Source: Clostridia bacterium
Lineage (GTDB): Bacteria; Bacillota; Clostridia; Oscillospirales; CAG-272
Direction of reading: 5' to 3'
DNA length: 38,389 nt
Assembly (NCBI GenBank): GCA_017396225.1
Contig: JAFQMP010000021.1
Coordinates: 1 to 38,389 of the forward strand
Shown: positions 1 through 38,389 of the stretch, piece by piece
Position numbering within the stretch: the stretch's first letter is position 1
How the letters are laid out: each line of letters begins with the position of its first letter
Made by a program: the position numbers and the translations under genes
Notes under the pieces: model-generated
What the model was told of the DNA's origin: nothing
The model's database searches: none
Seen by the model: the letters and a program-made list of their open reading frames with translations, nothing else

Positions 1-1
1 G

Positions 2-1741
2 ATGTGCGAAATTGAAGCCAACAAGGAATACGAGGTGGAAAATCCAGTGCTCTGGTGGCCGCACGGCTTGGGCGACCAGCCCCTTTATACCGTGGAGTTT
101 GCCCTGCTTGAAAACGGTCTTGTCGTTGACAGCACCACCCGCAGGGTGGGCCTGCGCACGCTGAAGCTTATCCGCGAGAAGGACCGCTACGGCGAGAGCT
201 TTCTGCACGAATGTAACGGCTTGCGCTTTTTTGCCATGGGCGCCGATTATATCCCCGAGGACAACATTTTCTCCCGCTGCACCAAGGCGCGCAGCGCGGT
301 GCTCTTAAAGCGCTGCGTTGACGCCAACTTCAACGCAATCCGCATCTGGGGCGGCGGCTATTATCCCGACGATTATTTCTTTGACCTCTGTGATGAGCTT
401 GGTCTGATTGTCTTCTTTGACCTCGCCTTTGCCTGCTCCCTCGTTGACCCTGACGCGGAAACCCTTGAAAGCATCAAAGCAGAGGTCAGACAGAACCTGA
501 CAAGGCTCCGTCACCACGCATCGCTTGCCATTATCTGCGGCAACAACGAGCTGGAGGATTGCTGGCACAGCTCGAAAAGCGAGGTGGCAAAGCACTGTAT
601 TCCGATTGCCATTGAGCTGTTTGAAGGTACGCTTGCCGATATTGCCGCCGAGGTTGCGCCCGAAATCCCCTATATTCACACCTCGCCCTTCTCGGTCGGT
701 CACTTTATTGACCCGGGCAACGAAAATTTCGGCGACACGCACTACTGGTCGGTCTGGCACAGCGGAAAGCCCTTCACCGAGTACCGCAACCACTATTTCC
801 GCTATCTCTCGGAGTTTGGCTTTCAATCCTTCCCCTCGGCGCGCACCGTCAGAGAATTTACCCTGCCCGATGACCGCAACATTTTCTCGCGCGTGATGGA
901 AATGCACCAGAGAAACGCAGGTGCAAACGCCAAGATTATCCGTTATCTCTCCGAAACTTTCCTCTACCCCACCGATTTTGATACCCTTCTCTACGCCTCG
1001 CAATTGTTGCAGGGCGAGGCAATCAAATACGGCGTGGAGCATCTGCGCCGCAACCGCGGGCGCTGTATGGGCACGCTCTACTGGCAGCTGAACGACATCT
1101 GGCCCGTTGCCTCCTGGTCGAGCATTGACTACTACGGCCGCCTGAAGGCACTGCACTACTACGCCAAGCGCTTTTATGCGCCCGTATTGCTCTCCTGTGC
1201 CGAAATTGGCGAGAAAACCACCCGCCCGCACGTGATTATGGAGCCGGGCTACTACGATTACGAAACCAAAGCAACGCTCGCTGTCACCAATGATACACGC
1301 GACGCGGTGACGGGCACTGTCCGCAGCAGACTTTGCGCCGCAGACGGCACGGTGCTTGAAAGCTACGAGTTTGCGATATCGGTCGCTCCCTTCTCCGTGC
1401 AGGGACTGCCCGAAATTGATTTCAAGAAAACAGACGTGCTTGAAAATTATTACGTCTTTGAGCTGGTGACTGACAAGGGCACGGTGAGCCAAGGCACAGT
1501 GCTCTTCACTGCACCCAAGCACTATCACTTCCGCGACCCCGCGCTCACCGCGCGCGTCGAGGGCGATGAGGTAGTGGTGACCGCCGCAGCATTTGCCAAG
1601 AGCGTGGAAATTTACGCTGACGAGTGCGACTTTATCCTTTCCGACAACTTCTTTGATATGGAAAAGGGTGAGGTGCGCGTAAAAATTTTAGAGGGCGCAC
1701 CCACAGCACTCAAATGCCGCAGCGTTTATGACATCAGATAA
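2..1741 (+). CDS. Beta-mannosidase-like glycoside hydrolase family 2, 5' end outside window
   Basis: This is the C-terminal 579 residues of a GH2 enzyme of the beta-mannosidase type, which removes beta-linked mannose from the non-reducing ends of glycans. The visible part begins in the immunoglobulin-like domain (NPVLWWPHG, then RRVGLRTL). It continues through the TIM barrel: the acid/base glutamate is in GNNE (residue 183 of the visible part) and the nucleophile in SEFGFQS (about 271). A C-terminal beta-sandwich follows. No signal peptide can be judged because the true start lies upstream. The gene ends at a TAA just before a strong bidirectional terminator and converges on the SGNH gene. 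Beta-mannosidase fits best from the WWP, GNNE and SEFG spacing. Another exo-acting GH2 specificity is possible. Confidence 0.9.
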   Translation: MCEIEANKEYEVENPVLWWPHGLGDQPLYTVEFALLENGLVVDSTTRRVGLRTLKLIREKDRYGESFLHECNGLRFFAMGADYIPEDNIFSRCTKARSAVLLKRCVDANFNAIRIWGGGYYPDDYFFDLCDELGLIVFFDLAFACSLVDPDAETLESIKAEVRQNLTRLRHHASLAIICGNNELEDCWHSSKSEVAKHCIPIAIELFEGTLADIAAEVAPEIPYIHTSPFSVGHFIDPGNENFGDTHYWSVWHSGKPFTEYRNHYFRYLSEFGFQSFPSARTVREFTLPDDRNIFSRVMEMHQRNAGANAKIIRYLSETFLYPTDFDTLLYASQLLQGEAIKYGVEHLRRNRGRCMGTLYWQLNDIWPVASWSSIDYYGRLKALHYYAKRFYAPVLLSCAEIGEKTTRPHVIMEPGYYDYETKATLAVTNDTRDAVTGTVRSRLCAADGTVLESYEFAISVAPFSVQGLPEIDFKKTDVLENYYVFELVTDKGTVSQGTVLFTAPKHYHFRDPALTARVEGDEVVVTAAAFAKSVEIYADECDFILSDNFFDMEKGEVRVKILEGAPTALKCRSVYDIR

Positions 1742-1742
1742 C

Positions 1743-1775
1743 AAAAGGAGCAAGCGAAATTCGCTTGCTCCTTTT
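1743..1775. terminator. Bidirectional rho-independent terminator
   Basis: A perfect 16-bp inverted repeat (1743-1758 and 1760-1775) carries an A-run on its left edge and a T-run on its right. It can therefore stop transcription from both convergent genes, the GH2 enzyme on plus and the SGNH hydrolase on minus. Confidence 0.9.
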
Positions 1776-1778
1776 CTC

Positions 1779-1806
1779 TTATAAAATCACAGTTATAAAA
1801 TCACAG
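1779..1806. repeat. 14-bp perfect tandem duplication at a stop codon
   Basis: TTATAAAATCACAG occurs twice head to tail (1779-1792 and 1793-1806). The second copy contains the TGA stop of the SGNH hydrolase, which is read on minus. The duplication adds no residues to the protein. Confidence 0.9.
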
Positions 1807-2427
1807 TGCGCGGAATGCCTCAAGCCACTTGGTTTTGAGGTAGTGATGGCCTGCGCAGGTGGGGTGTACACCGTCGATAAGCCAATGGTCGGCAGGTGCG
1901 CTCTCCAAAAGCTTATCAAAGCCTGCCTGCAGGGACACGAAGGGCAGGCCGTACTTCTCGGCAACCTTTTTTGCCATTGCGGCACGCTTCGGCACCTCGG
2001 TGGAAAAGCCCGTCCAACGGTCCTCCTTGGTGGTGGCGGTTCCCTCAAGCACGAAGGGCTCCATAATGAAAATCTTCAAATCGGGCAGTGCTGCCTTGAC
2101 CTCCTCGATGAGCATACAGTAAATCTTAAAGAACTTATCTGCATCAACGCCGTTGGGATTCTCGCCAAACTCGTGCCAGACATCGTTGACACCGATGAGA
2201 ATGCTCATCACGTCTGGCTTCAGGTTAATAATATCTCTTTTGATGCGGGCGTACACGTCCACAACACGGTTGCCCGAAATGCCGCGGTTGATAAACTCGT
2301 ATGCAGTCGGCTCAAGAAAATCAAGCTCGCTCTTAACAAGGCGTGCATAGCCCGTGCCCATACTGTCAAAAAGCTCACGGTTACGACCGCAATCGGTGAT
2401 AGAGTCACCCTGAAAAAGTATTCTCAT
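1801..2427 (-). CDS. SGNH/GDSL-family hydrolase (esterase-like)
   Basis: This 208-residue protein has the block structure of the SGNH hydrolases. GDS (serine at residue 9) is block I, the RGISGNRV segment block II, IGVND block III, and DGVHP near the C-terminus supplies the catalytic Asp and His. There is no signal peptide, so it is probably cytoplasmic and may deacetylate sugars or short esters. The nearby GH2 and DUF4091 genes make a carbohydrate esterase plausible, but the substrate is not shown. An ATG further upstream at 2541 was rejected. The chosen ATG has GGAGG five bases upstream, and a consensus promoter at 2465-2493 lies inside the longer frame. Confidence 0.88.
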   Translation of the reverse strand: MRILFQGDSITDCGRNRELFDSMGTGYARLVKSELDFLEPTAYEFINRGISGNRVVDVYARIKRDIINLKPDVMSILIGVNDVWHEFGENPNGVDADKFFKIYCMLIEEVKAALPDLKIFIMEPFVLEGTATTKEDRWTGFSTEVPKRAAMAKKVAEKYGLPFVSLQAGFDKLLESAPADHWLIDGVHPTCAGHHYLKTKWLEAFRAL

Positions 2428-2464
2428 ATAAGCCTCCATTTGAGAAAGTTTTTTGGTTGATTTC

Positions 2465-2493
2465 ATTATAGCGCGCAGACGCGCAGTTGTCAA
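2465..2493 (-). promoter_or_regulatory. Sigma-A promoter of the SGNH hydrolase
   Basis: On minus, TTGACA (2493-2488) and TATAAT (2470-2465) are separated by 17 bp, an exact consensus. The spacer is two near-identical octamers (CTGCGCGT, CTGCGCGC), which could be a protein-binding site. Confidence 0.85.
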
Positions 2494-2608
2494 CAGCAAA
2501 AATCGGTTTTTTACCGTTTTTCGAAGAAAAGGGCACCCCACGAAGGGGGTAGCGCGGCGTCAAGATCTTTGCCTGCACGGCGGGCGCAACACGCCCCATA
2601 ACGGCAAA
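2494..2608. other. Non-coding stretch upstream of the SGNH promoter
   Basis: No gene is recognised here. A short CGGT/ACCG hairpin followed by a T-run (about 2514-2528, plus strand) is too weak to call as a terminator. The rest of the 325-base gap between the SGNH gene and the tRNA is taken up by the hairpins listed separately. Confidence 0.5.
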
Positions 2609-2627
2609 ACACCCGCTTTGCGGGTGT
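2605..2627 (-). terminator. Probable rho-independent terminator downstream of the tRNA
   Basis: Stem ACACCCGC/GCGGGTGT (2609-2616 and 2620-2627) has a three-base loop and is followed on minus by a T-run. It is the last of three consecutive hairpins behind the tRNA gene and would keep its transcript from entering the SGNH gene. Confidence 0.7.
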
Positions 2628-2700
2628 GCGAACCTTATTTTGCGTGACCTACATTTCTGTTTTCAGTCCTTCTTCTAACACACGCAAAATAAGGTTCGCA
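2627..2700. repeat. 20-bp perfect inverted repeat with 34-base loop
   Basis: TGCGAACCTTATTTTGCGTG at 2627-2646 is repeated exactly in inverse orientation at 2681-2700. The right arm includes AAGGTTCG, as in the T-arm of the neighbouring tRNA. It abuts the palindrome 2701-2764 without a gap. Confidence 0.9.
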
Positions 2701-2764
2701 GATGGCCCACCAAATAAGATACCCCCTGCCGAACGGCAGGGGGTATCTTATTTGGTGGGCCATC
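2701..2764. repeat. 31-bp perfect palindrome overlapping the tRNA 3' end (includes its terminator)
   Basis: Arms 2701-2731 and 2734-2764 are exact inverse copies around a two-base centre. The right arm contains the last 12 bases of the tRNA gene including CCA, and the left arm repeats those 12 bases inverted. The central 19 bp per arm, with a GC-rich CCCCCTGCCG core and TTATTT edge, would serve as a factor-independent terminator for the tRNA. The extension into the tRNA is not needed for that role and is unusual. Confidence 0.9.
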
Positions 2765-2829
2765 AAGGTCTCGAACCTTGGACCAACCGGTTATGAGCCG
2801 GTGGCTCTGACCAACTGAGCTAATGGCCC
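2753..2829 (-). tRNA. tRNA with CAU anticodon (Ile2 favoured, elongator Met possible)
   Basis: The minus strand folds as a 77-base tRNA with encoded CCA. It has acceptor stem GGGCCAT/ATGGCCC, a D-arm with AGCTCAGTTGGT, anticodon stem CCGG/CCGG around loop CTCATAA, and T-loop GGTTCGAGACC. The anticodon is CAU. The C4-G69 and C5-G68 pairs resemble tRNA-Ile2, whose C34 is converted to lysidine by TilS. An elongator methionine tRNA cannot be excluded by eye. It is not an initiator, because the first base pair is G-C. Confidence 0.9.
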
Positions 2830-2841
2830 GCATACTCTACT

Positions 2842-2870
2842 ATTATAGCGATAGGTTTCTCTTTTGTCAA
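2842..2870 (-). promoter_or_regulatory. Sigma-A promoter of the tRNA
   Basis: TTGACA (2870-2865) and TATAAT (2847-2842) on minus are spaced by 17 bp, an exact consensus. The -10 box ends about 12 bases before the mature tRNA 5' end. Confidence 0.9.
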
Positions 2871-2933
2871 GAGTTAAAGAGATGATTTTTTCTTTTCGGC
2901 TTACGCATTTCGCCCACTTTTGCAAATCATTTT

Positions 2934-2942
2934 TGCTATACT
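2934..2942 (+). promoter_or_regulatory. Possible extended -10 promoter for the lipoprotein gene
   Basis: TGC followed by TATACT is an extended -10 element. No good -35 box sits 16-18 bp upstream. A start about seven bases downstream would give a short leader carrying the AAGGAAGGAG ribosome binding site. Confidence 0.5.
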
Positions 2943-2967
2943 GCAAGAAAAAGGAAGGAGAACTAAA

Positions 2968-3609
2968 ATGAAAACTCAACGAAAACGGTTACCGATACTG
3001 ATTTTACTGCTTTCCCTGTCCCTTTTGCTGTTTGGCTGTAACACGGTTGCGGCTACACAAGAGCCGCACGAGGACGCCGAAAAAACCGCTTTGGCACGCC
3101 GCGTAAGCGAGCTGGAGGCGACCCTGCAAGCCGAGCGCGAGGCCTCTTATATCAGGGAAAACGAGCTTGCCACCCAAATCAGCGAGCTTGAGGAGCGCCT
3201 GGCGCTGCTGACAGGTGGCGCAGAGGGGGAAAAGCCCGAGGGCGCGGCAATGGTTTTCCACTATACGGTTGAAAACGGACTTGCCACCGTCACCAAATAC
3301 GAGGGGGCAGCCACACTGGTGGAAATTCCCGGGACGCTTGACGGCTACCCCGTTACCGCCATTGGCGAGCGCGCCTTTGAAGGCAACACAAGCATTGCCG
3401 CCGTGGTTGTTCCCGACGGTGTCAAGGTAATAAACTGGTTTGCATTTTACGGCTGCGGTTCACTCTTTGACATTACATTACCCGCCAGCATCACGTCTAT
3501 CGGCCATGCGGTCTTTGACGGCTGTGCAGGGCCGACCGTCACCTGCCCCAAGGGCTCCTACGCCGCAGAATACGCCAAAAGCTACGGTCTTTCCTGTATT
3601 GAAACATAA
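2968..3609 (+). CDS. Lipoprotein with coiled coil and BspA-like leucine-rich repeats
   Basis: This 213-residue secreted lipoprotein begins with a basic N-terminus and a hydrophobic run, then the lipobox LFGC with Cys24 as the lipidation site. Residues about 38-82 form heptads typical of a coiled coil (RVSELEATLQAEREAS, ISELEERLALL). Residues about 115-190 carry LRR_5/BspA-type repeats: GYPVTAIGERAFEGN, a middle repeat with AFYGC, and ITSIGHAVFDGC. Such domains mediate surface binding or protein interaction, and no catalytic site is visible. The ATG is chosen because AAGGAAGGAG lies just upstream. It diverges from the tRNA gene and precedes the DUF4091 gene, which has its own promoter. Confidence 0.88.
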   Translation: MKTQRKRLPILILLLSLSLLLFGCNTVAATQEPHEDAEKTALARRVSELEATLQAEREASYIRENELATQISELEERLALLTGGAEGEKPEGAAMVFHYTVENGLATVTKYEGAATLVEIPGTLDGYPVTAIGERAFEGNTSIAAVVVPDGVKVINWFAFYGCGSLFDITLPASITSIGHAVFDGCAGPTVTCPKGSYAAEYAKSYGLSCIET

Positions 3610-3622
3610 TTGCAAATTTCTA

Positions 3623-3651
3623 TTTACATAGCGGAATTATTGTGCTAAAAT
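3623..3651 (+). promoter_or_regulatory. Sigma-A promoter of the DUF4091 gene
   Basis: TTTACA (3623-3628) and TAAAAT (3646-3651) are 17 bp apart, with TG making an extended -10. The expected start point is near 3658, so an in-frame ATG at 3650 overlaps the -10 box and cannot be used. Confidence 0.8.
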
Positions 3652-3682
3652 GAAGATATCACAAGAAAGAGAGGTCTTTCAT

Positions 3683-5323
3683 TTGAACACTACATATCAG
3701 CTTAAGCTCACATCTGGCATGACAAAAGCGCGGCTGCACGATTCGTTTACCGCCTTCCCTCCCCTGAAGGAAGCAACCGCGCTGAAGGGCGACCGCTACT
3801 ATTTTTCTGCCCTGATTTCCGCCACCGTCAAGCATGGCGGTGTCGGTGCACACGTGGGCGTTGAGGGCACGCTTGCGCCCTACATCACCACTTACATTGT
3901 GGAGCAAGTCCCTGTCAAGTTGCCGCACTACCGCGATAAGGGCGACCTTGATTACTTGGACCACAACCCCGGGCTCTTCCCCGATCTATTGACAAAACGT
4001 AATCACCTTTACGTAATGGACTATGTGCATCAGGTCTATTTTGAGGTCAAAATCCCTGCCGACTTCACTGCGGGCGACTACCCGATTACGGTTGTTTTGA
4101 CCGATGATGAGGGGAATGAGGTCGGGCGCGAGTCGCTCACGCTCTCGGTGCTTGATGCGGTGCTGCCTGCGCTGGATATACAGTGCACGCTGTGGTTCCA
4201 TTACGATTGCCTTGCCGATTACTACGGCGTAAAGGTCTTTTCCGAAAGGCACTGGGAAATCATTGAAAACTACCTCTCCGCCTACGCAGAGAGTGGCTAC
4301 AACACGATTTTAACCCCTATTTTTACCCCCGCACTTGATACCAAGGTCGGCGGTGAGCGCCCCACGGTGCAGCTGGTAGGCATAACGCTGGAAAATGGCA
4401 CATACACCTTTGATTTTTCGCTCCTGGAGCGTTTCCTCGCCCTCACCAAAAAGCTGGGTATCACACACCTGGAAATCGCGCATTTCTTTACCCAATGGGG
4501 TGCAGCGCACGCGCCCAAGGTCATGGCAACGATAGATGGCGCCTACAAACGCCTTTTTGGCTGGGAAACCGATGCCACCAGTGAAGAATACGTGACCTTC
4601 CTGCGCACACTGATTCCCGCGCTCTGCCGGAAGCTTGATGCTTGCGGATACAAAGGACATTATTTCTTCCATATCTCCGACGAGCCAAAGCCCACCAATC
4701 TTGAATGCTACAAGGCTGCCAAGGCAGGCATAGCAGACCTGCTTGCGGGCTACCCCGTTCGCGATGCGCTCAGCCATTACGAATTTTACGAGCAGGGCGT
4801 GGTAGAAAAGCCGATTGTCGGCACCGACCATGCAGCGCCCTTTGTGGAGCACGAGGTGCCCGACCTCTGGGTTTACTACTGCTGCTCACAAGGCAAGGAC
4901 GTTTCGCATCGCTTTTACGCGATGCCAGGCTACCGCACGCGCGTGCTTGGCGCGCAGATGTACAAGGCAAACGTGACGGGCTTCCTTGAATGGGGCTACA
5001 ACTTTTATTACAGTCGCCTGTCGCAATATCTTGTCAACCCCTTCCTCATCAATGACTGCGATTATGCCTTCCCCGCAGGCGACGCCTACGTGGTTTACCC
5101 CGCGCCAGACGGCACGCCAATCCCCTCGCTTCACGGCATTCTCTTTGAGCAGGCACTCCTTGATTTGCGTGCGCTGAAGCTGGCAGAGGCGAAGGTCGGC
5201 AGAGAAAAGGTGCTTGCCGCCGTTCTTGCCGCGGGTGACATAACCTTTACCAAATATCCGCGTAACGAGGAATATCTCCTAAACTTACGCGACACCGTCA
5301 ACCGCCTGGCAGCAGGCAACTGA
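3683..5323 (+). CDS. DUF4091 glycoside hydrolase-like protein
   Basis: This 546-residue protein appears to be cytoplasmic, with no signal peptide. The N-terminal third is a beta-sandwich (FEVKIPADFTAGDYPITV). A TIM-barrel-like part follows (HYDCLADYYGVKVFSERHW, then FFHISDEPKP). The C-terminus matches DUF4091, with TGFLEWGYNFYYS, the GD.YVVYP segment and PIPSLHGILFEQAL. Proteins of this kind accompany glycan-degradation genes, and an ISDEP-type acidic pair is a candidate active site. The substrate is unknown. The start is inferred to be TTG at 3683, with AGAGAGG eight bases upstream, because the only upstream ATG lies within the promoter. The beta-mannosidase and SGNH genes nearby suggest oligosaccharide catabolism. 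Confidence 0.82.
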   Translation: MNTTYQLKLTSGMTKARLHDSFTAFPPLKEATALKGDRYYFSALISATVKHGGVGAHVGVEGTLAPYITTYIVEQVPVKLPHYRDKGDLDYLDHNPGLFPDLLTKRNHLYVMDYVHQVYFEVKIPADFTAGDYPITVVLTDDEGNEVGRESLTLSVLDAVLPALDIQCTLWFHYDCLADYYGVKVFSERHWEIIENYLSAYAESGYNTILTPIFTPALDTKVGGERPTVQLVGITLENGTYTFDFSLLERFLALTKKLGITHLEIAHFFTQWGAAHAPKVMATIDGAYKRLFGWETDATSEEYVTFLRTLIPALCRKLDACGYKGHYFFHISDEPKPTNLECYKAAKAGIADLLAGYPVRDALSHYEFYEQGVVEKPIVGTDHAAPFVEHEVPDLWVYYCCSQGKDVSHRFYAMPGYRTRVLGAQMYKANVTGFLEWGYNFYYSRLSQYLVNPFLINDCDYAFPAGDAYVVYPAPDGTPIPSLHGILFEQALLDLRALKLAEAKVGREKVLAAVLAAGDITFTKYPRNEEYLLNLRDTVNRLAAGN

Positions 5324-5329
5324 CAAAAA

Positions 5330-5373
5330 GCCGTCGGGCAGACGTATATACGCCGGCCCGGCGGCCTGTTTTA
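5330..5373. terminator. Bidirectional terminator between convergent genes
   Basis: A 10-bp stem with one G-U pair (5330-5339 with 5356-5365) is preceded by AAAAA and followed by CTGTTTT. It lies between the stops of the DUF4091 gene and the P-loop kinase gene, with its T-run overlapping the latter's TAA. Confidence 0.7.
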
Positions 5374-5862
5374 TTGGCTTTCTCCACATAAAAAAGCATC
5401 TGCCTCGCCTCTGCTCTTGAAAACAGTGATGTTTTTATCCTTGTATTTTTCAAGCAAGGCAAGAATCTGCGGACGACGTTCTTCGCCAAAGCTTTTGATG
5501 TAAGCGGTAAATTCCGCGTCCTCCTCGGTTTCAATCCACGGCAAATCCGCGCGCGGCTTACCGCGGCGCTCTCTCACGCCTGCAAGGCAGACCCGAGCAG
5601 GATAATCAAGGAAAAAGACGGTATCGCAGGCAGCCATACGCTGCTCCATAGTAGAAGAAAAATTACCGTCAAGTATCCACGCATCTTCCGCCAAAACCGC
5701 CGACAACCGTGCGCGAAACACGTTCTTTTCCACGATGGTTTTATCGGCATTCCAATACATCATATCAAGATGATAAAGCGGAACGCCTGTCTTTTGAGCG
5801 AGCGCCCTTGCAAAGTAGCTTTTTCCACTCCCGGGGCACCCGATTACAAGTATTTTTTTCAT
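5371..5862 (-). CDS. FlaR-like P-loop kinase of the adenylate kinase superfamily
   Basis: This 163-residue soluble P-loop protein has a Walker A motif GCPGSGKS at residues 8-15, LDMMYW in the nucleoside-binding region, WILDGNF, and FFLDYP as Walker B. This matches the group annotated as adenylate kinase-related or 'DNA topology modulation protein FlaR'. That name is historical and the true substrate is unknown. The start at 5862 follows AAAGGTG, and an upstream ATG at 5904 would overlap the topB end without an evident site. It lies 28 bp behind topB and is probably co-transcribed. Confidence 0.85.
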   Translation of the reverse strand: MKKILVIGCPGSGKSYFARALAQKTGVPLYHLDMMYWNADKTIVEKNVFRARLSAVLAEDAWILDGNFSSTMEQRMAACDTVFFLDYPARVCLAGVRERRGKPRADLPWIETEEDAEFTAYIKSFGEERRPQILALLEKYKDKNITVFKSRGEADAFLCGESQ

Positions 5863-5890
5863 GTTTTCACCTTTACGGCGCGTAGTCGGT

Positions 5891-8017
5891 TCAGGAAAAA
5901 TCAAACACGGCTTTTCCGTCCTGCAGCTTTAGCGCCGCATCAAAGGGCTTGCCCGATTTTTTGGATACAAACCCCTTGATTTTAGAGGTTTTTCCCGTGG
6001 TCAGCAGCAGGCGCATATTGGCGGCGGAGATGACACGCGCACAAATTGAAGTGTTCACACGGAAGTCGCAGCCCTCGCGATACCCCTCGCAGCCATAGCT
6101 GAATTTGCCGCGCAGCACGCGCTTGCCGCAAAGCGGGCAAGCACCAACCTCCTCGCCGTACACACCGATTTCAGTGTCCTCCTCAATCGTCTGCTCCTTG
6201 TTGGCAAAGACGGCACGCACCTCGGCGGCGGCAAGCGCCACGCTCTCCTCCACCGACATTTCACCGCGGAATACCTTTTTCAGTGCCCTGCCCATTTCAC
6301 TGGTGCGGAATTTATCCATACGAATGGCAAGGCGGTCAAGCGACTCTATCAGATATTCACCGCCGGGGAGAATGGTGTAAACGTCCTTATTAAGCGCAAT
6401 ATAGCCACTCTTTCTCGCATTGTCAATGATGCCTGTGCGCGTTGCCTCGGTACCAAGCTCCAAGCCCTCAAAAACAGCGCGATATTCCTCGGCATCGTCA
6501 CTGCCCACGGCATCGCCCTCGCCCTCTACTGCCGCCTCTGCTGCTGCCTTTTCCTCGCGGAAGGGATTCTTCAGGTAATTGTTCAGGGTTTCAATGGTGT
6601 AGTGCTTGGGCGGCGTGGTTTCCTTTTCCTTGGGGGCAAAGGCAACCTCCACCACATCACCCTTGGAAAGCTTGGGGAGCACCTTATCCTTCTGGGTGGA
6701 ATCGTCATATTTCATCCAGCCCTTTTCAAGAATGACAAGCCCCTTCAGGACAAATTCCTCCATATCCCCCACAGCAACCGTGATTTCGGTGCGCTCCGCC
6801 ACGCAGGGCTCAGCACAGAATACGGCGGCAAAGCGGCGGAACACGGTGGAATACACCATATTCTCGCGCTCGGTGAGCTCACCCTTCTTGGGGATTTTAT
6901 AGGTAGGCGTCAAGGCTGAGTGGGACTCGATTTTACTGTCATCAAAAATCTTGGGGCTATCCTTGAAGGTGAGGTTGTAGCCAAGCTCGCAGGCAAGCGA
7001 GATAATCTTGCGCATCTTCCCCTTCTCCGCCGTGGCAAGGTACTCGGAGTTGGTACGGGGATAGGTGAGATAGCCCTTCTCGTAAAGTGCCTGAATGATA
7101 GCAAGGCTATCCGCCATGGACATTTTATACTTTTTGCCAAGCACATTCTGGAGCTTTGACAGTGAATAAAGCTTGCCCGGCTGCAGATTATCCTTTTTGC
7201 GCTTGACCGACTTGACAACCGCGCCCACCTCGTTCATTTTTGCACAAAGCGCGAAGGCGGCATCGCGCGCACTCTCCTCAAATCTCTGCTTACCCGCAAG
7301 CTCCACGACCTCGCCGTTTGTTTTGGCGGCGCTATGGGCAATCAGGTACTTGCTCGGCTTGAAATCGCGGATTGCCATATCACGGTCATAAATGGCGCGG
7401 ACAATGGGGGCAATCACGCGCCCCACGCGCAGGAGCGTGCCGCTTTTTATGGTGGCATAGCGCGTAAGATTTACGCCGTAAAGCCAGTCAATATAGGTGC
7501 GGGCAAAGCCCTCGTTGGCAAGGTTCTGGTAAGACGCCGCATCACCGAGATTGGCAAGCGCCTCACGCACGGTTTCGGGGGTCTGGTCGGGAAGCCAGAG
7601 CCTTTTTTGCGTTTTTGGGGTTTTCAGGGCGTGTGCAACGCAAAGGCGAACGATAATCTCGCCCTCGCGGTCAGCGTCACCCGCATTGACAATGGTATCG
7701 ACGTCCTCGCGGTTGCAAAGCGCGGAAATAATGTTGAACTGCTTGAGCACACCGCTGTCCACGCTCTTTTTGTCCTTATCCTGACGGAGCTCAAAGCGGA
7801 ACTGCTCGGGAATACAGGGCAGCTTATCGAGCGACCAGCGCGCACCTGCATCACCGCCTGTATAGCTCTCAATATCAACAAGAGAAAAGAGGTGGCCGAA
7901 TGCCCAGGTAATGAGATACCCCTCCCCCTCCAAATAACCGTCACGTCGGGTGCATTTGCCAACGCCTGCGGCAATATTGCGTGCAAGGCTCGGCTTTTCG
8001 GCAATAATCAAAACCAT
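5891..8017 (-). CDS. topB: DNA topoisomerase III (type IA)
   Basis: This 708-residue type IA topoisomerase passes one DNA strand through a transient single-strand break and decatenates replication or recombination intermediates. The Toprim domain shows Glu7 (AEKPS) and DADREGE at 114-120. The catalytic tyrosine is Tyr319 in YPRTNSEYL. LGTEATRTGII marks the core, after an acidic alanine-rich insert. The C-terminus has a cysteine module (CPLCGK... GCEG...C) and the KGFVSKKSGKPFDA repeat typical of topoisomerase III rather than TopA. The start ATG follows AGAAAGGA. It has its own promoter and is followed by the P-loop kinase. Confidence 0.95.
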   Translation of the reverse strand: MVLIIAEKPSLARNIAAGVGKCTRRDGYLEGEGYLITWAFGHLFSLVDIESYTGGDAGARWSLDKLPCIPEQFRFELRQDKDKKSVDSGVLKQFNIISALCNREDVDTIVNAGDADREGEIIVRLCVAHALKTPKTQKRLWLPDQTPETVREALANLGDAASYQNLANEGFARTYIDWLYGVNLTRYATIKSGTLLRVGRVIAPIVRAIYDRDMAIRDFKPSKYLIAHSAAKTNGEVVELAGKQRFEESARDAAFALCAKMNEVGAVVKSVKRKKDNLQPGKLYSLSKLQNVLGKKYKMSMADSLAIIQALYEKGYLTYPRTNSEYLATAEKGKMRKIISLACELGYNLTFKDSPKIFDDSKIESHSALTPTYKIPKKGELTERENMVYSTVFRRFAAVFCAEPCVAERTEITVAVGDMEEFVLKGLVILEKGWMKYDDSTQKDKVLPKLSKGDVVEVAFAPKEKETTPPKHYTIETLNNYLKNPFREEKAAAEAAVEGEGDAVGSDDAEEYRAVFEGLELGTEATRTGIIDNARKSGYIALNKDVYTILPGGEYLIESLDRLAIRMDKFRTSEMGRALKKVFRGEMSVEESVALAAAEVRAVFANKEQTIEEDTEIGVYGEEVGACPLCGKRVLRGKFSYGCEGYREGCDFRVNTSICARVISAANMRLLLTTGKTSKIKGFVSKKSGKPFDAALKLQDGKAVFDFS

Positions 8018-8058
8018 CAGCGCACCGTCCTTTCTAAAAACTAAAGTTATACTATATC

Positions 8059-8087
8059 ATTGTAACGCAAAACACAAAAATAGTCAA
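8059..8087 (-). promoter_or_regulatory. Sigma-A promoter of topB
   Basis: TTGACT (8087-8082) and TACAAT (8064-8059) on minus are separated by 17 bp, about 40 bases before the topB ATG. Confidence 0.8.
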
Positions 8088-8152
8088 TCCATACTTGATA
8101 TTTTATTTTGAGAATCGCAAGGCGCAGCCCACACCCCCAATACAAGTCAATT

Positions 8153-8183
8153 AAAAAGGACGGAGCAAAGCTCCGTCCTTTTT
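8153..8183. terminator. Bidirectional terminator, left edge of the RHH/SLOG insert
   Basis: A perfect 14-bp stem (8153-8166 and 8170-8183) around AAA has A5 on the left and T5 on the right. It ends the minus-strand RHH gene and insulates topB. Confidence 0.9.
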
Positions 8184-8194
8184 CCGCAGATAAG

Positions 8195-8368
8195 TTATGC
8201 TCTTTTTCCCGTTTTAATCTCTCCGTGCTTTTTCTCGAAAGTCTCAATCAAATCACGAATGAGCACGAGAATCTGACTGTTGGCACTTCTGCCCTCATAG
8301 TCTGCAATCACGTGTAATTTGTCTAACATTTCTTCTTCAATTCTGATTGATACACTTTTTATAGCCAT
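8195..8368 (-). CDS. Small ribbon-helix-helix (Arc/CopG-type) DNA-binding protein
   Basis: This 57-residue protein begins MAIKSVSIRIEEEMLDKL and continues through HVIADYEGRSANSQILVLI to a basic tail. The N-terminal beta-strand SVSIRI, the helix EEEMLDKLHVIADYEG and the RSANSQILVLIRDLIETFE helix form a complete ribbon-helix-helix fold. Such proteins bind DNA as dimers through the strand and often repress their own operon. The ATG follows CGAGGTTTTTT, a moderate ribosome binding site. It is divergent from the SLOG gene across 110 bp that contains two copies of TATATCCAwTTTG, a candidate operator. An antitoxin or a plasmid-type regulator is a possible alternative role. Confidence 0.85.
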   Translation of the reverse strand: MAIKSVSIRIEEEMLDKLHVIADYEGRSANSQILVLIRDLIETFEKKHGEIKTGKRA

Positions 8369-8397
8369 AAAAAACCTCGTTTTGAGTTTGATATGTA

Positions 8398-8426
8398 TTT
8401 ACTTTATATCCATTTTGTGTTAAAAT
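8398..8426 (+). promoter_or_regulatory. Sigma-A promoter of the SLOG gene
   Basis: TTTACT (8398-8403) and TAAAAT (8421-8426) are 17 bp apart. The expected leader is about 46 bases. Confidence 0.75.
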
Positions 8427-8469
8427 GTTAAATATAGGCTCGAAATATGTTCAAAGTATATCCAATTTG
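8405..8469. promoter_or_regulatory. Candidate operator: two direct repeats TATATCCAwTTTG
   Basis: TATATCCATTTTG (8405-8417) lies in the promoter spacer and TATATCCAATTTG (8457-8469) in the leader just before the ribosome binding site. The two copies are 52 bp apart (about five helical turns) and match at 12 of 13 bases. Binding by the RHH protein is inferred, not shown. Confidence 0.45.
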
Positions 8470-8478
8470 AGGTGTAAT

Positions 8479-8814
8479 ATGAAATTAGCAATTGTTGGTT
8501 CAAGAAATTTAACAAATATCATACTTGACGATTATATCTCGGAAAAGGTGCTGGAAATCGTATCAGGCGGAGCAATCGGTATCGATTTTTGTGCAGCGGA
8601 ATACGCAAAAAGAAAGGGCTTACGTCTTGTAGAATTTTTACCGCAATACGAGCGATACGGACGTGCAGCACCAATCATAAGAAATAAAGAAATTGTAGAT
8701 TATGCAGATGAAATTTTAGTTTTTTGGAACGGATATTCAAAGGGGACCCTGTCGGTCATCAAATATGCGCAAAAAGCAGAAAAACCGTGTAAAATTATAC
8801 TTTATAGTAAATAA
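8479..8814 (+). CDS. SLOG-domain protein (DUF2493/DprA-like Rossmann fold)
   Basis: This 111-residue single-domain protein has the SLOG signature: AIVGSRN at the N-terminus, SGGAIGID in the middle, then RNKEIVDYADEILVFW and KGT. SLOG domains bind nucleotide-derived ligands or nucleic acid and occur in DprA, LOG phosphoribohydrolases and many phage and conflict proteins. This one most resembles the short DUF2493 kind. The ATG is preceded by TTGAGGTGT. An earlier in-frame ATG at 8425 lies in the -10 box. The gene is visibly more AT-rich than its neighbours, diverges from a ribbon-helix-helix gene and is boxed between terminators, which suggests acquisition. Its molecular role is unknown. Confidence 0.82.
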   Translation: MKLAIVGSRNLTNIILDDYISEKVLEIVSGGAIGIDFCAAEYAKRKGLRLVEFLPQYERYGRAAPIIRNKEIVDYADEILVFWNGYSKGTLSVIKYAQKAEKPCKIILYSK

Positions 8815-8841
8815 AGGGACAGACTGTCTGTCCCTTTATTT
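8809..8841. terminator. Bidirectional terminator, right edge of the RHH/SLOG insert
   Basis: A perfect 15-bp stem (8809-8823 and 8827-8841) with loop CTG includes the SLOG stop codon in its left arm. It serves both the SLOG gene and the convergent rqcH. Confidence 0.9.
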
Positions 8842-8847
8842 ATACGA

Positions 8848-10611
8848 TTATTTCACGCGCAAACGCGCGATGGCTTCCTTATCGGGGGTGACGGTGGCGC
8901 TCCAGTTGGTATGATAAATCACAAAGCCGGGCTTGCCGCCGGGTGTGCGCTTCAGGTGCCTGATGAGGGTGTAATCCACCTCAGTCATCGGCGCGCCGTC
9001 GGCAGCTGAAAAAATTGCGGCAATTGAGGCTGCCTCGGTAAAGTCTGCTGCGGGCGGCTCCGCCTTGCCCTCAAGGAGCATCACCACGTGAGAGCCCGGC
9101 ATACCCTTGACGTGGAACCAAAAATCGTTTTTGGTGGCAATTTTGTGGGTAATATGCTCGTTTTGCAGATTGTTTTTTCCGCAGAGCACCCGATAGCCGC
9201 CCGAGGTACGGTATTCGGCAAAGCCCGGCGTCGGCGTGCCTCTGCCGCGGCGCTCCACCATTCGCACACGCGAGGCGTAGCCTGCGCGTGCAAGCTCCTC
9301 ACGGATTTCCAAAAGGTCGGTGGGCGTTTCCGCCGAGGCAAGTGCGGTTTCCACGGTGTCAAGATAGGCAAGCTCAGCCTCGCCAATGGCGATTTGCCTG
9401 GCAAGCTCCGCCTTTGCCGTTTTGCTCTTGTTGTATTTCTTGTAATAGCGCTGCGCATTGGCGGTGGGAGAAAGGCGGGGGTCAAGCGCAACCTCTACGG
9501 TACCAAAGCTGCCGTCCTCGCGGTAATCCTCATAATCAGTCAGGGTCACGCGTTCATCACCGCGCGCAAGCGCATAGCAATTGGCAACTATCAAATCACC
9601 CATGCGCTTATAGGTTTCACCTGCCGCGCTTTCTGCAAGCTCAGTGCGCTGCAAGGAAAGCTTGTTTGTAATGCGCTGCCTTGCGCTCGTCACAAGGCGG
9701 ACCACATCGGTGGCGCGTTGCTTGACGCGTGCCTCGCGGTCACGCGTGCCAAACCACATATCAAGCAGTGCTGAGGGGGATTCCACGAAACGCAGCTTAT
9801 CATACTGCGTAAGGGGCAAAAAGGCGTATTCTCTGGGGTGCTCGGCATCATCTAAGACAAGGCAGGGAGAAAAGCGTTTTTCTGCAATATCCCCAAAAAC
9901 GGTATGAAAAACACGATATAATGCACCGCCGTCAAGGGCGCTTGCAGGGGTGTCGGTTTCTCCGCTGGCGCGGTAGACAATCTCCCTTGCCAGGACGGCA
10001 GAAATACCAAGGTAGTTGGCAGTAATCCACTTGTCGGCAGGGCGCTCCCCTGCGCCCGAAAGGGCGGATAGAAAATCCGCCTTGCACTCCTTGCGCGGGT
10101 CGCGCTTATCCTGCGGCGGAGGCAGCTCATAGCGCATACCAGGCAGAACCTGTCTTAAGCTGCTGGTGGTAAAGTCCACGGGGCGCAGCACGGCAAGTAT
10201 CTTCCCTTCACCGTCTGTTAAAATCAGATTGCTGTATTTACCCATCATCTCCGCGACAAGGCGGCTCTTGGTAGGAAAGCCCATTTCATCGCGGGTATCC
10301 CACTCCAAAACCAGCACGCGCTCAAAGCCCTCCTGTCTGACGGCGGCAAGGCGCGCACCCGACAGGCGTTTGCGCAACAGCTGACAGAACTGCGGCGGAT
10401 TTTGCGGATTTTCCAAGGGAATTTCGGTAAAGCCGATACGCGGATTGGAGGAGCCCGCGTTAATCAGCAGGCGGCGACCGCCCGAAAAGGTGCGCAGCAG
10501 GAGCACAACGGTATCGCGCTCGGGCTGATGAATTTTCTCAATGGCGGCGCCGAGCGCCACCTGCTCAATTTCTGCCGCAAGTGCGGCAAGAAAGCCTGCA
10601 TCAAGTGCCAT
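8848..10611 (-). CDS. rqcH: RqcH, NFACT-family ribosome quality-control protein
   Basis: This 587-residue NFACT protein (also annotated fibronectin-binding protein FbpA) binds split 50S subunits carrying stalled peptidyl-tRNA and recruits tRNA-Ala to add C-terminal alanine tails. The NFACT-N domain opens with LDAGFLAALAAEI and contains NPRIGFTE. A long helical coiled coil lies in the middle. The NFACT-R domain has NDFWFHVKGMPGSHVVM, then KRTPGGKPGFVIYHTNWSATV at the C-terminus. The start ATG follows GAAAGGAGC. It is 82 bp downstream of the HAD gene on the same strand, with no clear promoter between. Confidence 0.93.
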   Translation of the reverse strand: MALDAGFLAALAAEIEQVALGAAIEKIHQPERDTVVLLLRTFSGGRRLLINAGSSNPRIGFTEIPLENPQNPPQFCQLLRKRLSGARLAAVRQEGFERVLVLEWDTRDEMGFPTKSRLVAEMMGKYSNLILTDGEGKILAVLRPVDFTTSSLRQVLPGMRYELPPPQDKRDPRKECKADFLSALSGAGERPADKWITANYLGISAVLAREIVYRASGETDTPASALDGGALYRVFHTVFGDIAEKRFSPCLVLDDAEHPREYAFLPLTQYDKLRFVESPSALLDMWFGTRDREARVKQRATDVVRLVTSARQRITNKLSLQRTELAESAAGETYKRMGDLIVANCYALARGDERVTLTDYEDYREDGSFGTVEVALDPRLSPTANAQRYYKKYNKSKTAKAELARQIAIGEAELAYLDTVETALASAETPTDLLEIREELARAGYASRVRMVERRGRGTPTPGFAEYRTSGGYRVLCGKNNLQNEHITHKIATKNDFWFHVKGMPGSHVVMLLEGKAEPPAADFTEAASIAAIFSAADGAPMTEVDYTLIRHLKRTPGGKPGFVIYHTNWSATVTPDKEAIARLRVK

Positions 10612-10693
10612 ACCCTGCTCCTTTCGTGAATTTTTGGTTTACAATTACCCAAATGGGACGTCGGGGCGCCGCCCCCTACATCAAAAATAAATC

Positions 10694-11518
10694 TTATGCA
10701 CCGAAAATGGCGGTATTGACCTCATCAAGCGAGGGGAAAACGTAATCGGGCTTGTCAGCCTCGGCGGCAGCGTCCACGTCCTCCATTTTGGTTTCGCCCG
10801 AAAGGACAAGCACGGCGGTCACGCCATGACGCTTGCCTACGGCAATATCGGTATACAGGCGGTCACCGAAAATGCACATCTTATCGGTGGTTGTGTCGGT
10901 TGCCTCGCAAATCATCTCAATGGTTTCCTTGTAGGGCTTGCCGAAATAGGTGGGCGTTTTTCCTGTGGAGGCGGTGACAAAGGCGGCAATTGCGCCGCTA
11001 TCGGGAATAAAGCCTGTTTCAGTGGGGCAATTGAAATCGGGGTGAGTGGAGAGATACTCGGCACCGCCACGTACCAGACGGCAGGCATTGTCAAGCTTTT
11101 CATAAGTCAGTGTGGTGTCAAAGCTTGTCACGACAATATCGGCAGATTGCTCCTTGCCCGTGAGCATCGGAATACCGTTTTCGCGGAAATTCTCCACAAG
11201 CTCATCGGTGCCGACAAGATAGACGCTCTTCCCCTTACGGTGACGCTTGAGATACTCAATCGTCACGTCGCCGGAGGTCATAATTTCATCGCGCGTGGGC
11301 GAAAAGCCGAGCTTTGTCAGCTTTTCTGCATAGTAAGCAGTGGTATGCGAGGCATTATTGGTGAAAAACAGCACACGTTTGCCTGCTTTCCGCAGGTTTT
11401 CAATAAACGTAATCGCAAACGGAAACACCTGAAAGCCCAGATAAATGGTGCCGTCCATATCAAAAATATAGAGCTCCTTATCCGCAAGGGGCGCGGTGGT
11501 GGGATTTTCAAAACTCAT
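10694..11518 (-). CDS. HAD-IIA family phosphatase (NagD/p-nitrophenylphosphatase-like)
   Basis: This 274-residue HAD hydrolase shows motif I DMDGTIYLG, motif II FFTNNAS and motif III/IV IFGDRLYTDIAVG. Its large cap lies between motifs II and III, placing it in subfamily IIA with NagD and AraL. It probably dephosphorylates small sugar or nucleotide phosphates in the cytoplasm, and the substrate cannot be read from the sequence. GAAGGAG precedes the ATG. It is transcribed away from coaW from an interleaved promoter pair and is followed by rqcH. Confidence 0.9.
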   Translation of the reverse strand: MSFENPTTAPLADKELYIFDMDGTIYLGFQVFPFAITFIENLRKAGKRVLFFTNNASHTTAYYAEKLTKLGFSPTRDEIMTSGDVTIEYLKRHRKGKSVYLVGTDELVENFRENGIPMLTGKEQSADIVVTSFDTTLTYEKLDNACRLVRGGAEYLSTHPDFNCPTETGFIPDSGAIAAFVTASTGKTPTYFGKPYKETIEMICEATDTTTDKMCIFGDRLYTDIAVGKRHGVTAVLVLSGETKMEDVDAAAEADKPDYVFPSLDEVNTAIFGA

Positions 11519-11548
11519 AGCTTGTCTCCTTCAAATTTTATACTCATA

Positions 11549-11577
11549 ATTATATCATACCCTTGATTTTTTTGCAA
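11549..11577 (-). promoter_or_regulatory. Sigma-A promoter of the HAD phosphatase gene
   Basis: TTGCAA (11577-11572) and TATAAT (11554-11549) on minus are 17 bp apart, with TG for an extended -10. The element overlaps the coaW promoter. Confidence 0.85.
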
Positions 11578-11591
11578 GTCTGTGATAGAAT
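11563..11591 (+). promoter_or_regulatory. Sigma-A promoter of coaW
   Basis: TTGATT (11563-11568) and TAGAAT (11586-11591) are 17 bp apart, with TG before the -10 box. The -35 box lies inside the spacer of the opposite promoter. Confidence 0.75.
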
Positions 11592-11624
11592 TAATAAAAC
11601 AATCTTGGGTGAGGTGATTTGACA

Positions 11625-12476
11625 ATGGGAAAGGCTGTACTCGGTATTGATGTTGGCGGCAGCGCCACCAAAATCGTCGGCTTCCGCGAGACCGAACAGG
11701 GACGCGTGCTGATTGCACCGCAGCTGGTGCAGGCAAACGACCCGCTGACCTCTATTTACGGTGCATTTGGCAAATTTACCATGGAAAATGGACTTTCCAT
11801 GGAGGATATTTCCTGCGTGATGATGACAGGCGTTGGCTCCACCTTTGCGGAAAAACCGCTGTATGCAGGGCTTGATTGCCGCGTGGTGCCCGAATTTGAG
11901 AGTGTCGGGCGTGGCGGTCTTTACCTTTCGGGACTTGATGAGGCAATTGTCGTCAGCATGGGCACGGGCACTGCACTCATTCACGCCAAGAAAAATGCTG
12001 CGGGTGAGGTTCAAGTCGCTCACCTTGGCGGTACAGGCGTGGGCGGCGGTACGCTGCTCGGGCTTTCCCGCCTGATGCTGAGCGTGGAAACCGTTGAGCA
12101 CATTGAGGCACTTGCCAAGAAAGGCGACCTCTCCAAAATTGACCTGCGCATCGGCGATATTTCCAAGAAATCGCTGCACCCCGGTATGAATGCCGAGCTG
12201 ACGGCAGCCAACTTCGGCAAGCTCTCCGACCTTGCCACGAAAAACGATATTGCCCTCGGCATTGCCAATATGGTCAGCGAAACCATTGGTATGCTTGCCG
12301 TATTTGCCGCACGCAGCCACAGCGTTTCTCAGGTGGTCCTGACAGGTAACCTGACCAGCCTTGCCTCGGTACGCCGCGTATTTGAAATTCTGGAGCGCAC
12401 CTTCGGCATTCAGTTTATTATTCCCGAAAATGCGCAGTACGGTACAGTCATTGGCGCAGCACTCGGCGCAGAATAA
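11625..12476 (+). CDS. coaW: Type II pantothenate kinase
   Basis: This 283-residue kinase phosphorylates pantothenate, the first step of coenzyme A synthesis. It has the ASKHA fold of the type II (staphylococcal CoaW/eukaryotic) family: phosphate loop GIDVGGSATK at the N-terminus, MTGVGS, the GTGTALI loop, GGTGVGGGTLLGL and LTAANFG, and a C-terminal GTVIGAALG. The ATG at 11625 is chosen over an in-frame TTG at 11619, because GAGGTG lies eight bases before the ATG and only two before the TTG. It stands alone between its promoter and a strong terminator. Confidence 0.92.
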   Translation: MGKAVLGIDVGGSATKIVGFRETEQGRVLIAPQLVQANDPLTSIYGAFGKFTMENGLSMEDISCVMMTGVGSTFAEKPLYAGLDCRVVPEFESVGRGGLYLSGLDEAIVVSMGTGTALIHAKKNAAGEVQVAHLGGTGVGGGTLLGLSRLMLSVETVEHIEALAKKGDLSKIDLRIGDISKKSLHPGMNAELTAANFGKLSDLATKNDIALGIANMVSETIGMLAVFAARSHSVSQVVLTGNLTSLASVRRVFEILERTFGIQFIIPENAQYGTVIGAALGAE

Positions 12477-12485
12477 CAAAAATAT

Positions 12486-12512
12486 AAAAAAGCCCCCATT
12501 GGGGGCTTTTTT
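12486..12512. terminator. Bidirectional rho-independent terminator
   Basis: AAAAAAGCCCCCA and its exact inverse TGGGGGCTTTTTT face each other with one central base. It serves coaW on plus and the membrane-protein gene on minus. Confidence 0.95.
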
Positions 12513-12513
12513 G

Positions 12514-13323
12514 TTATTTTGTCAGTGACAGATAAAACGCCACGGCAGCGTTATAGGCATCTACATCGCTGTTATTGCCGAGAATACCGGGCTGCATAAG
12601 GCAGATGTAGGTGTTCTCGGGCAGGGCGTTACGGACAGCCGAATTTTCACGCCAAAGGGCGGTATCGGCGAGACGCACGCCGTAAATACGTGTGCTTCCG
12701 TCCTCCATAACGGTGGGCGCGGCACCCGCGGGGGGTGTTTCGCCAAAATAGGCGGAAACATCGGCAAGGCAAACGCTTTTCTGACTGTACTCCTCAAAAA
12801 GCCAAGGGGAAACAAAAACAATCGCCGCATCACCTGTAGTGAGGTACTGTCGGAACAGATCGTATTCCTGCGCGTTCTGGGCGGTGCTGATTTCCTTGCC
12901 GATGGGATTTCCCTCCTCATCGACGCGCGCCGCCTCGTCCTTGATTTCCTGCTCGGAATAGACGCTGTAATAATTGATTTTAACGGTTTTGCTATCATCA
13001 CCATTGATATCCTCGGCAAGATAGGTGGCAAGACACTTTTGCAGATTGGTAAGCCCCGCCTCATCGGTGGTAAAGCTGTAAGGGCCTGCCATCACAACCG
13101 TGACATCGGGCTCCTCCTCCCTGCCGCACATCTGCAAAATGCAGACAAGCAGCACCACGGAAATAAAAAGTCCGCCAATTACCAGCCATTTATGATGATA
13201 CCAGAAATTATCAAGCCAACGATAAACCTTGCCGTGCTTGCGTGGGGGGCGAGGGGAGCCGTCAGGCGCCACACGTCTGATATCGTGCGCCTCCAGCTTC
13301 TCCTCTCTCTCGTGCTCTCTCAT
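12514..13323 (-). CDS. Unrecognised signal-anchor membrane protein
   Basis: I do not recognise this 269-residue protein. Residues 1-45 are charged and basic, ending in a WYHHKW belt. Residues about 46-66 are a single membrane helix (LVIGGLFISVVLLVCILQM). The remaining 200 residues should lie outside the cell and look like a soluble alpha/beta domain: VTVVMAGPYSF, then GDAAIVFVSPWLFEEYSQ. This weakly recalls an extracellular solute-binding lobe. GAAGGAG precedes the ATG. It follows lysS on the same strand but is separated by a terminator; TTGACT overlapping the lysS stop is at best a weak -35 box. Confidence 0.75.
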   Translation of the reverse strand: MREHEREEKLEAHDIRRVAPDGSPRPPRKHGKVYRWLDNFWYHHKWLVIGGLFISVVLLVCILQMCGREEEPDVTVVMAGPYSFTTDEAGLTNLQKCLATYLAEDINGDDSKTVKINYYSVYSEQEIKDEAARVDEEGNPIGKEISTAQNAQEYDLFRQYLTTGDAAIVFVSPWLFEEYSQKSVCLADVSAYFGETPPAGAAPTVMEDGSTRIYGVRLADTALWRENSAVRNALPENTYICLMQPGILGNNSDVDAYNAAVAFYLSLTK

Positions 13324-13340
13324 ATAATCTCCTTCATTTT

Positions 13341-13379
13341 GAAAAACGGACTGCTATGAGAAATATCGTAGCAGTCCGT
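13341..13379 (-). terminator. Terminator downstream of lysS
   Basis: Stem ACGGACTGCTA/TAGCAGTCCGT (13346-13356 with 13369-13379) has a 12-base loop and is followed on minus by TTTTTC. Its T-run is immediately before the ribosome binding site of the membrane-protein gene. Confidence 0.8.
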
Positions 13380-13386
13380 AGATTTT

Positions 13387-14907
13387 TTAGTCAATGGGCC
13401 TCATCGTGGGGAACAGGAGCACGTCACGAATAGATGCGCTGTCCGTGAGGAGCATCACCAGACGGTCGACACCAAAGCCAAGACCGCCTGTCGGGGGCAG
13501 ACCGTACTCAAGTGCGGTGATGTAATCGTAATCCACCTGTGCCTTGCAAGCAGGGTCAAGCGCCTTGCGCTCTGCAACCTGTCTTTCAAATCGCTCTCTC
13601 TGGTCAATGGGGTCATTGAGCTCGGAGAAGGCGTTGCCAAACTCGGTGGCATTGATGAAATACTCAAAGCGCTCGGTATAGGCAGGGTCCTCAGGCTTGC
13701 GCTTTGCAAGCGGGCTGATTTCCACAGGATAGTCATAAATGAAGGTGGGCTGAATCAGCTTTTCCTCGACGAAAGCATCGAAGAACTCGGCAAGGATAGC
13801 ACCCTTGGTGGGTACCTCAGGAAGTGCTACGTGGTGCTGCTTGGCAACGGCAATTGCCTCCTCATCGCTTGCAATCTCGTTAAAATCAACACCGCTATAC
13901 TTCTTAACCGCCTCAAGCATCGTCATACGCTCCCAGTGACCGAGGTCAATCTGGTGACCGCAATAAGGAATGACAAGACTGCCGCAAACCTTTTCTGCTA
14001 CGGTGCGCATCATTTCCTCTACCAAATCCATTAAAGCGTGGTAATCGGTATATGCCTGATAGAGCTCAATGCTGGTAAATTCGGGGTTGTGCTTGGTATC
14101 CATTCCCTCGTTACGGAAGATACGTCCTACCTCGTAAACGCGGTCCATACCGCCGACAATCAGGCGCTTCAGGTAAAGCTCGGTCTCAATACGCAGCACC
14201 ATATCCATATCAAGGGTGTTGTGGTGCGTGGTAAAGGGACGTGCAGATGCGCCGATTTCAAAGGGGGTGAGAATGGGGGTATCCACCTCAAGGAATCCCT
14301 TGCTGTCAAGGAAGGCGCGAAGCTCGCGCAGAATCAGGCTGCGCTTGACGAAGGTATCCTTTACCTCAGGGTTGACAATCAAATCAACATAGCGCTGGCG
14401 GTAACGGGTTTCCTGGTCCTTCAGGCCGTGAAACTTCTCGGGCAGGGGCAGCAGGCTCTTGGAAAGCAGCACCACCTCGGTGGCTCTTACACTCAGCTCG
14501 CCCATACGGGTACGGAATACAATACCCTTGACGCCGACGATGTCACCGATATCCATTTTCTTAAAGCCCGCGTAGGGCTCCTCACCGATGATATCACGGC
14601 GCACGTAAAGCTGAATGTCGCCCTTGTCGTCACGCAGGTGAGCAAAGCTTGCCTTTCCCATGACGCGCTTGGTCATCAATCGGCCTGCCAGGCAAACAGT
14701 AACGTCGGTTTCTTCTTCCGCTGCAAGGTCAGCAAAACGCTCCTTGATGTCAGCGGAGTAAGTGTCCTGGGGGTACTTTGTAATCAAGAAGGGGTCAGCA
14801 CCAGCCTCACGGAGTGCCGCAAGCTTCTCGTGGCGCACACGAATAACGTCCGAGAGGTTTACCTCGGGGGCGGTTTCTACCGCCTCGGTTTTCTTTTCTT
14901 CTGCCAT
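13387..14907 (-). CDS. lysS: Lysyl-tRNA synthetase, class II
   Basis: This 506-residue class II enzyme charges tRNA-Lys. An OB-fold anticodon-binding domain (VCLAGRLMTKRVMGKASFAHL) is followed by the catalytic core, with motif 1 around ILRELRAFLDSKGFLEVDTP, motif 2 with YEVGRIFRNEGMDTKHNPEFT, and motif 3 with GFGVDRLVMLL. AAGAGGG precedes the ATG and overlaps the greA stop, 12 bases away, so the two are translated from one transcript. No T-box leader is present. greA-lysS is a common arrangement in Bacillota. Confidence 0.97.
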   Translation of the reverse strand: MAEEKKTEAVETAPEVNLSDVIRVRHEKLAALREAGADPFLITKYPQDTYSADIKERFADLAAEEETDVTVCLAGRLMTKRVMGKASFAHLRDDKGDIQLYVRRDIIGEEPYAGFKKMDIGDIVGVKGIVFRTRMGELSVRATEVVLLSKSLLPLPEKFHGLKDQETRYRQRYVDLIVNPEVKDTFVKRSLILRELRAFLDSKGFLEVDTPILTPFEIGASARPFTTHHNTLDMDMVLRIETELYLKRLIVGGMDRVYEVGRIFRNEGMDTKHNPEFTSIELYQAYTDYHALMDLVEEMMRTVAEKVCGSLVIPYCGHQIDLGHWERMTMLEAVKKYSGVDFNEIASDEEAIAVAKQHHVALPEVPTKGAILAEFFDAFVEEKLIQPTFIYDYPVEISPLAKRKPEDPAYTERFEYFINATEFGNAFSELNDPIDQRERFERQVAERKALDPACKAQVDYDYITALEYGLPPTGGLGFGVDRLVMLLTDSASIRDVLLFPTMRPID

Positions 14908-14919
14908 TTCAATACCCTC

Positions 14920-15408
14920 TTACTTGCGCTCTACGTTCACAATACGGTAGGAGAAGTTGTAACCCGTAGCCTCAACCACACCGGTAACGGTATCACCCTT
15001 GCGGTGACCAATCAGTGCCGCGCCAACGGGCGACTGGTCGGAAATCTTACCTGCAACGATATCAGCCTCGTTGGAGCCGACAATGCGCCACGCAACCTCC
15101 TCACCAAGCTCCTCATCGTAAACGGTTACGGTAGAGCCCATACCGACTACACCCTGAACAGCGCGGGAGGCATCGAAAATTTCTGCGTTCTCAATATCGC
15201 TCTTAAGCTGGAGGATTCTTGCCTCGTTTTCAGCCTGTGCATTACGGGCAGCATCGTACTCAGCATTCTCAGAAAGGTCGCCGAAGCCACGTGCAGTGAC
15301 AATATCATTTTTAATGCGCTCGCGCTCCTCGCCCTCGCGCCATGCAAGCTCCTTGACAAGGGCGTCATAGCCCTCCTGCGTCATCGTAATCTTCTTGGTG
15401 GTAGCCAT
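14920..15408 (-). CDS. greA: Transcription elongation factor GreA
   Basis: This 162-residue factor stimulates transcript cleavage by backtracked RNA polymerase. The N-terminal coiled coil occupies about residues 8-78, with the acidic tip GDLSENAEY (Asp44 and Glu47 equivalent to the catalytic pair). The C-terminal FKBP-like domain includes ISDQSPVGAALIGHRKGD. AGAGGAG precedes the ATG. It lies between ctpA and lysS with short gaps, indicating one operon. Confidence 0.97.
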   Translation of the reverse strand: MATTKKITMTQEGYDALVKELAWREGEERERIKNDIVTARGFGDLSENAEYDAARNAQAENEARILQLKSDIENAEIFDASRAVQGVVGMGSTVTVYDEELGEEVAWRIVGSNEADIVAGKISDQSPVGAALIGHRKGDTVTGVVEATGYNFSYRIVNVERK

Positions 15409-15439
15409 ATCGGTATACTCCTCTATCTAAATTAATTTT

Positions 15440-17053
15440 TTACTGTTTTACTGCCGCGATTGCCGCCTGCAGCTGATTATCCTCTGCCTCTGTGAGAAGC
15501 GAGAGGTTTTTATTTGCCACTGCCTCATCAATGGGCAGGACGGTATGCGGTTTGACACCCACGCCGTCATAATTGATGCCACAGGGCGGATTGTAATGGG
15601 CAATCGTCAGACGGATTGCGCCCGCATAGCCCCACTCCGCAAGCGGAATGATTTGCTGCGCCACGCCCTTGCCGTAGGTGGTGACACCCACAAGAGTGGC
15701 TTTTTCGTGGTCGCGCAGGGCGGCTGCAAAAAGCTCGGCTGCGCTGGCGGTATTGCCGTTGACAAGCACTGACATACGGTAATCCTTATATTTGCCAACA
15801 TCGGCCTTATCTACGCTGCAATCCTTGTAATCATCGTTATAGGTCTGCGCTTTCGCGTAATGCTCCTCGGTGGTGCCGTCACGCCACACCTCGGTACAGA
15901 TGAGCGAATCAGCAGGTAAAAGATAGGTCAGCACGCCGCAAATGGCAGCCATGCTGCCACCGGGATTGTTGCGTACGTCAAAGACAAAGCGCGTGCAGCC
16001 CGCAGCAATCAGGGTTTCCATTTCCGCTTTGAATTCCTTGGGCGTGGTCGCCATAAACTGTGAAATACGGACGATGCCGACACTTTTGTCGGTTGTACTG
16101 ACCGCACTGCGCACAGAGGTCATCTGAATGGCAGCGCGTGTCACGGCAAACTGCTTGGCTTCGGTGCCGCGCAGCACGGTAAACTCAGCCACAGTACCGG
16201 CTGCTCCCGCAAATTTGGAAAGCGCAGGCTCATAGCCGATATCCGCCACGGCGAGGTTGCCCTCCGCGGTTTTGATGTGGGTAATGATATCACCCGCCAG
16301 CACCCCTGCCGCCTCTGCTGGGCCGCCGCTGAACACATCAACCACATAAATGCCCGCAGGAGAAAGGCTCTCCACCACAGTCACACCGATACCGACCATC
16401 TCGCCGCGGTTAGAGGCAAGCAGCGCCTCATACTCGGCGGCATTGTAGTAAGCGGCATACGGGTCGCCTGTCGCGGCAACGTAGGCGCGGAGCATCTCGT
16501 CAAGCAAGAGGTCGCCGTCCTCGTTATACACGCCATACTCAGCGAAAATGCTGTCAACAATGGCGATTTTTCCGACGTAATCCTCACTTCCGTCCTTGCC
16601 GAGCGTGCGCTTGTCACCAAGCACCGTCATCAGCACAGAGCCAAATGCCAGCGACATGGCAAGCACCACAGCCACCAATACGATGATGAAGGTGGAAAGC
16701 CTGACGGTGCGGCGCTTTTTCTGCGCGGTCGGCGCAGTGGGTGCGGGGGTCGGTGTCGGCGGAACATTGGAAATCGGGGGGGTGGCTTGCGCGTGCGCGC
16801 GCGATGCAGAATCGCCGCGTGGCGGTGCCCCGCGCGTTGCCTCCTTCGCCTCAAAGCCAAAGCCGAGGAGGCGGAAGGTCACGGCATCTGCCGCTGCAAA
16901 GCGGTCAGTCGTATCGGGCAGAATGACGCGGACGGCGGTTCTGTCGCGATTGAAATCAACACGCGCGGCGGGCAGGGTTGCGCGCAGCGCGGTCAAAATT
17001 TCGTCCTGCCGCACCTCAGGCACGGCAGGCGAAAGCAAAAAAATCAGTTCCAC
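15440..17053 (-). CDS. Carboxyl-terminal processing protease (S41) with N-terminal cytoplasmic extension
   Basis: This 537-residue membrane-anchored serine protease of the CtpA/Prc family cleaves proteins near their C-termini outside the membrane. A membrane helix at about 119-145 is followed by a PDZ domain (GIGVTVVESLSPAGIYV, GPAEAAGVLAGDII). The S41 domain has RNNPGGS, catalytic Ser437 in NTASAAE and Lys462 in YGKG, with the usual 25-residue spacing. Residues 1-70 form a separate small alpha/beta module not normal for CtpA, and 72-112 is a Pro/Ala/Thr linker. The start is GTG, with AAAGAGG upstream. It precedes greA. Confidence 0.92.
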   Translation of the reverse strand: MELIFLLSPAVPEVRQDEILTALRATLPAARVDFNRDRTAVRVILPDTTDRFAAADAVTFRLLGFGFEAKEATRGAPPRGDSASRAHAQATPPISNVPPTPTPAPTAPTAQKKRRTVRLSTFIIVLVAVVLAMSLAFGSVLMTVLGDKRTLGKDGSEDYVGKIAIVDSIFAEYGVYNEDGDLLLDEMLRAYVAATGDPYAAYYNAAEYEALLASNRGEMVGIGVTVVESLSPAGIYVVDVFSGGPAEAAGVLAGDIITHIKTAEGNLAVADIGYEPALSKFAGAAGTVAEFTVLRGTEAKQFAVTRAAIQMTSVRSAVSTTDKSVGIVRISQFMATTPKEFKAEMETLIAAGCTRFVFDVRNNPGGSMAAICGVLTYLLPADSLICTEVWRDGTTEEHYAKAQTYNDDYKDCSVDKADVGKYKDYRMSVLVNGNTASAAELFAAALRDHEKATLVGVTTYGKGVAQQIIPLAEWGYAGAIRLTIAHYNPPCGINYDGVGVKPHTVLPIDEAVANKNLSLLTEAEDNQLQAAIAAVKQ

Positions 17054-17103
17054 AAAAATCCTCTTTCAAAAAAGCAGATAAATGCTCGGTGTCAGCGCCG
17101 CCA

Positions 17104-18186
17104 TTAACGGCCGGGCTTGGAATCAAGATACTTCTTGACCATCAGCGCCACCTTGAAGGTAATCGCGTGCTCAAACTCGCGCAAATCAAGACCTGTCAGC
17201 TTGCGGATTTTCTCCAGACGGTAGACAAGCGTATTGCGGTGCACGAAGAGCTTGCGGGAGGTTTCCGACACGTTGAGGTTATTCTCAAAGAAGCTCTGAA
17301 TTGTCATCAGGGTCTCACGATCAAGCGATTCAAGGCTCTCCTTCTTGAACACCTCCTGCAGGAACATCTCGCAAAGGGTGGTCGGCAGCTGATAAATCAG
17401 ACGGCCAATGCCCAGGTTCTCATAGCTGATGATATTTTTCTCGGTTTCAAAGACCTTACCAACCTCGAGGGCGACCTGTGCCTCCTTGTAGGCGCGGGCG
17501 AGGTCCTTGATGTTGTCGACAACGGTGGAAATACCGATAGCGACCTTGGTATAAAACTCGGTAGAAATGGTATCTGCAATATTAGTGGCAATGCGCTCAA
17601 TCTCACGCGGGTCAATGCCGTGCTTCACGTCCTTGACAAGCACGATGTCGTGCTCACCAACGCTGATGACGTAATCGCGCGACTTGTCGGGGAACATATT
17701 CTGCAGCATTTCAAAGGGCAGCATATCAGTCTTTCCGAAGAACTTAATCAAAAAGACGATACGTGCTTCATCGGTATTGAAATGCAGCTCCTTGCTCTTG
17801 ATGTAGATGTCACTGGGGAGAATGTTATCAAGAATAATATTCTTGATAAAGGAGCCCTTGTCATACTTCTCATCGTACAGGTTCTTGATGTTGCTGAGTG
17901 CGATGGTAAGCATCTTACACATCTTCTCGGCCATCTTATCCTCGCCCTCAACAAAAACGATGTACTCGGTACGCGTGCCGCCCACGATAGGACGGTAGGT
18001 AAAGCCGCCCGTCACAACCTCCTCGGTCGTATACGCCAGCTCATCACGGATACCCTGCTTGATTTCGCCGATTTTAACCAACTCGGAGCAGGAAATGATG
18101 ACACCGTTTTCATCGATCACGCCGATGACGCGGTCGATAGCATCTTTCATCTGGTGAATGACGCCCTGAAACAATCTGTTAGACAT
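17104..18186 (-). CDS. PucR/CdaR-type transcriptional regulator
   Basis: This 360-residue protein ends with the PucR family helix-turn-helix: FFENNLNVSETSRKLFVHRNTLVYRLEKI, then TGLDLREFEHAI. The centre resembles the degenerate GGDEF-like domain of CdaR (about residues 140-270: VAIGISTVVDNIKDLARAYKEAQVALEVG). The N-terminal region carries a ligand-sensing segment (VIGVIDENGVIISCSE). Relatives regulate purine, amino-acid or sugar-diacid use. Its effector is unknown, and its neighbours (rsmE, ctpA) give no metabolic target. AAAGAGG precedes the ATG. Confidence 0.88.
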   Translation of the reverse strand: MSNRLFQGVIHQMKDAIDRVIGVIDENGVIISCSELVKIGEIKQGIRDELAYTTEEVVTGGFTYRPIVGGTRTEYIVFVEGEDKMAEKMCKMLTIALSNIKNLYDEKYDKGSFIKNIILDNILPSDIYIKSKELHFNTDEARIVFLIKFFGKTDMLPFEMLQNMFPDKSRDYVISVGEHDIVLVKDVKHGIDPREIERIATNIADTISTEFYTKVAIGISTVVDNIKDLARAYKEAQVALEVGKVFETEKNIISYENLGIGRLIYQLPTTLCEMFLQEVFKKESLESLDRETLMTIQSFFENNLNVSETSRKLFVHRNTLVYRLEKIRKLTGLDLREFEHAITFKVALMVKKYLDSKPGR

Positions 18187-18261
18187 ACAAATACCTCTTT
18201 TTCTGTTCTATAAAAAATATGCAGAAACATATATTTTACATCTGAAAGCCCATAAGGGTTA

Positions 18262-19005
18262 TTATAAAAGCTCCACCTCTGCGGCGATGCAGCCAAGCGC
18301 AAAAATCGGCGCGGTTTCGGTACGCAGAATACGCGGACCAAGCCCCACGGGAATAAAGCCTGCGGCAATTGCCTTTTCCGCCTCTTTCAGAGAAAAACCG
18401 CCCTCGGAGCCAACAATCAGCGCAATACCTTTTCCGCTTTGCAGCTTTCTCTCACGCAGCACGCGGGAAATGGGGGTAGTGCCCTCCCCCTCAAAGCAGA
18501 AAAGCACCAAATCGACAGCTGCCGCCATTTGCAGCATCGTATCAAAATCCACGCTTGCCTCAACCGTGGGAAGTATTCCCCTGCCGCACTGCTTGGCAGC
18601 CTCGGCCGCGATGCGGTTGCGGCGCGCCTGCTTTTTCTCCTCCGCCTCAGCCTTGACACGGACGATGCAGCGCTCACTTTCAAACGGCACAATACGGGAA
18701 ACACCGCACTCCACCGCCTTCTGAATCACGGTATCAAGCTTATCCCCCTTGGGGAGCGCCTGAAAGAGCGTAATCGGACAGGGTGGCTCGGTTGTGGTGA
18801 TGTGCGCCGCTACAATTTCGGCACGGACGGCATCGGGCAAAAACTCACGGAGCACGCAGTCATAGGTGACCGCGGTGCTGTCAGCAACCGTGATATGCTC
18901 TCCCACAGCCATACGCAGTGAACGGGAAATGTGGTGCGCGTCCTCACCCGTAATGGTGACGGTAGACCCAGCAATTTGAGCATTTGATACAAAAAAACGC
19001 GGCAT
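18262..19005 (-). CDS. rsmE: 16S rRNA m3U1498 methyltransferase RsmE
   Basis: This 247-residue SPOUT methyltransferase methylates U1498 of 16S rRNA using S-adenosylmethionine. It begins with a PUA-like domain (MPRFFVSNAQIAGSTVTITGEDAHHISRSLR in two parts), and its C-terminal knot has IVGSEGGFSLKEAE and LGPRILRTETAPI. The ATG at 19005 is preceded by GGGGAGG, and an upstream ATG at 19098 lies before the promoter. It has its own promoter, although prmA upstream is its usual partner; a terminator separates the two here. Confidence 0.94.
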   Translation of the reverse strand: MPRFFVSNAQIAGSTVTITGEDAHHISRSLRMAVGEHITVADSTAVTYDCVLREFLPDAVRAEIVAAHITTTEPPCPITLFQALPKGDKLDTVIQKAVECGVSRIVPFESERCIVRVKAEAEEKKQARRNRIAAEAAKQCGRGILPTVEASVDFDTMLQMAAAVDLVLFCFEGEGTTPISRVLRERKLQSGKGIALIVGSEGGFSLKEAEKAIAAGFIPVGLGPRILRTETAPIFALGCIAAEVELL

Positions 19006-19035
19006 GGGTGCAACCTCCCCAAACGATATAGATAT

Positions 19036-19064
19036 AGTATAACGCAAAATCACTAATTTGTCAA
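19036..19064 (-). promoter_or_regulatory. Sigma-A promoter of rsmE
   Basis: TTGACA (19064-19059) and TATACT (19041-19036) on minus are 17 bp apart. It probably drives rsmE, the PucR-type regulator, ctpA, greA and lysS, since no other strong promoter was found among them. Confidence 0.85.
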
Positions 19065-19107
19065 TGCCCTTTTTGTGATTTTTTACCACTTTTCGCACAA
19101 AAATGAC

Positions 19108-19135
19108 AAAACGGGCACCGCAAGATGCCCGTTTT
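19108..19135 (-). terminator. Terminator of the hrcA-prmA operon
   Basis: Stem AAAACGGGCA/TGCCCGTTTT (19108-19117 with 19126-19135) has an eight-base loop and a T-rich tail on minus. It lies about 60 bases after the prmA stop. Confidence 0.85.
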
Positions 19136-19191
19136 TAACCATATAGCACTATATATAGATATGTGCATTTTTCATAACACAAGGGATTGCG

Positions 19192-20127
19192 TTATACTGA
19201 TTGTGCTTTTTTCACAACAAGGGCGCACCAGCCATTGTCGTCGTGACGTGCCGCAACCGTGAGATGATTTGCGGTCAGTGCCGCCTCTACCTCCTCTGCG
19301 CGCTCGGTAATAATACCCGAGGCAAGCAGAATGGCATCGTCCTTCATATACGCGCCCACATCGGGTGCCATACGAATAATGATATCTGCCACGATATTGG
19401 CGCAAATGAGGTCATACCTGCCGCCCGTGAGGTCTACATCGCGCAACAGGTCAGATACATCGCAGGTCACATTTGTTTCGCCGCTGTCCTTGATGTTCTC
19501 CCTTGCCACGCGCACTGCCACAGGGTCAATATCGTACGCCTTACATTCCCCTGCACCGAGCTTTCTGGCACAAATGGCAAGAATACCGCTGCCGCAGCCC
19601 ACGTCAAGCACGCGTGCACCCGGCTTTGTATACGTTTCCAAAAGCTCAATCACCAGTCTGGTGGTTTCGTGTGTGCCCGTACCGAATGCCATACCGGGGT
19701 CCATACGGACAATAATTTCACCGGGCTGCTCCTCATAGCGCTCCCAAGCGGGCACAATGACCATTTTTTTGCCGATGTGCAAGGGCTTGTAGTACGCCTT
19801 CCAGGAATTTGCCCAGTCCTCCTCGGATACACCGATAACCTCTACCTTGCCCTCAATGTCGCTCTCGCGCATGCGGTCGCGGATAAAGGCAACGGCATCG
19901 GTAAAGGGTCTGTCCGCAGGGAGAAAGACCGATACGGCAGCAATCGTCTTATCTGCATTCAGAATGCTTTCATCAATCAGGTCGCCATAGCAGGTTTTGA
20001 GGTCAATATCACTAAAATCCTCAATCATCAGGTTATTGTTGACCATACTCATAATGGCAACAAGGGTATCAAGCTCGGCAAGAGCCACCGTCACCTTCAC
20101 CTGTGACCAATCCTTACAATAATCCAT
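19192..20127 (-). CDS. prmA: Ribosomal protein L11 methyltransferase PrmA
   Basis: This 311-residue enzyme trimethylates ribosomal protein L11. The N-terminal substrate-binding domain is followed by a class I methyltransferase fold, with DPGMAFGTGTHETTRL, SAM-binding motif VLDVGCGSGILAI, DIDPVA and the catalytic-loop ICANIVADI. The ATG at 20127 has AAGGA six bases upstream, within the end of dnaJ; an in-frame TTG at 20133 touches that site and was rejected. It lies two bases after the dnaJ stop, as the last gene of the heat-shock operon. Confidence 0.94.
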   Translation of the reverse strand: MDYCKDWSQVKVTVALAELDTLVAIMSMVNNNLMIEDFSDIDLKTCYGDLIDESILNADKTIAAVSVFLPADRPFTDAVAFIRDRMRESDIEGKVEVIGVSEEDWANSWKAYYKPLHIGKKMVIVPAWERYEEQPGEIIVRMDPGMAFGTGTHETTRLVIELLETYTKPGARVLDVGCGSGILAICARKLGAGECKAYDIDPVAVRVARENIKDSGETNVTCDVSDLLRDVDLTGGRYDLICANIVADIIIRMAPDVGAYMKDDAILLASGIITERAEEVEAALTANHLTVAARHDDNGWCALVVKKAQSV

Positions 20128-20129
20128 AC

Positions 20130-21275
20130 TCAATCCTTGAATTTTTCAAAAATGCGCTTAAAGAAGCCCGATTTCTTGCCATAGTTGCCCTGGTCGCAAG
20201 CCTTGGCAAAGGCGCGGATATGCTCCTTTTGCTTGTCGGTGAGGGAATGAGGAATTTCCACGTTCACACGGAACAAAAGGTCGCCCCTTTTCCCCTTACT
20301 GCCGATGTGCGGTATGCCCTGCCCTCTGACGGTAAAGACGGTGCCCGGCTGCGTTGCCTCGGGAATGGTGTATTTGATATTTCCCTCAAGCGTGGGAATT
20401 TCAATCTCCGCACCAAGCATTGCATCGGTAACGGGCAAGGGTACCTCGCAGAATATATTGAAGCCGTCGCGCTCAAAAATCGGGTGGGGCTTGACATGTA
20501 TCTGCAAAATCAGGTCGCCCGCGCCGCCGCCGTTGCGGCCGTCATTACCCTGACCGCGCAGTGCGATGCGCTCGCCGTCATCAATACCCGCAGGGATATT
20601 GACCTCCAGACGCTTGGTCAGGCGGACAAAGCCTGTGCCGCGACAGTTGCCGCAGGGATTTTTAATGGTCTTGCCCTTACCGTGGCAGGCATCACAGGTT
20701 GTGGTGCTCTGAAACTGCATGCCGCCCAGGCGCTGAATGACGCGCATCTGACCCGTGCCGCGGCACTTGCCGCAGACCTCGGGTGCAGAGCCCTTTGCCG
20801 CACCGCTGCCCGCACAATCGGGACAACGGCAGACGCGGTTGTAGTTAATCTCCTTTTTGACGCCGAAGGCAGCCTCCTCAAAGGTTACGGATACACGCGC
20901 ACCGATATCGTCGCCGCGCATGGGGCCGTTGCGGGTGGCACCGCCACCCCCAAAGCCGCCAAATCCGCCACCAAAGAAGCTGCTGAAAATATCACCGAAA
21001 TCCCCAAAGCCGCCAAAGCCACCTGCGCCGCCGCCACCCATGGCGGGGTCAAACGCGGCGTGACCGTACTGGTCGTACTTGGCGCGCTTATCGCTGTCGG
21101 AGAGAACCTCGTAGGCCTCGTTGACCTCCTTGAAGGCGCGCTCCGCCTCGGCGTCACCCGGGTTCATATCGGGGTGATATTTTTTGGCAAGGGTGCGGTA
21201 GGCCTTTTTCAGCGTTGCCTCATCGGCCCCCCTGTCTACACCCAATACCTCATAATAGTCACGTTTCTCTGCCAT
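20130..21275 (-). CDS. dnaJ: Chaperone DnaJ (Hsp40)
   Basis: This 381-residue co-chaperone stimulates DnaK ATPase activity and delivers unfolded clients. It is type I: a J-domain with HPD at residues 34-36, a long Gly/Phe-rich linker, four zinc motifs ([32 protein letters not shown]) and C-terminal substrate-binding domains ending near [14 protein letters not shown]. The ATG lies seven bases after the dnaK stop. No good Shine-Dalgarno sequence is visible (GAGCGAAAGC), so translation may depend on coupling to dnaK. Confidence 0.97.
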
Positions 21276-21282
21276 AATTTAA

Positions 21283-23118
21283 TCAGCTTTCGCTCTTATC
21301 CTCAAAATCTGCACTGTAGAAGCCGCCGTCAGCACCGGGCGCACCTGCGCCTGCGTCCTCACCGGGTGCTCCTGCGCCTGCTGCACCGCTTGCGGCATAA
21401 AGCTTCTCGGAGAGTGCGTAGAATGCCTTTTCAAGTGCCTCGGTATCAGCCTTGATCGCAGCAGTATCGCCACCTGCAACGGTGGTGCGGAGCTTTTCGA
21501 TAGCCTCCTTGACAGGAGCCTTATCCTCCTCTGCCACCTTGTCGCCAATCTCGCCAAGGGTCTTCTCGCTCTGGAAAATCAGGCTCTCTGCGTGGTTCTT
21601 GGTGTCTACCGCCTCACGCTGCTTCTTATCCTCCTCCGCAAAGCGCTCAGCCTCGCGGATAGCCTTATCAATATCCTCCTGGGACATATTGGTCGAGGAG
21701 GTAATGGTGATGTGGGTTTCCTTACCCGTACCCTTATCCATTGCGCTGACGTTTACAATGCCGTTTGCGTCAATGTCAAAGGTAACCTCAATCTGGGGCA
21801 CGCCGCGGGGTGCGCTGGGAATACCGTCGAGCGAGAAACGACCGAGGGTGGTGTTGCCTGCTGCCATTTCGCGCTCGCCCTGCAGGACGTGCACGTCAAC
21901 AGAGGTCTGACCGTCAGCGGCGGTCGAGAAGACCTGGCTCTTCTTGACGGGAATGGTGGTATTGCGGTCAATGATGCGGGTGAATACGCCGCCGAGGGTC
22001 TCAATACCAAGGGACAGGGGGGTTACGTCGAGCAGAAGCAAATCCTTGACATCGCCGCCAAGCACGCCGCCCTGAATAGCCGCACCGAGCGCTACGCACT
22101 CATCGGGGTTGATGCCCTTGAAGGGCTCCTTGCCCGTGAACTTCTTGACAGCCTCCTGTACCGCGGGGATACGCGTGGAGCCACCAACAAGCAGCACCTT
22201 GTGAATTTCGGATACAGACTTACCTGCATCTTCGAGTGCCTTGCGGGTGGGAACCATGCAGCGGTCAACAAGGTCTGCGGTCAGGCGGTCAAACTCTGCA
22301 CGGGTGAGGGTTGCCTCGAGGTGGAGAGGACCTGCTGCGGTCGCAGTAATGAAAGGAAGGTTGATGCTTGCCGAGGTCATGCCCGAAAGCTCAATCTTTG
22401 CCTTCTCAGCTGCGTCCTTCAGGCGTTGCAGCACCATCTTGTCAGCGCGGAGGTCTACGCCGTTCTCGCGCTGGAAGTTCTCTGCCAGCCAGTCAATGAT
22501 GCGCTGGTCAAAGTCATCACCGCCAAGGCGGTTATCGCCTGCGGTTGCAAGCACCTCAAACACGCCGTCGGAAATTTCCAGAATAGATACGTCAAAGGTA
22601 CCGCCGCCAAGGTCGAATACCATAATGGTCTGATCGTTTTCCTTATCCATGCCGTAGGCAAGAGCTGCGGCAGTGGGCTCGTTGATGATACGCTTAACAT
22701 CAAGACCCGCAATCTTACCTGCGTCCTTGGTTGCCTGACGCTGTGCGTCCTTGAAATATGCGGGAACGGTAATCACAGCCTCGGTAACAGGCTCGCCAAG
22801 GAATGCCTCGGCATCAGCCTTCAGCTTCTGCAGCACCATGGCGGAAATCTCCTGAGGGGTGTACTGCTTACCGTCAATGGTTACCTTGTAGCCGCTGCCC
22901 ATTTCGCGCTTGATGGACGCCACGGTGCGGTCGGGATTGGTAATACCCTGACGCTTTGCAACCTGACCGACCATACGCTCGCCGGACTTGGAAAATGCGA
23001 CAACAGAGGGGGTCGTTCTGGCTCCCTCGGGATTGGGGATAACCTTAGGCTCGCCGCCCTCAAATACTGCGACACAAGAGTTGGTTGTACCAAGATCAAT
23101 ACCAATAATTTTTCCCAT
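21283..23118 (-). CDS. dnaK: Chaperone DnaK (Hsp70)
   Basis: This 611-residue Hsp70 binds and releases unfolded polypeptides under ATP control with DnaJ and GrpE. The ATPase domain begins [21 protein letters not shown] and includes [14 protein letters not shown] and [13 protein letters not shown]. The linker [16 protein letters not shown] leads into the substrate domain. The C-terminal tail is Gly/Ala/Pro-rich ([18 protein letters not shown]) and ends FEDKSES instead of the usual EEVD-like acidic end. GGAGG precedes the ATG. Third gene of the operon. Confidence 0.98.
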
Positions 23119-23170
23119 GATAAATATTCCTCCAAATCAAAAAATATAGTTAATTTTTATTGCTTTCAAT

Positions 23171-23767
23171 TTAATTTGCCACCTTAACCATGGCAAAGCG
23201 CAGCACGTGGTCACCGCGGCGGTAGCCCTTTTGCAGCACCTCAACCACAATGCTCTCGCCAACCGTTTCGTCCTCGACGTGCATCACGGCGTTGTGCAGG
23301 TTGGGGTCAAATTCCGCACCCACAGGGTCAATCACCTCAACGCCCAGCCTTGCAAGGGTTTCCTGCACGCTCTTCAGGGTCAGCTCCACGCCCTTGGCAA
23401 CATTCTCGCCGTCGGCGTACATCACCGCACGCTCCAGGTTGTCAACCACAGGGAAAAGCGATGCCAGCGCCTCGGCATACGCCTCGGCATAGGTTGCCTC
23501 GCGCTCCCGCTGGCTGCGGCGGCGGAAATTATCATACTCAGCGGCAAGGCGCAGATACTGGTCGCTTTTCGCTGCCAGCGCATCAGTCGTCTCGTCAAGC
23601 CTTGCCTTGAGGTCTGCGACCTCACCCTCAAGCTTTCTCACCTTGCTTTTTGATGCACGCCCCGTATCCTCTGCGGGTGCTGCAGCCTCAGCAGGTGCCG
23701 TTTCCTCAGTAACGCTCTCGTCCGCAACAGCTTCAGGCGTTACATCTTCTCTTTTTTCTTCAATCAT
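23171..23767 (-). CDS. grpE: Nucleotide exchange factor GrpE
   Basis: This 198-residue factor releases ADP from DnaK. An acidic, alanine-rich N-terminus is followed by a long coiled coil (VRKLEGEVADLKARLDETTD), YLRLAAEYDNFRRRSQRE, and a C-terminal beta-domain with GVEVIDPVGAEFDPNLHNAVMHVEDE. AGAAGGAG precedes the ATG, which overlaps the end of hrcA by eight bases (ATGATTGA), so the two are translationally coupled. Confidence 0.97.
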   Translation of the reverse strand: MIEEKREDVTPEAVADESVTEETAPAEAAAPAEDTGRASKSKVRKLEGEVADLKARLDETTDALAAKSDQYLRLAAEYDNFRRRSQREREATYAEAYAEALASLFPVVDNLERAVMYADGENVAKGVELTLKSVQETLARLGVEVIDPVGAEFDPNLHNAVMHVEDETVGESIVVEVLQKGYRRGDHVLRFAMVKVAN

Positions 23768-24827
23768 TGTCTGCTCCTTCTCCGCCTTTCGCGGGTTCCT
23801 TTAAGAGATGCGCAATGTTGCCGCCAAGATTGTCAAGCGTAGCAAGCACACGCGCGTAATCCATACGCACAGGGCCGATGACGCCGATGGCGCCAACCGT
23901 TTTGCCGCCCGCGCGAATGGGCTTAAATACAAAGGTAGAATTGTTGATGACGCGCACAGCGCTCTCCTGTCCGATAACAACGCTGACGCCGTCCCCCTCC
24001 GCGCCGTCCACGATATCAAGGATATCGTCCTTGCGCTCAAGCGCAGAGAGCAGCTCACCAAGGCTTGTGGCATCGGTAAACTCGGGATATTGCAAAAGTC
24101 TGTCCAGACCACTGACCTTCAGCTCACCGCCGTTGAGGTCGCCGAGCAGGGCGTAAATTCCCTTCATTACCGCGTTTACCAGTGCGCTGTCCCCTGCCAT
24201 CTGATTTTCAAGCTCCATCATCACAGAGAGTGAAATCTGCTCGGCATCTACACCCACGACAAGCCTATTCAACGCCTCGGTCAGATGGGAAAGCACCGCC
24301 TCGTCAATCTCAGACTCGGTGACAAGGTTGCGTGTTTTAACGGTGCCGTTTGAGGCAACCGCAATCAGGACAAAGCTATGTGCATCAATCATTGCGGTTT
24401 CATACTTGCTGACCGTCACCGACGAGGCACGCGGCTTAATGGCAAATGCCGTATAGTTCGTCAGGCTTGATGCTACACGCGATGCTTTATCCAGAATCTG
24501 ATCAAGCTCCGCCATTTTGATTTTCATCAGCTGGTCGATTTGCGCAATTTCCCTTGTGGTGGCGGTATATTCCTCTAAAAGCGCATCGACATAAAAGCGG
24601 TAGCCCTGCTTACTGGGCACGCGCCCTGCCGAGGTATGAGGCTGCTCAAGATAACCGAGTGCCTCCAATTCCGCCATTTCGTTGCGGATTGTTGCCGACG
24701 AACAGGAAAGCTGACGACTCTCGGTAATATACTTGGAACCAACAGGCTCACCTGCACGGATATGCTCCTCAACCACAGCCTTCAGAATCAGCTTTTTGCG
24801 CTCGCTTAAGCCTTTCTGCTCAGACAC
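23760..24827 (-). CDS. hrcA: Heat-inducible transcription repressor HrcA
   Basis: This 355-residue repressor binds CIRCE and loses activity when GroE is occupied by unfolded protein. The winged-helix N-terminus has LSERKKLILKAVVEEHIRAGEPVGSKYI and SCSSATIRNEMAELEALGYL; a regulatory domain follows, ending with GPVRMDYARVLATLDNL. The start is GTG. Of two in-frame GTG codons, 24827 is eight bases from AGAAGGGAG, while 24836 touches it, so 24827 is chosen. First gene of the operon, with CIRCE in its own leader. Confidence 0.95.
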   Translation of the reverse strand: MSEQKGLSERKKLILKAVVEEHIRAGEPVGSKYITESRQLSCSSATIRNEMAELEALGYLEQPHTSAGRVPSKQGYRFYVDALLEEYTATTREIAQIDQLMKIKMAELDQILDKASRVASSLTNYTAFAIKPRASSVTVSKYETAMIDAHSFVLIAVASNGTVKTRNLVTESEIDEAVLSHLTEALNRLVVGVDAEQISLSVMMELENQMAGDSALVNAVMKGIYALLGDLNGGELKVSGLDRLLQYPEFTDATSLGELLSALERKDDILDIVDGAEGDGVSVVIGQESAVRVINNSTFVFKPIRAGGKTVGAIGVIGPVRMDYARVLATLDNLGGNIAHLLKEPAKGGEGADND

Positions 24828-24855
24828 GCCGTCCACTCCCTTCTTTTTATGATTT

Positions 24856-24882
24856 TTAGCACTTTCAACACGAGAGTGCTAA
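24856..24882. promoter_or_regulatory. CIRCE operator of the heat-shock operon
   Basis: TTAGCACTT, nine bases, then GAGTGCTAA match the CIRCE consensus with one mismatch at the innermost base of the left half. It lies between the -10 box and the hrcA start, so HrcA would repress the whole hrcA-grpE-dnaK-dnaJ-prmA operon. Confidence 0.95.
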
Positions 24883-24893
24883 TCACACCTAAA

Positions 24894-24922
24894 AATATAA
24901 CACTATTTTTGCCATTTGTCAA
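24894..24922 (-). promoter_or_regulatory. Sigma-A promoter of hrcA
   Basis: TTGACA (24922-24917) and TATATT (24899-24894) on minus are 17 bp apart, directly upstream of CIRCE. Confidence 0.9.
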
Positions 24923-24995
24923 GGATTTTACCAAAATATTTTTACATTTTTACCCTGAGAGTGCAAATTTTTTGGTTTTGTGGCAAATGTGCAGA

Positions 24996-25032
24996 AAAAA
25001 GCAGCCGCGTGCGTGGCACACGGCTGCTTTTT
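24996..25032 (-). terminator. Terminator of mrp
   Basis: Stem AAAAAGCAGCCG/CGGCTGCTTTTT (24996-25007 with 25021-25032), with a loop that can pair further, lies eight bases after the mrp stop and ends in a T-run on minus. Confidence 0.88.
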
Positions 25033-25039
25033 GTTAAAT

Positions 25040-25876
25040 TCAGGACAGTGCTGCGACGATAGAGGCAGCGGCTGCGGTCATGGGCTGGTCCTTTTCTACC
25101 TGCTCAATTTTACCCGCATCAACGAGTACTGCAAGCGCGGGGTCAATGGGCATCTTGGCAAGCAAGGGATAGCCAAACTCCTTGGCAATCTCCTCAATAT
25201 GGCTCTCACCAAAAATATGAATTTCCTTGCCGCAATCGGGGCAGCGGACAAAGCTCATATTCTCCACAAGACCGAGAACGGGGACGTCCATCATATTTGC
25301 CATATTGGCGGCCTTCTTGACAATCATGGAAACAAGCTCCTGCGGACTGCTGACGATAACAACGCCGTCAACCTTGAAGGACTGAAATACCGTCAGGGGC
25401 ACGTCACCCGTCCCGGGGGGACAGTCGACAATCAGGTAATCAATATTATCCCAGACAACCTCAGTGTAGAACTGCTTGACAGTGCCTGCAATAATAGGGC
25501 CGCGCCAGATAACGGGGCTTGCCTCGTCAGGCAGGAGCAGGTTTAAGGAAACCACGTCAATACCGCCGGGGGTACGTGCAGGGTAAAGACCGTCCTGATC
25601 GCCCTCGACAGTACCCGATTTCAGGCCAAATGCCTTGGGGATAGAGGGGCCCGTGATGTCAGCATCAAGGATACCCACGCGATAGCCTGCGCGGTTGAGC
25701 GCAACAGCTAAGAGCGAGGTCACCATGGACTTGCCGACGCCGCCCTTGCCCGATACGACACCGATAATCTTACCGATTTTACTTTTCTCGTGAATTTTAT
25801 CCTTTTGGGGACCCTTGCGCGAGCTGCAATCCGCACTCGAGCAGGAGCCGCAATCGTGCGTACATTCTTCTGCCAT
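25040..25876 (-). CDS. mrp: Mrp/ApbC-type P-loop Fe-S cluster carrier with N-terminal cysteine motif
   Basis: This 278-residue cytoplasmic ATPase of the Mrp/Nbp35 family carries and delivers Fe-S clusters. A deviant Walker A motif SGKGGVGKS is followed by DADITGPSIPKAFG, LIVDCPPGTGDVPLTV and the CPDC pair that binds the bridging cluster. The N-terminus adds four cysteines (Cys5, 9, 12 and 17, in CTHDCGSCSSADC), like the N-terminal ferredoxin-type site of Nbp35. It lacks the usual MIP18-like domain of E. coli Mrp. AGGAGG precedes the ATG. Single-gene unit with its own promoter and terminator. Confidence 0.92.
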   Translation of the reverse strand: MAEECTHDCGSCSSADCSSRKGPQKDKIHEKSKIGKIIGVVSGKGGVGKSMVTSLLAVALNRAGYRVGILDADITGPSIPKAFGLKSGTVEGDQDGLYPARTPGGIDVVSLNLLLPDEASPVIWRGPIIAGTVKQFYTEVVWDNIDYLIVDCPPGTGDVPLTVFQSFKVDGVVIVSSPQELVSMIVKKAANMANMMDVPVLGLVENMSFVRCPDCGKEIHIFGESHIEEIAKEFGYPLLAKMPIDPALAVLVDAGKIEQVEKDQPMTAAAASIVAALS

Positions 25877-25918
25877 TTTTATTTCCTCCTGAGCATTCGC
25901 TCTTTTCTATTCATCAAT

Positions 25919-25946
25919 ATTATACACCTTTTCCCCGAAAATGCAA
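25919..25946 (-). promoter_or_regulatory. Sigma-A promoter of mrp
   Basis: TTGCAT (25946-25941) and TATAAT (25924-25919) on minus are 16 bp apart, about 40 bases before the mrp ATG. Confidence 0.8.
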
Positions 25947-26074
25947 GCCCTTTGAGAATTTTATCTGTTTTTGTGCCTATCTCGCATATGCACACGCGCG
26001 GTATACAATAATGTAGGCGGACGACGCCTTGCGCCCGACACCCCGTGCAGACAAGAAGCGCACTTTCACACGCG
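25947..26074. other. Non-coding stretch between the mrp promoter and the yebC repeat
   Basis: No open frame is recognised. ACGCCTTG (26024-26031) can pair with CAAGGCGT (26092-26099), and GCCCGACA occurs at both 26033-26040 and 26086-26093. This may be a decayed second copy of the repeat at 26075-26181. Confidence 0.4.
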
Positions 26075-26181
26075 AAAAATAAGCAGCCCGACAAGGCGTA
26101 CCACAGAAAGTAAAGCGCAGGCGTAGTAACCTACGTCAAACTGCTTTCGCGGAACAACGCCGTCGGGCGTCACTTATTTTT
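26075..26181. repeat. Structured palindromic repeat 3' of yebC, probable terminator
   Basis: Nested arms AAAAATAAG/CTTATTTTT (26075-26083, 26173-26181), GCCCGAC/GTCGGGC (26086-26092, 26162-26168) and GGCGT/ACGCC (26095-26099, 26157-26161) enclose a small CGTAG-TAAC-CTACG hairpin (26122-26135). The element begins five bases after the yebC stop and ends on minus in CTTATTTTT, so it should act as that operon's terminator. Its core CGCAGGCGTAGTnACC recurs near mutL. Confidence 0.75.
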
Positions 26182-26186
26182 TTGCG

Positions 26187-26912
26187 TTAATTCTCCCAGT
26201 TGTGGTAAACGTCCATGACGTCGTCGTCATCTTCCAGCATATCAATCAAAAGACCCATAAATTTCTGGTCGTCGGGGTCGGAGAGTGCCACAGTGGTGGT
26301 GGGGATTTTATCGGGCTCGGCAGAGAGCACGGGGTAGCCTGCTGCCACCAGCACCTCCTTAATGGCGTAGAGGTCGTCCACTACGGTGTAAATTTCAAAC
26401 ACACCCTCTCCCGCTGCAAAATCCTCTGCACCCGCCTCAAGGGCAGTTTCCATGAGCTTGTCCTCGTCAATATCACCGTCCTCATTGTTTACAATGATAA
26501 CGCCCTTATCCTCAAAGAGGAAGGACACGCAGCCCGAGGTGCCCATATTGCCGTGGTACTTGTTAAAATAGGAGCGCACGTTGCCTGCGGTGCGGTTGCG
26601 GTTATCGGTGGTGGTCTTGACAATCACGGCAACGCCGCCCGGGCCATAGCCCTCATAAGTAATCTCCTCATAGTCCTCGCCCTGCGCGCCCATTGCCTTT
26701 TTGATGATACGCTCAATGTTATCATTGGGGACGTTGTTTGACTTCGCCTTCTGAATGAGGTCGCGAAGCTTGGAGTTGGAGTTGGGGTCGCCGCCGCCTG
26801 CCTTGACGGCCACGGCAATTTCCTTGCCGATTTTGGTGAAAACCTTCGCCTTCTGTGCGTCGGTCTTTTCTTTCTTGTGCTTAATATTCGCCCATTTGCT
26901 ATGTCCGGACAT
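26187..26912 (-). CDS. YebC/PmpR (TACO1) family protein
   Basis: This 241-residue protein begins with the family signature MSGHSKWANIKHKKEKTDAQKAKVFTKIGKEI (shown here in abbreviated sense: SGHSKWANIKHKK then KVFTKIGKEI), with ERIIKKAMG, YEGYGPGGVAVIV and TDNRNRTAGNVRS. Members were long called transcription regulators; recent work on the family supports a role in relieving ribosome stalling, as TACO1 does in mitochondria. AAGGAG precedes the ATG. It is 18 bases behind argS and is the last gene before the structured repeat. Confidence 0.95.
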   Translation of the reverse strand: MSGHSKWANIKHKKEKTDAQKAKVFTKIGKEIAVAVKAGGGDPNSNSKLRDLIQKAKSNNVPNDNIERIIKKAMGAQGEDYEEITYEGYGPGGVAVIVKTTTDNRNRTAGNVRSYFNKYHGNMGTSGCVSFLFEDKGVIIVNNEDGDIDEDKLMETALEAGAEDFAAGEGVFEIYTVVDDLYAIKEVLVAAGYPVLSAEPDKIPTTTVALSDPDDQKFMGLLIDMLEDDDDVMDVYHNWEN

Positions 26913-26930
26913 TATTCTATACTCCTTAAA

Positions 26931-28673
26931 TTAAATCTTTTCCATGGTTTTGAGGCAGATGAGGGGGAATGCGTTGCCGAGCACCACATTGGTGGCACGT
27001 GTCAGCGCCACGCGGGTGGCTCTCACACTCTCATTCTCTGCCGAGAGGATTGCGCAGTTGTGGTAGAAGCGGTTGAATGCCGCTGCCACATCAAGAATAT
27101 AGCGGGTAATCACCGATGGCTCATAATCGGCAATTGCCGCAGAAACCTTCTCGGGGAAGCGCGCCAGCACCTTGAGGAGTGCCGCCTCATCGGGTGCGGT
27201 GATGGCAATCTGCGCATCGGCAACACCTGCCTCCTCCGCGCGACGAAGCACGGCGCAGGTACGCGCGTAGGTGTACTGCGCGTAGGGGCCTGTATTGCCG
27301 TCAAAGTTGAGGGCGTCCTCCATGACAAAATTGATATCCTTGATACGGCTGTTCGAGAGGTAGTAGAAGACGATAGCACCGACGCCGACCGCCTCGGCAA
27401 CCGCCGCAGCATCGTCAATATCGGGATTCTTCTCTGCCATAATGGCGCTGACCTCCTCAATTGCGGCGCGGAACAAGTCCTTCAGGAGCACCACGTTGCC
27501 TGTACGGGTTGCCAGCTTGGCACCGTTGATGCTGACCGTACCGTAGGGCACGTGCACCAGCTCACCAAACCAGGGATAGCCCATCAGCTCCACGACCTTG
27601 AACCACTGTGCAAAGTGCAGGCTCTGTCCTGCCGAGGTTACGTAAATTGCCTTATCAAAATGGTAGGTTTCCTTGCGGTAAACGGCAGCGGCAATATCGC
27701 GGGTGGGATAGAGCGTGGAGCCGTCGCGCTTAAGAATCAGACAAGGGGGCATACCGTAGGGCTCAAGCTCCACGATAGAGGCACCGTCATCAATCTTCAA
27801 AAGACCCATTTCACGGAGCTTTTCAACCTGTGCGGGCATCTTGTCGGTATAAAAGCTCTCGCCCTTATAGCTGTCAAAGGTAATGCCAAGCTGCTTGTAG
27901 GTCTTTTCGTATTCAGCAAGGCTGATGTCGATAAACCAACGCCAGAGGGCGAGGTTTTCCTCATCGCCAAGCTCCAGCTTTTTGAACTCGGCGCGGGCGG
28001 CATCGCCAAGGGCAGGGTCGGCAGGAATACCCTTTTCCTCGTTACCCGAAATGGCGTTGTTAATCATGACGTAAAGCTCAACAAGCTTGTCAATACCGCC
28101 TTCCTCAATCATCTCCTTATTGCCCCACTTTTTGTAGGCAACGATGAGCTTGCCAAACTGGGTGCCCCAGTCGCCGAGGTAGTTGATACCAACACACTCA
28201 TAGCCGTGGAACTCGTGCAGCTTCTTTAAGGAGTGACCGATAACGGTAGTGCCGAGGTGTCCGATGTGGAAGGGCTTTGCCACGTTGGGCGAGGAGTAGT
28301 CCAGTACCACGCGCTTGCCCTTGCCCTCCTCAGAGGAGCCGTAGCTCTTACCCGCCGTGAGAATACCGTCAAGCACGGTGCCTGCAAGATATTCCTCGGA
28401 AAGTGTGATATTGAGATAGCCGTTCACCGCCTCTGCCCTGCCGACAGGTGCAAGACCCGCAAGGCACGCGGCAAGTGCCGCCGCAATCTGCACAGGCGCA
28501 CGGCGCAGCGTACGCGAGAGCTTGAAGCAAGGGAGTGCGAGGTCGCCCATTTTATCATCGGGCGGATATTCAAGCATTGCCGCAAGGTCGGTGGCGGCAG
28601 GTGCCTCAGGCGCGCCGAGGGCAAGAATACCCTCGGCCAATTTTTCTGCAATCAGTTTTTTGATGTTTTTCAT
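26931..28673 (-). CDS. argS: Arginyl-tRNA synthetase
   Basis: This 580-residue class I enzyme charges tRNA-Arg. An N-terminal Add-1 domain (about 1-110, with PPDDKMGDLALPCF) precedes the catalytic domain with HIGH in NVAKPFHIGHLG. The KMSKS position is degenerate (KLATRTGNVV), as usual for ArgS. The C-terminal DALR anticodon-binding domain ends with FYHNCAIL and LICLKTMEKI. The ATG at 28673 follows AAAGAGGA; an upstream ATG at 28709 would lie inside the tldE 3' end. No T-box leader is present. Part of the tgt-tldD-tldE-argS-yebC cluster. Confidence 0.96.
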   Translation of the reverse strand: MKNIKKLIAEKLAEGILALGAPEAPAATDLAAMLEYPPDDKMGDLALPCFKLSRTLRRAPVQIAAALAACLAGLAPVGRAEAVNGYLNITLSEEYLAGTVLDGILTAGKSYGSSEEGKGKRVVLDYSSPNVAKPFHIGHLGTTVIGHSLKKLHEFHGYECVGINYLGDWGTQFGKLIVAYKKWGNKEMIEEGGIDKLVELYVMINNAISGNEEKGIPADPALGDAARAEFKKLELGDEENLALWRWFIDISLAEYEKTYKQLGITFDSYKGESFYTDKMPAQVEKLREMGLLKIDDGASIVELEPYGMPPCLILKRDGSTLYPTRDIAAAVYRKETYHFDKAIYVTSAGQSLHFAQWFKVVELMGYPWFGELVHVPYGTVSINGAKLATRTGNVVLLKDLFRAAIEEVSAIMAEKNPDIDDAAAVAEAVGVGAIVFYYLSNSRIKDINFVMEDALNFDGNTGPYAQYTYARTCAVLRRAEEAGVADAQIAITAPDEAALLKVLARFPEKVSAAIADYEPSVITRYILDVAAAFNRFYHNCAILSAENESVRATRVALTRATNVVLGNAFPLICLKTMEKI

Positions 28674-28692
28674 AGTCGTCCTCTTTTTTTCG

Positions 28693-30042
28693 TTAAGCCT
28701 CGCCCGCAACCGAAATGTCCTTGACAGATACGGCAGGTGCCGCGGTCATGGAAAAGCCGCTGCCACCCTCCTCAACCTCGGAGCCAATCTCGGTGATATT
28801 CTTTAACATCTCGTAAAAATTACCTGCAATCGTAAAGGAGCGCACAGGAGCTGCCTGCTTGCCGTCCTTGATAAGGAAGCCCGCCGCCTCAATCGAAAAA
28901 TCGCCCGTGGTGGCATCGCAGCCTGCGTGCAGGCCCTTCAGCTCGGTAATATAAACGCCCTCTCCAACAAACGAGAACAGCTCGGCAAGCGTCTTATTCC
29001 CTGCCCCGAATGCCAGGCAGAAGGGAGAAATTGACACAGGCGCAGCATAGGAGCCGCGCGCAGCGTTACCCGTTGTGGTCCTGCCCGCCTTTTTTGCGGT
29101 GGTCAAATCGTAAAGCAGGGTTTTGAGCACACCCTTTTCAATCAGCGCCTTACGGACGGTGGGAACGCCCTCCGCATCAAAGGGCATCTGCATCGTATTG
29201 CCCGCGTAAAAGGGGTCATCGTAAAGCGATACGGCAGGTGCGGCAATCTCGGTGCCCACCTTGTCGCCCAGAAGTGAAAGTCCAAGGAGCGCATTTTTAC
29301 CGTTAAAAATACCCGCATAAGTGCCGAGGAGCGCGCGCATCTGCTTGGCGGAGAACACTGCGTGGTATTTCCCCGTTTTGAGCGCACCCGCACCCAGACG
29401 TGCCAGTGCATCACCTACGGCGCGGTCTGTCATCTCGGAAAGAGATGCCTCGTCAAAATTATTGCTCCTTGCGTAGCCAAACGAGGGCTCTCCGTCCCGA
29501 TTGACAACCGCCTCAACCACAGCGTAATGCATGGCAGCAGTGTGTGTAAGGTCAAGTCCCTTGCTGTTGGCAAGTGCCACGGTTACGGTGGCACCGCCCA
29601 CGCCACTCTCGGTGCCGTCGGCGGCAAGCGGGGTGGCGGCATAGACCTTCTCCTGCAGGGTCATTGCCGCACGGCGCAAATCCTGCATTTCAGGCATTTC
29701 AGGCATTTCTGCCGTGACCCTCTCATAAAGGTCGCCTGCCTGCGGCGCATAGAAAATCGGCTCCTCGTCCGCATCAATCAGCGCGGCATTTGCCATAGCG
29801 CGGGGAACAAGAGCCATTAACTCCTGCTCCGTCAAGCACTCGCCCGAGGCAGCACCGATTTTGCCGTCAACCGCACAGCGGAAGGTGACACCACCCTTGG
29901 CGCCAAAGGAAGCGGCACTGGGTTCACCGTTCAGTGCCTCAGCCGAAATATCGGTGGACACGCGATAATATACGTCATATTCGGTAAGTCCCTCTGCCTT
30001 AGCGGCAGCAAACAGGACGTTTTTTATTTCGGAGAAATTCAT
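28693..30042 (-). CDS. TldE/PmbA-family subunit of TldD/TldE protease
   Basis: This 449-residue partner subunit of TldD has no HExxxH zinc motif, as is normal for TldE. Family features include ALANSKGLDLTH, FSAKQMRALLGTYAGIFNG, LYDDPF with FDAEGVP, and a C-terminal FSIEAAGFLIKDGK. In E. coli the heterodimer degrades unfolded peptides, including the microcin B17 leader. Residues EMPEMPEM come from a 9-base direct repeat. GGAGG in the end of tldD precedes its ATG, and the two genes overlap by ATGA, so the subunits should be made in equal amounts. Confidence 0.92.
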   Translation of the reverse strand: MNFSEIKNVLFAAAKAEGLTEYDVYYRVSTDISAEALNGEPSAASFGAKGGVTFRCAVDGKIGAASGECLTEQELMALVPRAMANAALIDADEEPIFYAPQAGDLYERVTAEMPEMPEMQDLRRAAMTLQEKVYAATPLAADGTESGVGGATVTVALANSKGLDLTHTAAMHYAVVEAVVNRDGEPSFGYARSNNFDEASLSEMTDRAVGDALARLGAGALKTGKYHAVFSAKQMRALLGTYAGIFNGKNALLGLSLLGDKVGTEIAAPAVSLYDDPFYAGNTMQMPFDAEGVPTVRKALIEKGVLKTLLYDLTTAKKAGRTTTGNAARGSYAAPVSISPFCLAFGAGNKTLAELFSFVGEGVYITELKGLHAGCDATTGDFSIEAAGFLIKDGKQAAPVRSFTIAGNFYEMLKNITEIGSEVEEGGSGFSMTAAPAVSVKDISVAGEA

Positions 30043-31421
30043 GAGCGACCTCCTACCGTAATCTTCTTTACACGGATAAGGGGCTGACCCACATCGGTAG
30101 GCACGCTACCCGACGCAGAGCCGCACATACCCTGCCCTGTGGCGAGGTTCTCACCCACCATATCAATATCCTGCAGAATCTGCGCGCCCGTGCCAATCAG
30201 CGCAGCACCGCGCACAGCCTCACAAATTTTGCCGTTGCGCACGATATAGCCCTCTTTGACCGAGAAGTTAAACTCACCCGTGAGGGGGTTGACCGAGCCG
30301 CCGCCCATTGCTTTGGCGTAAAGGCCGTACTCCATAGAGGCAATAATGTCCTCATTTTTATCGGGGCCGTTTGCGATGAAGGTATTTGTCATACGTGAGG
30401 TCGGCTCATAGGCATAGCTCTCACGGCGGCCGCAGCCTGTCATAGGCAGACCCAGACGGCGCGAGCCCAAGCGGTCAATCATATAGCTCTTCAGCACGCC
30501 GTTTTCAATCAGCACATTTCTGGTGGTGGGGGTTCCCTCGTCATCAATATTTGCCGAGCCCCAGCCGCCCGCAATCGTGCCGTCATCAATAGCGGTAACC
30601 TTCTCGTTTGCAATCTGCTCGCCGAGCTTGCCCGCCATTTGGGAAGCGCCGATGCCAACAGCGGTTGCCTCAAGCGAATGGCCACAGGCCTCGTGGAAGA
30701 TGACACCGCCAAAGCCGTTTTCAATCGCCACGGTCATCGTGCCGGCGGGACAGTATGCAGCGGTCAGGTTGGTGACAGCCTGTGCGGCGGCACGTCTGCC
30801 GACAGAGGCGGGCGAAACAGCATCAAAAAACTCAATGCCGACACCGCCACCGGGGCCGTAAAAGCCCGATTGGTTCTCCCCTGCTGCCGAGGCAACAGCC
30901 GACACGGCAATGCGCGTGCGCACCTTACGGTCGGTGCGGAAAAGCCCCTCGGTATTGGCAACCAGAATTTCACGGTCGGTATCCAGGTAGCTGCCGTCCA
31001 CCTGCGCGATGCGCGCATCAGTCGTCTTGGCGGCAACGCACGCCTCACGAAGTAAATCTGTTTTTTCGCGGGTGGGTACGTCATCGGGATAGCGCCCGAT
31101 TTTCGTGCGATTTTCTACGGTATCGGGGGTGAGCAGTATTTTGCGCTTACCCCCCTTCTCACCCACGGCACCCGCTACTGCTGCGGCGCAGGCAAGAAGT
31201 CCCTCTCGCGAGGTGTCTGTCGTAGAGGCATAATAGGTTTTGGTACCCTCAAACACGCGGATACCAACACCCGAAATCACCTGATCACGAATGCTTTCCA
31301 CCTTGTCTGAGAGAAAACGGATACGGGTTACGTGCTCGCGCTCTGCAAACACCTCGGCAAAATCGCCGCCCGTGGATACTGCAACCGATAACAAATCGGC
31401 AAGCAAGCTTTTTTCTATCAT
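30039..31421 (-). CDS. TldD-family zinc metalloprotease subunit
   Basis: This 460-residue catalytic subunit carries HEACGH (residues 243-248), the HExxxH zinc site of TldD, inside GFGGVIFHEACGHSLEA. Other family parts are FYGPGGGVG, DDEGTPTTRNVLIENGVLKSYM and a C-terminal GNLATGQGMCGSASG-like segment (here ENLATGQGMCG). It acts in the cytoplasm with TldE on small unfolded or RiPP-type peptides. CAAAGGAGC precedes the ATG. No RiPP precursor is visible nearby. It follows tgt after 51 bases. Confidence 0.93.
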   Translation of the reverse strand: MIEKSLLADLLSVAVSTGGDFAEVFAEREHVTRIRFLSDKVESIRDQVISGVGIRVFEGTKTYYASTTDTSREGLLACAAAVAGAVGEKGGKRKILLTPDTVENRTKIGRYPDDVPTREKTDLLREACVAAKTTDARIAQVDGSYLDTDREILVANTEGLFRTDRKVRTRIAVSAVASAAGENQSGFYGPGGGVGIEFFDAVSPASVGRRAAAQAVTNLTAAYCPAGTMTVAIENGFGGVIFHEACGHSLEATAVGIGASQMAGKLGEQIANEKVTAIDDGTIAGGWGSANIDDEGTPTTRNVLIENGVLKSYMIDRLGSRRLGLPMTGCGRRESYAYEPTSRMTNTFIANGPDKNEDIIASMEYGLYAKAMGGGSVNPLTGEFNFSVKEGYIVRNGKICEAVRGAALIGTGAQILQDIDMVGENLATGQGMCGSASGSVPTDVGQPLIRVKKITVGGRS

Positions 31422-31472
31422 AATAGCTCCTTTGAAAAGAGATAAATTCAGTGTTGACAGGACAGCGGCGAT

Positions 31473-32618
31473 TTAATCCTTACTGCGCTCACCGAGGACG
31501 GTGCGATACTTCTGATAAAAGCTCTCAAAATAATCGCCGTCCAGCGCATCGCGGATTTTCTGCGTCAGCTCGTTGTAAAAATAGAGATTGTGTGTAACCG
31601 CCAGACGCATACCGAGCGACTCCTTCGCCTTCAAGAGGTGGCGGAGATAGGAGCGCGAGTAATTGCGGCAGGTCGGGCAACCGCAGCCTGCATCAACAGG
31701 GCGGTCGTCACGCGCATATTTCTCGTTCATCAGCGTCATTTTGCCGTGCCAGGTAAAGAGGCTGCCGTGGCGCGCATTGCGCGAAGGCATTACGCAGTCA
31801 AAAAAGTCAATGCCGCGGTGCACCGCCTCCAGAATATTGCAGGGCGTGCCCACACCCATTAAATAGCGGGGCTTATCCTCGGGCATATGGGGCTCCACCA
31901 CATCAATGATGCGGTACATCTCCTCGGTTGCCTCACCCACGGCAAGGCCGCCAATGGCGTAGCCGTCAAGGTCAAGCGCTGCAATCTGCTGCATATGCTG
32001 CACGCGCAAATCCTCATAGGTGCCGCCCTGATTGATGCCGAAGAGCATCTGGTGCTTATTAATCGTATCGGGCAGGGCGTTTAAGCGCTCCATTTCCTTT
32101 TTGCAGCGCACCAGCCAGCGATAAGTGCGTGCGATAGACTCCTTCACGTAATCGTAGGGTGCGGGGTTTTCAATACATTCGTCAAACGCCATGGCAATCG
32201 TTGAGGCGAGGTTGGATTGAATCTGCATACTCTCCTCAGGGCCCATAAAAATGCGCTTGCCGTCCACGTGAGAGGCAAAATGCACGCCCTCCTCGGTGAT
32301 TTTACGCAGGGGCGACAAGGAAAAGACCTGAAAGCCGCCGCTGTCGGTAAGAATCGGGCGCTGCCAGTTCATAAACTTGTGCAAGCCGCCCATATCGCGA
32401 ATCAGCGCATCACCCGGACGCACGTGCAGGTGATAGGTGTTGGAGAGCTCAACCTGACAGTTAATCTGCGCGAGCTCCACGGTAGACACACCACCCTTGA
32501 TAGCGGCACAGGTGCCTACATTCATAAATACAGGTGTGGGAATGTCGCCATGCACGGTATGCAGCACACCGCGGCGGGCACGCCCGTCCTTTTTCAAAAC
32601 CTCATAAGCCTTAGCCAT
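31473..32618 (-). CDS. tgt: tRNA-guanine transglycosylase
   Basis: This 381-residue enzyme exchanges guanine-34 of GUN-anticodon tRNAs for preQ1, the base-exchange step of queuosine synthesis. TDSGGFQVFSLS carries the general acid/base aspartate (Asp92) and FDCVMPSRNARHG the nucleophilic aspartate. The zinc site is CGCPTCRNYSRSYLRHLL, with a later His in THNLYFYNEL. GAAAGGA precedes the ATG. It appears to be the first gene of the run ending at yebC. No preQ1 riboswitch was seen in its leader. Confidence 0.96.
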   Translation of the reverse strand: MAKAYEVLKKDGRARRGVLHTVHGDIPTPVFMNVGTCAAIKGGVSTVELAQINCQVELSNTYHLHVRPGDALIRDMGGLHKFMNWQRPILTDSGGFQVFSLSPLRKITEEGVHFASHVDGKRIFMGPEESMQIQSNLASTIAMAFDECIENPAPYDYVKESIARTYRWLVRCKKEMERLNALPDTINKHQMLFGINQGGTYEDLRVQHMQQIAALDLDGYAIGGLAVGEATEEMYRIIDVVEPHMPEDKPRYLMGVGTPCNILEAVHRGIDFFDCVMPSRNARHGSLFTWHGKMTLMNEKYARDDRPVDAGCGCPTCRNYSRSYLRHLLKAKESLGMRLAVTHNLYFYNELTQKIRDALDGDYFESFYQKYRTVLGERSKD

Positions 32619-32656
32619 AAGTATATCCTTTCGGAGCCGAAAATACAGTTCGACCC

Positions 32657-32662
32657 ATTATA
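32657..32662 (-). promoter_or_regulatory. Probable -10 box of the tgt promoter
   Basis: A perfect TATAAT on minus lies about 40 bases before the tgt ATG. No convincing -35 box is present at the right distance, so the call rests on the -10 box and position alone. Confidence 0.45.
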
Positions 32663-32686
32663 AAATGAATTTGGGCAAATTTGCGA

Positions 32687-32804
32687 AATTCAAGAAAAAG
32701 GAAGTCAGACCAAGCGCACCGCAAGGCGTGCAACGCAGGCGTAGTTACCCACATCGAGGCGCGGGCGCGGAGGACGACGTATGCGCAGTCTTATCTCTTG
32801 AATT
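32687..32804. repeat. Structured palindromic repeat 3' of mutL, related to the yebC copy
   Basis: Outer arms AATTCAAGA/TCTTGAATT (32687-32695, 32796-32804) and inner pieces AGAC/GTCT and GCGC/GCGC (32707-32717, 32783-32791) enclose GCAAGGCGTG and CGCAGGCGTAGTTACC. The last 14 bases lie within mutL. In gene orientation the element ends in CCTTTTTC, so it could terminate the mutS-mutL transcript. Confidence 0.6.
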
Positions 32805-34764
32805 GGCGGTCGATGGCGGAGTGCGTCAGCACCATTGCCACAGGTCTGCCGTGCGGACAGACGGTAATATCGGGAAGGCTCATCAGCTTGCCAACGAGCC
32901 ACTCTACGTATTCGGGCGGATACGCACGCCCCGCCTTGATGGCTGCCTTGCAGGCACCCTGATAGAGCGCCTTTTCAAACAGCAGTTCTCTGGACAGTGC
33001 AGCATTTCCCTCACCCGATTGCAGGGTGGCGGGCAAGGAGCAAAGCAGCTCGCCTGCTGCCGCAGGCGAAAGGCCCTCGGGGATTTCGCTGACCGACACA
33101 CGGTGTTCGTCGGCGGTAAAGGCAAAGCCGATTGCCTCAATTTCGGCGCGGTAAGCGTCAAGGAGCGCTGCGTCCTCGCTTGATACGTCAAGCGACAGGG
33201 GCAGTAACAGCAGCTGCGTGGATTCCACGCGCTCCTTCATTCGGGCGCGCAAATCCTCAAAGAGCACACGCTCATGCGCGGCGTGCTTGTCAATCAGCAG
33301 AAGCTTGTCATCGCACTCGACAATCACATAGGCATGAAACGCCTCGCCGATGATGCGCCAGACAGGTGCCTTGACAGGCTCTGCCACAGGGACAGATGCT
33401 TCGGGCGCCTCAGCTTCCACAGGCGTCCTGACAGGTACGACAGGTGCCGCAGGCGACGGGGCAGGGGTAACAGGCGCCCCTTCTATCGGCTTGACAGGCG
33501 CGCGGTGATAGGGCAATTCTGTACGGAACTGCGTGGGTGCGCTCTCGCGTTTAACGCTACCAAAGCCGCCGCCCGTGTATTTTTTGGCGTATTCTGCCGC
33601 CGACATCGTGGAAAACGCGGCGGGCTCTTCCCTTTTGGCAGGTGGGGTGGGCGCAGCGTGGTCAATCGTCAGCTGACGGCGTGCGACCGACTCTCGTTTG
33701 CCCTCCTCAATCGGCACAAAGGCATTGTGCGCGGCGGGAATAGCAGTGGCACCAAGCTTGATTTCGGGTCTTGCCACATTTTCCTCAAGCGCGGTGCGCA
33801 CAGCGGAATAGACTGCCTCAAACACCGGGCGCTCATTGGAAAATTTGACCTCCAGCTTTGCAGGGTGGACGTTGACGTCCACGGCGGCAGGATTGATTGT
33901 TACGGCAAGCACACAGCAAGGAAATTTCTCGGGCGGAATGAACGAGGTATACGCCTGCTCCACGGCGGCAGCCGCGGTGCGGCAGTTGACGTAACGCCCG
34001 TTGATGAAAAAGTTTTCATAATTGCGCTTGGGTCTGGCGGTATCGGGCGTGCCGATATAGCCCTCGACCGTGACACCCTCTCCCGTGCCCTTGACAGGCA
34101 GCATTTTAGCAACCAGCTCGCGCCCGAAAACAGCGTGCATGGCGGAGCGCAAATCGCCATCACCCGCGGTATCCAGCTTCATCGTGCCGTCAATAATCAG
34201 GCGCAGCGCGATATCGGGGCGGGACAAGGCAATTTTTTCCACATAGGTGGTAACGGCAATCGCCTCGGAAACGTTCTTCTTTAAGAACTTGCGGCGCGCA
34301 GGCACGTTGCCGAAAAGGTTTTCAACAATGACGGTGGTACCGATAGGCGCGCCCTGCTCGGTCACGTCCACCACCTCGCCCGCGCGCGCCGAAAGGCAGG
34401 TGCCGAAGGCGGCATCGGGGGTTCTTGTGATGATGCGTAAATCGCTGACAGCAGCAATGGCGGCAAGCGCCTCTCCGCGAAAGCCGAGCGTGGCAATACC
34501 ATCAAGGTCGGCTGCCTCCTTGATTTTACTGGTTGCATGACGGCGGATTGCCACAGGCAAATCCTCGGGCGTGATGCCGCAGCCGTTATCTGCCACGCGC
34601 ATATAGGTCACGCCGCCCTGCTGAATTTCTACGGTAATGCGGGTTGCCCCTGCATCAATGGCATTTTCCAAAAGCTCCTTGATGACAGACGCAGGACGGT
34701 CAACGACCTCACCTGCGGCAATCAGGTTGGCAACCGCAAAGGATAACACATTTATTTTTGCCAT
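32791..34764 (-). CDS. mutL: DNA mismatch repair protein MutL
   Basis: This 657-residue protein couples mismatch recognition to strand cleavage. The GHKL ATPase N-terminus has VANLIAAGEVVDRPASV, DAGATRITV, DNGCGI and TLGFRGEAL. A Pro/Ala-rich linker lies at about 330-470. The C-terminal domain has the metal-binding DKHAAHERVLFE (DQHAxxExxxxE type, Lys for Gln), ACKAAIKAG, CPHGRP and a final QFKR. It is therefore an endonuclease-type MutL of the non-E. coli kind. The ATG follows AAGGGGGATTT, nine bases after the mutS stop. Confidence 0.96.
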   Translation of the reverse strand: MAKINVLSFAVANLIAAGEVVDRPASVIKELLENAIDAGATRITVEIQQGGVTYMRVADNGCGITPEDLPVAIRRHATSKIKEAADLDGIATLGFRGEALAAIAAVSDLRIITRTPDAAFGTCLSARAGEVVDVTEQGAPIGTTVIVENLFGNVPARRKFLKKNVSEAIAVTTYVEKIALSRPDIALRLIIDGTMKLDTAGDGDLRSAMHAVFGRELVAKMLPVKGTGEGVTVEGYIGTPDTARPKRNYENFFINGRYVNCRTAAAAVEQAYTSFIPPEKFPCCVLAVTINPAAVDVNVHPAKLEVKFSNERPVFEAVYSAVRTALEENVARPEIKLGATAIPAAHNAFVPIEEGKRESVARRQLTIDHAAPTPPAKREEPAAFSTMSAAEYAKKYTGGGFGSVKRESAPTQFRTELPYHRAPVKPIEGAPVTPAPSPAAPVVPVRTPVEAEAPEASVPVAEPVKAPVWRIIGEAFHAYVIVECDDKLLLIDKHAAHERVLFEDLRARMKERVESTQLLLLPLSLDVSSEDAALLDAYRAEIEAIGFAFTADEHRVSVSEIPEGLSPAAAGELLCSLPATLQSGEGNAALSRELLFEKALYQGACKAAIKAGRAYPPEYVEWLVGKLMSLPDITVCPHGRPVAMVLTHSAIDRQFKR

Positions 34765-34773
34765 AAATCCCCC

Positions 34774-37365
34774 TTACTCCAAGCGCTTTTTGAGGTCAAA
34801 GAGGAAGCTCATTGCCTCGTAGGGCGAGAGGGTGTTGATGTCAACGGCGCGGAGCATCTCAAGCACCTCACCGCCAAAGCAATCGTCAAGGGTGACAAGG
34901 GTGTCGTCCTTGGGGGCGACACGGGTGGCATCGGGGGCGGAAAGCTCCCGCGCCGTTGCCTCTACGGTGGCAAGCACCTCCTTGGCACGGCGGATAACCT
35001 CATTCGGCACGCCTGCAAGCTTGGCAACCTCAATGCCGTAGCTGTCATCGGTCGAGCCGCGCACAATTTTGCGCAGGAAGGTGATAGTATCCCCACGCTT
35101 TTTGGCGGCAATATTGTAATTCACTACGCCGGGGATTTCCGCCTCCAGCGAGGTGAGCTCGTGATAGTGGGTAGCAAACATTGTCTTGGCGCCAATCCTC
35201 TTGCCCGCGGTATATTCCACAATGGCACGCGCCATGCTCATACCGTCAAAGGTGCTGGTGCCGCGTCCGACCTCATCATAGATAATCAGGCTCTTGCGCG
35301 TGGCGTTTTTGAGGATATAAGCAACCTCGGTCATTTCAAGCATAAAGGTTGACTGACCCGATGCAAGGTCGTCGGAGGCACCGACGCGCGTGAACAGCTT
35401 GTCCACAATGCCGATGCGCGCCTCCGAGGCGGGGACAAAGGAGCCAATCTGCGCCATCAACGTAATCAACGCGACCTGACGCATATAGGTGGATTTACCT
35501 GCCATATTGGGGCCTGTAATCAGCATCAGGCGATTACGGTCGGTGTCAAGCAGTGCATCATTGGGCACAAAGTAGGTGTCACGTACAAACTGCTCCACCA
35601 CGGGGTGTCTGCCGTCCTTGATGCGGATTTCACTGCCGCAGTCAACCTCAGGACAGACATATCTGTTCTTGGCGGCAACGGTGGCAAGCGACAGATAGAC
35701 GTCAAGCTCTGCAAGACAGGTGGCAACGCGCTGAATACGCTCCCCCGCCTCGGCAACGCGGTCGCGAATATCCTGGAAAATTTCATATTCGAGTGAGCAA
35801 ACCTTGTCGGCGGCACCCAGAATGGTCGCCTCCATATCCTTTAACTCCTCTGTGATATAACGCTCGCCATTGGTGAGCGTTTGCTTTCTGATGTAAGTGG
35901 CGGGTACCTGGTCAACATAAGACTTGGATACCTCAATATAATAGCCGAATACGCGGTTATAGCCAATCTTTAAGGTGCGGATACCTGTTTTTTCGCGCTC
36001 CTCGGCGGCAACGCGCTCAATCCAGCTTTTGCCGTCACGCATCACGCCGCGCAGATAATCCACGTCGGCGGAAAAGCCCTCACGGATAAGACCGCCCTCG
36101 CGGAGCACGAAGGGGGGATTTTCGTCAATGGCGGCATCAATCAAATCGTGAATATCGGCAAGGTCGTCAAGCTCCCCATAAATACGGACAAGCTCACGGT
36201 TTTTACAAACCGCCAGCACGCGGCGCAGCTCGGGCAGCACCGCAACGGTAGAGGCGACTGCGCGCAAATCCTTGGCGTTGGCACTGCCGTAGACAATGCG
36301 GGTAATCAGGCGCTCCAAATCAAGCACCGAGGAAAGCAGTGCCGCGATATCCTCGCGGAGCATATAGCCGTCAAACAGCTCCCCCACCGCACCCTGTCTG
36401 CGTGTGATTTCCGCGACAGAGAGCAGCGGGTGCTCCACATAGGAGCGTAAAAGGCGCGCACCGGGTGCGGTTTTGGTTTTATCGAGCACCCAGAGGAGCG
36501 TGCCGCGCTTTTCCTTCTGGCGCATGGTTTCGGTTAATTCAAGGTTACGGCGTGTATTGATATCCATTTCCAGATACTGACCGTCGGTATAAACCGACAC
36601 GCTCTTGATATAAGAAATATCGTTGCGCTGCATATCGGCAACGTAATCAAGGAGCGCACCAACCGCGGCGGTCAAGGGTGCGGAGGCAGCAATATCCGCA
36701 GGGAGTGCCTCGCCGAAGTGCGCGCGCACGCGCTCCCCTGCAAGGGCGGTATCAAAGCGGTCACTCTCCCCTGCCGACAGCATCGCACCGAGGCGACCTG
36801 TGACAAAGGCTGCAAGCTCCTCGCAGTCAGCGCGCGGAAGGTCGACAAGCACCTCACTCGGCTGATAGGTACCAAGCTCGCTCATCACGCGCGCCATGGC
36901 GTTTTCGCCAACCAACTCGGTGGCAAACACCTCTGCGGTAGAAACGTCAGCGAAGGCGAGGCCCACCGTGGCCTCACCAAGGCATACCGCCGCCAGATAG
37001 TTGTTGCGCTGCTCCTTGAGCATAGAGGGCTCTAACAGCGTGCCGGGGGTAATAATGCGCACAATGTCGCGCTTGACAAGCCCCTTTGCCTTGGCAGGGT
37101 CCTCCATTTGCTCACAAATGGCAACCTTGTACCCCTTCTCAATCAGGCGCGCAATATAATTTTCGGCGCTGTGAAAGGGCACGCCGCACATGGGGGCGCG
37201 CTCAGCCTCGCCGCAATCTCTGCCCGTGAGGGTCAGCTCCAGCTCACGCGAGGCAGTAATCGCATCGTCAAAGAACATCTCGTAAAAATCGCCCAGGCGG
37301 TAAAATACGAGGTAATCCTTGTACTCATTTTTGATTTCAAAATACTGTTCCATCATCGGTGTCAT
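34774..37365 (-). CDS. mutS: DNA mismatch repair protein MutS
   Basis: This 863-residue protein detects mispaired or unpaired bases. The mismatch-reading Phe-Tyr-Glu is at residues 27-29 in LGDFYEMFFDD. Connector, lever and clamp domains follow. The ATPase has Walker A TGPNMAGKST, the VGASDDLASGQSTFMLEM segment, DEVGRGTSTFDG and ATHYHEL. The C-terminus lacks a long extension beyond FLFDLKKRLE. The ATG is eight bases after AAGGAGA. Gene order matches the B. subtilis miaB-ymcA-(cotE)-mutS-mutL block. Confidence 0.97.
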   Translation of the reverse strand: MTPMMEQYFEIKNEYKDYLVFYRLGDFYEMFFDDAITASRELELTLTGRDCGEAERAPMCGVPFHSAENYIARLIEKGYKVAICEQMEDPAKAKGLVKRDIVRIITPGTLLEPSMLKEQRNNYLAAVCLGEATVGLAFADVSTAEVFATELVGENAMARVMSELGTYQPSEVLVDLPRADCEELAAFVTGRLGAMLSAGESDRFDTALAGERVRAHFGEALPADIAASAPLTAAVGALLDYVADMQRNDISYIKSVSVYTDGQYLEMDINTRRNLELTETMRQKEKRGTLLWVLDKTKTAPGARLLRSYVEHPLLSVAEITRRQGAVGELFDGYMLREDIAALLSSVLDLERLITRIVYGSANAKDLRAVASTVAVLPELRRVLAVCKNRELVRIYGELDDLADIHDLIDAAIDENPPFVLREGGLIREGFSADVDYLRGVMRDGKSWIERVAAEEREKTGIRTLKIGYNRVFGYYIEVSKSYVDQVPATYIRKQTLTNGERYITEELKDMEATILGAADKVCSLEYEIFQDIRDRVAEAGERIQRVATCLAELDVYLSLATVAAKNRYVCPEVDCGSEIRIKDGRHPVVEQFVRDTYFVPNDALLDTDRNRLMLITGPNMAGKSTYMRQVALITLMAQIGSFVPASEARIGIVDKLFTRVGASDDLASGQSTFMLEMTEVAYILKNATRKSLIIYDEVGRGTSTFDGMSMARAIVEYTAGKRIGAKTMFATHYHELTSLEAEIPGVVNYNIAAKKRGDTITFLRKIVRGSTDDSYGIEVAKLAGVPNEVIRRAKEVLATVEATARELSAPDATRVAPKDDTLVTLDDCFGGEVLEMLRAVDINTLSPYEAMSFLFDLKKRLE

Positions 37366-37404
37366 GGCACAGCTCTCCTTGTCGTTTGGATTTTTTGTGA
37401 AGGA

Positions 37405-37797
37405 TTAGTGGCAGCCGCCGCAGGTAGAGCAGTCGTGGGTGCAGCTATCGGGCTGACCGTCCATAATCTGCGCGTTAATGGTATCGTTGACACGGGACAT
37501 GAGGTCGTTGACCTCGTTCTGTGCAGCCTCGAACTCCTTGTAGGCGGCGGTTTCGGTGAGCTCCGTGTAAAGTTCCTCGATACGGGCACTGATAGACGCA
37601 ATCAGGGCCTCGTCGCGCTCGCCCTCCTCCTTCATGGCCTCCTGCTGCATTGCCTGCTGCTGTACCATATATTCGGTCGAGAGGGTCATAATCGTTTCGT
37701 CTGCCTCATAAGCGGCGCGTGCGGCCTCAAGACGAACAAGGCGCTCGTCCTCCTTCAGCTTTTTGCCAAGTGCTGCTGCAAGCTCAAAAATTTCCAT
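37405..37797 (-). CDS. RicA/YlbF-family protein with cysteine-rich C-terminal tail
   Basis: This 130-residue helical protein belongs to the Com_YlbF family (RicF/YlbF and RicA/YmcA of B. subtilis). Those proteins form the Ric complex, bind Fe-S clusters and promote mRNA maturation by RNase Y. Residues about 1-105 give the two long amphipathic helices, with a glutamine-rich middle (VQQQAMQQEAMKEEGER). The tail ends CTHDCSTCGGCH, with Cys119, 123, 126 and 129, a likely metal or cluster ligand set. Its position between miaB and mutS fits RicA (YmcA). It lies 15 bases after miaB and 39 before mutS. Confidence 0.88.
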   Translation of the reverse strand: MEIFELAAALGKKLKEDERLVRLEAARAAYEADETIMTLSTEYMVQQQAMQQEAMKEEGERDEALIASISARIEELYTELTETAAYKEFEAAQNEVNDLMSRVNDTINAQIMDGQPDSCTHDCSTCGGCH

Positions 37798-37812
37798 TGC
37801 TTTGTTCTCCTT

Positions 37813-38389
37813 TTATTGTTCGTTTTGTACCTCGCCCCAGAGCGCAAAGGCTGCGGTGCGGTCTATTTTTACAAGTGCCCATTCCCCTTCGGGCACGGGC
37901 TTTTTGAAAAATACAATTTTGTTCTGCGCGGTGCGCCCCGTATAGGTGGTGGCATCGGTTTTGCTCACGCCCTCGGAGAGCACACGCACGGTTTTACCCA
38001 GAAGGCGCGCATTTTGCTCTGCGCTGATTTCGTTTTGCAGGGCAAGCAGGCGCTCCATACGCGCCGCCCCCGTCTTGTGGTCAATCTGTCCCTTCATCGC
38101 GGCGGCAGGCGTGCCCTTGCGCGGCGAATAGATGAACGAATAAATCATATCAAAATGCGCACGGCGCAGAATTTCCAGCGTTTCCTCAAATTCCGCCTCG
38201 GTTTCGGTCGGGAAAGCGACGATAATATCCGAGGTAACGGCAATATCGGGCATTTTTTCACGCATATAGTCGAGAATGGCAAGATATTTTGAGCGGTCGT
38301 AGTGGCGGTTCATTAAGGAAAGAATACGGTCACTGCCCGCCTGCAGGGGCAGGTGGAATGCCCTTGCCACGTGGTGACTTGCGGCAATC
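37813..38389 (-). CDS. miaB: tRNA methylthiotransferase MiaB, 5' end outside window
   Basis: Only the C-terminal part of this radical-SAM enzyme is present. It adds the 2-methylthio group to isopentenyl-A37 of tRNA. Visible are HLPLQAGSDRILSLMNRHYDR, YDYMREKMPDIAVTSDIIVAFPTETEAEFEETL (in pieces: LDYMREKMPDI, DIIVAFPTETE), FSYSPRKGTPA-like YSFIYSPRKGTPAAAM, and a TRAM domain ending in the sequence EGEWALVKI. The frame remains open to the window edge, so the GTG at 38370 is internal. MiaB is favoured over other methylthiotransferases because of the ricA-mutS neighbours. Confidence 0.9.
   Translation of the reverse strand, partial: IAASHHVARAFHLPLQAGSDRILSLMNRHYDRSKYLAILDYMREKMPDIAVTSDIIVAFPTETEAEFEETLEILRRAHFDMIYSFIYSPRKGTPAAAMKGQIDHKTGAARMERLLALQNEISAEQNARLLGKTVRVLSEGVSKTDATTYTGRTAQNKIVFFKKPVPEGEWALVKIDRTAAFALWGEVQNEQ

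Follow-up and report, generated by a model that had tools for sequence, protein, structure and literature searches.

Two small genes lie back to back between the genes for topoisomerase III and NFACT/RqcH in the window, by which we mean the whole 38,389-nucleotide stretch of Clostridia bacterium DNA that was analyzed. One encodes a 57-residue ribbon-helix-helix (RHH) protein of the Arc type and the other a 111-residue stand-alone SLOG protein. The features of the locus are as follows.

5891-8017, minus strand: topoisomerase III gene (topB), the neighbor on the RHH side
8059-8087, minus strand: promoter-like site of topB, TTGACT-17-TACAAT (promoter scan and relatives)
8118-8847, no strand: segment taken as acquired (homology to relatives stops at 8117; the NFACT stop codon is the other flank)
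8153-8183, no strand: perfect palindrome, bidirectional terminator-like, closing the RHH side (seen in the sequence and as an inverted self-match)
8195-8368, minus strand: gene for the 57-residue Arc-type RHH protein, class A (open reading frame, Pfam Arc, alignment to Arc)
8390-8417, no strand: putative operator patch 1, overlapping the SLOG -35 and spacer and containing TATATCCATTTTG at 8405-8417 (gap alignment, repeat lags)
8398-8426, plus strand: SLOG promoter-like site, TTTACT, 17 nt, extended -10 TGTTAAAAT (scan and gap alignment)
8430-8469, no strand: putative operator patch 2 in the SLOG leader, containing TATATCCAATTTG at 8457-8469 (gap alignment, repeat lags)
8469-8474, plus strand: ribosome-binding-like GAGGTG ahead of SLOG (read from the sequence)
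8479-8814, plus strand: gene for the 111-residue stand-alone SLOG protein, predicted DprA/YpsA-like fold (open reading frame, Pfam, model)
8807-8843, no strand: 17-pair hairpin, bidirectional terminator-like, between SLOG and NFACT (terminator scan and self-match)
8848-10611, minus strand: NFACT/RqcH gene, the neighbor on the SLOG side

An earlier note on this DNA had described the two genes as diverging from 110 bp of AT-rich DNA, which was borne out by the open reading frames, the Pfam matches, and the 25% GC of the intergenic region. The reported difference in base composition was also found: the module is 35.8% GC versus 54.1% for the whole window, and 2 of 754 overlapping segments of module length (step 50) were as low or lower, both of which may be the module itself. 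The terminator-like palindromes reported for the two ends are present at 8153-8183 and 8807-8843, the left one being absent from the list of the terminator scanner. Over 7500-9500 the scanner returned 5 promoter-like sites, where shuffles gave 2.6 (sd 1.8), and 4 terminator-like sites, where they gave 2.7 (sd 1.7); taken by themselves, these counts do not rise above chance. For the leader, an RNA element was considered and dropped, as Rfam gave no match in the window at gathering scores.

The best Pfam match of the SLOG protein was DNA_processg_A (34.1 bits, cut-off 29.6). YAcAr (PF10686) reached 27.3 bits over the whole protein, just under its cut-off of 28.2, so that by the Pfam model the protein is not filed as a YAcAr member. 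A SLOG Rossmann-like fold is predicted by the AlphaFold2 model, which was built with 7 sequences (pLDDT 93.1); the nearest solved folds by VIA-align were a molybdenum-cofactor binding protein (Z 12.7), YpsA (12.3), and DprA (12.3), followed by ShosA (11.8), ThsA (10.3), and LOG (up to 9.9). The motifs GSR, SGGAxGxD, YxxY, APxxRN, and WxGxSxG are invariant among 34 RHH-linked SLOG proteins. Assignment as a LOG phosphoribohydrolase was rejected: the Glu of the LOG motif PGGxGTxxE is missing from all 94 proteins examined, which have V, T, I, or A at the corresponding aligned position 93. Identity as DprA was rejected on the basis of NCBIfam TIGR00732, which gave 27.1 bits against a cut-off of 191.15 and matched residues 2 to 46 only. 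A known defense system was likewise discounted, since PADLOC returned only partial matches to ShosA (19.4 bits) and PsyrA (25.4 bits) and a weak match to PDC-M13A. The protein has one domain, presumably binds nucleotides, and is placed with DprA and YpsA within the SLOG superfamily; its ligand or effector role perhaps lies in phage-host conflict through the binding of nucleotide signals.

Regulator classes and putative operators

The RHH protein matched Pfam Arc (PF03869) at 24.4 bits, above the curated cut-off of 20.4. Its residues S5, S7, and R9 align to Gln9, Asn11, and Arg13, which are given as the base-contacting residues of Arc in the portion of PMC12645479 available. The relatives fall into three classes at these positions. 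Class A has SSR in 20 of 22 proteins (NSR and HTR in the others), class B has HGE in 12 of 13 (HGR in the other), and class C has RTR in 6 of 6, the arginine thus being common to A and C. The model of the window protein (pLDDT 86, pTM 0.60) contains helices at 12-25 and 29-48 and stops about 9 residues past helix 2; a strand would be expected to pair only in the dimer. Values of dN/dS against the window genes were 0.04 to 0.18 for four same-genus copies of the RHH protein and 0.10 to 0.20 for three copies of the SLOG protein, one of them from outside the genus, and are rough because dS was often above 1 and five other comparisons yielded no value.

The earlier note had reported TATATCCAwTTTG twice, in the spacer of the SLOG promoter and in the leader. 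Both copies were found, TATATCCATTTTG at 8405-8417 between the -35 and -10 of SLOG and TATATCCAATTTG at 8457-8469 in the leader, at a spacing of 52 bp; no others occur on either strand of the window. A 12-of-13 match was reached by 4 of 300 dinucleotide shuffles of the 110-bp gap. The direct repeat was missed by a general repeat finder and was located with a dedicated script. When the gaps of the relatives were aligned on the SLOG -10, the extended -10 was found to be flanked by two conserved patches at most class A and B loci, and the patches differed with the regulator. Class A proteins (KSxSIRI) pair with TATATCYA/ATATGTTYA, class B proteins (KHLGIEI) with TTAAGTATA/GTATACTTA, and class C proteins (RYTLRV) with TGACGCAA-type repeats. 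The -10 anchor did not fit at eight loci (class A L009, L015, L023, L101, L111, and L116; class B L010 and L040), and in class C its position varies between loci.

Compared with 40 mononucleotide shuffles, a repeat lag of 11 bp was found in all three classes, and a longer lag of 52 bp in class A (22 loci) and class B (13 loci) and of 50 bp in class C (6 loci). Further strong lags exist at 41 in class A and at 37 and 15 in class B, so that 11 and 52 are not the sole periodicities. RHH dimers may use half-sites about one helical turn apart. The expectation that the repeats would be conserved therefore held for RHH-class-specific operators at a lag of 50 to 52 bp and failed for the exact 13-mer.

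The relation among operator, regulator, and payload was assessed with Mantel tests over 35 loci and 2000 permutations, which do not model phylogeny. Operator distance followed RHH distance (r 0.694, reached in 0 of 2000 permutations; 0.692 with SLOG distance removed). Its correlation with SLOG distance was 0.128 (51 of 2000), or 0.111 (171 of 2000) with RHH distance removed, and RHH and SLOG distances were unrelated (r 0.069, 313 of 2000). In the 97-locus tree a supported clade unites the window SLOG, which faces a class A regulator, with L004, L005, and L032 to L035, all of which have class B RHH proteins. Among closer same-genus SLOG proteins, L165 (76% identical) and L166 (69%) have class A and L167 and L170 (both 68%) class B, which places a class change inside the SLOG group of the window rather than at the window alone. 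Two SLOG proteins of a single genome that are 86% identical are accompanied by class C (L007) and class B (L040). These comparisons support the conclusion that the regulator/operator half and the payload half have been exchanged independently between loci. The claim of the earlier note that the RHH protein controls the SLOG protein gains support from the co-variation of operator and RHH sequences, with the qualification that the RHH protein is not tied to one SLOG family.

Recurrence, other partners, and the genomic slot

SLOG relatives were detected by protein search in 117 of the 295 genomes of the order. A set of 97 distinct SLOG loci was assembled, 38 from the initial searches and 59 fetched (L039 to L098 minus the duplicate L097), mostly from the better-scoring matches. 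A divergent RHH gene was present at 34 of them across gaps of about 92 to 139 bp, with match strengths of E < 1e-19 at 33; the match at L039 is different and weak (5e-4). The other 63 loci lack this RHH, 17 having a divergent upstream XRE-type gene and 46 neither, by the models used. One of these 17 is L002 (G000:C48:3015-3335), the second SLOG gene of the genome that holds the window, which is 44% identical and faces a divergent XRE-type regulator rather than an RHH protein. In IMG/VR, relatives of the window RHH were found on 21 viral contigs, and 16 of these carry a divergent SLOG gene; several of the 21 are near-identical, L277 has a stop inside the RHH gene, and L272 is cut off. The proposed co-occurrence check was thus answered positively, the two families being adjacent and divergent elsewhere in both sets. 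The Ruminococcus phage NatCom_28274 has a complete RHH-SLOG pair about 2.7 kb from a methyltransferase gene. Three viral contigs were read for their neighbors; Pfam confirmed a C5-methyltransferase gene on L260 and an amidoligase gene on L277, and similar genes on the others were recognized by eye.

Searches with the RHH protein gave matches in 111 of the 295 genomes of the order at E 1e-6. Among 30 loci from this search, the window included, 18 face the SLOG family of the window, 3 a YpsA-type protein, 2 or 3 a small DYxxMY protein, and 6 nothing recognized (including L123, which could not be assessed). A phylum-wide search of 398 genomes gave matches at E 1e-20 in 9, one of them the own genome; of the other 8, 3 face a YpsA-type protein that is also matched by the SLOG model and 1 the small DYxxMY protein. 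Over all routes 109 distinct RHH loci were gathered. A SLOG or YpsA-type partner was recognized by the models used at 62 of these, a figure that is biased by how the loci were gathered and that includes a few truncated partners, and a recognized partner was absent at 42 with the first models and at 44 after the small-protein model was rebuilt.

The RHH-operator unit, as judged from these loci, is found facing YpsA-type and other small proteins as well as SLOG proteins, and so is not confined to one SLOG family. The YpsA-type label is weak: one of five such partners passed the Pfam YpsA cut-off of 27.7 (54.8 bits), and the others scored 16.2 to 27.4. At L101 (3131-3301), L122, and L129, and by eye at L281, a protein of about 50 to 80 residues with the motif DYxxMYxxLFNxxTD occupies the SLOG position facing the RHH gene; the two such proteins searched matched no Pfam family above cut-off. 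At L262 and L266, both viral contigs, and at L241 the RHH gene faces another partner, a protein with the motif PHLPExEREYEIVK, for which the L241 copy gave no Pfam match up to E 0.1. Two further arrangements were observed: on a Ligilactobacillus salivarius megaplasmid (L280, 2181-3436), several small genes of the RHH/Arc family that alternate in orientation lie close to a gene for a replication initiator, and in an inovirus genome an RHH relative (L103, 3721-3882) and an RstB-like gene are divergently oriented.

A motif model of the class A and B gaps scored above 40 at 18 of 22 loci with a YpsA-type or small partner; three of the 18 (L122, L124, and L129) were in the training set, and when left out L122 scored 40.7 and L124 81.9. 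The misses were L111, L114 (30.3, and -2.2 when left out of training), L227, and L251. Some class B gaps were also scored by the class A model, up to 34.6; the scores of shuffled gaps were all below -11. At the 63 SLOG loci lacking this RHH the score for the A or B motif never exceeded 0, and by eye L017 has a SLOG gene with a partial class-A-looking leader and no adjacent RHH gene.

The gap between NFACT and topB was compared in 20 other genomes of the genus. It is empty in 7, where topB starts no more than about 45 nt from the end of the NFACT gene. The two genomes with the most similar NFACT (G304 and G305) have a gene for a 428-residue protein there (L211 184-1470 and L212 233-1519), whose product looks alkaline-phosphatase or phosphodiesterase-like by eye, and for the remaining 11 no topoisomerase gene turned up in the 1.5 kb examined. 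Since the gap is empty in some relatives and holds another gene in two, it seems to be a variable slot. G304 and G305 share the topB promoter region with the window, 8048-8117 being 89% identical, and homology ends at 8117. From these alignments the acquired part is probably about 8118-8847. The earlier view of an acquired module gains support from the variability of the slot, and a simple account of insertion into an empty site had to be refined because the relatives closest in NFACT hold the 428-aa gene there.

Six SLOG copies in other genomes of the genus were found at E 1e-25, none on an NFACT-bearing contig; five are accompanied by class A or B RHH genes and one by an XRE-type gene. L167 (1397-2251) and L170 (1395-2251) share a block of about 857 bp that is 95% identical between unrelated flanks. 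An intergenic repeat of about 90 bp, built around a terminator-like hairpin of varying stem, also occurs in dispersed copies in the genus (L185, L195, L197, L198, and L199); in places its halves are split by 0.3 to 0.8 kb of other sequence, and in L167 and L170 by the class B RHH-SLOG pair. Transposon-like ends of this kind were sought with the window insert and none were found. The SLOG gene is truncated in G308 and G296 and gone in G301, with the RHH gene and operator kept (operator scores being those for G296 and G301).

Proposed mechanism and competing readings

The reading that we favor, and hold to be reasonably probable from the comparative data, is that the locus is a portable divergent switch that represses itself and whose payloads, SLOG proteins in the main, can be exchanged. 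RHH dimers would occupy two patches, one on each side of the SLOG -10 and about 52 bp from each other, in which the half-sites are spaced by about 11 bp. Occupancy of both patches would shut off the SLOG gene and, since the rhh promoter must fall in the same 110 bp, would also limit the RHH gene itself. Without RHH, or with RHH titrated away, as might happen on entry of the element into a new cell, a burst of SLOG would follow until RHH accumulates. The most likely job of the SLOG protein would be to bind, and so sense or neutralize, a nucleotide-type signal in phage-host conflict. The whole unit, which phages carry, would also land in intergenic sites, the NFACT/topB gap being one. Comparison supports this scheme through recurrence, operator/RHH co-variation, geometry, payload exchange, the variable gap, and the predicted SLOG fold; what we infer is the repression by RHH, the cause of its relief, and the ligand of SLOG.

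The suggested setting of conflict draws its support from context, namely the carriage by phages and published proposals. In the portions of the literature available, stand-alone phage and bacterial SLOG proteins are proposed to act on nucleotide immune signals by sensing, clearing, or making them (PMC9503650, PMC7824862), with viral SLOG proteins degrading or sensing ADP-ribose-type signals (PMC9503650) and YAcAr-type SLOG proteins of jumbo phages making such signals (PMC7824862). Control of dosage would make sense if SLOG is harmful in excess, as is another SLOG protein, YpsA of Bacillus subtilis, which according to the available part of PMC7376506 is lethal when overproduced. A broader version, to which we give some credence while thinking it doubtful, is that gut Clostridia and their phages could share the RHH-operator half as a general plug-in switch: promoter geometry would be constant, specificity and payload would be exchanged independently, two SLOG families would be the main payloads, and an entry-timed pulse would release a nucleotide-signal binder against host immunity in the naive cell, with silence afterwards.

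The lethality of YpsA (PMC7376506, as above) would suit a type II toxin-antitoxin system in which SLOG is the toxin and RHH the antitoxin that binds it and represses the pair. The same reading would accommodate the absence of the A or B operator motif from all 63 SLOG loci without this RHH and the retention of RHH and operator at G308, G296, and G301, where SLOG is truncated or lost. The last is a weak argument, however, as the one-way decay comprises few events and the RHH gene is a smaller target; moreover, some true operators escape the motif model, and L017 may be an exception to the pattern. The genes are divergent and form no operon, and with about 9 residues past helix 2 in the model the RHH protein has little to wrap a toxin. 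RHH and SLOG sequences also do not co-vary (r 0.069, 313 of 2000), the 86%-identical SLOG proteins of L007 and L040 face class C and class B regulators, and RHH proteins of the same family face other partners too. The absent co-variation and the partner exchange weaken this as the main reading, and we consider it unlikely.

The missing co-variation also speaks against a second alternative, in which SLOG is a ligand-dependent co-regulator that contacts RHH when bound to nucleotide and lifts repression in the manner of phage antirepressors. The Arc-like gene of phage phiC2 does diverge from an anti-repressor gene, and phage SLOG domains are in places fused to HTH or other nucleic-acid-binding domains and proposed as sensors (PMC9503650, in the part available), but payloads not recognized as SLOG occupy the same position, and this reading appears quite improbable. 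A third alternative, in which a phage or mobile element uses SLOG as a small DprA-like accessory that binds single-stranded DNA, is very improbable: DNA_processg_A is its best Pfam match, DprA is near in fold (Z 12.3), and phage copies lie near DNA methyltransferase genes, yet the NCBIfam DprA model gave 27.1 against 191.15 over residues 2-46 only, and the single domain of 111 residues is shorter than the 212- and 220-position DprA profiles.

Under the favored reading of a self-repressed switch, the unit would be complete in about 730 bp, bring its own repressor, come in three natural operator specificities, and accept different payloads. It would offer a direct handle on SLOG: reporters could indicate when SLOG is needed and payload swaps what its role is. 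DNA recognition by the Arc family can also be studied through the three RHH classes, which amount to a natural experiment.

Comparison with known systems

Each half of the unit is known. An RHH switch dedicated to a stand-alone SLOG protein, with separable specificity and payload, is apparently new, no description of the RHH-SLOG pair having been found in the open-access literature among the matches listed (titles and abstract starts).

ShosTA and PsyrTA are anti-phage pairs of a SLOG protein and an adjacent cognate toxin gene. The likeness is in the SLOG protein (PADLOC ShosA 19.4 bits and PsyrA 25.4 bits; ShosA Z 11.8), whereas the profile here was matched only in part and the neighbors are NFACT and topoisomerase III rather than an adjoining toxin gene. 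YpsA (PF06908) shares the SLOG fold (Z 12.3 to B. subtilis YpsA), and YpsA-type proteins are payloads elsewhere, but it belongs to another, longer SLOG family and most payload matches fall under the Pfam cut-off.

Stand-alone SLOG proteins (PHROG 289 "GTP-binding domain," DUF2493 in plasmid annotation, and Pfam YAcAr) are alike in length, sequence, and the GGAxGxD and GxSxGT loops. They differ in the dedicated RHH switch found here, which was looked for in a minority of the 388 phage and 22 plasmid records. P22 Arc and the phage Arc-like repressors (PF03869) share the Arc domain (Pfam and PDB sequence match), the two helices of the model, repeats about one helical turn apart, and, in phiC2, an Arc-like gene diverging from an anti-repressor gene. 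Unlike them, the present unit has SLOG rather than an antirepressor as its payload, repeat patches 50 to 52 bp apart, and three classes that differ at the contact positions.
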